From Phascolarctobacterium sp. (GTDB lineage Bacteria > Bacillota > Negativicutes > Acidaminococcales > Acidaminococcaceae): DNA of 59,058 bases. Position 1 is the first letter of the stretch. Each line of letters begins with the position of its first letter. Positions 1 to 59,058 of this stretch are shown piece by piece. The notes below the pieces were generated by a model that saw only the letters and a program-made list of their open reading frames with translations, ran no database searches and was not told the DNA's origin. Both the position numbers and the translations under genes were made by a program. Location of the stretch: positions 1 through 59,058 of the forward strand of contig NZ_JAUNOQ010000013.1 in the NCBI RefSeq assembly GCF_030531065.1, given 5' to 3'.

Positions 1-205
1 AGATTCTTCTTTTTCTTCTCTTTTTGTTGGTTTTTCTCTTCTTATTTCTTCTTGCCATGATTAATTCATAAATATTTACGTTAGTAAATATAACATCGTT
101 ATAATGCCGTATATCATATATACTATATCTGTATTTTAGCACACTGCTTTCTCTTTTCTCCTTTAAAAGTGTCCAGAACAAGGGGGTTAGCTGAATATAA
201 AATAC

Positions 206-234
206 TTGTCTGAAAAATAAATCTCTGTTATACT
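206..234 (+). promoter_or_regulatory. sigma-70 type promoter upstream of the Rpn remnant
   Basis: A -35 box TTGTCT (206-211) and a -10 box TATACT (229-234) are separated by exactly 17 bases. The promoter points at the decayed Rpn-family fragment, so it probably once drove the full gene. Apart from this promoter I see no gene or RNA in bases 1-285, which are AT-rich with short pyrimidine runs at the left edge. Confidence 0.5.
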
Positions 235-285
235 AAAAATATAATAAAGTTTAACAACTTCAAAAAGGCAGTAAACGGACGCTGA

Positions 286-744
286 TTAAGAGCGTTCCGC
301 GAGAATTTCGTTAATATTGAACAAAATTCAGCAGTACCGAGCAGATGTTTGGAAAGTCCTGACTTGGAATTAAACAACGGGGCGACGGTAATGATTATTA
401 ATTCCTTGGGGATTAAGGGAAATATTTCGCCCAGAGCCAAAAGCTTTTTAGAATATGTAAATGATAGAATCGTAAGAGACGCTTTCACTCAGGAAATTGC
501 CGATGAGGTAACGCGGTTGAAGCGCAGCAGCGCAGTTAGGAGGCAGTATATGCTATTGGAAATGAAATTGCATGACGCGCGTATGGACGGCAGGGAAGAA
601 GGCAAGATTGAAGCTGAAACGAGTACCGCTCTTGATATGCTCAAGGATAAGGAGCCTTTGACAAAAATCGTAAAATATTCCCGTCTTAGTGAGGAAGAAA
701 TTTATGCTTTGGCGCAGGCCAACGGTTTAACTGTAATTGAATAG
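286..744 (+). pseudogene. C-terminal remnant of an Rpn-family PD-(D/E)XK nuclease
   Basis: Only the tail of the family is present: a helical stretch (SPRAKSFLEYVNDR), a charged linker (DGREEGKIEAE) and the usual closing element (PLTKIVKYSRLSEEEIYAL). The catalytic D-ExQ core is absent. The open frame begins after a TGA at 283-285, and the only nearby start is a TTG at 349 with no convincing ribosome site. Full-length relatives at 17.3-20.5 kb have about 265-290 residues, so this is about half a gene, probably left by a deletion that joined an old promoter to the tail. The family (recombination-promoting nuclease/transposase) is recognised from the tail architecture only. A short expressed protein from TTG 349 (131 residues) cannot be excluded. 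Confidence 0.6.
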
Positions 745-762
745 AGGATTAAGCGTATAACG

Positions 763-812
763 ATAACGCTCCAGCGTACTGCATAGAAAATGGTACGTTG
801 GAGCGTTATTTG
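763..812. terminator. bidirectional terminator between the Rpn remnant and the sigma factor gene
   Basis: A 17-bp stem (763-779 with 793-809, one imperfect pair) closes a 13-base loop and is followed by a T-rich stretch on the plus strand. It lies between two convergent genes. Confidence 0.75.
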
Positions 813-859
813 CTTTATAATGCCTTGAGTAAATTTTTAAGGCTTACCTTTTTAGATAA

Positions 860-1456
860 TCATTTCAGAAAATTGCAATAATTATCTTTAAGCTTTTTCA
901 ACGCCCGCTGCTGGTGCAGATATGCCGTTTTAAAGCTTACGCCCTGACTGGAGCTGTATTCCTGCAGCGTGTAGCCGTGAAGAAAGGTTGCCTTAATTAC
1001 CTGCCGCTGTTTGGGCGTAAGCTGCGCTAAAGCCTGTTCTAAGAAATGCTTATCTTCAAAGCTGGCGATGTGGTCAAAAGCGTTGTTAGGCTGGGATTCC
1101 TGCAAATCGTCACCCTCTGCGTTCAGCGATAAGCTGCTGGGTGCAGAACTGTTCCGGAAGATTTTTTGCAGCAGCATATAATAAATACGCTTCTTCACAA
1201 GCCCCGGCAGCAGGCGGTACTTATTGCCCTTGTAGGCATGGATAAACTCTAAAAATATTTCCCACGCGATATTTACGGCGTCCTCGCCTAAGGCGGCGGC
1301 AATATAGCTGCGGCGGGCTTCCTTGTAAATCAAGGGCGTGAAGGCTGCGCACAGGCGGTCGATGGCCTGCTGGTCGCAGTCCTGCGCCCGCTGCACAAGG
1401 CTTTTCAGCTCGGTGGGAGTGAAGGTCCGGTATTCAGTTTTCTTGTTTTTGGTCAA
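860..1456 (-). CDS. sigma-70 family RNA polymerase sigma factor (ECF-like)
   Basis: A 198-residue protein with the two-domain layout of small alternative sigma factors. A region 2-like segment (about residues 17-95, with LIYKEARRSY and AWEIFLEFIHAYKG) is followed by a linker and a region 4 helix-turn-helix (about 135-190, LTPKQRQVIKATFLHGYTLQEYSSSQGVS). It would direct core polymerase to a dedicated promoter set. No anti-sigma gene is next to it; the neighbour is a divergent XRE regulator. It sits just upstream of the polysaccharide locus, which makes control of that locus a plausible but unproven job. It could also be a remnant of a mobile element, since small sigma factors of this kind occur on conjugative elements. 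Family confidence is high, target unknown. Confidence 0.85.
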   Translation of the reverse strand: MTKNKKTEYRTFTPTELKSLVQRAQDCDQQAIDRLCAAFTPLIYKEARRSYIAAALGEDAVNIAWEIFLEFIHAYKGNKYRLLPGLVKKRIYYMLLQKIFRNSSAPSSLSLNAEGDDLQESQPNNAFDHIASFEDKHFLEQALAQLTPKQRQVIKATFLHGYTLQEYSSSQGVSFKTAYLHQQRALKKLKDNYCNFLK

Positions 1457-1661
1457 TCTTTGTCATCCTTTAAGGCCCAAGGGAGCGCTTGGCGGCGCTG
1501 TAGGGCCTTGGTTATGACGGAAATCCGTACTGTACTACATCGGCGCTCGATGGGCTTATTATAACACGAAAATTTAGAATTATAGCAAAAAGGCAATATA
1601 TTGCCGAAAAGGCGTTTTACGAAAATTTTGTTGTACCCTAGGTAACGAAGGGGGCGGCAAA
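1457..1661. promoter_or_regulatory. divergent control region with a perfect 14-bp palindrome
   Basis: The gap between the divergent sigma factor and XRE genes holds a perfect palindrome GGCAATATATTGCC at 1592-1605 and TATAAT-like boxes reading toward the sigma factor gene (minus-strand TATAAT near 1557-1562 and 1579-1584). No good -35 box stands out. The palindrome is a natural candidate operator for the XRE protein encoded next to it; that link is inference. Confidence 0.4.
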
Positions 1662-2123
1662 ATGCAAAGGGAAGTAAAAGATTTTTTGGATATGCTGCGC
1701 AAGGAAATAGGCGAAAGCATTATTGACAGAAGGCGTAAGAAGAGGATACGGCAGCAGGAGCTGGCAGCGATGTGTGGCATATCGCAGAGAATGCTGCGGC
1801 TGGTAGAAAGCGGGGAACAGCGTTACGGGCTGGACATATACTTGCTTATAAGCATAGCGCTGGAACTGGAGCCGGAAGCGCTTCTGGCGGAGAGCGTACA
1901 GAAAATGCAGGTAACAGGCGACGGCAGGGAAAGGCTGGAAAAGGAGCGGGAAGCGGTATATGTGCATATGCAGAAGCGGCTTGAGGGGTACAGGAAAGGA
2001 AAAGAAAGGTGGCCTGCGGAAGAACGGCGAGCCAAAGGGTCGCAAGAAGCAGAAACAAAAGCTAAAGGCCAGCCAAAAGGTCTTGCGAGGGGGGGCAGAT
2101 GTGCTAGAATATACGTAGCGTGA
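1662..2123 (+). CDS. XRE-family helix-turn-helix regulator
   Basis: A 153-residue protein with an N-terminal Cro/C1-type DNA-binding domain (about residues 18-75: RQQELAAMCGISQRMLRLVESGEQ) and a lysine/glutamate/arginine-rich C-terminal tail of no recognisable fold. The ATG at 1662 follows a G-rich ribosome site (AGGGGG). The gene is divergent from the sigma factor gene, so the two probably form a regulatory pair. The last codons run through a seven-G tract (2089-2095); a change in its length would alter only the final residues. The DNA-binding role is confident, the target is not known. Confidence 0.75.
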   Translation: MQREVKDFLDMLRKEIGESIIDRRRKKRIRQQELAAMCGISQRMLRLVESGEQRYGLDIYLLISIALELEPEALLAESVQKMQVTGDGRERLEKEREAVYVHMQKRLEGYRKGKERWPAEERRAKGSQEAETKAKGQPKGLARGGRCARIYVA

Positions 2124-2132
2124 TTTTAAATT

Positions 2133-2177
2133 ATCCTGCGTTCATAACTTTTTAAATCTAGCGAAGGGGCGCAGGAT
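2133..2177 (+). other. inverted repeat in the leader of the polysaccharide operon
   Basis: ATCCTGCG (2133-2140) pairs perfectly with CGCAGGAT (2170-2177) across a 29-base loop, in the gap before the first polysaccharide gene. No T-tract follows, so it is not an obvious terminator. It could be a leader-RNA hairpin or a binding site. Confidence 0.3.
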
Positions 2178-2268
2178 GAGGGATTGGATTATTTTTGAGT
2201 AGCTGTTATGTAATCGGCAGAGATTTGATTGGAAAGTCAAGATAGAAATTTAGGAGAGGAAACTTTTC

Positions 2269-3696
2269 TTGATGAATGGCGAGTGGAAAAACAAGCAGTT
2301 GCATATTGTTTTGGTAAGCATGACGTTGATATGTGATTATGTGACTATACTGGCAGCGGAAGAAGGCGCTTTTTTGCTGCGTAATTGGTTCTTTCAATCC
2401 AGTAGCCTGCATATTTCCTGGTTAAACTTTTGGATTATTTTTCCAGCGTTATTTTTACTGCTTTTGCATTTGAACCAGTTGTACAGCCGTCGCCGCCCTT
2501 TTTTCAAGGAGGCGGAGATGGTTTTTCATGCTTGCGTATATGCTACGCTTACATTGTCTTTTTTGCTTTATGCTGCGCGTCTGGCAGGCAGTACCAGCCG
2601 CTTTTTTACGGTGACCTTTGGCATTACGGCCTTTGTATTTCTAACGCTGGCGCGTTATGGATTGAAACGCTTCCTTATGGGACGCGGGCTTTTACAAGTA
2701 CAGACGATAGTTATTGGAGCGGGAAAGACAGCGGAGCTTTTGGCGCGCGCTATTGAGGGAGATGCAGGCTTAGGTTATAAAATTATCGGGTTGTTAGAAG
2801 ATAACCGCGTATGCAAAGGTGGTTTGGAGAAGTATCCTCTTTTAGGTGGTTTTGCCGATGCGGAGCGCGTTATTAAAGAAACCGGCGTAAAGCATGTGTT
2901 TATTGCAGCTCCCGGACTTAGAGATGAAGCGTTGGGTAGGCTTATCTACCGGGTGCAGCCGTTAGTAAAAAATATCGGCGTTATTCCCAATCTTGTAGGC
3001 GTACCGCTGGGGTCGGTGGAGGCGGAAAGTATTTTCAGCGAGAAGCTGTTGATTTTGCGGTTGAAAAATAATCTGGCGCGGCCGCTGAACCGGGCGATTA
3101 AGCTTGTATTTGATTACACCTTAACAATCGTGGGAACGATATGTATTTCCCCATTGCTTTTATATATTGCGTACAGAATAAAAAAGGAAGATCCGGGACC
3201 GATTTTTTTCGCACATACGCGGATTGGCAAGGATGGCAAGTCTTTTCCCTGTTATAAGTTCCGCAGTATGGTCGTTAATTCTAAAGATATGCTGGAGACG
3301 TACTTGGCAGAGAATCCTGCGGCAAGAGAAGAATGGGAGCGCGATTTTAAACTGAAGGACGACCCGCGTGTTACACCGATTGGCAAGATTCTGCGCAAGA
3401 CCAGCCTGGACGAGCTGCCGCAAATCTTTAACGTGCTGCGCGGCGAGATGAGTTTAGTAGGGCCCAGGCCGATAATAGCGGAAGAACTGGCGCGCTACGG
3501 CGAGTATGTGGGCGATTATCTGATGGTGAAGCCCGGCATAACCGGTATGTGGCAGGTGAGCGGCCGCAGCGATATCGAGTACAGCGAGCGTGTGCAGTTA
3601 GACAGCTGGTACGTGCGTAATTGGAGCATGTGGCTGGATTTTATGCTGCTGTTTAAAACTTTTGCTGTGGTTCTGGGGAGAAAGGGTGCGTATTGA
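2269..3696 (+). CDS. undecaprenyl-phosphate sugar-phosphotransferase (WbaP-type) initiating polysaccharide synthesis
   Basis: The 475-residue membrane protein transfers a sugar-1-phosphate from a UDP-sugar to undecaprenyl phosphate, the first step of repeat-unit assembly. It has four or five N-terminal membrane segments (residues 10-135), a Rossmann-like middle domain (TIVIGAGKTAELLARAI), another membrane segment near 275-300, and the catalytic bacterial sugar transferase domain. That domain shows KKEDPGPIFFAHTRIG, YKFRSM, DELPQIFNVLRGEMSLVGPRP and ITGMWQVSGRSD. The overall plan matches the WbaP/galactose-1-P group rather than short PglC types, but the sugar cannot be read from the sequence. 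TTG at 2269 lies 8 bases after AGGAGAGGA; ATG at 2272 is the alternative. It is the first gene of the locus and overlaps glf. Confidence 0.9.
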   Translation: MMNGEWKNKQLHIVLVSMTLICDYVTILAAEEGAFLLRNWFFQSSSLHISWLNFWIIFPALFLLLLHLNQLYSRRRPFFKEAEMVFHACVYATLTLSFLLYAARLAGSTSRFFTVTFGITAFVFLTLARYGLKRFLMGRGLLQVQTIVIGAGKTAELLARAIEGDAGLGYKIIGLLEDNRVCKGGLEKYPLLGGFADAERVIKETGVKHVFIAAPGLRDEALGRLIYRVQPLVKNIGVIPNLVGVPLGSVEAESIFSEKLLILRLKNNLARPLNRAIKLVFDYTLTIVGTICISPLLLYIAYRIKKEDPGPIFFAHTRIGKDGKSFPCYKFRSMVVNSKDMLETYLAENPAAREEWERDFKLKDDPRVTPIGKILRKTSLDELPQIFNVLRGEMSLVGPRPIIAEELARYGEYVGDYLMVKPGITGMWQVSGRSDIEYSERVQLDSWYVRNWSMWLDFMLLFKTFAVVLGRKGAY

Positions 3697-4814
3697 TGAG
3701 CAAGTATGATTATTTAGTCGTCGGCAGCGGTTTGTTTGGCGCTGTTTTTGCCCATGAAGCCAATGTGCGTGGCAAAAAGGTTTTGGTAATCGACAAGCGC
3801 AATCATATCGCCGGTAATGTTTACACCGAAAAAATAGAAAACATCAACGTGCATATTTACGGCGCGCATATTTTCCATACGAATTTAAAACGTGTATGGG
3901 ATTATGTAAATCAATTTGCCGTTTTCAACCGCTTTACTAATTCACCGGTGGCGAATTATCACGGAGAACTGTATAGCCTGCCCTTTAATATGTACACCTT
4001 TAATAAAATGTGGGGCGTGGTTACGCCGGAGGAAGCTGCGGCTAAGATTGAAGAACAAAAACACGCGGCTAATATCAGCGAACCGAAAAATTTAGAGGAA
4101 CAGGCGATTTCCCTAGTCGGTACGGATATTTATGAAAAGCTGATTAAGGGTTATACGGAAAAGCAATGGGGCAGAGCGTGCAGCGAACTGCCGGCCTTCA
4201 TTATTAAGCGCCTGCCTGTGCGCTTAACCTTTGATAATAATTATTTCAATGCCTTATACCAGGGTATTCCCGTGGGCGGTTACACGCAAATGGTCGCGAA
4301 TATGTTGGAGGGAATAGAGGTACGGTTGGGCGTCGATTACTTAGAAGATAAAGACGAGCTGGACGCTGTAGCGGATAAAGTAGTTTATACCGGACCTATT
4401 GACGCTTACTTCGGCTATCAATTAGGCAATTTGGAATACCGCAGCGTGTGCTTTGAAAACGAAGTACTGGATACGCCGAATTTTCAGGGTAACGCGGCGG
4501 TGAATTATACGGACAGGGAAACGCCGTGGACTCGCATCATCGAGCATAAATGGTTTGAGTTTGGCAAGGATAAGGACGGCAACGATTTGCCCAAGACGGT
4601 CATTAGCCGCGAGTACAGCAGCGAGTGGCAACCGGGGGATGAGCCGTATTACCCTGTTAACGACGAAAAGAACGGCAGGTTGTACGCGGAATACAAGAAG
4701 CTGGCCGACGCGGAAGTCAATGTTATTTTTGGCGGACGCTTAGGCGAGTATAAGTATTATGACATGGACGCCGTTATCGACAGCGCGCTGAATTTAGCTG
4801 ATAAGGAATTATAA
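3696..4814 (+). CDS. glf: UDP-galactopyranose mutase
   Basis: A flavoenzyme that interconverts UDP-galactopyranose and UDP-galactofuranose, so the glycan made here probably contains galactofuranose. The N-terminus carries the FAD-binding Rossmann motif (VVGSGLFGAVFAHEA, then DKRNHIAGN) followed by the family signature HIYGAHIFHT. The GLF domain follows, with EKQWG and a C-terminal EYKYYDMD segment. Length (372 residues) is normal. The ATG at 3696 overlaps the stop of the preceding gene (TGATG), indicating translational coupling; a TTG one codon upstream is also in frame. Confidence 0.96.
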   Translation: MSKYDYLVVGSGLFGAVFAHEANVRGKKVLVIDKRNHIAGNVYTEKIENINVHIYGAHIFHTNLKRVWDYVNQFAVFNRFTNSPVANYHGELYSLPFNMYTFNKMWGVVTPEEAAAKIEEQKHAANISEPKNLEEQAISLVGTDIYEKLIKGYTEKQWGRACSELPAFIIKRLPVRLTFDNNYFNALYQGIPVGGYTQMVANMLEGIEVRLGVDYLEDKDELDAVADKVVYTGPIDAYFGYQLGNLEYRSVCFENEVLDTPNFQGNAAVNYTDRETPWTRIIEHKWFEFGKDKDGNDLPKTVISREYSSEWQPGDEPYYPVNDEKNGRLYAEYKKLADAEVNVIFGGRLGEYKYYDMDAVIDSALNLADKEL

Positions 4815-4817
4815 GTT

Positions 4818-5579
4818 GTGGATATCAAAATTTTAGTAGCTACGCACAAAGCATATTGGACGCCGGACGACGACGTGTACTTACCCTTGCATGTTGGCAG
4901 AGAAAGTAAAAGCGATTTAGGCTTTACCGGCGATAATACGGGCGAGAATATTTCCTGTAAAAACGCTAATTATTGCGAACTTACTGGCTTGTATTGGGCG
5001 TGGAAAAATTTGCAGTGCGATTACATCGGTTTGTGTCATTATCGTCGCTATTTTGCTAAAAGTAGATATAGCGGCAATATAGAAAGCAAGCGTAAAGCTA
5101 TTTTTCATAAAGAAGATTACGAAGTGCTGCTGACAAAGTATGATGTGATTTTGCCACAACAACGCAATTATTATATTGAGACGGTGCGCAGCCAGTATGA
5201 GCACGCTCATAATAAACGCGATCTTGACGAAGCAGAAAGAGTTATTGCCGAAAAATATTCGGAGTACAGCGAAGCTTTTGCTAAAGTTATGCAGCGTCGC
5301 AAGCTGCACATTTTAAATATGTTCGTTATGAAAAAAGCTTTATTTGACGAGTATTGTACCTGGCTGTTTGACATTCTTTTTGAGTTGGAGAAGAGAATTG
5401 ATATAAGTAGTTATAACCAATATGAAGCAAGAGTGTTTGGCTTTTTAAGCGAAAGGCTTTTTAATGTATGGCTGGAAAAACAGCAGTTGAAAATTGTAGA
5501 AATTCCTGTTGTATTTATGGAAAAACAGGATTGGGTTAAGAAAATTTATGAGTTTTTGAAGAGAAAGTTCAGGGGATAA
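4818..5579 (+). CDS. DUF4422 family protein, probable glycosyltransferase
   Basis: A 253-residue protein beginning IKILVATHKAYWTPDD, with NYCELTGLYWAWKN and GLCHYRRYF, the hallmark segments of DUF4422. This family occurs in capsule and lipopolysaccharide clusters and is regarded as a glycosyltransferase group; donor and acceptor cannot be read from the sequence. It starts with GTG at 4818, three bases after glf, and is followed four bases later by a GT2 gene. Next to glf, a role as the galactofuranosyl transferase is possible but only inferred. Confidence 0.8.
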   Translation: MDIKILVATHKAYWTPDDDVYLPLHVGRESKSDLGFTGDNTGENISCKNANYCELTGLYWAWKNLQCDYIGLCHYRRYFAKSRYSGNIESKRKAIFHKEDYEVLLTKYDVILPQQRNYYIETVRSQYEHAHNKRDLDEAERVIAEKYSEYSEAFAKVMQRRKLHILNMFVMKKALFDEYCTWLFDILFELEKRIDISSYNQYEARVFGFLSERLFNVWLEKQQLKIVEIPVVFMEKQDWVKKIYEFLKRKFRG

Positions 5580-5583
5580 AGTA

Positions 5584-6592
5584 ATGGTTAATGATAAGCC
5601 GTTTTTTAGTATAATCATGCCTGTCTATAATGCCGAAAATTTTCTACCAAAGGCAATTGATAGTATTTTAAATCAGAGTTATAGGGATTTTGAGTTAATA
5701 TTGGTTGATGATTGTTCTTCTGATAAGAGCCTTGAATTATGCATAGAATATTTGCAACAGGATAATCGTATAAAGCTTTTAAAAAATACTTTCAATTTTG
5801 GGCCTTCTGTTGCGAGAAATAAGGGATTGGATAATGCTGAGGGAGAATATATTGGATTTATAGATGCAGATGATTATATTGAAGAAGATTTACTTAAATT
5901 AATTTATGAAGAAGTAAAACATAGTAGTGCTGATATCATTAAATTTGGAGTAGTTGAAGAATATTATAATGAAAAAAAGGAGCTTGTATCTGTAAAAAAA
6001 TTTAGTCCAGGAGAGTTTATTTTAAAAAATCAAGAAGATATATATGTGGAATTCCTTCTATAGGAATTACAGAAGGAATTCCACAAGTATAAGGTTAAAC
6101 CCAAATATTAAAGTTAACGAAGACTTTGATTATAATGTCCGCTTGTTGAAAAATATCAAAATATTTCAGGGAATAGATTTCTGTGGATATCATTATAGTA
6201 AAAGAATAAATAATAGTTTATCTACCAAGGATAATAAAGAATATTATAAAGACCATATGAGGAAAATTAGTGGTTTTATTGATCTCTTTGGTGGTTATGA
6301 TAGAATGCCGGAACTTGTAAAATCTAATGTATTTTGGTTATACACCCGCTATGTTTATTCTGCGCTTGAGCGTGTAAATAGAGAAGATAGATATTGTACT
6401 TTAAAAATGGTTATGCAAGATAACCATTTTCAATGTTTTTTAAATACACATTTTATTGACATTGGATTAAAGGAAAAAATTTTAATTGGCTGCTTGAAGT
6501 CAAATAGTAAAATGATGATTATGATACTAGTTAATTGTATTCAATTTTTTAAGGAAAAGTTACCTACAATATTTATTACTATGAAAAGGTGA
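5584..6592 (+). pseudogene. GT2 glycosyltransferase split by a frameshift (possibly phase-variable)
   Basis: The first part (5584-6063, 159 residues) has the GT2 nucleotide-sugar fold: FSIIMPVYNAENFLPKAIDSIL, LVDDCSSD, ARNKGLDNAEGEYIGFIDADDY. It runs into a stop at 6061. The second part continues in another frame from about 6044 to 6592 (WNSFYRNY, NPNIKVNEDFDYNVRLL), which is the acceptor half of the same protein. The frames meet at the repeat ATATATAT (6038-6045). Adding one AT unit restores one frame reading QEDIYMWNSFYR, giving a normal protein of about 335 residues. A perfect 14-bp inverted repeat (6046-6059 with 6071-6084) follows directly. The gene is clearly AT-richer than its upstream neighbours, suggesting acquisition. 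Decay, sequencing error and reversible slippage are all possible. Confidence 0.75.
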
Positions 6593-6597
6593 CAGAG

Positions 6598-7770
6598 ATG
6601 AATAATAAAGTAAAGATTTTGCAGATAGGTATGACAAGAAACATTGGCGGTTTAGAAACTTATCTTATGCAGCAATTTGATAACATAGATAAAAATAAAC
6701 TACAGTATGATTTTGTTAATATAACATCTGAATATGATATCGTATTCAGAGATAAAATAGTAAAAAAAGGTAGCCGAATATATAATATTCTATCGAGGCA
6801 TAAAAATCCTATTAGGCACTATTGGCAATGGATAAAATTGCTCTCCAATGTAGGGAAACAATATAAAGGCATCATTTTAAATTCCAATAGTTTAACGTAC
6901 ATTTATCCTTTGTTTATTGCTAAATTTTTTGGTATATCAATTAGAGTATTACATTCCCATAATGCTGGCTTTGAAGGAAAAGTAAGTCTTTTCAGGAAAA
7001 GTTTAATTTATTTGAACAGAATACTTATGGATTATAGTGTGACAGATTATTTTGCTTGTTCAGATAAGGCTGGGCAATGGATGTTTCCTAGCAAAGATTA
7101 TAGAGTTATACATAATGCTATTGACCCAGAACCATATTGCTTTGACAGCAAACGAAGAAATAAAATTAGAATGGAAAATGGGTTGGTTGGGAAATTTGTG
7201 GTAGGACATGTCGGGCGTTTTACTTATCAGAAGAATCAAGAGTTTTTAATTAGATTATGGCAGAAATTTTCTGAAATATATCCTGCTTCTTTATTACTAT
7301 TAGTGGGTAGCGGAGAAAAAGAAGCGGAGATAAAGAGATTAGCCCAAACGCTTAAGCTGAATAATATATTGTATTTGGGGCAGCGGGAGGACGTGCCTGA
7401 ACTTATGCAGGCCATGGATTGTTTTGTTTTGCCCAGCCACTTTGAGGGGCTGTGCCTCGTTGGCATCGAGGCACAGGCAGCTGGATTACCGTGCTTCTTT
7501 GCCGATAAGATTACTAGAGAAGTAGGTATTACTCGTTTAGCTAACTTTATAAGCCTTAACGAGCCGGATAAATGGATTAGCGCAATGGGCGAATGTAAAG
7601 ATACGACTAAGCGTAAAAATATGCTCAATGAAGTAACAACAGCAGGGTACGATATCAATCTTGAAATAAAAAATATGGAAGCAATCTATTTGAAAGGAAG
7701 GAAAATAACGCAATGTACACCCCCCCCTCGACTGACGTATCAGATGAGAAGAATAATGCTGGCGGCATAA
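6598..7770 (+). CDS. GT4-type glycosyltransferase
   Basis: About 390 residues with the GT-B two-domain plan. The N-terminal domain shows IGMTRNIGGLETYLMQQF and SHNAGFEG. The C-terminal GT4 domain has VGHVGRFTYQKNQEFLI, LLLVGSGEKEAEI, YLGQREDVPELMQAMDCFVLPSHFEGL and GIEAQAAGLPCFFAD, with the EX7E-like donor site in the last two segments. ATG 6598 is preferred because AAAGGTGA precedes it; GTG 6589 is also in frame. The first 1.1 kb is AT-rich. The last roughly 18 codons run out of frame through the poly-C leader of the next gene, so the C-terminal tail (CTPPPRLTYQMRR) depends on tract length and stops earlier with seven Cs. The substrate is unknown. Confidence 0.88.
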   Translation: MNNKVKILQIGMTRNIGGLETYLMQQFDNIDKNKLQYDFVNITSEYDIVFRDKIVKKGSRIYNILSRHKNPIRHYWQWIKLLSNVGKQYKGIILNSNSLTYIYPLFIAKFFGISIRVLHSHNAGFEGKVSLFRKSLIYLNRILMDYSVTDYFACSDKAGQWMFPSKDYRVIHNAIDPEPYCFDSKRRNKIRMENGLVGKFVVGHVGRFTYQKNQEFLIRLWQKFSEIYPASLLLLVGSGEKEAEIKRLAQTLKLNNILYLGQREDVPELMQAMDCFVLPSHFEGLCLVGIEAQAAGLPCFFADKITREVGITRLANFISLNEPDKWISAMGECKDTTKRKNMLNEVTTAGYDINLEIKNMEAIYLKGRKITQCTPPPRLTYQMRRIMLAA

Positions 7771-7772
7771 AG
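7713..7772 (+). repeat. poly-C leader repeat, copy 1 (C8, in frame)
   Basis: ATGTACA followed by eight Cs and then a segment ending AATGCTGGCGGCATAAAG. It is nearly identical to 12846-12905 apart from tract length and a few substitutions. With eight Cs the leader reads in frame into the downstream glycosyltransferase; with seven it would read into a stop at the end of the leader. Confidence 0.8.
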
Positions 7773-8687
7773 CCGCTAGTGAGTTTTATCATTCCTTGCT
7801 ATAAAGAACCGTTAGAACAATTTACGATGGCTGTGGATTCGGTTATTAAGCAAACTTATAAGAATTTAGAGATCATCCTTATTTTGGATAACCCGCAGAA
7901 TGAGGAACTTGCGGCTAAAGCAAAAGAGTACGTCACTTTAGACGAACGAGTCCGTTTTTATCAAAATGGAAAAAATTTAGGATTAGTAGGAACTTTAAAC
8001 AAAGCTATACGCTTGGCTAGTGGAGAGCTTATAGCGCGTCTAGATTCGGACGATTACGCTAAACCGGAGAGAATAGCTACGCAAGTGCAGTTCTTTCCCG
8101 AATACGATATAGTCAGCTCTAACTTCGCTTTTATGAACGCGGATAACGAAATTGTTCGGCATAGGAAGTTTCCGATAGAAGACGGGGAGATTAAAGAGCA
8201 TTTAATTAACATTGAAGACTGCATGTATCATGTCACATGGCTTTTAAAAAAAAGCGTTTACTATCAGCTAGGCTTTTACCGCGATATCGGCCCGTTCGAG
8301 GATTATGATTTTTTACTTAGGGCTGCAAAGAGAAATTTTAAAATGTACAACATTCCTGATGAACTAACATTATATAGAATAAGCGTTGGCGGTATCAGTA
8401 GCACGAATAATGTACGTCAGCATTTGGGCAGCGAATATCTAAGAGCTAATTATGCTGATATTGAAGGTATAACTAAAGAGGATATTGCAAATTATCTTGT
8501 GTCGCCGATTGGTAAAGAGCATGCTCAGGCTTATAAGACTTTTTATAAATATAAGGAAAAAATTATGCAATCTAGAGGAAGATGCCAGTATTATTTCAGA
8601 CTTTTATGTTATGGAACTTATTTGGCGTTTATAAATTATTATGGTAGAAAGAAAATACTTGCCTTTGCTAGAATGATGAAGTTTTAA
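7713..8687 (+). CDS. GT2 glycosyltransferase with a poly-C tract in its first codons (in-frame state)
   Basis: A 324-residue GT-A enzyme: LVSFIIPCYKEPLEQFTMAVDSVIKQ, then LILDNPQ, GLVGTLNKAIRLASGELIARLDSDDY (the DxD-type site) and GPFEDYDFLLRAAK. The first 20 residues (MYTPPSTDVS...AGGIK) come from a leader that holds eight Cs at 7720-7727. No other good start precedes the conserved LVSFIIP strand, so expression depends on this tract. A strong purine-rich ribosome site (GAAAGGAAGG) precedes the ATG. Almost the same leader, with seven Cs, is found at 12846. The gene overlaps the preceding GT4 gene and converges on the RelB/YafQ module. The glycosyltransferase call is firm; phase variation is inferred. 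Confidence 0.88.
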   Translation: MYTPPSTDVSDEKNNAGGIKPLVSFIIPCYKEPLEQFTMAVDSVIKQTYKNLEIILILDNPQNEELAAKAKEYVTLDERVRFYQNGKNLGLVGTLNKAIRLASGELIARLDSDDYAKPERIATQVQFFPEYDIVSSNFAFMNADNEIVRHRKFPIEDGEIKEHLINIEDCMYHVTWLLKKSVYYQLGFYRDIGPFEDYDFLLRAAKRNFKMYNIPDELTLYRISVGGISSTNNVRQHLGSEYLRANYADIEGITKEDIANYLVSPIGKEHAQAYKTFYKYKEKIMQSRGRCQYYFRLLCYGTYLAFINYYGRKKILAFARMMKF

Positions 8688-8718
8688 AAGCAAAAACTCC
8701 CTGCGCTTGGGCAGGGAG
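8686..8718 (-). terminator. terminator of the RelB/YafQ operon
   Basis: A perfect 8-bp stem CTCCCTGC/GCAGGGAG (8697-8704 with 8711-8718) with a 6-base loop. On the minus strand it is followed by TTTTTGCTTTT, so it ends toxin-antitoxin transcription and may also shield it from the convergent glycosyltransferase gene. Confidence 0.8.
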
Positions 8719-8744
8719 CCTGGCTTTGGCGTTAAACTGTCTTC

Positions 8745-9017
8745 CTAAAACAAATCTGAATGCGTACCTGTCCTCGATAGAAATAATATAAGTTCGTCGT
8801 TGTGGATTCGGTATATAAGCAGCCAATCCGGTTTTATATGGCACTCCCTAAAACCTGCGTAATTACCGCTTAAGGCATGGTCGCGATATTGAGCGCTAAG
8901 TTCTTGTTGTGAAGCCAATGCATTAACTACATTTTCCAGCAGATGGAGGTTATAGCCTCTGCTTTGAGCAAGCTTTAAGTCTTTCTTAAATTTATTTGAC
9001 AAGACTATTTTAAGCAT
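8745..9017 (-). CDS. yafQ: YafQ-family toxin (ribosome-dependent mRNA endonuclease)
   Basis: A 90-residue RelE-superfamily toxin. The YafQ-type catalytic set is visible: DHAL (His), CHIKPDWLLIYR (His and Asp) and the C-terminal GTHSDLF (His). YafQ enzymes cut mRNA in the ribosomal A site, and activity is blocked by the partner antitoxin. The start overlaps the end of the antitoxin gene by 8 bases, giving tight coupling. All key residues are present, so the module is probably functional. Its position inside a polysaccharide locus, between two glycosyltransferase cassettes, is unusual and could stabilise the locus. Confidence 0.92.
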   Translation of the reverse strand: MLKIVLSNKFKKDLKLAQSRGYNLHLLENVVNALASQQELSAQYRDHALSGNYAGFRECHIKPDWLLIYRIHNDELILFLSRTGTHSDLF

Positions 9018-9291
9018 TGTTTAGAACATCCTCCATAGCGTCTTTAAAAGAAGCGTAACGTTTATATTTTTCCGGATGTTCAATCATTTCATCAAATTCC
9101 TGCAAGGCGGCGATTGTTTCAGCATTGGGCTTTGGACGGGCGATTTTAAATGGCAGGCTTTGGGTTCGTACTGCTTGTTTTAAAAAGATAGTTACTGCAG
9201 TGGTTAAATCCATGCCTAAATCAGCAAATAATTCTTGCGCAGATTTTTTTAAGTCAGCATCTAAATTTATGTTGGTACTTACTTTGGTCAT
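9010..9291 (-). CDS. relB: RelB/DinJ-family antitoxin
   Basis: A 93-residue antitoxin with an N-terminal ribbon-helix-helix (VSTNINLDADLKKSAQELFADLGMDLTTAVTIFLKQAV) that binds operator DNA, and an acidic C-terminal part that wraps the toxin. ATG 9291 is chosen because GGAGGTG lies 6-7 bases upstream; the ATG five codons earlier overlaps that ribosome site. It forms an operon with yafQ downstream, and autorepression through its own promoter is expected from the family. A decayed second copy lies at 13930-14190. Confidence 0.92.
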   Translation of the reverse strand: MTKVSTNINLDADLKKSAQELFADLGMDLTTAVTIFLKQAVRTQSLPFKIARPKPNAETIAALQEFDEMIEHPEKYKRYASFKDAMEDVLNNA

Positions 9292-9314
9292 TTTGAACAC
9301 CTCCATATATTGCT

Positions 9315-9343
9315 ATTATATATAGATATGTGCGCAATGTCAA
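9315..9343 (-). promoter_or_regulatory. consensus promoter of relB-yafQ
   Basis: On the minus strand there is a perfect TTGACA (9338-9343), a 17-base spacer and a perfect TATAAT (9315-9320), ending about 25 bases upstream of the antitoxin start. The strength suggests tight autorepression; AT-rich mirror sequences around the -10 box could be the RelB operator. Confidence 0.85.
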
Positions 9344-9418
9344 CTAATTACGCCTGTATTTAGTGGATGATGAGCATATGTTTATAGGTGTGAGTGAAAT
9401 TGTGATAAGCGTGCAAAA

Positions 9419-9541
9419 GAAAAAGCAGTACCGACGTTACGTTGATGCGTAACGCGAGATACTGCTAAATGGACGCTGCGAGGCGTTGTACTGCTTATGT
9501 GGTTTTTATAAATTATAACATGGAAGTTAAAAGCTTAGCAA
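9419..9541 (-). ncRNA. Rpn-associated hairpin element, orphan copy (candidate small RNA)
   Basis: On the minus strand a promoter (TTGCTA 9536-9541, 18-base spacer, TATAAT 9512-9517) is followed by about 90 bases with two hairpins. The second ends in a T-run (AGCAGTA...TACTGCT stem, 9424-9466, then TTTTTCTTTT). No gene lies between its terminator and the relB promoter. The same element sits upstream of two Rpn-family genes at 18201-18328 and 20540-20645. Stem sequences differ between copies but keep pairing (CGTTACG/CGTAACG here, CTGT/ACAG there; ACGC/GCGT here, GGTACT/AGTATC there), which suggests a selected RNA structure. It may be a stand-alone RNA or a leader that lost its gene. Confidence 0.45.
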
Positions 9542-9606
9542 GCGATAGGAAATACGCTTTACAATGATTCGCTGGCAAAAATAAAGATAGGAGAATAAGG
9601 GAGAAT

Positions 9607-10413
9607 ATGCGAAAACTTGATATAGAGAATATCAAAAAAATAGAACTACAGATTTTATTCAATTTCGACGCTTTTTGCAAGGCTAAAAATTTGAAGTATT
9701 ACCTTGCCGGAGGGACTCTTTTAGGTTCAATTCGCCACAAAGGTTTTATTCCGTGGGATGATGATATTGACGTATGTATGCCGCGAAAAGATTATTTGAA
9801 GTTTGTAAAATCATTTGATGGATATGATGCTCATTTAAAAGTTCATTCAAATTTAAAAGGAAACTTTGGCGCGCCTTTCGCTAAAATTGTTGATACTAGG
9901 ACCAGAATAGATTCTAAGTATGTACAAAACGATATCGATACCCATCTTTGGATTGACGTCTTTCCTGTCGACGGGTTGCCTGAAAATATTGCGGATGTAG
10001 AAAAAATTTATCAGAGGTGCAATTTTTATAGAAGACTTCTGTTGTTGACGGACGCTAAATTAGGCGAAGGGACTACTGCCTTTCACAAATATAGTAAGTA
10101 TTTGCTTAAGCCGCTTGCTAGAATATATGGCAAACAGCGTTGTATAGATAACATTGAAAAAATAGCTGAGCAATATCCGTATGAATCTGCAGAATATGCA
10201 GGCATAATTACCTGGGGATTGTATGGCGCTGGTGAACGAATGCTTAAATCAGAATTTGAACAAGCTGTAGAAGTAGAATTTGAAGGGCATAAATTTCCGG
10301 CATTCTCCTGCTGGGATAGTTATTTAAAAGGGTTGTATGGCAATTATATGCAGCTGCCGCCTGTTGAAAAACGCAGAACGCACGATATGACGGCGTACTT
10401 AATTGAGAAGTAA
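9607..10413 (+). CDS. licD: LicD-family phosphotransferase
   Basis: A 268-residue LicD protein. The nucleotidyltransferase-like core is clear: YYLAGGTLLGSIRHKGFIPWDDDIDVCMPRKDY, with the paired aspartates (DDDID) that bind metal, then a second conserved aspartate in WIDVFPVDGLP. LicD enzymes transfer phosphocholine or, in several capsule systems, other phospho-alcohols from a CDP-activated donor to a glycan. The next gene makes CDP-ribitol, so transfer of ribitol-phosphate is the most reasonable guess. The ATG at 9607 follows GGGAG. Confidence 0.9.
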   Translation: MRKLDIENIKKIELQILFNFDAFCKAKNLKYYLAGGTLLGSIRHKGFIPWDDDIDVCMPRKDYLKFVKSFDGYDAHLKVHSNLKGNFGAPFAKIVDTRTRIDSKYVQNDIDTHLWIDVFPVDGLPENIADVEKIYQRCNFYRRLLLLTDAKLGEGTTAFHKYSKYLLKPLARIYGKQRCIDNIEKIAEQYPYESAEYAGIITWGLYGAGERMLKSEFEQAVEVEFEGHKFPAFSCWDSYLKGLYGNYMQLPPVEKRRTHDMTAYLIEK

Positions 10414-10428
10414 GGATGGGTAAAAACG

Positions 10429-11796
10429 ATGAACATAGCGATAATTTTAGCCGGCGGCGTAGGCAAGCGTTTGGGATTGGAAAAGCCTAAACAGTTTATG
10501 AAAGTAGCGGGCAGGACCGTGCTGGAACATACGGTAGAAATTTTTCAAAAACACGAAGGAATTGATGAAATCGTTATCGTGATGAACGCGGCTTATGTGC
10601 ACGACGCGCAGGATATGGTTTTGAAGAATCATTGGACAAAAGTGAAAAAAATCTTAAATGGCGGCAGCGAGCGTTACGAATCCAGCTTGGCAGCTATTCG
10701 CGCTTATGAGAATTATCCGGATAAAACGCAACTGTATTTTATTTTTCACGACGCGGTGCGTCCTTTGGTCAGCAAAAAAATTATTGACGATACTATTGAG
10801 GCGTTGAAAAGTTATGACGCTGTGGACGTAGCGATTGCTTCGGCGGATACGATTATCAAATTAGACTCTGCTAAAAAATTTATAGCTGCAATACCCGAAC
10901 GCGACAGCCTTAACCGCGGGCAAACGCCGCAGGCGTTTAAATATCCTGTAATCGCCAAAGCTTACGAGTTGGCGTTGGCGGACCCTGCTATGCAGACTAC
11001 GGACGATTGCGGTCTGGTACGCAAGTATTTGCCCGATATACCGATATATGTGGTACAGGGAGCGGAGCAAAATGTTAAGCTGACGTATCCGGAAGATATT
11101 TATGTGTTGGATAAACTGTTTCAATTAAAAGCATCCGAGCCTGACAGCCATGCTGATTTAGTAAAACTGCGCGGCAAGGTTATGGTGGCCTTCGGCGGCA
11201 ATAGCGGCATTGGCTTGGACATGGTGCGGATTGCACGTCGGTACGGGGCGCAATGCTTTGCTTTTTCGCGCAGTACGACGGGAACGGATATCAGCCGCAG
11301 AAAAGACGTAGAGGGCGCGTTAAGGCAAGTTGCGGACGTAACGGGAAGAATAGATTATATTGTCAACAGCGCGGCGATTTTAAATAAAGAGCCATTGATG
11401 CATTTGGAAGCAAGCGTAATCGATAAAATTATCGATATCAATTACCGGGGCATGGTAAATGTTTCCGTAGAAGCGTATCGATATTTAAAAGCCGCTCGCG
11501 GAGCGTTACTGCAATTTACCAGCAGCAGCTATACCCGCGGTCGTGCAAATTACGCGCTTTATTCATCTACTAAAGCGGCAGTGGTAAATTTTGTGCAGGC
11601 TATTGCCGAGGAATGGGAGCAGGACGGCATACGCATTAACTGCATCAATCCGCAGCGCACTAAAACGCCTATGCGCATAGCTAATTTTGGCAATGAGCCG
11701 GAAGAAACGCTTTTACGGTCTGCCGATGTAGCTGCGGTGGCGCTGAAAACGCTTTTAAGCGATTTTAGCGGCGAAGTAGTGGACGTTAAGCTTTAG
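10429..11796 (+). CDS. fused CDP-ribitol synthase: cytidylyltransferase (TarI-like) plus reductase (SDR)
   Basis: A 455-residue two-domain protein. The N-terminal half (about 1-235) is an IspD/TarI-type cytidylyltransferase: IILAGGVGKRLGLEKPKQF, FHDAVRPLVS, TPQAFKY. The C-terminal half (about 240-455) is a short-chain dehydrogenase: VAFGGNSGIGLDMV, NSAAIL, YALYSSTKAAVVNF (catalytic Tyr-x3-Lys). This is the order of the bifunctional ribulose-5-phosphate reductase/CDP-ribitol pyrophosphorylase of Haemophilus influenzae (Acs1/Bcs1), which makes CDP-ribitol from ribulose 5-phosphate and CTP. It lies directly after licD, its probable consumer. Product identity is inferred from architecture and context. 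Confidence 0.82.
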   Translation: MNIAIILAGGVGKRLGLEKPKQFMKVAGRTVLEHTVEIFQKHEGIDEIVIVMNAAYVHDAQDMVLKNHWTKVKKILNGGSERYESSLAAIRAYENYPDKTQLYFIFHDAVRPLVSKKIIDDTIEALKSYDAVDVAIASADTIIKLDSAKKFIAAIPERDSLNRGQTPQAFKYPVIAKAYELALADPAMQTTDDCGLVRKYLPDIPIYVVQGAEQNVKLTYPEDIYVLDKLFQLKASEPDSHADLVKLRGKVMVAFGGNSGIGLDMVRIARRYGAQCFAFSRSTTGTDISRRKDVEGALRQVADVTGRIDYIVNSAAILNKEPLMHLEASVIDKIIDINYRGMVNVSVEAYRYLKAARGALLQFTSSSYTRGRANYALYSSTKAAVVNFVQAIAEEWEQDGIRINCINPQRTKTPMRIANFGNEPEETLLRSADVAAVALKTLLSDFSGEVVDVKL

Positions 11797-11835
11797 GAAA
11801 TGCCTGGATTGACGTTAAAGCGACGGTGAAATTTT

Positions 11836-12867
11836 ATGGGGAACATAAAAATGGATTTAATCAGCATCATAGTACCAGTGTACAATGTCGCGCCGTATTT
11901 GCAGAAATGCCTGGACAGTATTTTGGCGCAGACGTATACGAATTTAGAAATTATTTGCGTGGACGACGGCAGTACGGATACAAGCGGCGCGATTGTGGAT
12001 GCTTACGCAAAAATAGACGCGCGCGTGAGGGTTATCCATCAAATGAACGGCGGCTTGAGCGACGCGCGTAACATCGGGGTGGGCGTCGCTACGGGAGCAT
12101 ATATCGGCTTTGTCGATAGCGACGATTATATTGCGCCGCAAATGTATGAAACGCTTTATAATTTTGCAACGCAAAACGATTTGGACGTAGCGATGTGCTG
12201 CGCTTATGATGTTTGCGACGGTAAAGTATGCGGCGGCACGAAAAATTTTGCGCCCATCGTTACCGAAAGCCCTGAAGAAATGATTAGGCTTTTATTTTTG
12301 CCCCACAGGAATGGAGCGCAGATTGGAGTATGGATAAAACTCTTCCGCAGAAGTGTTGCCGGAAACGTAAGCTTTCGCGTAGGCAAAGCTTACGAAGATG
12401 TGTTTTATGTTTTAGATTGTATAGAGCGTACGCGGCGCTTTGGTTGGATATGTAACGCTTTTTATTATTACGTGCAGCGCGCGGGCAGTATTACGCACTT
12501 GCCGCGCTTTAAACCGGCGATTTTAGACGTGGTGGAAGGCTACGAAGAAAATTACGCGCGTATTGCGCAACATTGGCCCGGCGCGATGGACGCTGCCAGA
12601 CATCGCTTGGCGTGGAGCTATTTGGTTTGCCTGAACCGCATTGCCGATTGCGCCGATTGGCGGGAGCGCCGCGCGGAAATGGAAACTGTTCGCGGCAAAG
12701 CGCGGGCGCGTTTGGGAGAGTTCATGGCGTCGCCGGGCGTTACGCTAAAGATGAAAATAATGTTGCTGCTTGTAGCACTGGATTTGGATTTATATTTTGC
12801 AGTTAAGAAATTGTATAAGCGATTGAAAGAAAGGAAACACACCACATGTACACCCCCCCTGTACTGA
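11836..12867 (+). CDS. GT2 glycosyltransferase
   Basis: A 343-residue GT-A enzyme with LISIIVPVYNVAPYLQKCLDSIL, ICVDDGSTD, SDARNIGVGVATGAYIGFVDSDDY and a C-terminal helical part (KMKIMLLLVALDLDLYFAVKKLYKRLKER) that may touch the membrane. ATG 11836 or ATG 11851 could be the start. The first roughly 250 bases are nearly identical in places to the next GT2 gene, suggesting gene conversion. Its last codons (HTTCTPPLY) read out of frame through the poly-C leader of that gene, so the two are overlapped and probably coupled. The acceptor is unknown. Confidence 0.9.
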   Translation: MGNIKMDLISIIVPVYNVAPYLQKCLDSILAQTYTNLEIICVDDGSTDTSGAIVDAYAKIDARVRVIHQMNGGLSDARNIGVGVATGAYIGFVDSDDYIAPQMYETLYNFATQNDLDVAMCCAYDVCDGKVCGGTKNFAPIVTESPEEMIRLLFLPHRNGAQIGVWIKLFRRSVAGNVSFRVGKAYEDVFYVLDCIERTRRFGWICNAFYYYVQRAGSITHLPRFKPAILDVVEGYEENYARIAQHWPGAMDAARHRLAWSYLVCLNRIADCADWRERRAEMETVRGKARARLGEFMASPGVTLKMKIMLLLVALDLDLYFAVKKLYKRLKERKHTTCTPPLY

Positions 12868-12905
12868 CGTATCAAAAGAGAAGAATGGCGATGCTGGCGG
12901 CGTAA
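12846..12905 (+). repeat. poly-C leader repeat, copy 2 (C7, out of frame)
   Basis: This is the second copy of the leader found at 7713, here with seven Cs (12853-12859). Translation from ATG 12846 now gives MYTPPVLTYQ... and stops at TAA 12903-12905. With one more C it would read MYTPPCTDVSKEKN...AGGVKK without a stop into the glycosyltransferase. This is the layout expected of a slipped-strand on/off switch. Confidence 0.8.
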
Positions 12906-12925
12906 AGAAACGCAGGATTGCGCTG

Positions 12926-13924
12926 ATGCGCAGAGATCTTTGTACTTTAGGTGGAGTAGAGCTTGCTTCATATTTAATTAGCGTCATAGTTCCCATCTAT
13001 AATGTAGAACCGTATTTGCGTAAATGTCTGGACAGCATTTTGGCGCAGACGTATACGAATTTGGAAATTATCTGCGTGGACGACGGCAGTACGGATGCCA
13101 GTGGCAGAATATGCGACGAATATGCGGGAAAAGATAAAAGAATAAAGGTAATACATCAAAATAATGGCGGCGTTAGCAGGGCAAGAAATATAGCTATGAG
13201 CATCGCTGTAGGTAAATATATTGTATTTGTAGATGGTGACGATATGCTAAAACCTAATATGGTTAAACTTTGCTTAGAAAAAATTTTAGAGGATAATAGC
13301 GATTTAGTTATTGGACTTGTTAATGATGTATATGCTGATAATGTAACGTTAAAAGATGTAAGAGGACATATTAGTGGCGAACTCTATAAAGATTACTATA
13401 ACCTTTTGGATTTACTTTTGGGGCCGGTAAGTAAATTGTATAAGTTGGATATTATTAGAAAGTATAATGTAGAATTCCCGGAAGATATTATTATAGCTGA
13501 GGATCAGATTTTTAATTATTTTTATTTGGATAGAGTTAAAAAATATAGTTTGATACGCAAACCTTTATATAACTATTATCACCGAAACAATGGGAGCTTG
13601 AGTTATGGATTAAAAATGGTTCATCTTGAGAACCGTATAAAAAAATTAGAGTATGAAAAAGATTTTTTAGAAAGGAATAAAATAGAATATGCAAATGCTA
13701 TTTTAAATGAAAGTGCGTTGTGGTATTTTCAGAGCGCTGCTATTGTAGAAGATCAAGATAACTCTTACCGTTTATTTAAAAATAGAGTGGGGAAAATTAT
13801 TCCATATATAGATACTAGCGTAAAAAGCGATAATTTTAGAAGAAGCGTACTGAATAATTTATTGAAATATAATTTTTTAGTAGTCGCTTATGCTTATTTT
13901 AGATTAAAAAAAATATTCTTTTAG
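12926..13924 (+). CDS. GT2 glycosyltransferase, mosaic, with its poly-C start out of frame
   Basis: Residues from LISVIVPIYNVEPYLRKCLDSIL through ICVDDGSTD and ARNIAMSIAVGKYIVFVDGDDM form a normal GT2 catalytic half. The rest (PEDIIIAEDQIFNYFYLDRV, HRNNGSLSYGLK) is a typical acceptor half. The proposed full start is ATG 12846, which is out of frame because the leader has seven Cs. In this state the protein could still start at ATG 12926, which has a weak AGGA upstream and lies 20 bases after the leader stop, so low expression is possible. Base composition changes at about 13160 from moderate GC, nearly matching the previous GT2 gene, to strongly AT-rich. The gene therefore looks like a recombinant of a shared 5' end and a foreign 3' end. 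Confidence 0.82.
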   Translation: MRRDLCTLGGVELASYLISVIVPIYNVEPYLRKCLDSILAQTYTNLEIICVDDGSTDASGRICDEYAGKDKRIKVIHQNNGGVSRARNIAMSIAVGKYIVFVDGDDMLKPNMVKLCLEKILEDNSDLVIGLVNDVYADNVTLKDVRGHISGELYKDYYNLLDLLLGPVSKLYKLDIIRKYNVEFPEDIIIAEDQIFNYFYLDRVKKYSLIRKPLYNYYHRNNGSLSYGLKMVHLENRIKKLEYEKDFLERNKIEYANAILNESALWYFQSAAIVEDQDNSYRLFKNRVGKIIPYIDTSVKSDNFRRSVLNNLLKYNFLVVAYAYFRLKKIFF

Positions 13925-13929
13925 CAAGC

Positions 13930-14190
13930 TGTAAGCCTTTCTTAAATTTATAAGAATATCTTAAGCATTGTTTAGAACATTCTCCATAGCGTCTGTATAA
14001 AGAAGCATACTGTTTATATTTTTTCGGATGTTCAAGCATTTCATCAAATTCTTGCAAAGCGGCGATTATTTTAGCATTGGGCTTTTGACGGGCGATTTTA
14101 AATGGCAGGCTTTGGAGTCGTACTGCTTGCTTTAAAAAGGTAGTTACTGCAGTTGTTAAATTCCTACCTAAATTAGCAAATAATTTTTGG
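13930..14190 (-). pseudogene. decayed copy of the RelB/YafQ module (mostly antitoxin)
   Basis: This stretch aligns almost base for base with the complement of the antitoxin gene and its junction with the toxin at about 8960-9260. Shared stretches include TTAAGCATTGTTTAGAACAT and TTTTAAATGGCAGGCTTTGG. Small insertions, deletions and substitutions break the frame. The antitoxin start and promoter are gone: the copy runs straight into the ribosome site of the next gene (polymerase). It is the expected relic of a duplicated [glycosyltransferase - toxin/antitoxin] cassette. Confidence 0.85.
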
Positions 14191-14206
14191 CTGGAGGCGT
14201 TAATAC

Positions 14207-15736
14207 GTGAATCGAAAGATTGTCGATACTATATTTTTCCTAATCTGTTTTACGTTGATTTTTAATAATATTCCCAAGCCGCTGCAAATGAATTTTATCG
14301 GCGGGCCGGTTGGCAGCAAGCTGGTATTTTATCCGCTGGCGGCGGGCTTTTTGTATACGGCGTATTGCCAGTGGAAGTATAGAAATATTTTGCAGCAGCA
14401 GGGAATTGTAATAAAATTTTGCGCTGTTTATTTAGGCGTTACGCTGGTATCCCTTGTTTGGGGCTTGATAAATTATCCTTACTGGCAGCAGGTGCTTGCG
14501 GGTCCGGTTGAGCAAATAGAAAAGCTGCCGAAGGTTTTAGCCTTCTTTCAGTCACATGGAATTGAGCCGGACACTAAGCTGTTAATGAGCGCTTGGATTT
14601 CTGTACGCCAAATTAAAGGGTTGTTTTTAGAAATTTTTTGGTGCTTTGGCGGCGCTTATATGGTGTACTGTTGGTATAAACACGATTATAAGAGGGGGGG
14701 ACGAATAGCTGCCGCAGGTTTGCTTGCAGCTTTGGTCGTTTTCGTAATTTACGGCTTGATAGACGCGTTCTACTTAGCGGGTAGCGATTTGGCTACTAAT
14801 ATTTTGAAGAATGTCAATCCGTTGTTGCACCCTATAAAAAGTAATAACGGTTGGTGGCCGCCGCTGCTTTGGAAAAATCAACTGCGTTCCGTCTTTTCCG
14901 AGCCGTCGCATGTAGGAAATTATCTGGGTTTGGTTTTACCGGTGCTTCTGTTCGCGTATGTTAAGAAAAATAGTCGCGTGTTTTTAGCGACAATAGGAAT
15001 AATTACTTTTTTAGTGGTTTTAACTAACGCAAGAACGGCTTACGCTATGTTATGCGGGATACTCTTTTTGTTTGGCTTGATTATAATCCTGCGACTGCGG
15101 GAACATTGGCGAAAATTATTAGCGGCGTTAGCGGTTTGTTGTGTGTGTTTCAATCTGGGAGTAGCGTTTTTGGATTATGCAAGCAGTTCCTCTAAAAATA
15201 AGGCGCAGGACGAAGTTACTGCGCAGACTGTTTTAGAAGATAATTTGTTGAGCTTGAACAGCGACGTGAAGCGCAGCAACGGAGCGCGATACGCTCTAAT
15301 CAGAAGCAACTGGCGTATTACCTTGCAGCATCCGTTTTTGGGAGTAGGGCGAGGATTGGCCGGAGCGTATATGATAGACAATTATACCGAAGAAGAAGCT
15401 AAGAATGGAGAAATTGCCGATTGGGTACGCCGCAGTAAAAAATACGGTCTGTTCGCTACAGGACAAGGGTATAGCGACGCTATGAACGAATTTGTGACGC
15501 GTTTGTCGCAGACGGGAGTCGTAGGATTGCTGGTGCTCCTGGCGCCTTTCATTTGGATTTTATATAAATTACAAGAGAACGCCGGAACTGAAGCTTTAAT
15601 AAAGCATATGCTGAGTCTTATTTTGCTAAGCTCGCTAGTAGCAGGCTGCAATGGCAGCGTCAATTTAATATACGGAATATGGATATTTTTAGGGTTGGCG
15701 TATGCCGCAATATATGGCGATAGTGAGGAAGTATAA
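14207..15736 (+). CDS. wzy: O-antigen/capsule polymerase (Wzy-like, O-antigen ligase superfamily)
   Basis: A 509-residue integral membrane protein with about ten to twelve hydrophobic helices and a long loop between the membrane blocks. The region FSEPSHVGNYLGLVLPVLLFAYV, TNARTAYAMLCGILF and HPFLGVGRGLAGAYM matches the Wzy_C/O-antigen ligase pattern. Next to a Wzx flippase it is best read as the polymerase that joins lipid-linked repeat units in the periplasm; a ligase is the alternative. GTG 14207 follows GGAGG by nine bases. A seven-G tract (14694-14700, codons for KRGGR) could make this gene slip-prone as well. Confidence 0.8.
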   Translation: MNRKIVDTIFFLICFTLIFNNIPKPLQMNFIGGPVGSKLVFYPLAAGFLYTAYCQWKYRNILQQQGIVIKFCAVYLGVTLVSLVWGLINYPYWQQVLAGPVEQIEKLPKVLAFFQSHGIEPDTKLLMSAWISVRQIKGLFLEIFWCFGGAYMVYCWYKHDYKRGGRIAAAGLLAALVVFVIYGLIDAFYLAGSDLATNILKNVNPLLHPIKSNNGWWPPLLWKNQLRSVFSEPSHVGNYLGLVLPVLLFAYVKKNSRVFLATIGIITFLVVLTNARTAYAMLCGILFLFGLIIILRLREHWRKLLAALAVCCVCFNLGVAFLDYASSSSKNKAQDEVTAQTVLEDNLLSLNSDVKRSNGARYALIRSNWRITLQHPFLGVGRGLAGAYMIDNYTEEEAKNGEIADWVRRSKKYGLFATGQGYSDAMNEFVTRLSQTGVVGLLVLLAPFIWILYKLQENAGTEALIKHMLSLILLSSLVAGCNGSVNLIYGIWIFLGLAYAAIYGDSEEV

Positions 15737-15747
15737 AATCGTAGGCA

Positions 15748-17259
15748 ATGAACGAACGTAAAAAAGGAATTTTACTAAGCTATCTGAATATTGTTTTACA
15801 TGCTGTAGTAGGCTTTGCTTATGTGCCATTGCTGCTGCATTATATTGGTAAGAGCGAATATGGGCTGTACCAGCTCATTGGCTCGTTTATCGCTTACTTT
15901 TCCATCATGGATTTTGGCTTGTCGACGGCGGTGGTGCGCTTTTATACGAAATATAAAGCTTTGCGCGACAGCGCAGGCATGGAAAACGTGCTGGCTTTGG
16001 CGGCGCGCGCTTATGCGCTGATCGCCATTTTGCTTGCCGCTTTGGGCTGGCTGTTTTACGCCAATATTGCGGCGCTGTTCAGCGCCAGTATGAGCGCCAC
16101 TGAAATATCGACTGCTAAGCGGCTTTTCGTATTGCTGCTGGTTAATATTATTCTGACGGTTTCCACGATGGTTTTTCGCTCGGTAATCAACGCGCACGAA
16201 AGATTTCTGTTTTTAAAAGGGCTGGAAACAGTGCAACTGCTTTTGCAGCCGTTGCTTGTGGCGTTGATTGTGCAAAAATATCCCGGCGCGCTGACCGTAG
16301 CCGCCGTCCAGACGGCTTTAAACATTGGCTTGATTGCGGCTAGAGCGTATTATTGCTTTGCCAAACTAGGCGTCAAAATAAAATTCCATTATTGGGACGG
16401 CGAATTGTTTGCAGACTTTAAAAAGCTGGCGTTGAGCGTTTTTGTCGTGACGCTTATCGACCAGGTATTCTTTAAGACCAACCAGGTTATTTTGGGAATT
16501 ATGGCAGGAACGTCCGCTGTAGCGGTATATTCGATTGCTTCTTTAATTTATATGAATTATATGGCGTTGTCGCTGGCTATATCGGGCGTGTATTTGCCGC
16601 ATATTACGGAAATGGTGGCCAGACGCGAACCTGTGCGGCAACTGACGCAGTTGTTTATCAAGGTCGGCAGGTGGCAGTTTTATTTGTTGGCTTTAGTTGC
16701 TACGGGATTTATCATTTTCGGCAGGCAGTTTATAGAAATTTGGGCGGGCAAAGGCTTTGAAGACGCCTACTGGATAACGCTGCTGATCATTATTCCCTTT
16801 ACCGTCGACCTTATTCAAAATATAGGTTTGTCCATTATGCAGGCGCAGAACAGATATGATTTTCGCGCTAAAGTTTTTTGCGTTATGGGTATTTTTAATT
16901 TATGTTTAGCCTTCATGCTGGTGAAAAAATACGGCGGCATTGGTTGTGCTTTCGCAACGGGGCTGGCCTTGTTTTTAGCTAATGGCGCGGTTATGAATGT
17001 GTATTATCTAAAAGTCATAGGCTTGGATATCAAGCGTTTTTGGCAGGAGATGGGCAGAATAGCTATCGTCGTGGCAGCTGTCGCTGTTATTGGGTATGCG
17101 GTCAATATTTGGCTGTATTCAGAGAATATCTTGGCTTTTGCTGGTAAAATTTTGGCTTATACGATGCTTTATGCGGCAGTTATGTATAAGTATTGTTTTA
17201 ACGGCGACGAAAGGGAGAAGGTGCAGGCGGCGCTGGCGAAGGTTAAGGAGGTTGTGTGA
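15748..17259 (+). CDS. wzx: oligosaccharide flippase (Wzx, MOP superfamily)
   Basis: A 503-residue protein with about 12-14 membrane helices and the polysaccharide-biosynthesis exporter signature near the N-terminus (ILLSYLNIVLHAVVGFAYVPLLLHYIGKSEYGLYQL) and in the middle (ALSVFVVTLIDQVFFKTNQVILG). It flips the undecaprenyl-linked repeat unit across the inner membrane. It follows wzy by 11 bases and is the last gene of the polysaccharide locus. The ribosome site is weak, fitting coupling to wzy. Confidence 0.9.
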   Translation: MNERKKGILLSYLNIVLHAVVGFAYVPLLLHYIGKSEYGLYQLIGSFIAYFSIMDFGLSTAVVRFYTKYKALRDSAGMENVLALAARAYALIAILLAALGWLFYANIAALFSASMSATEISTAKRLFVLLLVNIILTVSTMVFRSVINAHERFLFLKGLETVQLLLQPLLVALIVQKYPGALTVAAVQTALNIGLIAARAYYCFAKLGVKIKFHYWDGELFADFKKLALSVFVVTLIDQVFFKTNQVILGIMAGTSAVAVYSIASLIYMNYMALSLAISGVYLPHITEMVARREPVRQLTQLFIKVGRWQFYLLALVATGFIIFGRQFIEIWAGKGFEDAYWITLLIIIPFTVDLIQNIGLSIMQAQNRYDFRAKVFCVMGIFNLCLAFMLVKKYGGIGCAFATGLALFLANGAVMNVYYLKVIGLDIKRFWQEMGRIAIVVAAVAVIGYAVNIWLYSENILAFAGKILAYTMLYAAVMYKYCFNGDEREKVQAALAKVKEVV

Positions 17260-17274
17260 TGGATTGTGCTAAGC

Positions 17275-17298
17275 AAAAAGGACGGCCTGCGCCGTCCT
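17275..17298 (-). terminator. terminator of the first Rpn-family gene
   Basis: An 8-bp GC-rich stem (AGGACGGC/GCCGTCCT, 17279-17286 with 17291-17298) with loop CTGC is followed by T's on the minus strand. The same hairpin ends the other two Rpn-family genes (18347-18366 and 19571-19590), so it travels with them. Confidence 0.8.
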
Positions 17299-17344
17299 CT
17301 GGTTTGCAATATGAAGCTGTAGCGTGGGCTAGACGCTGATAGCT

Positions 17345-18142
17345 TTACTGAATAGCGAATTCTTTCATCAGCGCATTACGATAATCCTTATCCACAGATA
17401 TGCGTTGCACGTCATTAACTCTGCCGAGAGCACAGAGCTTTTGCGTCAGCAGGGCAAAACGTTCCTCGCCTTGAGCAATGCCTTCTTGTTTCAGTTCTTC
17501 CATAATCTTACACATAGTCTGCACTCCTTCCTCAGTTTCCTTAAAATATTTTACACGTTGTTTTAATTCATGATAATGCATATCGCTGGCATTGGTGCAG
17601 AAAAAATCGTGCATCAGCCTGCTTAAAGCGGTTTGGTCATAACGGCAATTGCCGTTGACGTAGATAATATGCGAGCCGTCTTTAAAACTGGCTCCGTTTT
17701 CTTCAATCTTACGCTCAATATGGTAAATAGGCTGTCCTGCGCCAAGCACGTCGGTTTCCGTGATGAAGATAACGTAGGTATCGAAAAGCGTGCGGTAGTC
17801 GACGCTTTTAGGGAAATGTGCCGTATCGATTGCGCCTACGTAATAGCGGGCGCGCTGCGGTGAAGCTCCTTCTGATTTACTTTGAACTTCTACGTTTAGG
17901 TAACGACCACAAGCGTCTTGGGCTAATACGTCCAATTGTACGGAATGTCCGGACAGGTTGGTAAGCGTATATTGGCTTAGGTCTTTGACCACTTTAATTT
18001 TATCATTCTGCAGAATGATACGCAAGAGCAGCTCTGTGGCCGGGGTGTTGTTTTCAAAAACTTTGCGCATGAAGGTGTCGTCGATAAGACGCAGCCTGGC
18101 AAGCTTTTCCAGATATTCGGGTTTGACGAATTCGTTGGGCAT
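17345..18142 (-). CDS. Rpn-family PD-(D/E)XK nuclease/putative transposase, copy A1
   Basis: A 265-residue member of the recombination-promoting nuclease family. The conserved core is LTNLSGHSVQLDVLAQDACGRYLNVEVQSKSEG, where D and ExQ supply the nuclease site, followed by RARYYVGAID and YVIFITETDVLG. The C-terminus has a charged linker (EELKQEGIAQGEERFALL). ATG 18142 is chosen because AAGGAGATGAAAGC precedes it; an upstream ATG in frame lacks a ribosome site. E. coli Rpn proteins are DNA endonucleases that raise RecA-independent recombination; true transposition is unproven. DNA upstream of the linker is essentially identical to copy A2. It is preceded by its own promoter and a terminator-like leader. 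Confidence 0.88.
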   Translation of the reverse strand: MPNEFVKPEYLEKLARLRLIDDTFMRKVFENNTPATELLLRIILQNDKIKVVKDLSQYTLTNLSGHSVQLDVLAQDACGRYLNVEVQSKSEGASPQRARYYVGAIDTAHFPKSVDYRTLFDTYVIFITETDVLGAGQPIYHIERKIEENGASFKDGSHIIYVNGNCRYDQTALSRLMHDFFCTNASDMHYHELKQRVKYFKETEEGVQTMCKIMEELKQEGIAQGEERFALLTQKLCALGRVNDVQRISVDKDYRNALMKEFAIQ

Positions 18143-18200
18143 GCTTTCATCTCCTTTAGTTTGATAATTTGGGGTTGAAAACACATAATCAGAATGCGGC

Positions 18201-18328
18201 AAAACAAAAAAGCAGTACCGGCGCTCTGTAAAAACAGAACGCAGATACTGCTAAATAGATACTGTGAAGTACCGCCCTACTTATGAATTTTTCATATAAA
18301 TTATAACATGTACAGAATACAGAGGCAA
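18201..18328 (-). promoter_or_regulatory. promoter and two-hairpin terminator-like leader of Rpn gene A1
   Basis: On the minus strand TTGCCT (18323-18328), a 17-base spacer and TATAAT (18300-18305) start a transcript. About 93 bases later it meets a strong hairpin (18211-18252) followed by TTTTTTGTTTTG, some 60 bases before the Rpn start. A smaller hairpin (GGTACT/AGTATC) precedes it and shares sequence with the terminator stem, so alternative pairing is possible. No other promoter is visible between hairpin and gene, so expression would need readthrough. This is homologous to the orphan copy at 9419-9541. Confidence 0.55.
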
Positions 18329-18346
18329 GCGTTGGCGGTAACAAAA

Positions 18347-18366
18347 AGGACGGCCTGCGCCGTCCT
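18347..18366 (-). terminator. terminator of Rpn-family gene B
   Basis: The same AGGACGGC/GCCGTCCT hairpin as at 17279-17298, followed on the minus strand by a T-run. It closes the second Rpn-family gene. Confidence 0.8.
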
Positions 18367-18413
18367 CTGGTGTTGCAATATGAAGATGTGCGTAGGCTAT
18401 CCAATGATGACTT

Positions 18414-19289
18414 TTACTGAATAGCAAATTCTTTCATTAGCGCGTTACGATAATCCTTATCCACCGATATGCGTTGCACGTCATTAACTCTGCCGAGAGC
18501 ACAGAGCTTTTGCGTCAGCAGGGCAAAACGCGCTTCGCCGCGGGCTTGACCTTCTGCTTCACCCAAGGCTTTACCGAGAGTTTCGCCTTCCTTGTAACCG
18601 GCGTCGTGGTAATATTTAGCAAATTCATTCATAAATTCATCCATAATCGTTTTACCTCCTTCAGGTGATTTCAACAGATTTACATAATCAGATAAAGCGC
18701 CTTGGCTGGTGTCGCCAGCTTTAGCAGTTTTGAAATATTGCATCAGTTTGGCAATTTGGCTGCCGTCGTCGATGGCAGCATTAACAAAAATTGTGTGCAG
18801 GCCGTTGTCATAGGGTATATTCTTTGCTGAGTTGCTTAGGATTTGTTTCACTTCATAAATCGTTTGTCCTTGAGCCCAAATGTCCTCTTTAGTGATGTAG
18901 AAAAGATAGACTTCCGGTAATTGGTTGTAATCCACGCCTTTTCTTAAAAGCTCGCTGTCTATTACGGAAGAGTAGAAGCGCATGCGGCGTGCAGGAGCAG
19001 GCTCCTCTAAACGTTGAACTTCGATTTCGTAAATCTTGCCGTCTTCATCTTCCGCAATAACGTCCAACTGTGCTCCATGGGAAATCAGCTGCGGAATAGA
19101 GTTTTGCGTACGGAACTGCAAAATCCTGAGCGTAGGATTGTTCATCAAAACCCGGATAAGATGTAGGCACGCTCCTTCGTCCTTAAAGACTACGGATATG
19201 AAGGTGTTGTGAAAAAGGTTCATGGTTTTGATTTTTTCGAGAAGAATTTCTTTGTGAATAAGCAGACTATCGGTTGTGGATGTGTTCAT
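18414..19289 (-). CDS. Rpn-family PD-(D/E)XK nuclease/putative transposase, type B
   Basis: A 291-residue family member whose N-terminal two thirds differ from the A copies. It starts MNTSTTDSLLIHKEILLEKIKTMNLFHNTF and carries the nuclease core ISHGAQLDVIAEDEDGKIYEIEVQRLEEP (D and ExQ), then RMRFYSSVIDSELLRKG and YLFYITKEDIWAQGQ. The glycine/glutamate repeat linker (EGETLGKALGEAEGQARGEA) leads into a last stretch of about 40 residues (RFALLTQKLCALGRVNDVQ...) identical to A1 and A2, which points to gene conversion or module swapping. ATG 19289 follows AGGAGG. A promoter TTGCTT-17-TATAAT lies about 100 bases upstream. Confidence 0.85.
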   Translation of the reverse strand: MNTSTTDSLLIHKEILLEKIKTMNLFHNTFISVVFKDEGACLHLIRVLMNNPTLRILQFRTQNSIPQLISHGAQLDVIAEDEDGKIYEIEVQRLEEPAPARRMRFYSSVIDSELLRKGVDYNQLPEVYLFYITKEDIWAQGQTIYEVKQILSNSAKNIPYDNGLHTIFVNAAIDDGSQIAKLMQYFKTAKAGDTSQGALSDYVNLLKSPEGGKTIMDEFMNEFAKYYHDAGYKEGETLGKALGEAEGQARGEARFALLTQKLCALGRVNDVQRISVDKDYRNALMKEFAIQ

Positions 19290-19318
19290 GAGCAACCTCC
19301 TGATTTTATTGAAGGACA

Positions 19319-19430
19319 GTGTAGTCGATGATTCAAGGCTCAACTACACAGCTCATGAATAAACAACAACCGTTGTTCCTTCTAAAAATATTATAGCGAA
19401 AGGTAAGCAGAAAAGCAAGCGTAGCAGAAG
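19319..19430 (-). promoter_or_regulatory. promoter and leader hairpin of Rpn-family gene B
   Basis: On the minus strand TTGCTT, a 17-base spacer and TATAAT lie at about 19392-19420. The transcribed leader contains a perfect 7-bp stem GTGTAGT/ACTACAC (19319-19349). This leader is not related to the one in front of the A copies. Confidence 0.5.
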
Positions 19431-19462
19431 ACATATTAAAGAAAATTCAGATAAATATATAA

Positions 19463-19567
19463 GGCGGCGATAAGCAGGGCTATTTGGAAGCCATGGTGGA
19501 GTATGCTCTGCGGCGTGAAGATTTGAAGGATAAGTTTTTGGCGTATCTGCGGGGAATAGTACAGTAA
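19463..19567 (+). pseudogene. 35-codon gene tail of unknown origin
   Basis: Between the B promoter and the A2 terminator an open stretch preceded by a stop reads GGDKQGYLEAMVEYALRRED...LRGIVQ and then a stop. It has protein-like amphipathic composition but no start with a ribosome site. I do not recognise the family; it looks like the leftover 3' end of a gene cut away when the Rpn genes arrived. Confidence 0.3.
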
Positions 19568-19570
19568 AAA

Positions 19571-19590
19571 AGGACGGCCTGCGCCGTCCT
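19571..19590 (-). terminator. terminator of Rpn-family gene A2
   Basis: This is the third copy of the AGGACGGC/GCCGTCCT hairpin, with a T-run on the minus strand. Confidence 0.8.
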
Positions 19591-19635
19591 CTGGTTTGCA
19601 ATATGTAGTTGTGCGTAGGCTATACGCGGTTGGCT

Positions 19636-20481
19636 TTACTGAATAGCGAATTCTTTCATCAGCGCATTACGATAATCATTATCCACAGATATGCGTTGCA
19701 CGTCATTAACTCTGCCGAGAGCACAGAGCTTTTGCGTCAGCAGGGCAAAACGTTCCTCGCCTTGAGCAATGCCTTCGCTTCTGCCTTTGGCTTCGCCTTC
19801 AGCAAAGCCTTCTTTTCTACCGCTTTCTACTAAATCATTGATAAGTTTACACATAGTCTGCACTCCTTCCTCGGTTTCTTTAAAATATTTTACACGTTGT
19901 TTTAATTCATGATAATGCATATCGCTGGCATTGGTGCAGAAAAAATCGTGCATCAGCCTGCTTAAAGCGGTTTGGTCATAACGGCAATTGCCGTTGACGT
20001 AGATAATATGCGAGCCGTCTTTAAAACTGGCTCCGTTTTCTTCAATCTTACGCTCAATATGGTAAATAGGCTGTCCTGCGCCAAGCACGTCGGTTTCCGT
20101 GATGAAGATAACGTAGGTATCGAAAAGCGTGCGGTAGTCGACGCTTTTAGGGAAATGTGCCGTATCGATTGCGCCTACGTAATAGCGGGCGCGCTGCGGT
20201 GAAGCTCCTTCTGATTTACTTTGAACTTCTACGTTTAGGTAACGACCACAAGCGTCTTGGGCTAATACGTCCAATTGTACGGAATGTCCGGACAGGTTGG
20301 TAAGCGTATATTGGCTTAGGTCTTTGACCACTTTAATTTTATCATTCTGCAGAATGATACGCAAGAGCAGCTCTGTGGCCGGGGTGTTGTTTTCAAAAAC
20401 TTTGCGCATGAAGGTGTCGTCGATAAGACGCAGCCTGGCAAGCTTTTCCAGATATTCGGGTTTGACGAATTCGTTGGGCAT
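19636..20481 (-). CDS. Rpn-family PD-(D/E)XK nuclease/putative transposase, copy A2
   Basis: A 281-residue protein almost identical to copy A1 over the nuclease core. It differs mainly in a longer charged linker near residues 220-245 (LINDLVESGRKEGFAEGEAKGRSEG) and one residue near the end (D for K). The same ribosome site and ATG context are used. A1 and A2 are direct repeats of roughly 800 bp that include the leader. The region is therefore prone to deletion or duplication by recombination, which would remove gene B. Confidence 0.88.
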   Translation of the reverse strand: MPNEFVKPEYLEKLARLRLIDDTFMRKVFENNTPATELLLRIILQNDKIKVVKDLSQYTLTNLSGHSVQLDVLAQDACGRYLNVEVQSKSEGASPQRARYYVGAIDTAHFPKSVDYRTLFDTYVIFITETDVLGAGQPIYHIERKIEENGASFKDGSHIIYVNGNCRYDQTALSRLMHDFFCTNASDMHYHELKQRVKYFKETEEGVQTMCKLINDLVESGRKEGFAEGEAKGRSEGIAQGEERFALLTQKLCALGRVNDVQRISVDNDYRNALMKEFAIQ

Positions 20482-20539
20482 GCTTTCATCTCCTTTAGTT
20501 TGATAATTTGGGGTTGAAAACACATAATCAGAATGCGGC

Positions 20540-20645
20540 AAAACAAAAAAGCAGTACCGGCGCTCTGTAAAAACAGAACGCAGATACTGCTAAATAGATA
20601 CTGTGAAGTACCGCCCTACTTATGTAATTTTCAAATAAATTATAC
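20540..20645 (-). promoter_or_regulatory. two-hairpin leader of Rpn gene A2, with its promoter interrupted by a repeat
   Basis: The leader matches 18201-18300 almost exactly, including the terminator hairpin and T-run. Its -10 box TATAAT (minus strand, 20639-20644) is the point where a repeat element has inserted. The original -35 box (TTGCCT on the minus strand, about 20782-20787) now lies beyond the insertion with its own duplicated TATAAT (20759-20764). The near -10 box is now preceded by TGG, giving an extended -10 promoter. Confidence 0.55.
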
Positions 20646-20764
20646 CATGTTTACCGCGGCACTGTCGTCGCCTATAGCTCGTCAATCGTCGGGTGACAGG
20701 TATATGTTGTACATCAGCTCTCGCGTCGCTTGCAGCTCGCGAATTACTGTGTTCACACATTATA
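20639..20764. repeat. mobile promoter-like intergenic repeat, copy E1
   Basis: A 114-base segment bounded on both sides by ATTATA. It is about 80% identical to copy E2 at 29064-29189 and is absent from the otherwise matching promoter of the A1 gene, so it appears to have inserted into a -10 box and duplicated it. Internally it has two related halves of about 58 bases, each read on the minus strand as CGATTn...GAGCC..., with an extended -10 (TGGTATAAT) at the edge facing the Rpn leader. Confidence 0.65.
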
Positions 20765-20821
20765 ACATGATATAAGAGTCAAGGCAAGCAATACTATTAA
20801 ATTGCGCCGGAAAGGATAAGC

Positions 20822-21961
20822 ATGAAGAGTTTGGAGAAGAAGATCCGCGAATTGCAACAGCAGGATAAGCTGGTAATACTGCGACATTGCGGCGGCAGCG
20901 AACAGCAAGCGATACTTGACGCTTTAACGCAGGATTATACCGCTGTGGATTTATCGTTGCCTAATCTGCGCTTGCAGGCGCAGCAGAATCCGCAGCTTTT
21001 TCTTAAAAATTTGCCGCAGGCTGCGCATTTAGCTAATTTGCAATGCGCGCCGTATTTATTGCCGCATATTTTAACCGGAACTTTGCCTTTGTCAAGGCTT
21101 ATTGGCAGCTGCACGCAAAGCTATTATTTGGCGTCGGGTGGACAAGAGCAAGTAGTTTTTGTGGAACTGCCGCTTGCCGTTGGCGGAGCGGAGCCGTTTG
21201 TGCCGGAGGCGGCGCGTTTGCGGGAGCTGGCGGTTTTGGGGAAGAAAGCGGATATTACTGCGGCTATTTTGCAAAGCCGCGCTGCCTGCGACGCGGCGGT
21301 TTATGTGCGCCGCGTTTTGCAGCAGGATATTATGGAGCGTACTACGGCGAGCGACGAGGTAAAATTTTACCGCTTTTTGTGCGCTGCGGCCAGTATGGCG
21401 GGCTGCGTGGTGAATTATACGATTTTGGCCAATAATGTGGGCATAACCGCGCCTACGGCCAAGCAATGGCTGCAATTTTTAGCGGGTACGGGGATGGTAT
21501 ATTTGCTGCAGCCGCTGGAGCGTATCGCTGGTAAGCGGCTGGTGAAAGCGCCCAAGGTGTATTTCAGGGAAACGGGCGTTGCGGCGCATTTATTACAGCT
21601 GCACGACGTGACGACGTTGGCGCAGAGCGTGTATTTGAAAAACCTGTTGGAAAATTATACGGTAAATGCTATTCGCGAAAGCTTTTTGCGGCAGGGCGAG
21701 CTGCCGGATTTACGCTTTTACAGGGATTCAAATAACAAGGAAATCACTTTGCTTTTGGCTTGGCAGAAGAAGCTGTACCCTATGTATATTACGTTGGACA
21801 AGCTTTCGGGACGCAAGCTGGCGAAGAATGCTGAATTTATGCAGCCGTATGCCGAGCGCGAAGGATTAAATTTGCAGGCGAGCTGCGTTTTTACTTTAGG
21901 CGGCGTTTGCGAGCAGGTCAACAATGAATTGTGGCAAGTAGGCGTAGAGTTGCTGGTTTAG
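20822..21961 (+). CDS. DUF4143 protein of the AAA_14/DUF4143 ATPase family with a degenerate P-loop
   Basis: The 379-residue protein has the DUF4143 C-terminal half (about 180-360): ASMAGCVVNYTILANNVGITAPTAKQWLQFLAGTGMVYLLQP, KAPKVYFRETGVAAHLL, LENYTVNAI and DLRFYRDSNNKEITLLL. The N-terminal region should be an ATPase, but the expected GxxxxGKT is replaced by LRHCGGSEQQAIL and no clear Walker B is present, so ATP binding is doubtful. Function of the family is unknown. It is a stand-alone gene between the Rpn cluster and groESL and ends in its own long hairpin terminator. Confidence 0.75.
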   Translation: MKSLEKKIRELQQQDKLVILRHCGGSEQQAILDALTQDYTAVDLSLPNLRLQAQQNPQLFLKNLPQAAHLANLQCAPYLLPHILTGTLPLSRLIGSCTQSYYLASGGQEQVVFVELPLAVGGAEPFVPEAARLRELAVLGKKADITAAILQSRAACDAAVYVRRVLQQDIMERTTASDEVKFYRFLCAAASMAGCVVNYTILANNVGITAPTAKQWLQFLAGTGMVYLLQPLERIAGKRLVKAPKVYFRETGVAAHLLQLHDVTTLAQSVYLKNLLENYTVNAIRESFLRQGELPDLRFYRDSNNKEITLLLAWQKKLYPMYITLDKLSGRKLAKNAEFMQPYAEREGLNLQASCVFTLGGVCEQVNNELWQVGVELLV

Positions 21962-21980
21962 ATGAAAGGCAAGTGCCGGA

Positions 21981-22040
21981 GCAAGTACAAATTTGCGACA
22001 AATTTGTAAAAAAGTTGCTTTAGGTACTTGCTTTTTTTTT
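21981..22040 (+). terminator. nested hairpin terminator merging into the groES promoter
   Basis: An outer stem GCAAGTAC/GTACTTGC (21981-21988 with 22024-22031) encloses a perfect inner stem ACAAATTTG/CAAATTTGT and is followed by nine T's. The end of the stem and the T-run also form the -35 box (TTGCTT, 22028-22033) and spacer of the groES promoter. Confidence 0.8.
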
Positions 22041-22093
22041 CGTTATGGATATAATAATAACTGTAATTAGCACTCGGACAAAATGAGTGCTAA
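22028..22093 (+). promoter_or_regulatory. groESL promoter with CIRCE operator
   Basis: TTGCTT (22028-22033), a 16-base spacer and TATAAT (22050-22055) are followed by a perfect CIRCE element: TTAGCACTC (22067-22075), nine bases, GAGTGCTAA (22085-22093). CIRCE is the binding site of the heat-shock repressor HrcA, so groESL here is HrcA-controlled; hrcA is not in this window. Confidence 0.97.
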
Positions 22094-22156
22094 CAAAAGC
22101 AAAGCTCTCACTAATTAAGTAAGCAGTAATAAAAGCACTCGAAAGGAGTCATTGAA

Positions 22157-22444
22157 ATGTTGAAACCATTAGCTGATCATGTTGTTGTAGAACCTGTTGT
22201 ACAAGAAGAAAAAACCGCTAGCGGCATTTTCCTGCCGGATACCGCCGTTAAGGAAAAACCCCAGCAGGGCAAGGTAATCGCCGTAGGTATCGGTAAATAT
22301 TCCGACGCCGGTAAATTGATTAAACCGGAAGTCAAGGCCGGCGACGAGGTTGTCTTCGCTAAATACAGCGGCACCCCCATTAAGCATCAGGGCAAGGATT
22401 ATTTGATCCTCAGCGAACGCGACATTCTGGCTGTTATTGAATAA
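22157..22444 (+). CDS. groES: co-chaperonin GroES
   Basis: A 95-residue protein of normal length. It has the N-terminal [13 protein letters not shown], the mobile-loop region ([28 protein letters not shown]) that docks on GroEL, and the C-terminal [17 protein letters not shown]. It caps the GroEL ring during ATP-driven folding in the cytoplasm. AAAGGAG precedes the ATG. It is the first gene of the CIRCE-controlled operon. Confidence 0.98.
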
Positions 22445-22472
22445 TCTGCTGTTATAAAATTTATTGACGTAA

Positions 22473-24122
<1,650 letters not shown>

Positions 24123-24159
24123 TAAACGGCTTTAGCTGAGTATTACGTTTAACAAATCA

Positions 24160-24195
24160 AGCTCTCTGCTCCGTTGTGGGCGGAGAGCTTTTTTA
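24160..24195 (+). terminator. groESL terminator
   Basis: AGCTCTC...CGGAGAGCT forms a stem with a small bulge around loop TTGTGGG, followed by TTTTTT. It lies about 40 bases after groEL. Confidence 0.8.
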
Positions 24196-24233
24196 CGCTC
24201 TCTTAATAGCTGCATCAGGTTTGCAAAGTTATG

Positions 24234-24329
24234 TGCAGATGGATACGTTTATCTGCATATAATTTGAAAGCTTATATGCAGATAAAGCTGGCTTTCTGCA
24301 TATAAAATGCTATAATAATATGCAGAAAG
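24234..24329 (+). promoter_or_regulatory. operator array in front of fic
   Basis: Two inverted repeats share the half-site ATATGCAGA. TATCTGCATAT (24250-24260) pairs with ATATGCAGATA (24274-24284), and CTTTCTGCATAT (24292-24303) pairs with ATATGCAGAAAG (24318-24329). A fifth half-site, TGCAGAT, lies at 24234-24240. A TATAAT box (24311-24316) is enclosed in the second repeat, so a bound repressor would block transcription of fic. Confidence 0.65.
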
Positions 24330-24340
24330 GATGGACAGCG

Positions 24341-25387
24341 ATGAGAAAATTTGATTATACATTTTTAGATAATGGCTTCTTACCTGCGCAGCTCATAAAT
24401 TTAACGAGTGATATTTATTCCTTGCGTACTGCCGCAGGCATACGGAAAGAAGATTATGCGGAGGTTTTTACAGAGTTGGAGGCTGTGGCAAAAGTCCAAT
24501 CTGTAAAGAGTTCCAATGCGATTGAAGGCATTGTGACAAGCGACCAGAGAATTGCGGAAATAGTTAACCGCAGCAGTGCGCCGCTAAATCATAATGAAGC
24601 CGAAATAGCAGGTTACAGGGACGCGTTAAATGCAATACATAGCGGTTACATGAATCTTGATTTTTGCCGAAGGGATATTCTTGGGCTGCACAATATGCTG
24701 ATGTCAGCCGCTGGGTACGAATATGGCGGACAATATAAAACTGATGACAATGTTATTCTTGAGGTTGACGCGGAGGGTAACAGAAGAGTACGCTTTCGAC
24801 CGACTCCCGCTAGTGAAACGGCAGCTGCAATGGAGCAGCTGGAGTTTGCCTATATGGACGCCAAAGCTAACGCTAATATAAACCAACTGTTGTTAATTCC
24901 TTGCACAATACTTGACTTTCTCTGTATCCATCCGTTTAGGGATGGTAATGGACGGATGTCAAGATTGCTGTCGCTGTTGCTTTTATATAAGAACGGATTT
25001 GACGCAGGTAAATATATATCTTTTGAAGAACAAATAAATAATTATAAGGCGTTTTATTACGACGCGCTGAAGCAGTCCTCCGTAAACTGGGATAGAAACG
25101 CTAACGATTATTTTCCGTTTATCCAGAATTTCTTATCCACGCTGTACATGTGCTATAAAGAATTGGATAAACGCTTCGCTGTTTTGCATGGGAAAAAGGT
25201 TACGAAAACAAGCAGGGTGGAAGCGACTATCCTAGGAAGTCTTACGCCTATGTCCAAGTCAGAAATTTGCGTTATCCACCCAGATATCAGCCCTACTACG
25301 GTAGAAGCCGTACTTGGCGCGTTGGTTAAGAATAACAAAATCAGACGCCTTGGCTCCGGGCGTAGTACTAAATATATTCGCGTTTAA
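24341..25387 (+). CDS. fic: Fic family protein (probable AMP-transferase)
   Basis: About 348 residues. The catalytic Fic motif is complete: HPFRDGNGRMSR near residue 208. An N-terminal inhibitory helix motif, SSNAIEG (about residue 58), places it in the class with an intramolecular (class II) inhibition motif whose glutamate blocks ATP. The C-terminal part (about 285-345, TKTSRVEATILGSLTPMSKSEICVIHPDISPTTVEAVLGALVKNNKI) is a winged helix that could bind DNA. Family members transfer AMP to target proteins; the target here is unknown. ATG 24341 follows AAAGGA by nine bases; ATG 24320 lies inside the operator. The winged helix and operator array suggest autoregulation, which is inference. Confidence 0.85.
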   Translation: MRKFDYTFLDNGFLPAQLINLTSDIYSLRTAAGIRKEDYAEVFTELEAVAKVQSVKSSNAIEGIVTSDQRIAEIVNRSSAPLNHNEAEIAGYRDALNAIHSGYMNLDFCRRDILGLHNMLMSAAGYEYGGQYKTDDNVILEVDAEGNRRVRFRPTPASETAAAMEQLEFAYMDAKANANINQLLLIPCTILDFLCIHPFRDGNGRMSRLLSLLLLYKNGFDAGKYISFEEQINNYKAFYYDALKQSSVNWDRNANDYFPFIQNFLSTLYMCYKELDKRFAVLHGKKVTKTSRVEATILGSLTPMSKSEICVIHPDISPTTVEAVLGALVKNNKIRRLGSGRSTKYIRV

Positions 25388-25425
25388 GAATGCATATGCC
25401 AACGCCGCATTAATTTGCGTTCGTA

Positions 25426-26307
25426 ATGCACATATCAAATTCTCCAGCCGCTTTTCTTGACTATCCCGGCGATAAAGAATACAATATTAGTATGTATTTA
25501 AGCGGACGGGGCTTGCCCTGCGGCCGCGTCAAAATTTTGTGCCAGCCGGCGGAAGAAATCGGCCGCGGCGCTTTGGCGCTCCTGGACGCGGGAGCGCTGG
25601 AAGACGTGCAGTACGCTTTGGGCTATCATGTGATGCCCAAAGATTTGGCCCGCAGCGGACAGATTATCGCGCAGATAAACTGGACGGCCTGCACCCTGAT
25701 GGAGGGCGAAATCCGCGGGCTGGCGGCGCACGGGTCGCAGCCGCATTTGGGCGTGAACGCTATCGATGTGGGCGCGGCCATTGTAAACGGCGTCAACGCG
25801 TTGCACACCAACCCGCTTTTAGGCGGCAATGTTAAAACAACGCGCTTTATGGGCGGAGCAGGTTCCTTGAATGCGATTTGCGACAAGGTAAATATTGGTT
25901 TCGATTTGCGTAGCACTTCCAATGCCGAAATGCTGGCACTGCGGCAAAGGGTGATGGAGCTGATAGAGAATACGGCTAAGGTGTATGGCGCGGAGGCGTC
26001 CTGCCATATCGTTGGCACGTGCCCGGCAGCGGAGGCCGACCCTTCGCTTTTGGCCGTAACCCGCGATACCATCGTCGGAGTATTGGGCAGAGAAGCTTTA
26101 ATCCCGTCCGTTTCGATTACGGTGGGCGAGGATTTTAATTTCTTTAAGGAGCAAAGGCCGCAGCTTAAAACTGCCAGCCTGGGAATCGGCTGCGATTTGA
26201 CGCCTTGCCTGCACGACCCGGAAATGACTTTCGACCATGGCGCTTTAGCCGGAGCAATAGAAGTTTTAGCGGCGCTGACCGTCAGAATTTTGCAGGACAA
26301 ACCGTAA
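25426..26307 (+). pseudogene. 5'-truncated M20-family amidohydrolase/peptidase
   Basis: From about residue 30 the sequence is a clear M20D amidohydrolase: GRVKILCQPAEEIGRGALALLDAGAL, ALGYHVMPKDLARSG, AAHGSQPHLGVNAIDVGAAIVNGV and SVSITVGEDFNFFKEQRP. The N-terminal metal-binding segment (HACGHDGH-like, about 100 residues) is missing. The first roughly 25 residues (MHISNSPAAFLDYPGDKEYN) do not belong to the family. The one remaining visible metal ligand is the glutamate pair in PAEE. It is therefore very likely inactive, the result of a deletion or insertion downstream of fic. Relatives hydrolyse N-acyl amino acids or indole-acetyl conjugates. Confidence 0.8.
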
Positions 26308-26329
26308 AAATAAATACGCAATAAAACGA

Positions 26330-26356
26330 GCCTCCCGCGTTGAACGGGAGGCTTTT
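26330..26356 (+). terminator. terminator after the truncated amidohydrolase
   Basis: A perfect 8-bp stem GCCTCCCG/CGGGAGGC (26330-26337 with 26345-26352) is followed by TTTT. Confidence 0.85.
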
Positions 26357-26389
26357 GTGCGCATATTCAGCTGGGATTGGCAGGTCGTA

Positions 26390-26500
26390 GACGATGACAG
26401 AGCTGCGGTAAGCATGATATAATGTGAATGCCTGGCGATTGCGGGGCCGAAGGCGAACGCAGAGCTTAGCAGAACATATGCCCTTGTGGTATAATGTAAA
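26390..26500 (+). repeat. mobile promoter-like intergenic repeat, copy E3
   Basis: A shorter, opposite-orientation relative of E1 and E2. TGATATAAT (ending 26423) and TGGTATAAT (26487-26495) enclose 66 bases containing GGCGATTGCGGGGCCGAAGG and related segments. Both ends are extended -10 boxes. The second lies about 36 bases before the chromate transporter start and is the only visible promoter for it. Confidence 0.55.
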
Positions 26501-26531
26501 TGAAATATTTTCGAGAAAAGGAGCTGTTAAT

Positions 26532-27101
26532 GTGGAGCTTGCGCCGACGGACGCTAAAGATACATTATGGAAGCTGTTCAAATCTACTTTTATCATCAGC
26601 GCCTTCACTATCGGCGGCGGGTTTGTCATTATCCCGCTGCTCAAGGCTAAATTTGTCGACGAATACCAGTGGTTGGACGACAAGGAAGCGTTGAATTTAG
26701 TTGCGATTGCGCAGTCCGCGCCGGGCGTGGTAGCAGTAAACGCTGCCATCAGCCTGGGCTACAGGATAGCGGGCTGGCGCGGGACTTTGACGGCGCTTTT
26801 GGCGACGGTGCTGCCGCCGCTGATTACGCTGAGCGTTATTTCCTACGCTTACGACGCTTTCGCGCACAATCAATATATCCAGCTGTTGTTGAAGGGCATG
26901 CAGTGCGGCGCCACGGCGATTATTATCAACGTGGCCATCGATTTGCTGAAGAAAGAATGGAAGAAAAAACTGGCGCTGCCGCTGGCGATTATCGTCGGCA
27001 CTTTTATCGCTAATTATTTTTTCAACGTCAATTTGATGTACGCCGTCGTCGTGGACGCCGTTATCGGTTTCTTTTGGCTGCGCGACGCAAAATATTCTTG
27101 A
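26532..27101 (+). CDS. chromate transporter family protein, first half-size subunit
   Basis: A 189-residue membrane protein with the CHR domain start (TLWKLFKSTFIISAFTIGGGFVIIPLLKAKFVDEYQWLDDKEALNLVAIAQSAPGVVAVNAAISLGYRIAGWRGTL compressed around GGGF and PGVVAVN) and about six membrane helices. GTG 26532 is chosen because AAAAGGAG lies eight bases upstream; earlier in-frame codons read through the promoter repeat. It pairs with the next gene as a two-protein transporter. Chromate efflux is the family label; physiological substrate is not certain. Confidence 0.85.
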   Translation: MELAPTDAKDTLWKLFKSTFIISAFTIGGGFVIIPLLKAKFVDEYQWLDDKEALNLVAIAQSAPGVVAVNAAISLGYRIAGWRGTLTALLATVLPPLITLSVISYAYDAFAHNQYIQLLLKGMQCGATAIIINVAIDLLKKEWKKKLALPLAIIVGTFIANYFFNVNLMYAVVVDAVIGFFWLRDAKYS

Positions 27102-27113
27102 GGAGGCGGCGTT

Positions 27114-27680
27114 ATGATTTATTGGGAACTTTTTTGGAGCTTTGTTAAGGTCGGGGCTTTTTGCGTGGGCGGCGGCTACGCCTCCATGCCGCTGATTCAG
27201 GCGCAGGTTATTGAAGAGCACGGCTGGCTGACGATGCAGCAGTTTATCGATATCTTTACTATTTCGCAGATGACGCCGGGTCCCATTGGCATTAACGCCG
27301 CAACTTTTGTGGGGACGAAGGTGGCGGGCGTACCAGGCGCGGTAGCCGCGACGGTAGGCTTTGTCTTTCCGTCGGTGATTATTGTGCTGCTCTTGGCGCG
27401 GTTGTTTTTTAAATATGGCGACATCGGGCCGGTGCGCGGCGTACTGAACGGCTTGCGCCCGGCGGTGGTGGCTTTGATTTGCTCCGCCGGGATGAGCTTT
27501 ATCCTTTTAGCTTTGTGGAATACGGAAACGCTGCCGCAGGATTTTACTAGAATCGATTTGGTGGGCTGTATTGTGCTGCCCATTTCCCTGTGGTGTATCC
27601 GGCATAAGATGAGCGTGATTAAGCTGCTGTGCATGAGCGGCGCGTTAGGATTATTTTTAGGATTGATTGGCATTCGTTAA
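27114..27680 (+). CDS. chromate transporter family protein, second half-size subunit
   Basis: A 188-residue partner with the same fold in probable opposite topology: FWSFVKVGAFCVGGGYASMPLIQAQVI, ISQMTPGPIGINAATFVGTKVAGVPGAV and several C-terminal helices. Short-chain CHR proteins work as heterodimers encoded side by side, as here (12-base gap, GGAGG before the ATG). It is followed by a terminator. Confidence 0.87.
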   Translation: MIYWELFWSFVKVGAFCVGGGYASMPLIQAQVIEEHGWLTMQQFIDIFTISQMTPGPIGINAATFVGTKVAGVPGAVAATVGFVFPSVIIVLLLARLFFKYGDIGPVRGVLNGLRPAVVALICSAGMSFILLALWNTETLPQDFTRIDLVGCIVLPISLWCIRHKMSVIKLLCMSGALGLFLGLIGIR

Positions 27681-27689
27681 ATTTATTCA

Positions 27690-27722
27690 GGCTGGCGCAG
27701 GTCGTCGGCCTTTTATTTTTTC
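27690..27722 (+). terminator. terminator of the chromate transporter operon
   Basis: GGCTGGCG (27690-27697) pairs with CGTCGGCC (27703-27710), including G-U pairs, around CAGGT and is followed by TTTTATTTTTT. Confidence 0.75.
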
Positions 27723-27752
27723 TTGATAAAGTAAACCGCCGCTAAAACAAGG

Positions 27753-27820
27753 TTGACGTATCCCGTAATCTGCTATATAATATATTACAGTTAACTTGAC
27801 GCTAGAAAACTGGTTAACTA
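27753..27820 (+). promoter_or_regulatory. bioB promoter with BirA-type operator
   Basis: TTGACG (27753-27758), a 17-base spacer and TATAAT (27776-27781) form a strong promoter. Right at the start site lie two GTTAAC half-sites (27790-27795 and 27813-27818) in the arrangement of a biotin repressor (BirA) operator, with 17 bases between the hexamers. Biotin-dependent repression of bioB is expected; birA is not in the window. Confidence 0.75.
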
Positions 27821-27842
27821 CTAAGGTTAGGGATGTGAAAAT

Positions 27843-28832
27843 ATGCAGCAGATTATCGCGTTGGCCGAAAAGGTTTTGGACGGTCAGGCTATTACTAAAG
27901 AAGAAGCGAATTATTTAATCAACGTCAGCGACGACGACACCATGGTGCTGTTGTCCATGGCAGATAAAATCCGGCAGAAATTCGCCGGGGACGCGGTCGA
28001 TTGCTGCGCCATCATTAACGGACGCAGCGGCAAGTGCAGCGAAAACTGCAAGTTCTGCGCGCAGTCGGCGCACTATTGCACCGGCGTTAAAGAATACGGC
28101 TTGCTGAGCGAGGAAGAAATTTTCAGCGCCGCGCAAAAAGCTAAAGCAGCGGGCGCCGTGCGTTTTTCCATCGTTACCAGCGGTCGCGGGCAGAGCAAGA
28201 AGGACGACTTCGCCAATATCTGCCGCATTTTGGCGCGCATTAAAAAGGAATTGCAGATTGAGGTCTGCGCGTCCTTGGGCATTTTGACTTTGGAGCAGGC
28301 GCAGGCTTTGAAAGCTGCGGGCGTTACCCGTTACCATTCCAATTTGGAAACGGCTGGCAGTCATTTCCCGGATATTTGCACGACACACACTTATGAAGAT
28401 AAATTCGTGACGATTAAAAATGCGCAGGCAGCAGGACTGCGCGTGTGCAGCGGCGGTATTTTCGGCTTGGGAGAAACCCGCGAGCAGCGCGTGGAGATGG
28501 CGTTTACGCTTAAAGAATTAGGCATCGATTCCGTGCCGTTGAACTTGCTGACGCCGATTCCTGGCACGCCGCTGGAAAAGAGCAAGCCCTTGCCGCCGCT
28601 GGAAATTTTGCGCGCTTACGCCGTATTCCGTTTTATTTTGCCCAAGGCGCAGATTCGTACTGCGGGCGGGCGCGAGGTAAACCTGCGCGATTTGCAGGCT
28701 TTGGCGCTGAACGGCGGCGCGAGCGGCATCATGATCGGCGGCTATTTGACTACGGCTGGCCGCGGCACCGAACGAGATATCCAAATGCTCAAGGATTTGG
28801 GCCGTCCGCGTTCGACGCCGGTTTTAGATTGA
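27843..28832 (+). CDS. bioB: biotin synthase
   Basis: A 329-residue radical-SAM enzyme that inserts sulfur into dethiobiotin. The cluster motif is CSENCKFCAQS (CxxxCxxC), with the family features INGRSGKC, RFSIVTSGRG, YHSNLETA, CSGGIFGLGE and the C-terminal GYLTTAGR. The length is normal. No other biotin genes are adjacent, so the strain may import dethiobiotin or keep the rest elsewhere. Biotin would be needed by biotin-dependent carboxylases such as the complex suggested at 55-56 kb. It has its own promoter and terminator. Confidence 0.96.
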   Translation: MQQIIALAEKVLDGQAITKEEANYLINVSDDDTMVLLSMADKIRQKFAGDAVDCCAIINGRSGKCSENCKFCAQSAHYCTGVKEYGLLSEEEIFSAAQKAKAAGAVRFSIVTSGRGQSKKDDFANICRILARIKKELQIEVCASLGILTLEQAQALKAAGVTRYHSNLETAGSHFPDICTTHTYEDKFVTIKNAQAAGLRVCSGGIFGLGETREQRVEMAFTLKELGIDSVPLNLLTPIPGTPLEKSKPLPPLEILRAYAVFRFILPKAQIRTAGGREVNLRDLQALALNGGASGIMIGGYLTTAGRGTERDIQMLKDLGRPRSTPVLD

Positions 28833-28881
28833 CTTTAGCGGATAAATCTTACGCCTTAAAATCTTACAAATCTCCAAAAAA

Positions 28882-28909
28882 ATGCAGGCTGACGAGGCCT
28901 GCATTTTTT
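28882..28909. terminator. bidirectional terminator between bioB and tRNA-Arg
   Basis: A perfect stem ATGCAGGC/GCCTGCAT with a 7-base loop has T-runs on both strands. Confidence 0.85.
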
Positions 28910-28920
28910 GCGCTGCGAAA

Positions 28921-28951
28921 AGAAAAAGTCCTTCCCGCTAAGGAGAAGGAC
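28921..28951 (-). terminator. terminator of tRNA-Arg
   Basis: On the minus strand GTCCTTC/GAAGGAC (28945-28951 with 28928-28934) is followed by TTTTTCT about 25 bases after the tRNA 3' end. Confidence 0.8.
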
Positions 28952-28974
28952 AGGAGTTTTGAACTTTTGAAAAA

Positions 28975-29049
28975 TGGTGCGCCTGAGAGGAATCGAACCT
29001 CCGCACACGGTTCCGGAGACCATTGCTCTATCCACTGAGCTACAGGCGC
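28975..29049 (-). tRNA. tRNA-Arg (anticodon CCG)
   Basis: A complete cloverleaf is visible on the minus strand: acceptor GCGCCTG pairing with CAGGCGC, D arm GCTC...GAGC, anticodon stem ATGGT/ACCGT around loop CTCCGGA (anticodon CCG, reading CGG), T loop TTCGATT and an encoded CCA. Its promoter is the TATAAT (29064-29069) at the edge of repeat E2, 14 bases upstream of the tRNA. Confidence 0.95.
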
Positions 29050-29063
29050 AAGATTACTTTCAC

Positions 29064-29189
29064 ATTATACCATGTCTACCGCGGCTCTGCCATTGCCTTC
29101 GGCTCGTCAATCGCCGGGTGTCAGGTATATGTTATACATCAGTTCTCGCTTCGCCTTCGGCTTGCGAATCACTGTGTACAAGCATTATA
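29064..29189. repeat. mobile promoter-like intergenic repeat, copy E2
   Basis: A 114-base segment flanked by ATTATA on both sides, about 80% identical to E1 and in the same orientation. Read on the minus strand it contains two related halves about 58 bases apart (GATT...GAGCCGAAGGC) and ends in the extended -10 TGGTATAAT that serves tRNA-Arg. A second TGGTATAAT lies at the far edge. No protein is encoded. Confidence 0.65.
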
Positions 29190-29228
29190 CCACAACTGTG
29201 AAACTTATGCAAAGCTCTTAGCGCTTTT

Positions 29229-29257
29229 TTGTATTCGTGCCGTAAATATGCTACAAT
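29229..29257 (+). promoter_or_regulatory. promoter upstream of the thioesterase gene
   Basis: TTGTAT (29229-29234), a 17-base spacer and TACAAT (29252-29257). A further TATAAT near 29371 lacks a good -35 box. Between them lies GC-rich sequence with inverted-repeat character (GCGCCGG/GCGCAG), which could fold in the leader RNA. Confidence 0.5.
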
Positions 29258-29406
29258 GTAAGCGAGCCGGGCGTTCTCGCCGGGTTGTGCGCTGCGCCGG
29301 ACGCTGCGGGCGCAGAAAAATTTTATCGGCTGCATAAGATTTAGGTATGTACTTTTGTTTAAAAGTGCTATAATAATAAATTGATTCGCAAGGAAAAGGA
29401 GCTAAT

Positions 29407-29829
29407 ATGATTACGATAAGAGATAAGGTGCGTTTTGTAGAAACGGATATGATGGGCGTGGTGCATCACGCCAACTATCTGCGTTGGTTTGAAATGGGAC
29501 GCGTGGCTTATCTGCGTGCCTGCGGCATTACTTTGGGCGAGCTGATGGACGCCGGCGTTATCTTCCCTATTACCGAGGTGAAGGCGCAGTACAAAAATTC
29601 CTGTACCTTTGACGATGATTTTGAAGTACAGGTAAGGATGAGCGCCTTTAATAAAGCGAAGATGGAATTTGATTATAAGGTCATCCGCCTGCGCGACGGC
29701 GCGGTGGCGGTGGAGGGTCATACCCGCAATGTATTTACCGACAAGGAGGGGCATATTATTCGCCTGGCTCCCTGTTGGTTTGATAAAATTCAGAAGGTAT
29801 ATGCGGCGGATAAGGCTGCGGAGGAGTGA
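29407..29829 (+). CDS. acyl-CoA thioesterase (4HBT/YbgC-like hotdog protein)
   Basis: A 140-residue single hotdog domain. The catalytic-type start VRFVETDMMGVVHHANYLRWFEMGRVAYLRACG carries the aspartate and HHANY motif of the YbgC/4-hydroxybenzoyl-CoA thioesterase group. Such enzymes hydrolyse short or branched acyl-CoA thioesters; the substrate cannot be told from the sequence. AAGGAG precedes the ATG. The next gene starts five bases after its stop. Confidence 0.88.
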   Translation: MITIRDKVRFVETDMMGVVHHANYLRWFEMGRVAYLRACGITLGELMDAGVIFPITEVKAQYKNSCTFDDDFEVQVRMSAFNKAKMEFDYKVIRLRDGAVAVEGHTRNVFTDKEGHIIRLAPCWFDKIQKVYAADKAAEE

Positions 29830-29833
29830 AAGT

Positions 29834-30478
29834 ATGGAAAAGTATGAGATTGTTCCTGTGCCGACAAGAATTTTGACGCATCACGACGATATCTGCGATG
29901 CTATTTTGGAGTTTGGCAAGGATAAAATTGGCCCGGACGACGTTGTTTGCGCTGCCGAAAGCGTGGTGGCGATTACTCAGGGCCGGGCTTTGCGCTGCGA
30001 GGAGTTTCATCCCGGCTTTTTAGCGAAAACCTTGAGCCATTTGTTCCCGTCCAAGGGCAGCATCAGCAGCTGGTACAGTATGCAGGCGCTGATTGACGCC
30101 GAGGGCGGCGCACGGGTGCTGTGGGCCGTTATTTGCGGCTTTGCCGCTAAATGCGTTGGCGTAAGCGGCACTTTCTACCGTATGGCGGGCGAGCAGGCAC
30201 GTTTGATTGACGATATTACCGGCACGATGCCGCCTTATGATAAGCATGTAGTTTACGGTCCTTCGGAGCCTGCCAGGGTGGCGGAGGCTATTACCAGGGC
30301 CTGCGGCTGCTACGGCGCGGCTATTGCCGACGTTAACGATTTGAAGCGCAGCGCTGTGCTGGGCGTGTCCAAAGGCGTGGACGCCGATAAGGTGGCCGAG
30401 ATATTGATTGATAATCCTTTCGGCAATGGCAGCGAAAAAACGCCTATCTGCATTATTAAGAATTATCGTAAGGCGTAA
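29834..30478 (+). CDS. coenzyme F420:L-glutamate ligase-family (CofE-like) protein
   Basis: A 214-residue protein starting MEKYEIVPVPTRILTHHDDICDAILEFGKDKIGPDDVVCAAESVVAITQGR, the conserved entry of the CofE/FbiB ligase fold, with an NDLKR segment and a C-terminal NPFGNGSEKTPICIIK. In F420-making organisms this fold adds glutamate to F420-0. No other F420 gene is in the window, so its substrate here is unknown. ATG 29834 is chosen because GAGGAG precedes it. It sits between a thioesterase and a small membrane-anchored protein, probably in one operon. Confidence 0.75.
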   Translation: MEKYEIVPVPTRILTHHDDICDAILEFGKDKIGPDDVVCAAESVVAITQGRALRCEEFHPGFLAKTLSHLFPSKGSISSWYSMQALIDAEGGARVLWAVICGFAAKCVGVSGTFYRMAGEQARLIDDITGTMPPYDKHVVYGPSEPARVAEAITRACGCYGAAIADVNDLKRSAVLGVSKGVDADKVAEILIDNPFGNGSEKTPICIIKNYRKA

Positions 30479-30490
30479 GGAGGTAGCAAA

Positions 30491-31018
30491 ATGCTGTGTA
30501 CTATTATTGGAATACTTATCGCCTTAGCGCTGTTGGGCGTGCTGACGGTGGCTGTATATATCGCTTTACAGGGCGACGCCGAGATGCGCTTGCTGGTTAA
30601 GCAGCGGACTGCGGCTGTGAGGGCGGCGGAGAGCGATGGCCGCGTTGACTTTCAGCTGGAGGTGCCCTTTGATAATATTGGCAAGCAGGAGGGCACGATT
30701 CTTGACGCTTATATGAGAATTTATCTGCCCCAGGAGCAGTACGACGACGTTTTGCTGCGCGGCAAGGTAAATCTGGAGGGCGTGCCGCGCGACGACGATT
30801 ATTTTGAAGCTTTGCTTGTGCCTGCGGGTACCGGCAAGAATTTTGTCCTGCGCTTTGAAGCTTACGCTAGAAACGGCAAGAGCATTCAGGAGGCTTTGGC
30901 TGCCGTTCCCGACGTGGACGTAGCGCTGTTTGCCGACTGCCGCGGCCGCCGCGAGCTGTATACTGTGAAAGAATATTTTACGCTGACTGCCGGGGAGCTG
31001 CGCGCGTTAGTAAAATAA
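30491..31018 (+). CDS. small membrane-anchored protein of unknown function
   Basis: A 175-residue protein with a single N-terminal hydrophobic helix (residues 4-28, IIGILIALALLGVLTVAVYIAL) and a soluble rest rich in acidic residues (DFQLEVPFDNIGKQEGTILDAYMRIYLPQEQYDDV). I do not recognise the family. It follows the CofE-like gene by 12 bases with AGGAGG and ends at a strong terminator, so it is the last gene of the thioesterase operon. Confidence 0.75.
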   Translation: MLCTIIGILIALALLGVLTVAVYIALQGDAEMRLLVKQRTAAVRAAESDGRVDFQLEVPFDNIGKQEGTILDAYMRIYLPQEQYDDVLLRGKVNLEGVPRDDDYFEALLVPAGTGKNFVLRFEAYARNGKSIQEALAAVPDVDVALFADCRGRRELYTVKEYFTLTAGELRALVK

Positions 31019-31051
31019 TATTTCGCTTTGCTTTTTGGCAGAGCGTTGAAG

Positions 31052-31078
31052 AATCCACCTGCGGGGTGGATTTTTCTT
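31052..31078 (+). terminator. terminator of the thioesterase operon
   Basis: A stem AATCCACC/GGTGGATT around a short GC-rich loop is followed by TTTCTTTC. Confidence 0.85.
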
Positions 31079-31126
31079 TCTGTTTTTTATTTTTCGTCGT
31101 CGAACGCTTCGTCATAATAATTTCAC

Positions 31127-31155
31127 TTGCTTAAAGTCGAAAAGTCAAATATAAT
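31127..31155 (+). promoter_or_regulatory. ctsR-clpC promoter with a possible CtsR site in the spacer
   Basis: TTGCTT (31127-31132), a 17-base spacer and TATAAT (31150-31155). The spacer is AAAGTCGAAAAGTCAAA, a direct repeat resembling the heptad GGTCAAA of CtsR operators, but the half-site spacing (8) is not the canonical 10. Autoregulation by CtsR is expected from the family and only partly supported here. Confidence 0.6.
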
Positions 31156-31189
31156 AGTAGCAAATGAATTTCTTTGCAGGTGATTGATT

Positions 31190-31609
31190 ATGAGAAATTT
31201 AGCAGACGCTATTGAAAGCTTTATTATAGGAGAATTGCTGCGCGACCACGAGGACGCGCTTTTGGTACAGCGCAATGAGCTGGCGGAAAGGCTGTCCTGC
31301 GCGCCGTCGCAGATCAGCTATGTTCTTAGCACCCGCTTTACGCCGGAACGGGGCTTTATGGTGGAGTCCCGTCGGGGCAGCGGCGGCTTTGTGCGCATTG
31401 TCCGTATGGAGCCGCAGCGGGAGCGGCAGCCGCAGAAGGAGCCGGCTGCGGCCGAGCTGGTGGAGCATTTGGCAGGGCAAAAGCTGATTACGGCCAGAGA
31501 GCGGGCTTTATTGAAGTATATGCTGCATATTATCGATGCGGACGAAGCAAAGAAAAAGGCTGTGCTGCAGCAGGCTATGGCGCTGCTGAACAGCGCAGGT
31601 CGGAGGTGA
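31190..31609 (+). CDS. ctsR: CtsR family heat-shock repressor
   Basis: About 139 residues. The N-terminal winged helix-turn-helix (NLADAIESFIIGELL, QRNELAERLSCAPSQISYVLSTRFTPERGFMVESRRGSGGFVRI) is the classic CtsR domain with its glycine-rich wing, followed by a C-terminal dimer helix region (LIT.RERALLKYML). It represses clp genes until heat or protein stress. It is the first gene of an operon with clpC, whose ribosome site overlaps its stop. In most Firmicutes mcsA and mcsB stand between ctsR and clpC; here they are absent. Confidence 0.93.
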   Translation: MRNLADAIESFIIGELLRDHEDALLVQRNELAERLSCAPSQISYVLSTRFTPERGFMVESRRGSGGFVRIVRMEPQRERQPQKEPAAAELVEHLAGQKLITARERALLKYMLHIIDADEAKKKAVLQQAMALLNSAGRR

Positions 31610-31613
31610 GCTT

Positions 31614-34334
31614 ATGCTGTGTGAAAATTGTCATAAAAAACAGGCCATTATGCATATGGTGTGCCTGATGGGAGATAAACAGGTGGATAAGTGGCTGTGC
31701 GAGGATTGCGCCACGGAATTTTTGCCTACCGGTCTAGGGTTGGGACCGGCTAACGTAACGCCGGAGCAGGCTTTGAAGTTTTTTAAGGAGCTGATGCAGG
31801 AGCAGGGCAGGCCGCGTAAAAAGGTTACTAAGGAGGGCTTTACCGCCGCCGCGGCGCAGGTGCTGCAGTTGGCTGCCAATAAGGCCTTGGACTGCGGCAG
31901 CGAGCATATCGGCACGGAGCATATTTTGGCCGGCCTTTTGGCGGCTGACGCTTGCTCCGGTCAAAAAATATTGCGCCGCCTGCACGATAATTTAGATGAA
32001 ATTGCCAAAGAGCTGGAAAGCTGGCTGGATAAGGGCGCGAAAAAGAACGCTTTGCCCCAGTACAGCCAACGGGCGAAAATGGTATTGGAACAGGCTGCGG
32101 CGCAGGCGCAGCTGCGCAGGCAGAATTACGTCGGCAGCGAGCAGCTGCTGTTGGGTCTTTTGGCGGCGGGCGACGGCATTGCCTGCCAGGTTTTGCGTAA
32201 GTTTGGCATTACGCTGGAAAGCGTGCAAAAAATTGTCGACAGTCTGGACGAACAGCGCAAGTCCGTGCCCGGGCGCAGCTTCCGCCAGGCAAAGGAGCCT
32301 AAGGGCAGCGATGTGCTGGAGGTGCTGTCAGGCTATGGCCGCAATTTGAACAGCGACGCCGCTAACGGTCGCATTGACCCGGTTATTGGCCGCGAGCAGG
32401 AGGTGGAGCGCATTATCCAGATTTTGTGCCGCCGCACGAAGAACAATCCGGTGATTATCGGCGAGGCCGGCGTAGGCAAAACCGCCGTGGCCGAGGCCTT
32501 GGCGCAGCAGATAGTCAAGGGCGAGGTGCCGGAGTTTTTGCAGCATAAGATAGTCTTTTCCCTGGAAATAGGTATGCTGGTGGCCGGCGCTAAATACCGG
32601 GGCGAGTTCGAGGAGAGAATGAAGGAAATTTTGCAGCTGCTGCGGGCGGATAAGCGCATTATCCTTTTCGTGGACGAGCTGCACACCATTATCGGCGCAG
32701 GCAGCGCCGAGGGCAGTATCGATGCGGCCAATATTATCAAACCGGCTTTGGCGCGGGGCGAGCTGCAGATTATCGGCGCGACGACTATCGATGAATACCG
32801 CAAGCATATCGAGAAGGACGCGGCTTTAGAGCGGCGCTTCCAGCCGGTGCTGGTCAATGTGCCCAGCGCGGCGGACAGCGAAAAAATGCTGTTGGGGCTG
32901 CGTAAGCATTACGAGGATTTCCATAAGCTGCAGATTACGCCGGAGGCCGTGAAGGCGGCGGTAGCACTCAGCGACCGTTATATTACCGACCGCAATCTGC
33001 CAGATAAGGCTATCGATTTAATGGACGAGGCCTGCGCCCGTCTGCGCATTAAGCTGTATAAGCGCAGCGAACCGGCGCGGAAATTGCAGGAGGAGCTGGA
33101 ATTTACGCAGCTGGAAAAGGAAGAAGCGGTGGATAAGCAGGATTACGAAGAAGCCGCTAAGCTGCGGGATAAGGAGAACGCTTTGCAGAAGCAGCTGGCG
33201 GCAGCCTTGGCCGAGGTAGCCAAGGAAATTCCCGTCAGCGAGGAGGATGTGGCGGAGGTGGTTTCCTCCTGGACCGGCATCCCCTTAGCCAAGCTGACGG
33301 AAAGCGAAAGCCAGCGGCTGTTACAGTTGGAAAGTCGTTTGGAGCGGCGCGTCATTGGCCAAAACGAAGCGGTAGCAGCCGTCAGCAGGGCTGTGCGCCG
33401 GGCGCGGGCAGGCTTTAAGGACGCTAACAGGCCGGTGGGCTCCTTCCTGTTTTTAGGGCCTACGGGCGTGGGCAAAACGGAACTGGCCAAGGCGCTGGCA
33501 GAGGAGCTGTTCGGCGACGAACGGGCTATGCTGCGCTTCGATATGTCCGAATATATGGAAAAGCACACTACGGCGCGGCTGATAGGCGCGCCTCCGGGCT
33601 ATGTGGGCTACGACGAGGGCGGCCAGCTGACGGACGCGGTGCGGCGTAAGCCTTACTGTGTGGTGCTGCTGGACGAAATCGAAAAGGCTCATCCCGACGT
33701 ATTCAATCTGCTTTTGCAGATTATGGAGGACGGGCGCTTGACGGACGGGCAGGGGCGCACGGTGGACTTCCGCAATGCGGTGATTATTATGACCAGCAAT
33801 GCGGGGGCTCAGCGCTTGAGCATGAGCAAGCCGCTCGGCTTTGCCGCCAGCGCTGCCGGCGAGCTGCAGAGCCGTAAGGAGCAGGTTTTAAATGAAATCA
33901 AGCAGGTATTCCGTCCGGAATTTTTGAATCGTGTGGACGAAACGCTGGTCTTTAATCCTTTGGGACGCCAGCAGCTGGAGCGCATTGCCGATAATCTGCT
34001 GGCCGAGCTTAACCGGCGCATGGCCGCTAACGGCTTGTCCGTCGAGCTGACGCCGGGCGCGCGGCAGCTGTTATTAAAGGAAGGCAGCGACAGCAAATAC
34101 GGCGCGCGTCCTCTGCGCCGCGCTTTGCGCAAGCTGGTGGAGGATCCGGTCAGCGATTTGTTCCTGGCAGGGCAGTTCCACAAGGGCTATAAGCTGCTTG
34201 CCGAGGACGACGGCGGCCAGCGTCTGACCTTTCACAAGGCTGTAGAGGGAGCGCATTTTTTGCTGGAACTGCCGGTGGACAGAGAGCCGGTAGCGGCAGC
34301 GGCGGCTAAGGGTGAACAGCATGGCGAAGACTAA
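31614..34334 (+). CDS. clpC: ClpC ATPase with a fused McsA-like zinc-finger N-terminus
   Basis: A 906-residue Hsp100 ATPase. Residues 1-60 hold two CxxC pairs (CENCHKKQ and CEDCA), as in McsA. Then come the double Clp-N repeat (about 75-210), the first AAA+ domain ([28 protein letters not shown]), a UVR-like coiled segment ([24 protein letters not shown]) and the second AAA+ domain ([26 protein letters not shown]). An LGF loop (KPLGFAAS) suggests docking to ClpP. It unfolds substrates for ClpP. Ordinary ClpC lacks the zinc domain and is near 810 residues; here the McsA part is fused and no McsB arginine kinase is adjacent. Confidence 0.93.
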
Positions 34335-35691
34335 ATATCGTTTTGTATGTCAAAGCTGCGGCTATGTAACAGCCAAATGGTTGGGGCGCTGCCCCGAATG
34401 CGGCGCCTGGGATACGTTTGCAGAGGAGGCCGAGGTCAGCGCTAAGCCCAGCAAGAGTTATTTGCTGGTAGGCAGCGAAAAGGTTAAGCCCCGCACGATT
34501 GCCAGCGTGGCGCAGGTGAAGGTGGAACGGCTGGCGACGGGTATCCGCGAATTTGACCGGGTTTTGGGCGGCGGCATCGTGCCGGGCAGCCTGGTGCTGC
34601 TGGGCGGAACGCCGGGCATCGGCAAGTCTACTATTTTGCTGGATGCGGGGCTGCGCTTCGGCCAGCGCGGCGTGAAGGTGCTTTATGTCAGCGGCGAGGA
34701 AAGCGAGGAGCAGACGGCTATGCGTGCCGTGCGCTTGGGCGGCGCTAACGCCGGCAGTAATCTGCTGATTATGACGGCGACGGATCTGGACGCTATTTTA
34801 ACCCAGGCCAACGCCGTGCAGCCGCAGCTTTTGATTATCGACAGTATCCAGACCATGTATAATCCTGAGCTGCAAACGGCGGCGGGCAGCGTGGGCCAGG
34901 TGCGCGAGTGTACGGCCAAACTGCTGCAGTTTGCCAAAACTACGGGCATTGCGGTGCTGGTTATCGGCCACGTTACTAAGGATGGCAATATTGCCGGGCC
35001 GCGTCTGCTGGAGCATATGGTGGACGTGGTGCTGCAGTTCGAGGGCGATCGTTCCTATGCCTTTCGCGTACTGCGGGCGTTGAAAAACCGTTTCGGCAGT
35101 ACGGAGGAAAGCGGCATTTTTTCCATGGAAGCAGGTGGCCTGGCCGAGGTAGCCAACCCTGCGGGGCTTTTTTTGGAGGACCGCGACGGCGAGGCGGCAG
35201 GCAGTATGATTGGCGCCTGCATGGAGGGCAATCGCCCCATTATGGTCGAATTCCAGGCCTTGGTGGCTAAAACGCCCTACGGAATGCCGCGGCGCACGGC
35301 CGTGGGCTTTGACTATAACCGGGTGAATATGCTGCTGGCGATTTTAGAGCGGCGGCTGGGGCTGGACTTTGGCATGTACGACGCTTATGTCAACGTGGTA
35401 GGCGGAATGCGTATTACGGAGCCTGCAGCTGATTTGGCGGTGGCGGCGGCGCTGGTCAGCAGCTATCGCAACCGTGCCATTCCCAAAGGGGTCATTTGCT
35501 TTGGCGAGGTGGGCCTGACGGGCGAGGTGCGCCGCGTCAGCGCGCCGGAACGACGGATTCTGGACGGGCTGAATTTAGGCTTTCATAAATTTATCATACC
35601 CGACAGTTCGTTGAAAATTCCTGATACCAGAGCGCAGATTATCAAAGTAAAAACTTTAGAGCAGGCGTTGCAGGCTCTTTTTGAACGATGA
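34321..35691 (+). CDS. radA: DNA repair protein RadA (Sms)
   Basis: A RecA-like branch-migration helicase of about 456 residues. It has the N-terminal C4 zinc finger (CQSCGYVTAKWLGRCPECG), the Walker A GGTPGIGKST, the RadA signature KNRFGSTEE, and a C-terminal Lon-like domain (GMRITEPAADLAVAAALVSSYRN) without protease activity. It processes recombination intermediates. ATG 34321 overlaps the end of clpC by 14 bases; GTG 34312 is also in frame. clpC-radA adjacency is common in Firmicutes. Confidence 0.96.
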   Translation: MAKTKYRFVCQSCGYVTAKWLGRCPECGAWDTFAEEAEVSAKPSKSYLLVGSEKVKPRTIASVAQVKVERLATGIREFDRVLGGGIVPGSLVLLGGTPGIGKSTILLDAGLRFGQRGVKVLYVSGEESEEQTAMRAVRLGGANAGSNLLIMTATDLDAILTQANAVQPQLLIIDSIQTMYNPELQTAAGSVGQVRECTAKLLQFAKTTGIAVLVIGHVTKDGNIAGPRLLEHMVDVVLQFEGDRSYAFRVLRALKNRFGSTEESGIFSMEAGGLAEVANPAGLFLEDRDGEAAGSMIGACMEGNRPIMVEFQALVAKTPYGMPRRTAVGFDYNRVNMLLAILERRLGLDFGMYDAYVNVVGGMRITEPAADLAVAAALVSSYRNRAIPKGVICFGEVGLTGEVRRVSAPERRILDGLNLGFHKFIIPDSSLKIPDTRAQIIKVKTLEQALQALFER

Positions 35692-35697
35692 GCAAAC

Positions 35698-35738
35698 GGC
35701 TCCTTCAGCACAATATACTGTGCCGGAGGGGCCTTTTT
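35698..35738 (+). terminator. terminator of the ctsR-clpC-radA operon
   Basis: A long stem (GGCTCC...TCAGCACA with TGTGCCGGAGGGGCC) closes a short AT loop and is followed by TTTTT. Confidence 0.88.
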
Positions 35739-35740
35739 CG

Positions 35741-35769
35741 TTGCAATTTACCGCTGTTTATGGTAATAT
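35741..35769 (+). promoter_or_regulatory. guaA promoter
   Basis: TTGCAA (35741-35746), 17 bases, TAATAT (35764-35769). The 80-base leader contains no recognisable purine riboswitch. Confidence 0.55.
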
Positions 35770-35850
35770 TCTACTATACAAAAAGCGTTCTATTGTTTAC
35801 ATAAGCGGCTGCCACGGCAGCTTGATAATTAAAGGAGAGTGACGGAAGGT

Positions 35851-37404
35851 ATGCAAACTAATCAACAGGAAATGGTATTGGTTATCGACTTCGGCGGCCA
35901 GTACAATCAGCTTATCGCCAGACGTGTGCGCGAATGCGGCGTGTACTGCGAAATCGTGTCCTACACCCATAGCTTAGAAAAAATTAAGGAGAAAAACCTC
36001 AAGGGTATTATTTTCACCGGCGGTCCCAACAGCGCTTACCTGCCGGATTCTCCGACCATCGACCCGCAGATCTATACCTGGGGAGTGCCCGTTTTGGGCA
36101 TTTGCTACGGCAGCCAGCTGATGATGCACGCTTTGGGCGGGCATGTCTGCAAGGCGCCTGAGCGCGAATACGGCAAGACTTTGGTTGATCTGGATACTAC
36201 CAGCCCGCTCTTTACCGGCCTGCCGGAGCAGAACGTATGCTGGATGAGCCATAACGATTATATTGAGCGCGTTGCTCCCGGTTTTAAGGTTGTGGCCCAC
36301 ACACCTAACTGCCCGGTAGCGGCAGCGCAGGACGAGGAGCGCAAGCTGTATTGCGTGCAGTTCCATCCGGAAGTTCTGCATACCGATAACGGTACCCAAA
36401 TGCTGAGCAATTTCGTTTATAATGTTTGCGGCTGCGCAGGCACCTGGAAGATGGATTCCTTCGTAGAGCAGACAGTACAAGCCTTGAAGGCTAAAATCGG
36501 CGACGGCAAGGTGCTGTGCGCTTTGTCCGGCGGCGTCGATTCCAGCGTATGCGCCGCTATGCTGGCGAAGGCCATCGGCAAGCAGCTGACTTGCGTATTT
36601 GTCGACCACGGCCTGCTGCGCAAAAACGAGCGCGAAGAGGTATGCGCCGTATTTGGCGAAGGCGGTCAGTTCGATATTAACTTTATCTGCGTGGACGCGC
36701 GCCAACGCTTTTATGATAAGTTGGCAGGCGTGTGCGAGCCGGAGCAGAAGCGTAAAATTATCGGCGCAGAATTTATCCGCGTATTTGAAGAAGAAGCGAA
36801 GAAAATCGGCGCTGTGGATTATCTGGCGCAGGGCACTATTTACCCCGACGTGGTGGAAAGCGGCCTAGGCGGAGAATCCGCTACGATTAAGAGCCATCAT
36901 AATGTGGGCGGCCTGCCTGATTTCGTTGATTTCAAGGAGATCGTCGAGCCTCTGCGCGATTTGTTTAAGGATGAAGTGCGCCAGTCCGGCCGCGAGCTGG
37001 GCTTGCCGGAACATTTGGTAGCACGCCAGCCCTTCCCTGGACCTGGCCTGGCTATCCGCATTATTGGCGATGTAACGCCGGAAAAAGTGGCTATTGTGCA
37101 GGACGCCGACGCTATTTACCGCGAAGAGGTGGACAAGCTGCCGCTCGGCGAACGTCCCAGCCAATACTTTGCCGCTTTGACCAATATGCGCAGCGTAGGC
37201 GTTATGGGCGACGGCCGTACCTATGATTACGCCATCGCTTTGCGCGCCGTAACAACCACCGATTTTATGACGGCGGAGGTTACGATGCTGCCGCCGGCAA
37301 CAATTACCGCTGCGGCCAACCGCATTGTCAACGAAGTAAAGCATATCAACCGCGTGCTGTTCGACTATACGACGAAGCCGCCGGCAACGATTGAGTTTGA
37401 ATAA
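35851..37404 (+). CDS. guaA: GMP synthase (glutamine-hydrolysing)
   Basis: About 517 residues, converting XMP to GMP. The class I amidotransferase domain (about 1-195) has the nucleophile motif [12 protein letters not shown] and FHPEV. The ATP pyrophosphatase domain has [10 protein letters not shown], and the C-terminal dimerisation domain ends ATIEFE. Other signatures are [19 protein letters not shown] and [13 protein letters not shown] 35851 follows GGAAGG; GTG 35839 just after AGGAG is the alternative. It is a monocistronic gene between two strong terminators. Confidence 0.97.
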
Positions 37405-37416
37405 GCTCTAAAATAT

Positions 37417-37460
37417 AAGAAGCTGATGCAGAAAAATTTTCTGTATCAGCTTCTTTGCAT
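37417..37460 (+). terminator. guaA terminator
   Basis: A nearly perfect 19-bp stem (AAGAAGCTGATGCAG with CTGTATCAGCTTCTT and paired A/T core) is followed by T's. Between here and 37594 only a weak promoter (TTTACA-16-TATTAT, about 37493-37520) is seen. Confidence 0.85.
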
Positions 37461-37594
37461 AAAGAGGAGTTTTTCTTCGCATTTTTTACGCAGATTTTAC
37501 AGCGGCGGCAGGAAAAATATTATAAGATATCTAATAGATAGGTAAAAATTTTACATTACGTTTGCTTTTGCCGGATAAGAAATGAGGAATAAAA

Positions 37595-38278
37595 ATGATT
37601 TACTGCGTGGAGGATGAACAGAATATTTGCGAGCTGGAGGTCTATACTCTGCAATCCGTGGGCATGGAGGCCAAGGGCTGCGGCAGCGGCCGCGAATTGT
37701 TTGCCGAGCTGGAAAAGCGTGTGCCAAAGCTGATAGTTTTGGATATTATGCTGCCGGACGAGGACGGCGTCAGCATTTTGCGCCGTTTGCGCGCCGATAA
37801 GCGCTATGCCGCCATTCCCGTAATTATGGCTACGGCTAAGGGCTCGGAGTTTGATAAGGTCAAGGGTCTGGACAGCGGCGCTGACGATTACATCGCCAAG
37901 CCTTTTGGAATGCTGGAAATGGTGGCGCGTATTAAGGCCGTACTGCGCCGCTGCGCAGCGCAAAGCCAGCTGCCTGCGGAGGATATTATCCGCGTGGCTA
38001 ATCTGGAGGTTAATTCCTCGGAGCATAAGGTAAGCGTGGATGGGCAGGAGGTTGTCTTGACGCTGAAGGAATACGAGCTGCTGAAAAAATTCCTGCTGCA
38101 TCCGGGCATTGTTTTTTCGCGGGACAAGCTGCTTAACGATATCTGGGGCTATGAGTTCAGCGGCGAAACCCGCACCGTGGACGTGCATATCCGCACGCTG
38201 CGGCAAAAGCTGGGCAGCGCCGGAGATTTAGTGGAAACGATTCGCGGCGTAGGCTACAGAATGGCGGCGGAAAAATGA
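37595..38278 (+). CDS. OmpR/PhoB-family response regulator
   Basis: A 227-residue regulator. The receiver domain shows the acidic pocket (E6, D7), phospho-acceptor D50 (LIVLDIMLPDEDG), T80 (MATAKGS) and K102 (AKPFGM). The C-terminal winged helix (about 130-225: LTLKEYELLKKFLLHPGIVFSRDKLLNDIWGYEFSGETRTVDVHI) binds DNA. It overlaps the kinase gene downstream by four bases, so the two form a two-component system. PhoB/PhoP-like phosphate control is the commonest role of such pairs, but no phosphate genes are adjacent. Confidence 0.92.
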   Translation: MIYCVEDEQNICELEVYTLQSVGMEAKGCGSGRELFAELEKRVPKLIVLDIMLPDEDGVSILRRLRADKRYAAIPVIMATAKGSEFDKVKGLDSGADDYIAKPFGMLEMVARIKAVLRRCAAQSQLPAEDIIRVANLEVNSSEHKVSVDGQEVVLTLKEYELLKKFLLHPGIVFSRDKLLNDIWGYEFSGETRTVDVHIRTLRQKLGSAGDLVETIRGVGYRMAAEK

Positions 38279-39945
38279 AGCAGAAGCTTTTTCGCAGCCT
38301 TCTGCTGCTGACGGGCGCCTGTGTTTGCCTGGTGGCGCTACTGTTTTTTTGGTTTGGCTATCATTATATTACGACGGACAGCTACGACAGCCTGCGGCGG
38401 GAAGCGACGCTGCTGCTGGAGGCCGACCCGGACGGGCGCATTACGGTGAAGCAGCTGCACCGCGTACAGCTGACCGACCGCGTGACGCTGCTGGGACCTG
38501 ACGGTACGGCGCTGTTCGATAATTATGTGGACGCCGGCGGTATGGAAAATCATTTGCAGCGGCCGGAGGTACAGCAGGCCTTGGCTCAGGGCGAAGGCGT
38601 AGCCAGCCGTTTTTCCGGAACCCTGGGCGAAAATATTTTATATTACGCCGTACTGCTGCCTGACGGCAATATTCTGCGTTTGGCGCGGACTAACGATATG
38701 ATTTTTCAGCATGCCAATATTTTGCTTGGCTATCTGCTGCTGATTCTGCTGTTTGTTTTCGGCGGCGCGTTTGTGGCGGCGCGGTCGATTACCAAAAGAG
38801 TGCTGCGGCCTTTGGAGCAGCTGGATTTGGAGGAGGCGGACCCGCAGACTGTAGTTTATCCTGAGCTGCAGCCTATTGTGGAAAGGTTTTCGCAGCAGCA
38901 GCAAAAGCTGCTGCAGGAAATGCGCCGCTATAAAAATAAAAAGCAGGAGCTGAAGGCCGTCAGCAATAATATGGACGAGGGCGTGCTGTTCCTGGATACG
39001 GAATGGAACGTGGTTTCCATAAATAAAAGCGCCGTGCGCTTTTGGGGCCGGGATAAGCAGGAGCTTTTGGGTAAAAAAATTCTGGAACTCATTGATACGG
39101 AGGAAATGCGGCGTCTGCTGGAGGAAATGGAGCTGGCGGGCAAGGGACGGCTGGTGGTCAACCGCGGCAGCACGTATTATCAGTTTAACGGCAGCCGTAT
39201 TGCCGATAAAGGCTTTGTGCTGCTGCTTATGGACGTGTCGGAGCGCACGGCATCGGAAAAGCTGCGCCGGGAATTTTCCGCTAATGTGTCCCATGAGCTG
39301 AAAACGCCCTTGCAGTCCGTGCTGGGTTATTCGGAAATCATGCTCAGCGGGCTGGTGAAGCCGGAGGATACCAAACGCTTTTTGCAAAAAATTTATGATG
39401 AGGCCAGAAATCTGCTGCATTTAATCGACGACGTTATTAAGCTGTCTAAGCTGGACGAGCTGAATCACGATATGCTGGAGGAATTTTCCCTAGCTACGAC
39501 GGCGGAAAGCTCGTTGCTGCGCCTGCACGATAAAGCGGCAAAAATGCAGGTGGAGCTGTCGCTGGATAATAAGCTGAGAAGCAACGGTATGCTCCTGGGC
39601 ATTCAGTCGCTGCTGGAGGAAGTATTCTTTAATTTGCTGGACAACGGCATTAAATATAATCATGCGGGCGGCAGCGTGGCCGTGCGGCTGGAGGAAACGG
39701 AAAATAAATATGTAGTCAGCGTGGCCGATACGGGTATGGGCATCGACGCTGCCGAGCTGCCCCATATTTTCGAACGCTTTTACCGGGTGGATCGTAGCCG
39801 TCATAAGGCAATAGAGGGCACCGGGTTGGGCTTGTCCATCGTTAAGCACGGCGTAATCTTCCACAAGGGAACGGTGCGCGTGAACAGCACGGTAGGCCAG
39901 GGCACGGAATTTATTTTGAAATTTCCCAAGAAATTGTCCTACTGA
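38275..39945 (+). CDS. PhoR-like sensor histidine kinase
   Basis: A 556-residue membrane kinase. Two membrane helices (about 10-30 and 150-172) enclose an extracytoplasmic sensor region. HAMP-like and PAS domains follow (DEGVLFLDTEWNVVSINKSAVRFWG). The H box is FSANVSHELKTPLQSVLGYSEI, with N box EVFFNLLDNGIKYN, DTGMGI, FERFYRVDRSRH and GTGLGLSIVKHG. It would phosphorylate the regulator encoded just upstream. The H-E-L-K-T-P motif and PAS placement match the PhoR/WalK class. The signal is unknown. Confidence 0.92.
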   Translation: MKQKLFRSLLLLTGACVCLVALLFFWFGYHYITTDSYDSLRREATLLLEADPDGRITVKQLHRVQLTDRVTLLGPDGTALFDNYVDAGGMENHLQRPEVQQALAQGEGVASRFSGTLGENILYYAVLLPDGNILRLARTNDMIFQHANILLGYLLLILLFVFGGAFVAARSITKRVLRPLEQLDLEEADPQTVVYPELQPIVERFSQQQQKLLQEMRRYKNKKQELKAVSNNMDEGVLFLDTEWNVVSINKSAVRFWGRDKQELLGKKILELIDTEEMRRLLEEMELAGKGRLVVNRGSTYYQFNGSRIADKGFVLLLMDVSERTASEKLRREFSANVSHELKTPLQSVLGYSEIMLSGLVKPEDTKRFLQKIYDEARNLLHLIDDVIKLSKLDELNHDMLEEFSLATTAESSLLRLHDKAAKMQVELSLDNKLRSNGMLLGIQSLLEEVFFNLLDNGIKYNHAGGSVAVRLEETENKYVVSVADTGMGIDAAELPHIFERFYRVDRSRHKAIEGTGLGLSIVKHGVIFHKGTVRVNSTVGQGTEFILKFPKKLSY

Positions 39946-40043
39946 ATGTATACAAGACAAGCTTAGCGTGGTTGTGATATAATAATTACACGCAGCGATT
40001 TGCAAGCTGTTTGTTTTATTTGGCATTAAAGGGGGACAAGACG

Positions 40044-40313
40044 ATGCAGGTCGTTTTAACAATCGTAGGTAAGGATAAGGTAGGCATTATTGCGCGGGTA
40101 AGCAACGCGCTGGCCGACATGAATATCAACATTATCAATATCAACCAGAATATTATGCAGGGCTTTTTTAATATGGTGCTGATCGCCGATATGGAGGGAG
40201 CAAGCGTAACCCTGGCGCAGGCCCGCGACGCTATGTCGGCTTTGGGCAAGGACATCGGCGTGGAAATCCGTCTGCAAAGCGAAGAAATCTTTACCGCTAT
40301 GCACCGTATATAG
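40044..40313 (+). CDS. ACT domain protein (UPF0237)
   Basis: An 89-residue single ACT domain: VVLTIVGKDKVGIIARVSNALADMNINIININQNIMQGFFNMVLIADM. ACT domains bind amino acids or other small ligands. It is paired with a UPF0210 protein 10 bases downstream, an association found widely in bacteria, suggesting the ACT protein regulates or senses for its partner. ATG 40044 follows AAAGGGGG. An extended -10 (TGATATAAT) near 39976 could be its promoter. Confidence 0.9.
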   Translation: MQVVLTIVGKDKVGIIARVSNALADMNINIININQNIMQGFFNMVLIADMEGASVTLAQARDAMSALGKDIGVEIRLQSEEIFTAMHRI

Positions 40314-40322
40314 GAGGCCGCC

Positions 40323-41684
40323 ATGCTGTTTAATACTCAGGATATTTTAGAAACGACGCGCATGATTACCGAAAATAAGCTGGATGTGCGCACCATAACC
40401 ATGGGCATCAGCCTGCGTGATTGCTGCCACCCGGATATGCGGGTAACGGCGCAGAAAATTTACGATAAAATCTGCGCCAAGGCCGCCAGACTGGTAAAAA
40501 CAGGCGAGGACCTTGAGGTGGAGCTGGGCGTGCCCATCATCAATAAGCGCATTTCCGTAACGCCTGTTTCCATGGTGGGCGAAAGCTGCGACGGCAACGA
40601 TTATGTGCCGCTGGCTAAGGCTCTGGATAAGGCGGGCAAGGAGGTCGGCGTTAATTTTATCGGCGGCTTTTCCGCGCTGGTGGACAAGGGCTATACGAAA
40701 GGCGACCGTAATTTAATCGCTTCCATTCCCGAAGCTTTGGCTGTTACCGATATTGTTTGCTCTTCCGTTAGCGTAGGCTCGACGAAGTGCGGCATCAATA
40801 TGGACGCGGTGCGGCAAATGGGCGACGTGATTAAAGCGACGGCGGAACGCACCGCCGACCGCGACGCTCTGGGCTGCGCTAAACTGGTGGTTTTCTGCAA
40901 CGCTGTGCCCGATAATCCCTTTATGGCCGGCGCTTTCCTGGGCGTGACAGAGCCGGAGAGCGTGATTAACGTCGGCGTCAGCGGCCCCGGCGTAGTCAAA
41001 TACGCTTTGGAGCAGGTTAAGGGCGGCGATATCGGCACGGTGGCTGAAATTATTAAAAAGACAGCCTTTAAAATTACCCGCGTGGGCCAACTGGTAGCGC
41101 AGGAGGCTGCCCGCCGTTTAAATACCCAATTCGGCATTATCGACCTTTCTCTGGCTCCGACGCCTGCGGTGGGCGATTCGGTAGCGCATATTTTGGAAGA
41201 AATCGGCCTGGAGTGCTGCGGCGCACCCGGCACTACGGCAGCGTTGGCCATGCTGAACGACGCGGTTAAAAAGGGCGGCCTGATGGCGTCCAGCTATGTG
41301 GGCGGCTTGAGCGGCGCTTTTATTCCCGTCAGCGAGGATGCGGGCATGATTGCCGCTGTGGAGCGCGGCTGTCTGACGCTGGAAAAGCTGGAGGCTATGA
41401 CCTGCGTTTGCTCCGTCGGCCTGGATATGATCGCCATTCCCGGCGACACCACGGCCAGCACTATTGCCGCTATTATCGCGGACGAGGCGGCCATCGGCAT
41501 GATAAATAATAAGACCACCGCCGTGCGCCTGATTCCCGTGCCGGGCAAGGGCGTGGGCGAAACCGTAGAATTCGGCGGCCTGCTGGGCTACGCGCCCATT
41601 ATTGCCGTGAATAAATTCAGCGCCGATAAATTTATTTCCCGCGGCGGACGGATTCCGGCGCCGGTAAGGAGCTTGACCAACTGA
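40323..41684 (+). CDS. UPF0210/PFL family protein (DUF711)
   Basis: A 453-residue protein with the family start ([31 protein letters not shown]), [49 protein letters not shown] and the C-terminal [36 protein letters not shown] with conserved aspartate and glycine. The fold is related to pyruvate formate-lyase (PFL) but the activity is unknown. It is translationally linked to the ACT gene before it and overlaps nth after it (TGATG). Confidence 0.92.
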
Positions 41685-42322
41685 TGCTGCGCAAAGCAAA
41701 GCGAGAAGCAATTTTAAATATTTTAGAAGCGACCTATAAGGACGCCAAAACGGCGCTCCATTATAATTCGCCTTTCGAGCTGCTGGTGGCGGTGATTTTA
41801 TCCGCCCAATGCACCGACGACCGGGTGAACGTGATTACCGGCCGCATTTTCCCACGGCTGAACACGCCGGAGAAGATGGGGGCGCTGACTCAGGAGCAGA
41901 TGGAGGCGGAAATACGGGATTGCGGCTTGTATCACGCCAAGGCGAAGAATCTTTTGGGAACCTGCCATATGCTGGTGGAAAAGTTCAACAGCACTGTGCC
42001 CAGCGATATTAAAACGCTGATGCAGCTGCCGGGCGTGGGGAAAAAGACGGCTAACGTGGTGGCCAGCATTATCTATAACGTGCCGGCCATCGCCGTGGAT
42101 ACGCATGTCTTCCGCGTGTCCCACCGTTTGGGCTTGGCGAAGGGCGCGGACCCGCTGGCGACGGAAAAGGAGCTGCAAAAGGCGATTCCCATGGAAAAGT
42201 GGAGCGACGCTCATCATTGGTTTATTTGGCACGGGCGCAAGGTCTGCAAGGCGCGCAAGCCCTTGTGCAGGGAGTGCGCGCTGCTGGAGGAATGTCCCTT
42301 TAAAGAAAAAAACTTGGAGTAA
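41684..42322 (+). CDS. nth: endonuclease III
   Basis: A 212-residue base-excision repair glycosylase/AP lyase. The helix-hairpin-helix LPGVGKKTANVV carries the catalytic lysine, VDTHVFRVSHR the catalytic aspartate, and CKARKPLCRECALLEEC the [4Fe-4S] cluster (C-x6-C-x2-C-x5-C). It removes oxidised pyrimidines. ATG 41684 overlaps the stop of the preceding gene. Confidence 0.97.
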   Translation: MLRKAKREAILNILEATYKDAKTALHYNSPFELLVAVILSAQCTDDRVNVITGRIFPRLNTPEKMGALTQEQMEAEIRDCGLYHAKAKNLLGTCHMLVEKFNSTVPSDIKTLMQLPGVGKKTANVVASIIYNVPAIAVDTHVFRVSHRLGLAKGADPLATEKELQKAIPMEKWSDAHHWFIWHGRKVCKARKPLCRECALLEECPFKEKNLE

Positions 42323-42330
42323 AATTTATA

Positions 42331-42480
42331 CCGACCCCAAAAAGTTAGACCTGAAATCTAACGATTGGAGGTCGGTGTTTTTATGGCTAAGTATAGTTTT
42401 GAGTTTAAGAACAAAGTAGTTATGGCATACCTTAAGGCCGAAAGAAAATATTGGATAATGCAAAAAATGCATTTTAGGTT
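42331..42480 (+). mobile_element. truncated left end of an IS3-family insertion sequence
   Basis: An IS3-like terminal sequence (GACCCCAAAAAGTTAGAC, 42333-42350) is followed by the start of orfA at ATG 42383: MAKYSFEFKNKVVMAYLKAERKYW, the helix-turn-helix N-terminus of an IS3/IS150-type transposase subunit. Homology ends after about 30 codons. The rest of orfA, all of orfB and the right end are missing, so this is an immobile relic. It marks the left boundary of the inserted ADP-ribosyltransferase island. Confidence 0.8.
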
Positions 42481-42484
42481 TCAC

Positions 42485-42513
42485 TTGCTGCGGCAAATGT
42501 TAGAGGGTATAAT
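42485..42513 (+). promoter_or_regulatory. promoter of the DUF3791/DUF3990 module
   Basis: TTGCTG (42485-42490), 17 bases, TATAAT (42508-42513), about 37 bases before the first gene of the module. Confidence 0.65.
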
Positions 42514-42549
42514 TATATATAGAAATTGCAAATGTTTGGAGGCGATACT

Positions 42550-42762
42550 GTGCTGGATGAAATTCTGTTTTTCCAACTGCGTATATTTAGATTGTTCTGT
42601 GATAGGGTAAAAGTATCGTCTGTTGAGGGAAATAAGATTTTTGAGAGATATGGCATATGGAAATATATTGAAGATACATATGACGTTATGCATTTGAACA
42701 GTGATGAGAATGCTTTTAGCGATGTGCTGGAGATTTTGAAAGCCAAAGGTGCTGACATATGA
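42550..42762 (+). CDS. DUF3791 protein, possible antitoxin-like partner
   Basis: A 70-residue protein: LDEILFFQLRIFRLFCDRVKVSSVEGNKIFERYGIWKYIEDTYDVMHLNSDEN compressed around ERYGIWKYIEDTYDVMH, the DUF3791 signature. GTG 42550 is chosen because TGGAGG lies seven bases upstream. It overlaps the next gene by four bases. DUF3791 genes commonly neighbour DUF3990 genes; an antitoxin or immunity role is inference from size, order and coupling. Confidence 0.75.
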   Translation: MLDEILFFQLRIFRLFCDRVKVSSVEGNKIFERYGIWKYIEDTYDVMHLNSDENAFSDVLEILKAKGADI

Positions 42763-43334
42763 AGCTTAAAGATGGAATGTTGTTGTATCATGGCAGCTAT
42801 ACTTCGGTTGAGAATGTAGATTTAAATAAATGTGAAGCAGGAAAAGATTTTGGTAAAGGATTTTATGTTACTGCTGATAAAAATCAAGCAAGAAGCTTCA
42901 TAAAAACATCCTTGCTGAAAGCGAAGGCTAAGAAACAAATAGCTGCAAATCAAAATTTTGGCTATGTTACATGCTACGAATATCATTCTGCTTTAAAGGA
43001 TGTACCTGTTTTTGAATTTACAAATGCAGATAAAGAATGGCTATGGTTTATCGCATTAAATAGGCGTAAGCATTTAGCTAAAGAACTGGCATCTAAAGTA
43101 AATAAGGTTCTTTTCAGCAGTGAAATTATTGTGGGAAAAATAGCTAATGATACTACAAATCCTGTTATTACAACATATCTCACAGGCTTGTATGGTTCAA
43201 TAGCTGATGAGCGTTCAGCTCAAATAGCGATATCGTTGCTTTTGCCTGATAGATTAAAGGAACAGTATTGTTTCCTTAGCTCAAGAGCCGTTTCTTGTTT
43301 AAAGGTTGTGGAGGTGTGTAGATATGAGCTATGA
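42759..43334 (+). CDS. DUF3990 protein, ADP-ribosyltransferase-like
   Basis: A 191-residue protein beginning MKLKDGMLLYHGSYTSVENVDLNKCEAGKDFGKGFYVTADKNQA compressed around LYHGS and DFGKGFYVT. These match the NAD-binding strands of ART-fold enzymes as seen in DUF3990. FALNRR-like and SAQIAISLL segments follow. The family is predicted to modify protein, RNA or DNA with ADP-ribose; no substrate can be read here. Start and stop overlap small genes on both sides, forming a three-gene unit with the layout of a toxin-antitoxin or defence module. The base composition is AT-rich compared with nth and priA, and an IS3 relic borders it, suggesting acquisition. Confidence 0.8.
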   Translation: MKLKDGMLLYHGSYTSVENVDLNKCEAGKDFGKGFYVTADKNQARSFIKTSLLKAKAKKQIAANQNFGYVTCYEYHSALKDVPVFEFTNADKEWLWFIALNRRKHLAKELASKVNKVLFSSEIIVGKIANDTTNPVITTYLTGLYGSIADERSAQIAISLLLPDRLKEQYCFLSSRAVSCLKVVEVCRYEL

Positions 43335-43533
43335 GCAGAAAGCTTTTTGTGCAGATTTAATTTTGACAGATGCTATTATGGACATGGCAGATGATGAGGG
43401 AATTAGCCGCCAAGAAGCTAGGAATAAAATTATTAACTCACCTGCGTATGATGCTCTCTATAATTTTGATACAGGGCTGTGGGCTAATGGACCTGACTAT
43501 TTCAGAGCTTTTTATCAATCGATCAGGCAATAG
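43324..43533 (+). CDS. small protein of the DUF3990 module, unknown function
   Basis: A 69-residue protein (MSYEQKAFCADLILTDAIMDMADDEGISRQEARNKIINSPAYDALYNFDTGLWANGPDYF compressed around GISRQEARNKIINSPAYDALYNFDTGLW). Small acidic proteins of this kind occur in operons with DUF3990 and DUF3791. ATG 43324 lies inside the end of the DUF3990 gene and follows GGAGGTG. An antitoxin or accessory role is possible but not shown. Confidence 0.7.
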   Translation: MSYEQKAFCADLILTDAIMDMADDEGISRQEARNKIINSPAYDALYNFDTGLWANGPDYFRAFYQSIRQ

Positions 43534-43667
43534 CGGCTCTATGTATAGCCGACAGATAATTATTGCAATACTAGAGCATCCTAACTGTATGATTTTGACG
43601 GCGAGACCGGCGTGCGCTGGAGCTTCTGATAAGCTTAACAGAAAATTATATATTGCAGCATAAGTAA
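43534..43667 (+). other. gene-poor stretch with a possible leftover gene tail
   Basis: After the small gene no complete gene is visible. Codons 43588-43629 read YDFDGETGVRWSF and a stop, which looks like the tail of a lost gene but has no upstream frame. The stretch ends at a terminator. Confidence 0.25.
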
Positions 43668-43713
43668 AGGACTACCGCAGAAAGCAAATTTTGCTGGAGC
43701 GGCAGTCCTTTTT
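43667..43713 (+). terminator. terminator after the DUF3990 module
   Basis: AGGACTACCGC (43668-43678) pairs with GCGGCAGTCCT (43699-43709), with an inner AGCAAATTTTGCT hairpin, followed by TTTTT. An extended -10 (TGGTATAAT, about 43779-43787) between here and priA is the likely priA promoter. Confidence 0.85.
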
Positions 43714-43839
43714 GTCGCGTGTGTCGTTTACAGCGCGTAAGCCTTTAAGAAAAAAATCTGCCGCAGCAGGGATATTTTGGTATAATGATTACAGATGCAG
43801 GCCAATACCTGCTATTGACGTGTTTTTTTTGGAGGCAGT

Positions 43840-46113
43840 ATGTTTGCTGTTAATGTTGCGATAAATTTACCTGTGAAAAGCCTGTTTAAGCAATTTACCT
43901 ACGCTGTACCGCCGGAACTGGCCTTTTTGGACAGCGGCTGGCGCGTAGTTGTACCCTTCAGCGGCCAGAAGGTGGAGGGATTTGTGGTGGAGCGTACCGC
44001 CGTGCCTGCGGAGGCGGCAGTCGCCGCCAAGCTGAAAGCAGTGGAGACTGCGCTGGGCGACCGTCCCTGGTTTGATGAAGAAATGCTGGCGACGGCGCGG
44101 TGGCTGAGCCAGTATTATATGTGCAGCCTGGCGGAGGCTATGCGGCTGTTCGTGCCGGGCAAGAGCAGCATTAAGCGGCATGCCGTGCGTAATGAACAGG
44201 GCCGCTTATTATATTATGCTTACGAGGAACGCTTGAAGGAAAAAACTGTTTTGGCCTATCGTATTAACGCTGCGGGGCAGCAGGCCTGGGAAGGGCAAAG
44301 CTTGGCGAAGCGGGCCAAAGGGCAGCATGCGGCGCTGGGCGTTTTGGCGGCGACCGGAGATTGGCAGACGGTGCAGGAGCTGGAACGGCAGGGCGTAAGC
44401 GCTGCGGTAGCCAGGGTCTTGGCGCAGCGCGGTTTGGCCGAGGCGGGGCAGAAGCGCATTCTGCGCAATAGCTACGAGCGCTCGCAGCAGCGCGGCGAAT
44501 ATTTGCAGCTGACGGAGGAGCAGCGCCGCGCGGTGAGCGCTGTCAATGCAGCCGTGGACGCAGGCCTTCACCAATGCTTTTTATTGCAGGGCATTACGGG
44601 CAGCGGCAAGACGGAGGTTTACCTGCGGGCGGCGGCTCACGCTGTGGACGCGGGCAAGCAGGTGCTGATGCTGGTGCCGGAAATAGCCTTGACGGCGCAG
44701 CTGGTGAAGCGTTTTCAAGCTTGGTTCGGCAGCGGCATTGCGGTAGCTCATTCCAAGCTGTCGCAGAACGAACGCGGCGACGTTTGGCACAGGATGCGCA
44801 CCGGGCAGGCGCAGGTTTTAATAGGCGTGCGCAGCGCCGTGTTCGCGCCCTTTGCCAGGCTGGGACTGGTAATTATCGACGAAGAGCATGAGAGCAGCTA
44901 TAAGCAGGAGGAACGGCCTAATTATCACGCCCGCGACGTGGCGCTGGCCCGCTGCCGCCATACGGGTTCGCCGCTGCTTTTGGGTAGCGCTACGCCCGAC
45001 CTTTGCACCTATTATCGGGCGATGACCGGCGCGTATACTCACTTGCGGCTGACGGAGCGCCCTAACGGCAGTCATTTGCCTCAGGTGGAAATTGTTGATA
45101 TGCGCAGGGAGCTGGCGGAGAAAAATTTCAGCGTGCTGTCGCGCAGGCTACAGCAGGCTTTAGTGGCTGCGGCTGCAGCAGGGGAGCAGGCTATAGTGCT
45201 GCTGAACCGCCGCGGCTATTCTACCTTTGTTATGTGCCGCGACTGCGGACAGACCATTACCTGTCCTCATTGCGCCGTAGCGCTGGTTTATCACAGCGCC
45301 CACGAGGATATGCGCTGCCATTACTGCGGCAATACGGCGCCCGTGCCTGCGGAATGCCCTGCCTGCCACAGCCGCCGTATTAAATTTTTCGGCACCGGTA
45401 CGCAGAAGGCGGAGGCTGAATTGCAGCGGCTGCCGCAGGTACGGGTACTGCGCATGGACCAGGATTCTACTGTGGCAAAGTTTGCTCACGAGGAGATTCT
45501 GCGGCGTTTTGCCGACGGCGAATGCAATGTGCTGATAGGCACGCAGATGGTGGCGAAGGGGCACGACATACCTAATGTTACGCTGGTGGGCGTGCTGTCG
45601 GCGGATAGTCCGCTGCATCTGCCGGATTACCGCGCGTCGGAGCGGGCCTTTTCGCTGCTGACTCAGGCGGCTGGCAGAGCGGGGCGTGGCGATAAGCCGG
45701 GTCAGGTTATTTTTCAGACCTATGAGGCGGAAAATAATATTATCAGCTTGGCAGCGCGGCAGGATTACGATACCTTTGCGCAAGAGGAATTAAAGGCGCG
45801 GCAGGCTTTCTTTTATCCGCCCTTTTCCCAGATTTTGAAGCTGACGGTGTGGGATAAGGACGAAGGAGCAGGCTTGGCGCTGGCGCGGAAGCTGGCGTTT
45901 TATCTGCAGCGGCTGCAGCTGGAAAATAAGCTGGCCGACGTGCAGATTTCCGGGCCTTTTCCCGCGTTGGTGGCGAAGGTGCGCGACCTGTACCGTTTCA
46001 ACGTCTTGCTTAAAGCGGCGGATATGCAGCCGGTGAAGGAGGCTTTGCTGAACAGCGAGTTCAAGGAACAGCCTAATTTGTTTTTTGATGTTGACCCTGC
46101 GTCGGTTATTTAA
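43840..46113 (+). CDS. priA: primosomal protein N' (replication restart helicase PriA)
   Basis: A 757-residue helicase that reloads the replisome at stalled forks. It has an N-terminal DNA-binding domain (about 1-105), Walker A GITGSGKTEVYLR, the DEEH box IIDEEHESSYKQ, a zinc-binding insertion with eight cysteines (CRDCGQTITCPHC, CHYCGNTAPVPAECPACHS) and the C-terminal helicase motifs GTQMVAKGHDIPNV and QAAGRAGRG. GGAGG precedes the ATG. It stands before def, a common Firmicutes order. Confidence 0.97.
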   Translation: MFAVNVAINLPVKSLFKQFTYAVPPELAFLDSGWRVVVPFSGQKVEGFVVERTAVPAEAAVAAKLKAVETALGDRPWFDEEMLATARWLSQYYMCSLAEAMRLFVPGKSSIKRHAVRNEQGRLLYYAYEERLKEKTVLAYRINAAGQQAWEGQSLAKRAKGQHAALGVLAATGDWQTVQELERQGVSAAVARVLAQRGLAEAGQKRILRNSYERSQQRGEYLQLTEEQRRAVSAVNAAVDAGLHQCFLLQGITGSGKTEVYLRAAAHAVDAGKQVLMLVPEIALTAQLVKRFQAWFGSGIAVAHSKLSQNERGDVWHRMRTGQAQVLIGVRSAVFAPFARLGLVIIDEEHESSYKQEERPNYHARDVALARCRHTGSPLLLGSATPDLCTYYRAMTGAYTHLRLTERPNGSHLPQVEIVDMRRELAEKNFSVLSRRLQQALVAAAAAGEQAIVLLNRRGYSTFVMCRDCGQTITCPHCAVALVYHSAHEDMRCHYCGNTAPVPAECPACHSRRIKFFGTGTQKAEAELQRLPQVRVLRMDQDSTVAKFAHEEILRRFADGECNVLIGTQMVAKGHDIPNVTLVGVLSADSPLHLPDYRASERAFSLLTQAAGRAGRGDKPGQVIFQTYEAENNIISLAARQDYDTFAQEELKARQAFFYPPFSQILKLTVWDKDEGAGLALARKLAFYLQRLQLENKLADVQISGPFPALVAKVRDLYRFNVLLKAADMQPVKEALLNSEFKEQPNLFFDVDPASVI

Positions 46114-46118
46114 AAGCG

Positions 46119-46206
46119 GTTGACCGAGGTTTGCCTATTTGCGCCCGGTTGTGCTATAATAAAATATTAAGATATATATGCGGGCAGGCTTTGCGCTGCC
46201 TGCTTT
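46119..46206 (+). promoter_or_regulatory. promoter and leader hairpin of the def operon
   Basis: TTGCCT, an 18-base spacer and TATAAT lie at about 46131-46160. A GCAGGC/GCCTGC hairpin follows near 46184-46203 in the leader. It has only TTTG after it, so it is at most a weak attenuator. Confidence 0.5.
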
Positions 46207-46246
46207 GATAACAGAGCAGATAGTTTTTAAGGAGGCTTTTTGGTAA

Positions 46247-46738
46247 ATGGCAAATAATAAATTGCTGAAAATTTTAGTGGCCGGCGATCCGGTGCTGCGT
46301 CAGGTAGCCAAGCCGGTGGAGCGGATAGATAAGAAGCTGCTGCGCTTGTTAAAGGATATGGCGGAAACCATGTACGCCGCCGACGGCGTGGGCCTGGCTG
46401 CGCCGCAGGTGGGCGTATCCAAGCGCGTAGTAGTTATCGACGTGGGCGAGGGCCTGCTGGAGCTTATCAATCCGGTGATTGTGAAAAAGGAAGGCTCGGC
46501 GCTGGGCAGCGAGGGCTGTCTGTCCGTGCCCGATTACGAGGGCGAGGTAGAACGCGCCAGCTATGTGGAGTGCGAGTTCACCGACCGCAGCGGCAAACGG
46601 ATGTTCTTGCAGGCTCACGAGCTTTTGGCCGTGTGCGTTCAGCATGAGCTGGACCATCTGGACGGCATTTTGTTTATCGATAAGGCTGCTACGCTGACGC
46701 CTAAGCAAAAGACTACGCCGGCAGATGTGGTGAAATAA
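46247..46738 (+). CDS. def: peptide deformylase
   Basis: A 163-residue metalloenzyme that removes the formyl group from nascent proteins. All three motifs are present: GVGLAAPQVG, EGCLSVP (metal-binding cysteine) and QHELDHLDG (HExxH). It forms a coherent operon with fmt, whose product adds that formyl group to initiator tRNA. A strong AAGGAGG precedes the start. Confidence 0.97.
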   Translation: MANNKLLKILVAGDPVLRQVAKPVERIDKKLLRLLKDMAETMYAADGVGLAAPQVGVSKRVVVIDVGEGLLELINPVIVKKEGSALGSEGCLSVPDYEGEVERASYVECEFTDRSGKRMFLQAHELLAVCVQHELDHLDGILFIDKAATLTPKQKTTPADVVK

Positions 46739-46761
46739 GGATTAAGGGAGCGAAAAATTTT

Positions 46762-47712
46762 ATGATGCGGATAGTATTTATGGGCACTCCCGATTTTGCC
46801 GTGGGCAGCTTGCAGGCCATCAGCGAATGCGGGAAGTATGAGATTGCAGGCGTCGTTACTCAGCCGGACCGCCCCAAGGGACGCGGCAATAAAATGCTGA
46901 TGACGCCGGTGAAGGAGTATGCGCTGAGCAAGGGCTATACTGTTTATCAGCCCCAGCGAGTCAAAACTGCGGAATTTATTGAGGTGCTGCGCGCTTTGCA
47001 GCCTGATTTAATTGTGGTGGCCGCTTTTGGCCAGCTGTTGAATAAGGAGCTTTTAACGCTGCCGCGATTCGGCTGCATTAACGTACACGCTTCGCTGCTG
47101 CCTAAATATCGCGGCGCGGCGCCGATTCAGTACGCTATTATCAAGGGCGAGAAGGAGTCCGGCGTAACTATTATGCAGATGGACGTGGGCATGGATACCG
47201 GCGATATGTTAGGTAAGGTAATTGTGCCTATTGAAGAAAATACCACTATGGGCGAGCTGCACGACCAGCTGCGGGATAAGGGCGCCCGGCTTTTGCTGCA
47301 GGTAATGGAGCAGATTGAAAAGGGCACGGTACGGGCGGAAAAGCAGGACGACGGCCAGGCTACCTATGCCAGCCTGCTGGACCGCAGTATGGAGCGCATC
47401 GACTGGACGAAGCCTGCGCAGGAGGTACACGATTTAATCCGCGGCTTTAATCCTGCGCCCAGCACCTTTACGACGCTGCCCAACGGCAGGAGCCTGAAGC
47501 TTTGGGGCAGCCGCTTAACGACGCAGACCAGCGCAGCCGCTCCCGGCACGGTAGTGGCCGTGGGCAAGCGGAGCTTTTTTGTGGCTTGCGGCAGCGGCGT
47601 ACTGGAAATTACCGAGGTGCAGCCGGAATCGAAGAAGCGCATGCCGGCGCAGGTGTTCATTAACGGTCGCGGCGTGCAGGAGGGCGAGCTTTTAGGCGGC
47701 GCTCAGGAGTAA
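46762..47712 (+). CDS. fmt: methionyl-tRNA formyltransferase
   Basis: A 316-residue enzyme that formylates Met-tRNAfMet using 10-formyl-tetrahydrofolate. Signatures are RIVFMGTPDFAV, INVHASLLPKYRGAAPIQYAI (folate/catalytic segment), MDVGMDTGDML and the C-terminal OB-like domain (GRSLKLWGSRL). ATG 46762 or the ATG one codon later is the start. It follows def by 23 bases. Confidence 0.97.
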   Translation: MMRIVFMGTPDFAVGSLQAISECGKYEIAGVVTQPDRPKGRGNKMLMTPVKEYALSKGYTVYQPQRVKTAEFIEVLRALQPDLIVVAAFGQLLNKELLTLPRFGCINVHASLLPKYRGAAPIQYAIIKGEKESGVTIMQMDVGMDTGDMLGKVIVPIEENTTMGELHDQLRDKGARLLLQVMEQIEKGTVRAEKQDDGQATYASLLDRSMERIDWTKPAQEVHDLIRGFNPAPSTFTTLPNGRSLKLWGSRLTTQTSAAAPGTVVAVGKRSFFVACGSGVLEITEVQPESKKRMPAQVFINGRGVQEGELLGGAQE

Positions 47713-47730
47713 AAAGGAGTTTCTTATTCC

Positions 47731-48546
47731 ATGATGGAAGACGCATTTAAACCGAAAAAAAGAATTTTTATGGCCCTGACCTCCGTCAGCGCGCTTTTGG
47801 GCGCTATGATGATTTATATAGTCTGGAAGGTGACTGTGCCCGGCTTGGCGCAGATTTCCTGGCTGCTGCCCATCGTTTTCGGCGTGGTGGGGGCGGCGTT
47901 GGTAATTGCGTTGCTCAGCGGCGTTTTGGGCATCGTCATGGCGCTTTTGGGCATGCCGGTGATGAAGCTGCTTTACTTTTGGGCCTGGAAGGCCATCAAT
48001 CTTTTATTCCCTTTTGCCATAGTGCTGGGACGGCTTTTTAATATCCCTCGCGACAGAATCGAGCAGTCCTTTATCGAGGTCAGCAATAATCTGGTGCTGC
48101 AGCATAAGGTAAAGGTTCCTGCCAACCGCATTATGATTTTAACGCCGCATTGCATTCAGCTGGATACCTGTGTGCATAAGATTACCCGCAATGTAGAGAA
48201 CTGCCGTCAATGCGGCCGCTGCTCCGTAGGCGCGATGCTGGGGCTGGCTCATAAGTACGACTGCCATTTTGCCGTGGCTACGGGCGGTACGCTGGCGCGG
48301 CAGATGGTAAAGCAGGCGCGTCCGAAGGCTATTGTGGCCGTGGCCTGCGAGCGCGATTTAACCAGCGGCATTCAGGACGTGTTCCCACTGCCGGTTTTGG
48401 GCGTGCTCAATGAACGCCCCTTCGGCCCCTGCTTTAATACGCGCGTGGATATTAAAAAACTGGAAACGGCAATTTTAGCTTTTATGGATGACGAGGAAGC
48501 AAAGGAAAAGAATGCAGAAGCAAACGATAAAGCAGCCCAAAACTAA
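47731..48546 (+). CDS. DUF116 membrane protein
   Basis: A 271-residue protein with two or three N-terminal membrane helices (about 12-80) and a cytoplasmic DUF116 domain containing CIQLDTCVHKITRNVENCRQCGRCSVGAMLGLAHKYDC compressed around NCRQCGRC, which looks like a metal or cluster site, plus VAVACERDL and GPCFNTRVD. Its function is unknown. DUF116 genes often lie between fmt and rsmB in Clostridia and Negativicutes, as here, suggesting a link to translation or RNA modification. The next gene overlaps its 3' end. Confidence 0.88.
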   Translation: MMEDAFKPKKRIFMALTSVSALLGAMMIYIVWKVTVPGLAQISWLLPIVFGVVGAALVIALLSGVLGIVMALLGMPVMKLLYFWAWKAINLLFPFAIVLGRLFNIPRDRIEQSFIEVSNNLVLQHKVKVPANRIMILTPHCIQLDTCVHKITRNVENCRQCGRCSVGAMLGLAHKYDCHFAVATGGTLARQMVKQARPKAIVAVACERDLTSGIQDVFPLPVLGVLNERPFGPCFNTRVDIKKLETAILAFMDDEEAKEKNAEANDKAAQN

Positions 48547-49903
48547 TCGGATAGGTTCAGCGGCACCCAACGCCCGCAGCGCGGCGCTGACGGTGCTGCA
48601 GCAGGTATTGGCGGAAGGCGCTTATACGAACATCGCCGTTAATAAATATTTGCGCGCCCATCCTTTGGCGGATATGGAGCGGCGCTTTTTTACAGAATTG
48701 GTTTACGGCACGGTGAAGGCCGCAGGCACGCTGGACTGGTATTTGGAGCGCTGCGTCAGCCGTCCGCTTGGGTCCGTAGCGCCGGAAATTTTGCAGGTGC
48801 TGCGGCTGAGCGCTTACCAGCTTTTGTTTATGGAGCGTATTCCTGCTTCGGCGGCCTGCAACGAGGCCGTAAAGCTGGCGCGCAGCGTTAGCCACGAGGG
48901 CAGCGCTAAATTTGTCAACGGCGTATTGCGCGGTTTGCTGCGCAAGCTGCAGGCAGGGGAGATAGCTTTGCCTGACCCGCAGCAGGACGACGCCGGCTAT
49001 CTGGCGGTTAAATATTACCACCCGCGCTGGCTGGTGAAGCGCTGGCTGGGGCCCTGGGGCAAGGAGGGCACAGAGGCGCTCTTGGCCTTTGATAACAGTC
49101 CTGCGCCGGTGTGCCTGCGGACGAACACCTTGGTAACTACAAGAGAGCGGCTGCTGGCCGCTTTGCAGGAGGCTGGCGCGGAGGCGCACGCTTCCAGCTG
49201 GTGCGAAGATGGCATAGTTTGCGATAAGCTGCCGTCGTTGAGCGGGATGCTGGCCAAAATGCAGCAGGATTTTTATGTACAGGACGAAAGCTCCATGCTG
49301 GTGGGCCGCGCAGTGAACCCGCAGCCGGGTATGCGCGTACTGGATTTGTGCAGCGCGCCCGGCGGCAAGGCTACGCATTTGGCGCAGCTGATGCGTAATC
49401 AGGGAGAAATCATCGCCTGCGATATCCATGAGCACAAGCTGCGTTTAATTGAAGAAAATGCCCGGCGCTTAGGCGTAAGCTGCATTAAAACGCTGCTGAA
49501 CGACGCTGGCGCGTTGCGGGAGGAATGGTTGGGCGCCTTCGACCGGGTGCTGGTGGATGCGCCCTGCTCCGGCATGGGCGTGCTGCGGCGGCGGGCTGAA
49601 GCGCGTTGGCGTAAGCAGCGCAAGGATTTAAAACTGTTCCCACCCTTGCAGCTGGCAATTTTAAATAACGCGGCTCGCTATGTTAAAGAAGGCGGTCGCC
49701 TGGTATACAGCACCTGCACCATTGAGCAGGCGGAAAATCATTATTTAATTGAAGAGTTTTTGACGCAGAACAGCCGTTGGCAGCGAGTGCCCTTGGCCCA
49801 TCCCCTGACGGGCGAAACGGAGGAGGAGCTGCAGCTGCTGCCCCAACGCGATGGGGTGGACGGTTTTTATATCTGCGTTTTGGAGCGCAGGCAGAAAGCA
49901 TGA
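48512..49903 (+). CDS. rsmB: 16S rRNA (cytosine-967-C5)-methyltransferase RsmB
   Basis: About 463 residues. An N-terminal NusB-like RNA-binding domain (about 20-150, ARSAALTVLQQVLAEGAYTNIAVNKYL) is followed by the methyltransferase domain: RVLDLCSAPGGKATHLAQL (SAM site), VDAPCSGMGVLRRR and YSTCTIEQAENHYLIEEFL. The two motif cysteines are the catalytic pair of RNA m5C enzymes. ATG 48512 follows AAAGGA; ATG 48488 is also in frame. It overlaps DUF116 upstream and rlmN downstream. Confidence 0.95.
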   Translation: MQKQTIKQPKTNRIGSAAPNARSAALTVLQQVLAEGAYTNIAVNKYLRAHPLADMERRFFTELVYGTVKAAGTLDWYLERCVSRPLGSVAPEILQVLRLSAYQLLFMERIPASAACNEAVKLARSVSHEGSAKFVNGVLRGLLRKLQAGEIALPDPQQDDAGYLAVKYYHPRWLVKRWLGPWGKEGTEALLAFDNSPAPVCLRTNTLVTTRERLLAALQEAGAEAHASSWCEDGIVCDKLPSLSGMLAKMQQDFYVQDESSMLVGRAVNPQPGMRVLDLCSAPGGKATHLAQLMRNQGEIIACDIHEHKLRLIEENARRLGVSCIKTLLNDAGALREEWLGAFDRVLVDAPCSGMGVLRRRAEARWRKQRKDLKLFPPLQLAILNNAARYVKEGGRLVYSTCTIEQAENHYLIEEFLTQNSRWQRVPLAHPLTGETEEELQLLPQRDGVDGFYICVLERRQKA

Positions 49904-50958
49904 AGCAGGATATTTTTGGCTTAACAATAGAAGAGCTGCAGGCGACGCTGACGGCTAAGGGGATGAAGGCCTTTCGCGCTAAGCAGGTATTTCAGTGGCT
50001 GTATCAAAAATCGGTTTTTGATTTCAGCACTATGCGCAATTTGAGCAAGGCGGATATCGCGCTGCTGGAGGAAAACTTTACCATGCTGCCGCGGCGTATT
50101 GCGGTGCTGCGGGAGCAAAATTCCGGCGACGGACTGACCAGTAAGCTGCTTTTGGGTCTGCCGGACGGCAACAGCGTGGAAACGGTGCTGATGCGCCATG
50201 ATTACGGCTGCAGCGTCTGCGTTTCTAGCCAGGTTGGCTGCGACATGCACTGCGCCTTTTGCGCCAGCGGCTTGAATGGAGCGGTACGCAATTTGTCGGC
50301 TGCCGAAATTATCGCTCAGGTATATTTATTTAACGAGCGTCTGCGCGAAGAAAACACTGTGGTCAGCCGCGTGGTTGTTATGGGCAGCGGCGAGCCCATG
50401 CTCAATTTCGACGCTGTTATGGGCGCGCTGGATTTTCTGCACCGCGAGGATACCTGCCGGATGAGCTACCGCAATATGACGATTTCCACCTGCGGTATTA
50501 TTCCGGGTATCCGGCGTTTGGCGGAGCAGGGCAAGCCCATCAATCTGGCAGTTTCCCTGCACGCGGTGCGCAGCGAGCTGCGTACCAGCCTGATGCCGGT
50601 CAACAAGGGCTTTCCCTTTGCAGACGTCATCGCTGCGGCTGAAGCTTACAGCGAAGCGGGCGGCCGGCAGGTGACCTACGAATATATTTTGCTGAAGGAT
50701 AAAAACGACAGCGTGCAGGACGCGGAGCTATTGAGCAATTATCTGCGCTTTAAGCACGCCAGCGTCAATTTAATACCGGCTAATCCCGTACCGGAGCAGG
50801 GCTTTGAGCGTCCGTCACGGCAAAGGGTGGAGCGTTTCCTGAAGATTTTGCAGAAAAACAGAATTAACGCGACTGTGCGTAAGGAAATGGGTAAGGATAT
50901 TGACGCGGCCTGCGGACAGCTGCGGGCGAAATTTGCTAAGGAACAGGAGCATACATGA
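49900..50958 (+). CDS. rlmN: 23S rRNA/tRNA adenine-C2 methyltransferase RlmN
   Basis: A 352-residue radical-SAM enzyme methylating A2503 of 23S rRNA and A37 of some tRNAs. The cluster motif is CDMHCAFC. The SAM region is VVMGSGEPMLN, and a C-terminal cysteine in DIDAACGQLR is the methyl-carrying residue of the family. ATG 49900 overlaps the rsmB stop (ATGA) and matches the conserved start MKQDIFGLTIEEL. Confidence 0.96.
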   Translation: MKQDIFGLTIEELQATLTAKGMKAFRAKQVFQWLYQKSVFDFSTMRNLSKADIALLEENFTMLPRRIAVLREQNSGDGLTSKLLLGLPDGNSVETVLMRHDYGCSVCVSSQVGCDMHCAFCASGLNGAVRNLSAAEIIAQVYLFNERLREENTVVSRVVVMGSGEPMLNFDAVMGALDFLHREDTCRMSYRNMTISTCGIIPGIRRLAEQGKPINLAVSLHAVRSELRTSLMPVNKGFPFADVIAAAEAYSEAGGRQVTYEYILLKDKNDSVQDAELLSNYLRFKHASVNLIPANPVPEQGFERPSRQRVERFLKILQKNRINATVRKEMGKDIDAACGQLRAKFAKEQEHT

Positions 50959-51704
50959 TGCGGGTAGTCAGTAAGACCCATGTGGGCCTGGTCAGAGAAA
51001 ATAACGAGGATACCCTTTTGGTGCGCGAGCCCTATTTGTTCGCAGTAGCGGACGGGATGGGCGGTTATGCGGCAGGCGAGATTGCCAGCCGTTCCACAAT
51101 TAAAGCTTTTGAAGCGGCGACCTACAGCCTGCGCCACGAGCAGGAGGAGCAGAATGTGATAAAGGTGCTGCAGGAGGCTTTCGCCAAGGCGAACGCTCAT
51201 GTCTATAAAATGGCTGTAAGTAACGATAAGTACAAAGGCATGGGTACGACGATGACCGCGCTTTATCTGCCGGGCAACGGCGAGGCTTACTGCTGCCATA
51301 TCGGCGACAGCCGTTTGTATCTTTACCGTAACGGACAGCTGCGGCAGGTAACCCGTGACCACACATTTGTGGCCGATTTGCAGGAGCAGGGTAAGATAAC
51401 CAGGGAGGAAGCGTTTGTGCATCCGCAGCGGCATATTTTATTACAAGCCATGGGCGTGGACGAGGAGATTCAAAGCGATTGCCTGCATTTTTCCGTGGAG
51501 CCGTCAGACCGGCTGCTGTTGTGCAGCGACGGGCTTTCCGATATGCTGCGAGACCGGGAAATAGCCGATATTATCGGTACGGAGGATTTGCAGCAGGCGG
51601 CAGACAAATTGCTGGAGCAAAGCTTGGACAACGGCGGCAGGGATAACGTGTCTTTGATTTTGATAGATTTAACGGCGCAGGGGGAGGAAGGCTGCAATGG
51701 ATAA
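50955..51704 (+). CDS. prpC: PP2C-type serine/threonine phosphatase (Stp/PrpC)
   Basis: A 249-residue metal-dependent phosphatase. Motifs are VGLVRENNEDTLLV, AVADGMGGYAAGEIAS, GMGTTMTALYL, HIGDSRLYLYRNGQL, TRDHTFV, LLLCSDGLSDML and GGRDNVSLILI, together covering the binuclear metal ligands (D in NNED, DGMGG, DGLSD, DN). It reverses phosphorylation by the PASTA kinase encoded next. It overlaps rlmN (ATGA) and the kinase by 8 bases. Confidence 0.96.
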   Translation: MMRVVSKTHVGLVRENNEDTLLVREPYLFAVADGMGGYAAGEIASRSTIKAFEAATYSLRHEQEEQNVIKVLQEAFAKANAHVYKMAVSNDKYKGMGTTMTALYLPGNGEAYCCHIGDSRLYLYRNGQLRQVTRDHTFVADLQEQGKITREEAFVHPQRHILLQAMGVDEEIQSDCLHFSVEPSDRLLLCSDGLSDMLRDREIADIIGTEDLQQAADKLLEQSLDNGGRDNVSLILIDLTAQGEEGCNG

Positions 51705-53649
51705 GAAGGGCAAAACCATATTGAATGGGCGCTATGAAATAATCCGCGCTATCGGCTACGGCGGTATGGCGGAGGTTTATCTGGCGCACGATCTGCTGCT
51801 GGACCGCAATGTAGCCGTTAAAATGCTGCGCGACCAATTTCTGGAGGATAAGGAGCTGCTGGAGCAGTTCCGGCGGGAGGCTAAATCGGCGGCGCGGCTG
51901 GTGCATCCTTATATCATCAATATTTACGATGTAGTGTCGGAGGGCAGCAGTCAGTATATCGTTATGGAGTATGTGGACGGCGTAACGCTGAAGGAATATA
52001 TGCAGGAGCACAAGCTGTCCTTGAACGCTGTGCTGGAAATTGCCGTGCGGTTGGCAGACGCTTTGCAGCACGCTCACAGCCATAATATTATCCATTGCGA
52101 TATTAAGCCGCAGAATGTGCTGCTGGATAAAAATATGAATCCCAAAATCGCGGATTTCGGTATCGCCAAGATGGTGACGAACCAGACCATGGTGTATTCC
52201 AAGTCGGTGATGGGTTCCGTACATTATATTTCGCCGGAGCAGGCCAGCGGCGGTAAGATTACGGCCTGCAGCGACGTATATTCCCTGGGCGTGGTGCTTT
52301 TTGAAATGCTGACGGGGCAGGTGCCCTATGTGGGGCCGACGGCGGTGGCTGTGGCTATGATGCATGTGGAAAAGCCGGTGCCGCAGCTGGCGGATTATAT
52401 GGAAAATGTGCCTGAAGGTATGCAGGAGATTATCAATAAGGCGTTGGCTAAGCATTGTGCGGAGCGTTATGCTGACGCCGGGCAGCTGCGCCGCGATTTG
52501 CTGGCCTTGAAGATGAAGCTTTTCCCGTTCAGCAGCGAGGATTATACGCAGGAGCTGGGGCCAGTGAAGGTCAGCGCCGTTAAAGAGGATAATCCGGACG
52601 ATGGCGCAACTATGATTATGAAGCCGGTACGGCGGGAGCCGCTGGAGCATACGGCGCAGCTACCGGAGACGCAGCCGGAGAAAACGGTTCAGAAGGTACA
52701 GGCGGAAGCAGGGGAACAAGGGAAAATGACAAAGAGAAAGCTGAATTATACGAAGCTGCTGATTTATATTACGGCGGCAGTAGTGATGATATCCGTGGCG
52801 GCACATTTTATTTTCAACCGTACTTTGGCAGAGGTGACCGTGCCAGACGTTACTAAAATGACGGTGGTGGAGGCGCAGAAGCTCCTGGAGGAAAAGGAAT
52901 TTAAGGTGGAGCTGGAGGAAAAATACGGCGATCCGGCAAAATTCAAGCCGGGAACCGTTATGGAGCAATCTCCGGCAGCGGGAGAAAAACGCAAGCAGCG
53001 CAGCTTGATTATCCTGACTATTTGCAGGGGAGCAGAGCTTAAGCCGGTGCCTGATTTAGCGGGTATGTCCTTGTCCAAGGCGGAGCAGACGGCGCTTAAC
53101 TCCGGCTTTAAGCTGGGCAAGATAACCAAAAAGCATGTGGACGGCCAGCGTATCGGCAGCGTCCTCAGCCAGTCGCCCAAGGCTTTGGACAAAGCGCCCA
53201 GAGGCAGCGGTATCGACCTGGTGGTAAACGAGGGCGACAAAGAAGTGCCTAATTTGATCGGCAAGCCAATCAGCGAGGCGAAAAAGCTGTTGGCCAGCGC
53301 TGGCCTGACCTTAGGCGAGATTAAAACCATTACCGACCACAGCGCAGCAAAGAATGTGGTGCTGGCTTCTAATCCTAACGCCGGAACTAAAATTGGCGCA
53401 GGCGACGCCGTAAGTATTACGGTGGCCGAAGGCAGCGGCGAAAAGCGCAGCGCGTATGTAGATTTTGTGGTGCCGGGGAATAAAACGACGAACGTGGAAA
53501 TTATCTTGATTGACGAAAATGGGAAGAAAACCCTTTACAGCGGCAGTCAAAAGGGCGGCGTGCGTTTGCGCCAGCGTGTGGAATATACCGGTAGCGCTCG
53601 CGTGCAGATGCTGTGCGACGGCAAGCTGGCCAGCGAAAAGAGCCTGTAA
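51697..53649 (+). CDS. prkC: PASTA-domain serine/threonine protein kinase (PrkC/Stk)
   Basis: A 650-residue membrane kinase. Kinase domain (about 12-275): GYGGMAEVYLAHD, lysine K42 (VAVKML), catalytic loop HCDIKPQN, DFGIAK and SPEQASG. A single membrane helix (about 350-370) precedes three extracellular PASTA repeats (starting VPDVTKM, VPDLAGM and VPNLIGK) that bind peptidoglycan fragments. A last roughly 65-residue domain (SAYVDFVVPGNKTTNVEIILIDENG) follows. The catalytic loop has HCD instead of HRD, so activation does not use the usual arginine. It responds to cell-wall state together with the PP2C phosphatase. Confidence 0.96.
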   Translation: MDKKGKTILNGRYEIIRAIGYGGMAEVYLAHDLLLDRNVAVKMLRDQFLEDKELLEQFRREAKSAARLVHPYIINIYDVVSEGSSQYIVMEYVDGVTLKEYMQEHKLSLNAVLEIAVRLADALQHAHSHNIIHCDIKPQNVLLDKNMNPKIADFGIAKMVTNQTMVYSKSVMGSVHYISPEQASGGKITACSDVYSLGVVLFEMLTGQVPYVGPTAVAVAMMHVEKPVPQLADYMENVPEGMQEIINKALAKHCAERYADAGQLRRDLLALKMKLFPFSSEDYTQELGPVKVSAVKEDNPDDGATMIMKPVRREPLEHTAQLPETQPEKTVQKVQAEAGEQGKMTKRKLNYTKLLIYITAAVVMISVAAHFIFNRTLAEVTVPDVTKMTVVEAQKLLEEKEFKVELEEKYGDPAKFKPGTVMEQSPAAGEKRKQRSLIILTICRGAELKPVPDLAGMSLSKAEQTALNSGFKLGKITKKHVDGQRIGSVLSQSPKALDKAPRGSGIDLVVNEGDKEVPNLIGKPISEAKKLLASAGLTLGEIKTITDHSAAKNVVLASNPNAGTKIGAGDAVSITVAEGSGEKRSAYVDFVVPGNKTTNVEIILIDENGKKTLYSGSQKGGVRLRQRVEYTGSARVQMLCDGKLASEKSL

Positions 53650-53652
53650 ATT

Positions 53653-54531
53653 ATGACAGAGCTGCAGGGCAGGGTCCTGAAAAATTATAACGGTTATTAT
53701 TATGTAAGCGTAAAAGACAGCGTTTATACTTGTAAGGTTAAAGGGCGGATGAAGCAGAACCGCTTTTCCCTGGTTACCGGCGATTTGGTAAGCCTGTCGC
53801 CGGGAGCCGCGGGCGAGGGCATGATAACTAAGGTGCTGCCGCGCAAGAATTTCTTGCCGCGGCCGACGCTGGCTAATCTGGATTTATTTGTGGCAGCCTT
53901 TGCCTGCACGGCGCCGGATTTCAGTTTTTTGCTGGCCGACAAGCTGCTGGCCTTGGCGGCGCTGGCGCGGATTCCGGCATTATTGGTGCTGAATAAGGAG
54001 GATAACGCGCCTTTAGGATTGATTGACAAAATAAAAGCGGTGTACGAGCCGATAGGCTATGAGGTCTATACGCTATCGGCGAAGAACGGCACTGGCGTGG
54101 AAGCTTTGCGCCAGCGTCTGCGTGGGCAGATCTGCGCCTTTGGCGGGCCTTCGGGCGTAGGCAAGTCTTCGACTATCAACGCTATTGACAGCAGCGTTGC
54201 TTTGCGGACCGGCGCGGTCAGTGAAAAAATTGGCCGCGGCAAGCATACTACGCGCTTTGCCCAGCTGCTGCCCTTTGACGAAGGCTATATTGCAGATACG
54301 CCGGGATTTGGCAATTTGCTGCTGGAGGGTTTGGAGCCGCAGCAGGTGCAGCAGGCCTTTCGCGAATTTGCCTTGTATGAGGACGGCTGTCGTTTTTGCC
54401 CCTGCACTCATACTCACGAGCCGGTGTGCGGCGTAAAGGAGGCAGTGCAGGACGGACGGGTGGCGGCCAGCCGCTATGAGTCTTATTTGGCTATGCTGCA
54501 GGAGGTCAAGGATCTGAAAAGGAAATTATAG
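53653..54531 (+). CDS. rsgA: ribosome small subunit-dependent GTPase RsgA
   Basis: A 292-residue circularly permuted GTPase for 30S maturation. It has an N-terminal OB fold (QGRVLKNYNGYYYVS), LNKEDNA (G4), GPSGVGKSSTINAI (G1), DTPGFGNL (G3) and a C-terminal zinc site CRFCPCTHTHEPVCGV. It starts three bases after the kinase gene with little ribosome site, so it is probably coupled. prpC-prkC-rsgA-rpe is a widely conserved Firmicutes order. Confidence 0.97.
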   Translation: MTELQGRVLKNYNGYYYVSVKDSVYTCKVKGRMKQNRFSLVTGDLVSLSPGAAGEGMITKVLPRKNFLPRPTLANLDLFVAAFACTAPDFSFLLADKLLALAALARIPALLVLNKEDNAPLGLIDKIKAVYEPIGYEVYTLSAKNGTGVEALRQRLRGQICAFGGPSGVGKSSTINAIDSSVALRTGAVSEKIGRGKHTTRFAQLLPFDEGYIADTPGFGNLLLEGLEPQQVQQAFREFALYEDGCRFCPCTHTHEPVCGVKEAVQDGRVAASRYESYLAMLQEVKDLKRKL

Positions 54532-54569
54532 GCTGGCGCAGAGCGCTGCCTTTATGGGAGGGATAAGAG

Positions 54570-55214
54570 ATGCTGAAAATTGCTCCGTCGATTTTGTCCG
54601 CGGACTTTGCTTATCTGGCAGACGAAATCAAAAAAATTGAGAGAGCTGGAGCCGATTGGGTGCATATCGACGTTATGGACGGATTATTTGTACCTAACTT
54701 AACCTTTGGCGCGCCGGTGGTCAAGAAAATACGCAAAGTAACGCCTTTGTTTTTTGACTGCCATCTGATGGTGGAAAGCCCGGAAAAATATATCGCCGAT
54801 TTTAAGGCGGCCGGGGCGGACCAGATTGTCGTCCATGCGGAGGCTACTAAGCATCTGCACCGCTGCGTGCAGCAGATTAAAGGCGAAGGCATGAGAGCGG
54901 GCGTAGCGCTGAATCCGGCAACGCCTTTGAGCGCGGTGGAGGAGATGCTGCCCTATGTGGATATGGTGCTGCTGATGACGGTTAACCCAGGCTTTGGCGG
55001 GCAGTCCTTTATTGAAAGCATGGTGCCGAAGATTAAGCGCCTGCGCCGGATGCTGGAAGACGCAGGGCTGGATGCAGATATTCAGGTGGACGGCGGTATT
55101 AACGATAAAACTGCCAAGCTGGTGCGCGAGGCGGGGGCTAATGTTTTGGTAGCTGGCTCCTATGTGTACGGCGCTGAAGACGTGCAGGCGGCAATAGCCA
55201 GCCTGAAGGCTTAA
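54570..55214 (+). CDS. rpe: ribulose-phosphate 3-epimerase
   Basis: A 214-residue TIM barrel interconverting ribulose 5-phosphate and xylulose 5-phosphate. It starts [23 protein letters not shown], with [43 protein letters not shown] and IQVDGGI carrying the metal ligands and catalytic aspartates. GGGAGGG precedes the ATG. It ends the housekeeping operon. Its substrate is also the likely input for the CDP-ribitol synthase in the polysaccharide locus. Confidence 0.97.
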
Positions 55215-55221
55215 CGAAAAT

Positions 55222-55262
55222 AAAAATCCCGATTGACGATGTTTGCCAATCGGGATTTTTTT
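55222..55262. terminator. bidirectional terminator between rpe and the carboxyltransferase gene
   Basis: ATCCCGATTG/CAATCGGGAT stem with an 11-base loop and A/T runs on both sides. It serves both convergent genes. Confidence 0.88.
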
Positions 55263-55275
55263 GCATTGGTTGGTT

Positions 55276-56646
55276 TTACATATCGTGGAACTGCATGCCG
55301 ATATTGCTGTGACGCAGGAAGTTCAGCGTTACCTCCGGGAAGGAAGCGTAGCTTAAAACATCATCGATGGGAGCGTTGGGGAAGCCTTCTTCCGCCAGCT
55401 TTTCACGCAGCTTTTTCAGCTGGGGCGCAATATCGTCTGCCGGACGATGGTCAATCTGCGGCGCAGCGCCGATAGCCAGCTTGCGTACTTCGGAGTCAAT
55501 CGGTCCCGGAGTGCGGCCGTATTTGCCAAGAATGAGGTCCTTAACCTCGCGGGGAATCATTTTGTAGCGGCCTAAAGCTACATTGAGTACGGCCATGGAG
55601 CCGACAATCTGGCTGGTAGGAGTTACCAGCGGCGGATAGCCAAGCTCAGCGCGCACGCGGGGCATTTCTTCCAGCAGCTGCGGATATTTATCGGCCACGC
55701 CCATTTCCTTCATCTGGTTGAGCAGGTTGGACAGCATGCCGCCGGGAATCTGGAAGGTCAATACCTTGGGGTCGATGGGGATATTAGCGTTCAAATTGAA
55801 ATCGTTGGTCAGGTCGGCGCGCACCTTTTTGAAATAATCTGCCAGGTCGTGCAGGGCGCTGAGGTCGATGCCCGTGTCGTAGGGGGTATTCTGCAGCGTA
55901 GCTACGATGGATTCGGTACAGGGCTGGCTGGTGGATTCGGCGAAGGGGGACAGCGCCGTATCGATAATGTCCACGCCTGCTTCGATAGCCTTTAAGTAGG
56001 TCATGTCGCCCATACCGCTGGTGAAATGAGTATGCAGGTCAATGGGCAGGTCAAGCTCGGCTTTCAGGCTGCGAATGAGACTTTCAGCAGCGTAAGGACG
56101 CAACAGGCCGGCCATATCCTTAATGCAGATGGAGTCGGCGCCCATTTGCGCCAGCTCTTTGCCTAAATTAACAAAATCGCTGTCCTTATGATAGGGACTG
56201 ATAGTATAAACGATACAGCCCTGCACATGAGCGCCGGCTTCTTTGGCGGCACGCATAGCGCATTCCAGATTGCGGGTATCGTTGAGGGCGTCAAAAATCC
56301 TGATGATAGAAACGCCGTTGGCTACGGAGCGTTTAACAAATTCGCGCACTACGTCATCGGCGTAATGGTTATAGCCCAAAATATTCTGACCGCGCAGCAG
56401 CATTTGAATAGGAGTTTTCGGCAGATGCTTTTTCAGCGTGCGCAAACGCTGCCAAGGGTCTTCGTTAAGAAAACGCAGGCAGGCGTCGAAGGTAGCGCCG
56501 CCCCAGGCTTCCAAGGCATAATAACCAGCGTTATCCAGCTGTTCCAAGGCGGGCAGCATATCCTTAATACGCATTCTGGTGGCTGCCAAAGATTGATGGC
56601 CGTCGCGTAATACTGTTTCCACTATTTTTACTGGTTGTTTGTCCAT
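55276..56646 (-). CDS. oxaloacetate decarboxylase alpha/pyruvate carboxylase B-type carboxyltransferase without biotin domain
   Basis: A 456-residue protein with the HMGL-like carboxyltransferase barrel: VETVLRDGHQSLAATRMRI, LEAWGGATFDACLRFL, RGQNILGYNHYADDV, RIFDALND, IKDMAGLLRP and LHTHFTSGMG (metal ligands). A conserved carboxylase domain follows (PGGMLSNL, LGYPPLVTPTSQIVG). The usual C-terminal biotinyl domain (MKM motif) is missing, as in transcarboxylase 5S subunits and in split sodium-pumping decarboxylases where biotin sits on another protein. It therefore needs a partner encoded elsewhere. AAGGAG precedes the ATG. The exact substrate (oxaloacetate, pyruvate or a methylmalonyl partner) is not decidable here. 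Confidence 0.88.
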   Translation of the reverse strand: MDKQPVKIVETVLRDGHQSLAATRMRIKDMLPALEQLDNAGYYALEAWGGATFDACLRFLNEDPWQRLRTLKKHLPKTPIQMLLRGQNILGYNHYADDVVREFVKRSVANGVSIIRIFDALNDTRNLECAMRAAKEAGAHVQGCIVYTISPYHKDSDFVNLGKELAQMGADSICIKDMAGLLRPYAAESLIRSLKAELDLPIDLHTHFTSGMGDMTYLKAIEAGVDIIDTALSPFAESTSQPCTESIVATLQNTPYDTGIDLSALHDLADYFKKVRADLTNDFNLNANIPIDPKVLTFQIPGGMLSNLLNQMKEMGVADKYPQLLEEMPRVRAELGYPPLVTPTSQIVGSMAVLNVALGRYKMIPREVKDLILGKYGRTPGPIDSEVRKLAIGAAPQIDHRPADDIAPQLKKLREKLAEEGFPNAPIDDVLSYASFPEVTLNFLRHSNIGMQFHDM

Positions 56647-56737
56647 ATTTTTTCGCTCCTTATTTTAAATTTGTTCAATGCTTTTTTATAATAACATTAT
56701 AGCATATTTTTATGGATACTGTATACATGATTTGACG

Positions 56738-56769
56738 ATAAAATTACCGCAGCCAAACAGCTGCGGTAA
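56738..56769 (-). terminator. terminator of the PBP1A gene
   Basis: On the minus strand TTACCGCAGC/GCTGCGGTAA is a perfect 10-bp stem with a 6-base loop followed by TTTTA. Between here and the carboxyltransferase start (56647-56737) a minus-strand TATAAT near 56700 is its likely -10 box; no good -35 box is seen. Confidence 0.85.
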
Positions 56770-56789
56770 AATATTTTGCAAATTGCATT

Positions 56790-58856
56790 TTAATTGCGCG
56801 TCGGTTGATTGCTGACCACAGGCTGGCCCATAATCTCATTGATGCGCTGCTTCATACTACGGCGCTGGGTGGAGGGCTTCGTGCTTACTGCAGGAGCTTG
56901 CTGCTGAACGGACTCTTTGGTTTTGGCAGCTTTGGCGCTATTGCTATTGTTCTTGTCGTCTTTAGCGTTATCCTTGTTTTGCTCTTTTTCCTTATCTTTT
57001 TCGTCGTCCTGCTTTATTTCAGGCTCGGCGGGAATAGCGACGCCAGGATTAGTGAAGCTGCTGCGCGGAGCGGCGGCTAAGGCGTTGCTCATAAAGTCGT
57101 GCCAAATGGACAGAGGCGTGGTGCTGCCATACATATGATTCATCGGCTTATTATTATCGTCGCCAACCCAGACTGCTGTACACAGGTCGGGGGTAAAGCC
57201 TACGAACCAGGCGTCGATGAAGGTATCGGTGGTACCTGTTTTACCTGCTGCCGGACGCCCGATGCCCATGCCGCCGCCAGTGCCGCTGACGAGTACGTCC
57301 TCCAGCATATTGGTTGTCAGATAAGCGGCTTCTGCATCAATAACGCGCTTGCTTTGGGGCTTGGCTTCGTAGAGTACCTTGCCGTCGCGATTAACAATTT
57401 TGAGCAATGCTATAGGCTTGCAGTAAATACCGTTGGTAGCGAATACGCTGTACGCGGAGGCCATTTCCAGCGGATTAACGCCCTTGGTCAGGCCGCCTAA
57501 GGACATAGCTAAATTCATATCGCTGTAAGAGCCGGAATCTACCAAGGTGGAGATGCCCATTTTTTCAGCGTTGGCAATGATTTTGTCTACGCCTACTTCA
57601 CGAGCTAATTTAATTGTAGGAATGTTCATGGAGCGTTTGAGGGCAGTTCTCAAGCTGACTTTGCCATGCCATTTTAAGTCTGAGTTTTGAGGCTTCCAGC
57701 CGGGAGAAAATTCCTCCTCCTTATCTTCAATAACGCTGGCGGGAGTAAAGCCGTTCTGCATAGCGGTTACGTAAACAAAGGGCTTGAAAGCGGAGCCGGG
57801 CTGACGCACAGCCAGGGTTGCGCGATTAAATTTATCGTCGCCGCGTCCGCCGATCATAGCCTTAACATATCCGGTTTTGGGATCCACGGCAACCAGAGCC
57901 ATCTGCGGCTGCGTGCGGTTATTGCCGTCTTTATAATAATTGGGCAGATGACTCATTGCATTTTCTGCAATTCTCTGCATATCGGAATCCAGAGTGGTGT
58001 AAATTTTCAAGCCGCCCTTATATAAAGCGTCGGCACCGACTTCTTCAATAACTTTCTGACTGATCATATCAAAGAAATAGGAGCGGGGATTACTGTTGGC
58101 CTTATGAGAGGTGTTGTAAGCAATCTTTACAGCTTTGGCGCTGGCGGCCTGATCGGCAGTAATAAAACCGTACTTCACCATTTGGTCGATAACCAGTTCC
58201 TGACGGGTTTTGCTTTCCTGAGGATTTTCAAAAGGGTTGTAATAGTTGGGGCTTTTAGGAATAGCTGCCAGCGTGGCCGCTTCAGCGATATCTAGGTTTT
58301 GAACGTGCTTGCCGAAATAATATAGGGAAGCGCTTTCAATACCATAAGCGCCCTCGCCAAAATAGATCTGGTTCAAATACATAGTGAGGATTTCATCCTT
58401 AGTGTATTTTTGTTCCAGTTCTTTGGCAATAAAGGCTTCTTTAATTTTGCGGACGATGGTACGCTCCTGAGTCAGGAAAGCGTTTTTTGCCAGCTGCTGG
58501 GTAATGGTACTGCCGCCTTGAACCTCGCTGCCGCTTAAAGTGGATACGAGAGCGCGGGCCGTACCGCGGTAATCAATGCCGCTATGCTCATAGAAGCGAT
58601 TATCTTCTATAGCGATAAAGGCTTGCTGAACATGCTTGGGAATTTTGTCAATAGTGACAGGGATACGGCGTTCTTCAGATAATGTGGTATAAATAGTATT
58701 GCCATTTATATCGTAAAATTGAGAAGCCGCGTCAGGAATCAAAGTTTCATCCATATTGGAAGGTGCGAACATGCTGGAAAAGCCGTAAAGCACGGAGACA
58801 CCCATAATCATCAGGCAAATTATGCTGACGACTAAAAATTTTAGTACCTTAAACAT
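56790..58856 (-). CDS. class A penicillin-binding protein 1A
   Basis: A 688-residue bifunctional peptidoglycan synthase. It has an N-terminal membrane anchor (5-28), a GT51 glycosyltransferase domain with AIEDNRFYEHSGID, GGSTITQQLAKN and KIKEAFIAKELEQKYTKDEILTMYLNQIYFG compressed around those motifs. The transpeptidase domain has the active serine in RQPGSAFKPF (SxxK), SMN (SxN) and GKTGTTDTF (KTG). A C-terminal low-complexity tail is rich in K, D, E and N (QDDEKDKEKEQNKDN). Product acts outside the inner membrane. GAGGT precedes the ATG. Confidence 0.96.
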   Translation of the reverse strand: MFKVLKFLVVSIICLMIMGVSVLYGFSSMFAPSNMDETLIPDAASQFYDINGNTIYTTLSEERRIPVTIDKIPKHVQQAFIAIEDNRFYEHSGIDYRGTARALVSTLSGSEVQGGSTITQQLAKNAFLTQERTIVRKIKEAFIAKELEQKYTKDEILTMYLNQIYFGEGAYGIESASLYYFGKHVQNLDIAEAATLAAIPKSPNYYNPFENPQESKTRQELVIDQMVKYGFITADQAASAKAVKIAYNTSHKANSNPRSYFFDMISQKVIEEVGADALYKGGLKIYTTLDSDMQRIAENAMSHLPNYYKDGNNRTQPQMALVAVDPKTGYVKAMIGGRGDDKFNRATLAVRQPGSAFKPFVYVTAMQNGFTPASVIEDKEEEFSPGWKPQNSDLKWHGKVSLRTALKRSMNIPTIKLAREVGVDKIIANAEKMGISTLVDSGSYSDMNLAMSLGGLTKGVNPLEMASAYSVFATNGIYCKPIALLKIVNRDGKVLYEAKPQSKRVIDAEAAYLTTNMLEDVLVSGTGGGMGIGRPAAGKTGTTDTFIDAWFVGFTPDLCTAVWVGDDNNKPMNHMYGSTTPLSIWHDFMSNALAAAPRSSFTNPGVAIPAEPEIKQDDEKDKEKEQNKDNAKDDKNNSNSAKAAKTKESVQQQAPAVSTKPSTQRRSMKQRINEIMGQPVVSNQPTRN

Positions 58857-58914
58857 TTTCTACCTCTTCTACAAATTATTGACTGATGCATAAAAGGGTT
58901 TGCATAGTAAGACT

Positions 58915-58943
58915 ATTATAGCATTTTCGGCTTGTTTTGTCAT
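58915..58943 (-). promoter_or_regulatory. promoter of the PBP1A gene
   Basis: On the minus strand ATGACA (58938-58943), 17 bases, TATAAT (58915-58920), about 55 bases before the gene. Confidence 0.7.
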
Positions 58944-59000
58944 ATATTTCCTGCTGAATAAAGTACTGCCGCGATGGTTTTAGCATAAGCATGTAAAAAA

Positions 59001-59054
59001 AGTCGAAAAAAGGTCAAAAAGAGTGTTGACAATCTCAACGCTGCGTGGTAATAT
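59001..59054 (+). promoter_or_regulatory. promoter reading out of the right edge
   Basis: TTGACA (59026-59031), 17 bases, TAATAT (59049-59054). A small inverted repeat GTTGA/TCAAC (59025-59039) overlaps the -35 box, and AGTCG...GGTCAAA lies upstream (59001-59018). The gene it serves is outside the window. Confidence 0.6.
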
Positions 59055-59058
59055 ATAC

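What the first reader, a model, noticed from the sequence alone, without database searches (positions are those of the whole stretch)
42331..43713. Three-gene ADP-ribosyltransferase-like module in an island beside an IS3 relic
A DUF3791 gene, a DUF3990 gene with ART-fold motifs (LYHGS, DFGKGFYVT) and a third small acidic gene overlap one another between nth and priA. They are AT-rich, have their own promoter and terminator, and border a broken IS3 end. Small-toxin-small architecture with overlaps is typical of toxin-antitoxin or phage defence units. The target of DUF3990 and the roles of its two small partners are not established to my knowledge.
Basis: partly seen in the sequence, partly recalled or inferred. 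Interest (0 to 1): 0.65.

Follow-up and report, generated by a model that had tools for sequence, protein, structure and literature searches.

The report
ADP-ribosyltransferase between two sibling small proteins
A gut bacterium carries a mobile three-gene unit in which a probable ADP-ribosyltransferase toxin is flanked by two small proteins that turn out to be distant copies of each other, most likely a paired antidote; the unit was already catalogued as an untested anti-phage candidate (PDC-M13), but how it is built and works had not been described in any paper found here.

Summary
The three overlapping genes are real: DUF3791 (42550-42762), DUF3990 (42759-43334) and a third small acidic gene (43324-43533), ending at a terminator and placed behind a truncated IS3-family end. 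The DUF3990 model (pLDDT 95.8) has an ADP-ribosyltransferase fold and keeps the residues invariant across 91 relatives, including H11, Y36 and Q169. The cluster is not unknown: all three proteins match PADLOC's candidate defence system PDC-M13, for which no mechanism was found in the literature searched. New here: (1) the third protein is a diverged homologue of DUF3791 (hhalign 93%, score 33 against at most 11.6 in 40 shuffles); (2) in relatives both partners accompany the enzyme almost always, in two gene orders; (3) natural fusions join all parts: enzyme~third, third~DUF3791, DUF3791~third and HTH~DUF3791; (4) broken enzymes keep both partners, while intact core-clade enzymes never lack both in complete loci. 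The best reading is a mobile toxin-antitoxin-type module in which a heterodimer of two paralogous small proteins restrains an ADP-ribosyltransferase; relatives sit in a type I restriction operon, beside or fused to cas3, and on plasmids and phages. Toxicity, target, trigger and anti-phage activity are untested.

The parts
42329..42435 (+). Truncated left end of an IS3-family element (terminal sequence plus start of orfA, MAKYSFEFKNKVVMAYL)
   Evidence: 85% DNA identity to G000:C21:161443-161549, which is followed by IS3-type transposase ORF pieces; 86% over 65 bp to C26
42538..42542 (+). Probable ribosome binding site GGAGG, before GTG 42550
   Evidence: sequence
42550..42762 (+). DUF3791 small protein (70 aa, net charge -4); predicted antitoxin subunit
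   Evidence: PF12668 3.9e-10; PADLOC PDC-M13A/C profiles; start chosen from the RBS
42759..43334 (+). DUF3990 ADP-ribosyltransferase-fold protein (191 aa, net charge +7); predicted toxin/effector
   Evidence: PF13151 3.7e-32; PDC-M13A/B 1e-30 and 3e-28; AF2 pLDDT 95.8, pTM 0.90; ART-fold matches; H11, Y36, Q169 invariant in 91 relatives
43310..43314 (+). Probable ribosome binding site GGAGG of the third gene, inside the DUF3990 gene
   Evidence: sequence
43324..43533 (+). Third small protein (69 aa, net charge -5); diverged homologue of DUF3791, predicted second partner of the ART
   Evidence: PADLOC PDC-M13C 6.6e-07; profile homology to DUF3791
43666..43711 (+). Intrinsic-terminator-like hairpin with U-tract
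   Evidence: -22 kcal/mol, z -2.8, followed by a T run

Best explanation
The locus is a horizontally mobile three-component toxin-antitoxin-type module (PADLOC candidate PDC-M13). The DUF3990 protein is an H-Y-Q ADP-ribosyltransferase that would be harmful to the cell when free. The DUF3791 protein and the third protein descend from one ancestral small helical protein and act together, most likely as a heterodimer bound to the enzyme in one complex. DUF3791 is the more likely dissociable antitoxin: it is never fused to the enzyme in this set and in some relatives carries a DNA-binding HTH. The third protein is the enzyme's closest partner: it is encoded directly behind the enzyme in most loci and fused to it in one clade. 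Overlapping genes favour assembly of the complex during translation. Loss or capture of the small partners, for example on phage infection or loss of the module, would free the enzyme to ADP-ribosylate an unknown target and stop growth. Shown: gene anatomy, fold (predicted), residue conservation, homology of the two small proteins, obligate co-occurrence, fusions, mobility. Inferred: catalytic activity, toxicity, complex formation, neutralisation, trigger, target.
For: ART fold: high-confidence model whose best PDB matches are ART-fold enzymes, including the toxins of two ART-fold TA systems, ParT and MbcT. Ten columns are strictly invariant in 91 relatives, H11/Y36/Q169 among them, and all are kept here. 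Obligate partners: about 107 of 119 complete loci carry both small families (51 in order DUF3791-ART-third, 42 in order ART-third-DUF3791, 8 with ART~third fused, the rest minor forms); ARTs without partners are nearly all diverged phage-type or PDC-M10-type lineages. Tight coupling: 49 of 57 DUF3791-ART and 70 of 87 ART-third junctions overlap. Homology of the partners: hhalign 93%, P 3e-7, 60 gapless columns, score 33.3 against a maximum of 11.6 in 40 column shuffles; 6 of 58 third-family members hit Pfam DUF3791, best 7.2e-7. Fusions: ART~third, one clade with 100/99 support; third~DUF3791, 149 aa on B. fragilis plasmid pBF9343 next to a zeta toxin; DUF3791-like~third-like, 147 aa in the window's own genome; HTH_3~DUF3791 in L109 and L126. 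Toxin-like decay: ARTs truncated or frameshifted with both partners retained in L043, L131, L161, L163, L175. Mobility and defence links: plasmids, viral contigs, a type I RM operon, cas3.
Against: No toxicity, binding or phage test exists in anything found. Structural Z scores are middling (up to 7.5). The third catalytic position is Q, not E, so activity may differ from classical ARTs or need a partner. The window protein alone of 91 has E instead of D at residue 122. The ART~third fusion shows that the third protein need not dissociate, so it may be an activator or targeting subunit rather than an antitoxin. Most window-type relatives lie among housekeeping genes, not in defence islands. 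Some 'broken' ARTs may be assembly errors.
Confidence: 0.66

Rival explanations
1. Anti-phage abortive-infection system: the complex is a sensor whose small proteins recognise or are displaced by a phage product, after which the ART shuts the cell down, as in CmdTAC. This is the defence-specific version of the best explanation.
For: All three proteins match PADLOC candidate defence profiles. A relative lies inside a type I restriction operon on Moraxella plasmids; a third-protein~Cas3 reading frame follows the module in G265; order-II flanks are led by type I RM subunits. CmdTAC is a precedent for a phage-triggered ART TA system (PMC11618068).
Against: Flanks of window-type (order I) loci show no clear defence enrichment. 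The window neighbours are nth and priA. No phage test known.
Confidence: 0.42
2. Plain addiction module: an ART toxin with a two-part antitoxin that stabilises plasmids and other mobile elements, without any specific defence role.
For: Present on 69 plasmid records, 36 of them conjugative or mobilizable. On pBF9343 it sits directly before a zeta-toxin gene. HTH~DUF3791 fusions resemble autoregulating antitoxins. Accessory and sporadic: 6 of 59 family genomes.
Against: Restriction-operon and cas3 associations; many chromosomal copies with no mobile element visible.
Confidence: 0.3
3. The third protein is not an antitoxin but a required activator or target-recruiting subunit of the ART, and DUF3791 alone is the inhibitor.
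For: The third protein is fused to the ART in eight Bacteroidota loci while DUF3791 stays separate; it lies directly downstream of the ART in both gene orders. The toxin CmdT needs its partner CmdA to accumulate in soluble form (PMC11618068).
Against: The two small proteins are homologous and are also fused to each other in two opposite orders, which fits a joint role. The fusion model gives no reliable domain orientation (pTM 0.70).
Confidence: 0.3
4. A decayed, non-functional island remnant: the genes arrived with an IS and are no longer active.
For: IS3 remnant beside it; no promoter detected; a unique D122E change; an AT-rich island at a synteny breakpoint.
Against: All three frames are intact with good ribosome sites and conserved overlaps, and every strictly invariant ART residue is kept. 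Decay would be expected to break the ART first, as in other loci.
Confidence: 0.1

Closest known systems
PDC-M13 (PADLOC-DB 2.0.0 candidate defence system)
   Same: All three window proteins hit PDC-M13 profiles. PDC-M13A, B and C each hold profiles of two of the three families, which fits the two gene orders found here.
   Different: PADLOC gives only a name; no mechanism, homology of the small proteins or experiment was found.
ParT-ParS and MbcT-MbcA (RES-Xre toxin-antitoxin systems)
   Same: ART-fold toxin of similar size, the best TA matches by structure (Z 7.4 and 6.7); some DUF3791 relatives carry an HTH like the Xre antitoxins.
   Different: No RES match in the window ART; two small partners instead of one; no HTH on the window's DUF3791.
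CmdTAC
   Same: Three-gene ART module with a toxin and two partners; shown to act against phage (PMC11618068).
   Different: Its third part is a SecB-like tetrameric chaperone and its antitoxin is ClpP-degraded; here both partners are about 70-aa homologues of each other.
DarTG / DarT-NADAR
   Same: ART toxin in a TA operon; a NADAR gene is found close to DUF3990 modules in L059 and L067.
   Different: The antitoxins there are hydrolases (macrodomain or NADAR); the window has neither.
DUF3990 T6SS effector domain (Serratia Rhs5-CT)
   Same: Same Pfam domain at the C-terminus of a predicted interbacterial effector (PMC4524185).
   Different: Delivered effector with a separate immunity gene; the window protein is a stand-alone protein with no sign of secretion seen.

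Membership tests
PDC-M13 (PADLOC) | Profile matches for each of the three proteins | tested here: met
   DUF3791 1.7e-6, ART 1.3e-30, third 6.6e-7
PDC-M13 (PADLOC) | Three adjacent co-oriented genes | tested here: met
PDC-M13 (PADLOC) | Anti-phage activity | not testable with these tools
   no experiment found; it is only a candidate
ADP-ribosyltransferase superfamily, H-Y-[EDQ] group | ART fold | tested here: met
   AF2 pLDDT 95.8; matches to ExoA, ParT, diphtheria toxin, tankyrase, MbcT, Z 6.6-7.5. Z is middling, but the listed rows are nearly all ART enzymes
ADP-ribosyltransferase superfamily, H-Y-[EDQ] group | Conserved H, Y and E/D/Q triad | tested here: met
   H11, Y36, Q169 invariant in 91 sequences; the placing of Q169 as third triad residue is inferred from its strand, not measured
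ADP-ribosyltransferase superfamily, H-Y-[EDQ] group | NAD-dependent transfer activity | not testable with these tools
   needs an enzyme assay
Type II toxin-antitoxin system | Small partner genes co-encoded with and overlapping the toxin gene, obligately | tested here: met
Type II toxin-antitoxin system | Toxicity of one gene, neutralised by protein contact | not testable with these tools
   needs expression tests
RES-Xre (ParTS/MbcTA) | RES domain toxin with Xre-type antitoxin | tested here: not met
   Pfam shows no RES or HTH match in the window proteins
CmdTAC | SecB-like chaperone as third component | tested here: not met
   the third gene is a 69-aa DUF3791 homologue
DarTG | DarT domain with macrodomain or NADAR antitoxin | tested here: not met
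   no such domain in the three proteins
DUF3791 (PF12668) | Pfam gathering score, third protein | tested here: not met
   P0003 itself has no DUF3791 hit; homology only by profile-profile and through 6 of 58 relatives

The most novel reading that the evidence does not exclude
PDC-M13 is a distinct class of ADP-ribosyltransferase toxin-antitoxin/immune complex in which an ancient gene duplication produced two different small proteins that clamp one ART as an obligate heterodimer, one acting as resident subunit and one as releasable inhibitor or phage sensor, with a new ADP-ribosylation target.
Probability: 0.4. Interest if true: 0.75.

Novelty: new member of a known kind. Interest (0 to 1): 0.5.

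Why it matters
PDC-M13 is among the commonest candidate defence loci reported in rumen genomes (3,324 occurrences in one survey; PMC13356809), yet no paper found says what it does. Showing that its effector is an ART and that its two small proteins are paralogues that fuse with it and with each other turns an anonymous cluster into a testable three-part complex. The natural fusions give ready single-chain constructs for structure and neutralisation tests.

Tried and rejected
Solved-structure search by sequence found nothing for the ART, alone or as a profile, and nothing significant for either small family. PHROGs and NCBIfam gave no informative match. The fusion model was folded to see where the third domain docks, but the linker is weak (pLDDT 67) and pTM is 0.70, so no docking claim is made; its structural matches cover only the ART part. 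NADAR as a general partner was rejected as unproven: the closest NADAR relatives in 398 Bacillota genomes have no ART beside them. The guess that the 141-148 aa gene behind the diverged ARTs of L059/L088 is a NADAR was wrong. The idea that the IS carried the module as cargo was not supported: no second IS end was found near 43,700. An empty nth-priA site could not be shown, because nth has different right-hand neighbours in the relatives examined.

Full report
WHAT IS THERE. Between nth and priA lie three co-oriented genes: DUF3791 (GTG 42550-42762, 70 aa), DUF3990 (42759-43334, 191 aa) and a third gene (43324-43533, 69 aa), with overlaps of 4 and 11 bp and good ribosome sites before the first and third. 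GC is 0.35-0.39 against 0.49 for the window. A strong hairpin with a U-tract lies at 43666-43711. Upstream, 42329-42435 is a truncated IS3-family end, 85% identical to another degraded copy in the same genome that encodes IS3-type transposase pieces. A promoter of its own was not found. In six genomes of the genus nth is present without this module found beside it, and in those examined its right-hand neighbours vary, so this is a variable junction. The ART is sporadic: 6 of 59 species of the family have a match, only two of them beyond the window at more than 40% identity. The family is probably Acidaminococcaceae, inferred because a named Acidaminococcaceae MAG (L039) carries the same module as a genome of this family (L004).

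WHAT THE PROTEINS ARE. Pfam identifies DUF3791 and DUF3990; the third protein has no Pfam family. PADLOC identifies all three as PDC-M13. The way its A, B and C profiles split suggests that PADLOC already captured both gene orders described below; that reading is mine. The literature library has one survey naming PDC-M13 (3,324 rumen loci; PMC13356809), four papers that mention DUF3990 in passing (a predicted T6SS effector domain, and a list of the Pfam ART clan) and one that mentions DUF3791. The PDC candidates probably come from the PADLOC group's work cited as bioRxiv 10.1101/2024.01.29.577857, which is not held here and was not read.

THE ENZYME. The AlphaFold2 model of the window protein on 91 sequences has pLDDT 95.8 and pTM 0.90. 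Its best PDB matches are nearly all ADP-ribosyltransferase-fold proteins: exotoxin A, ParT, diphtheria toxin, tankyrases, MbcT and RES-Xre (Z 6.6-7.5, about 110-130 residues, rmsd 3.3-4.7); PARP1/2 lead by Foldseek. Z is middling, but the consistency of the list, the Pfam ART-clan membership and the motifs agree. H11, D30, F31, F35, Y36, W94, R102, G126, A129 and Q169 are invariant in all 91 sequences; the window protein alone has E for D at 122. This points to an H-Y-Q transferase; activity and target are not shown.

THE PARTNERS ARE OBLIGATE. I collected relatives from genomes, viral contigs and plasmids. Of 119 complete loci, about 107 encode both small families: 51 as DUF3791-ART-third, 42 as ART-third-DUF3791, 8 as DUF3791-ART~third, the rest minor forms. 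Some loci are near-duplicates; in a non-redundant count 106 of 131 ARTs have both, contig edges included, and ARTs with neither are diverged phage-type or PDC-M10-type lineages, cut by a contig edge, or a truncated copy (L023). Gene order follows the ART tree, and the window lies in a fully order-I clade of 26 rows that mixes Bacillota, Treponema and Fibrobacter, i.e. it moves between phyla. Junctions overlap in 49 of 57 and 70 of 87 cases.

THE TWO SMALL PROTEINS ARE HOMOLOGUES. Profile comparison of DUF3791 with the third family gives 93% probability, P 3e-7, 60 columns without a gap; 40 column-shuffled controls reach a score of 11.6 at most against 33.3, and a reversed control 11.1. Other alignments of the two families give 63% (11 and 14 sequences, assigned by position) and 91%. 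As a separate test, 6 of 58 third-family members hit the Pfam DUF3791 model, best 7.2e-7.

FUSIONS TIE THE PARTS TOGETHER. ART~third in eight Bacteroidota loci, one clade; third~DUF3791 in one 149-aa protein on B. fragilis plasmid pBF9343, followed by ART and a zeta toxin; a DUF3791-like half and a third-like half in one 147-aa protein behind the second DUF3990 gene of the window's own genome (the third-like half is weak, 5e-4); HTH_3~DUF3791 in two loci. DUF3791 is never fused to the ART in this set. I infer one complex of three parts, with DUF3791 the likeliest dissociable inhibitor and regulator.

TOXIN LOGIC. ARTs are truncated or split while both partners stay intact in L043, L131, L161, L163 and L175; intact core-clade ARTs in complete loci lacking both partners were not seen, and one (L126) lacks a recognisable third gene. 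This is the decay expected of a toxin with its antitoxins, with the caution that MAG frameshifts can be errors. The third family is nearly always acidic (89 of 92) and DUF3791 mostly so (80 of 99); the ARTs as a family are not consistently basic, though the window's is +7.

DEFENCE OR ADDICTION. For defence: PADLOC candidacy; a module inside an hsdM-hsdS-hsdR operon on Moraxella plasmids; a third-protein~Cas3 frame; type I RM genes leading the order-II flanks. Against a purely defensive role: order-I flanks, the window's type, are mostly housekeeping, and plasmids, including conjugative ones, carry the module. The known parallel is CmdTAC, a phage-triggered ART system with two partners (PMC11618068), but its third part is a chaperone.

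VERDICT. A real, intact member of the catalogued but uncharacterised PDC-M13 group, best explained as an ADP-ribosyltransferase toxin held by a pair of paralogous small proteins.

Noticed in passing
G000:C16:35738-36169 (L001:1035-2001): A second DUF3990 gene in the same genome, followed by one 147-aa protein that looks like a DUF3791-like half joined to a third-gene-like half.
   Followed up: yes
L059:1891-2364 and L067:3993-4364: NADAR (guanosine ADP-ribosyl hydrolase family) genes close to DUF3990 ARTs in a Clostridia and a Spirochaetales MAG; a weak hint that the ART product could be guanine ADP-ribosylation. The closest NADARs in 398 Bacillota genomes had no ART beside them.
   Followed up: partly
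L025:2-1534 (-) / L152 (G265:C296): The third small protein reads in frame into an HD-helicase Cas3-like protein directly behind DUF3791-ART.
   Followed up: partly
L142:2460-8456 (Moraxella osloensis plasmid NZ_CP014236.1): ART-third-DUF3791 embedded between hsdM and hsdS of a type I restriction operon, with hsdR further downstream.
   Followed up: partly
L054:3503-4555: Third small protein fused to a DUF2971-containing protein in a Verrucomicrobia MAG.
   Followed up: no
L128, L129, L132, L133, L135, L138, L139: Diverged DUF3990-like ARTs on viral contigs, several of them large (Geobacillus virus E3 among them), without DUF3791 or third-family genes; possibly phage-encoded effectors on host targets.
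   Followed up: no
L088:1470-2156 and L059:816-1466: A long diverged DUF3990 clade with its own 141-148 aa downstream gene of no known family, in the same loci as PDC-M13-like modules; possibly PADLOC PDC-M10.
   Followed up: partly
window 42200-42330 and L026-L030: The 3' side of nth is a synteny breakpoint in the genus: rpsT and lepA follow in one relative, a RecQ-type helicase in another, unrelated sequence elsewhere.
   Followed up: partly
window 43122-43124 (ART residue 122): E replaces an aspartate conserved in the 90 other aligned relatives.
   Followed up: no
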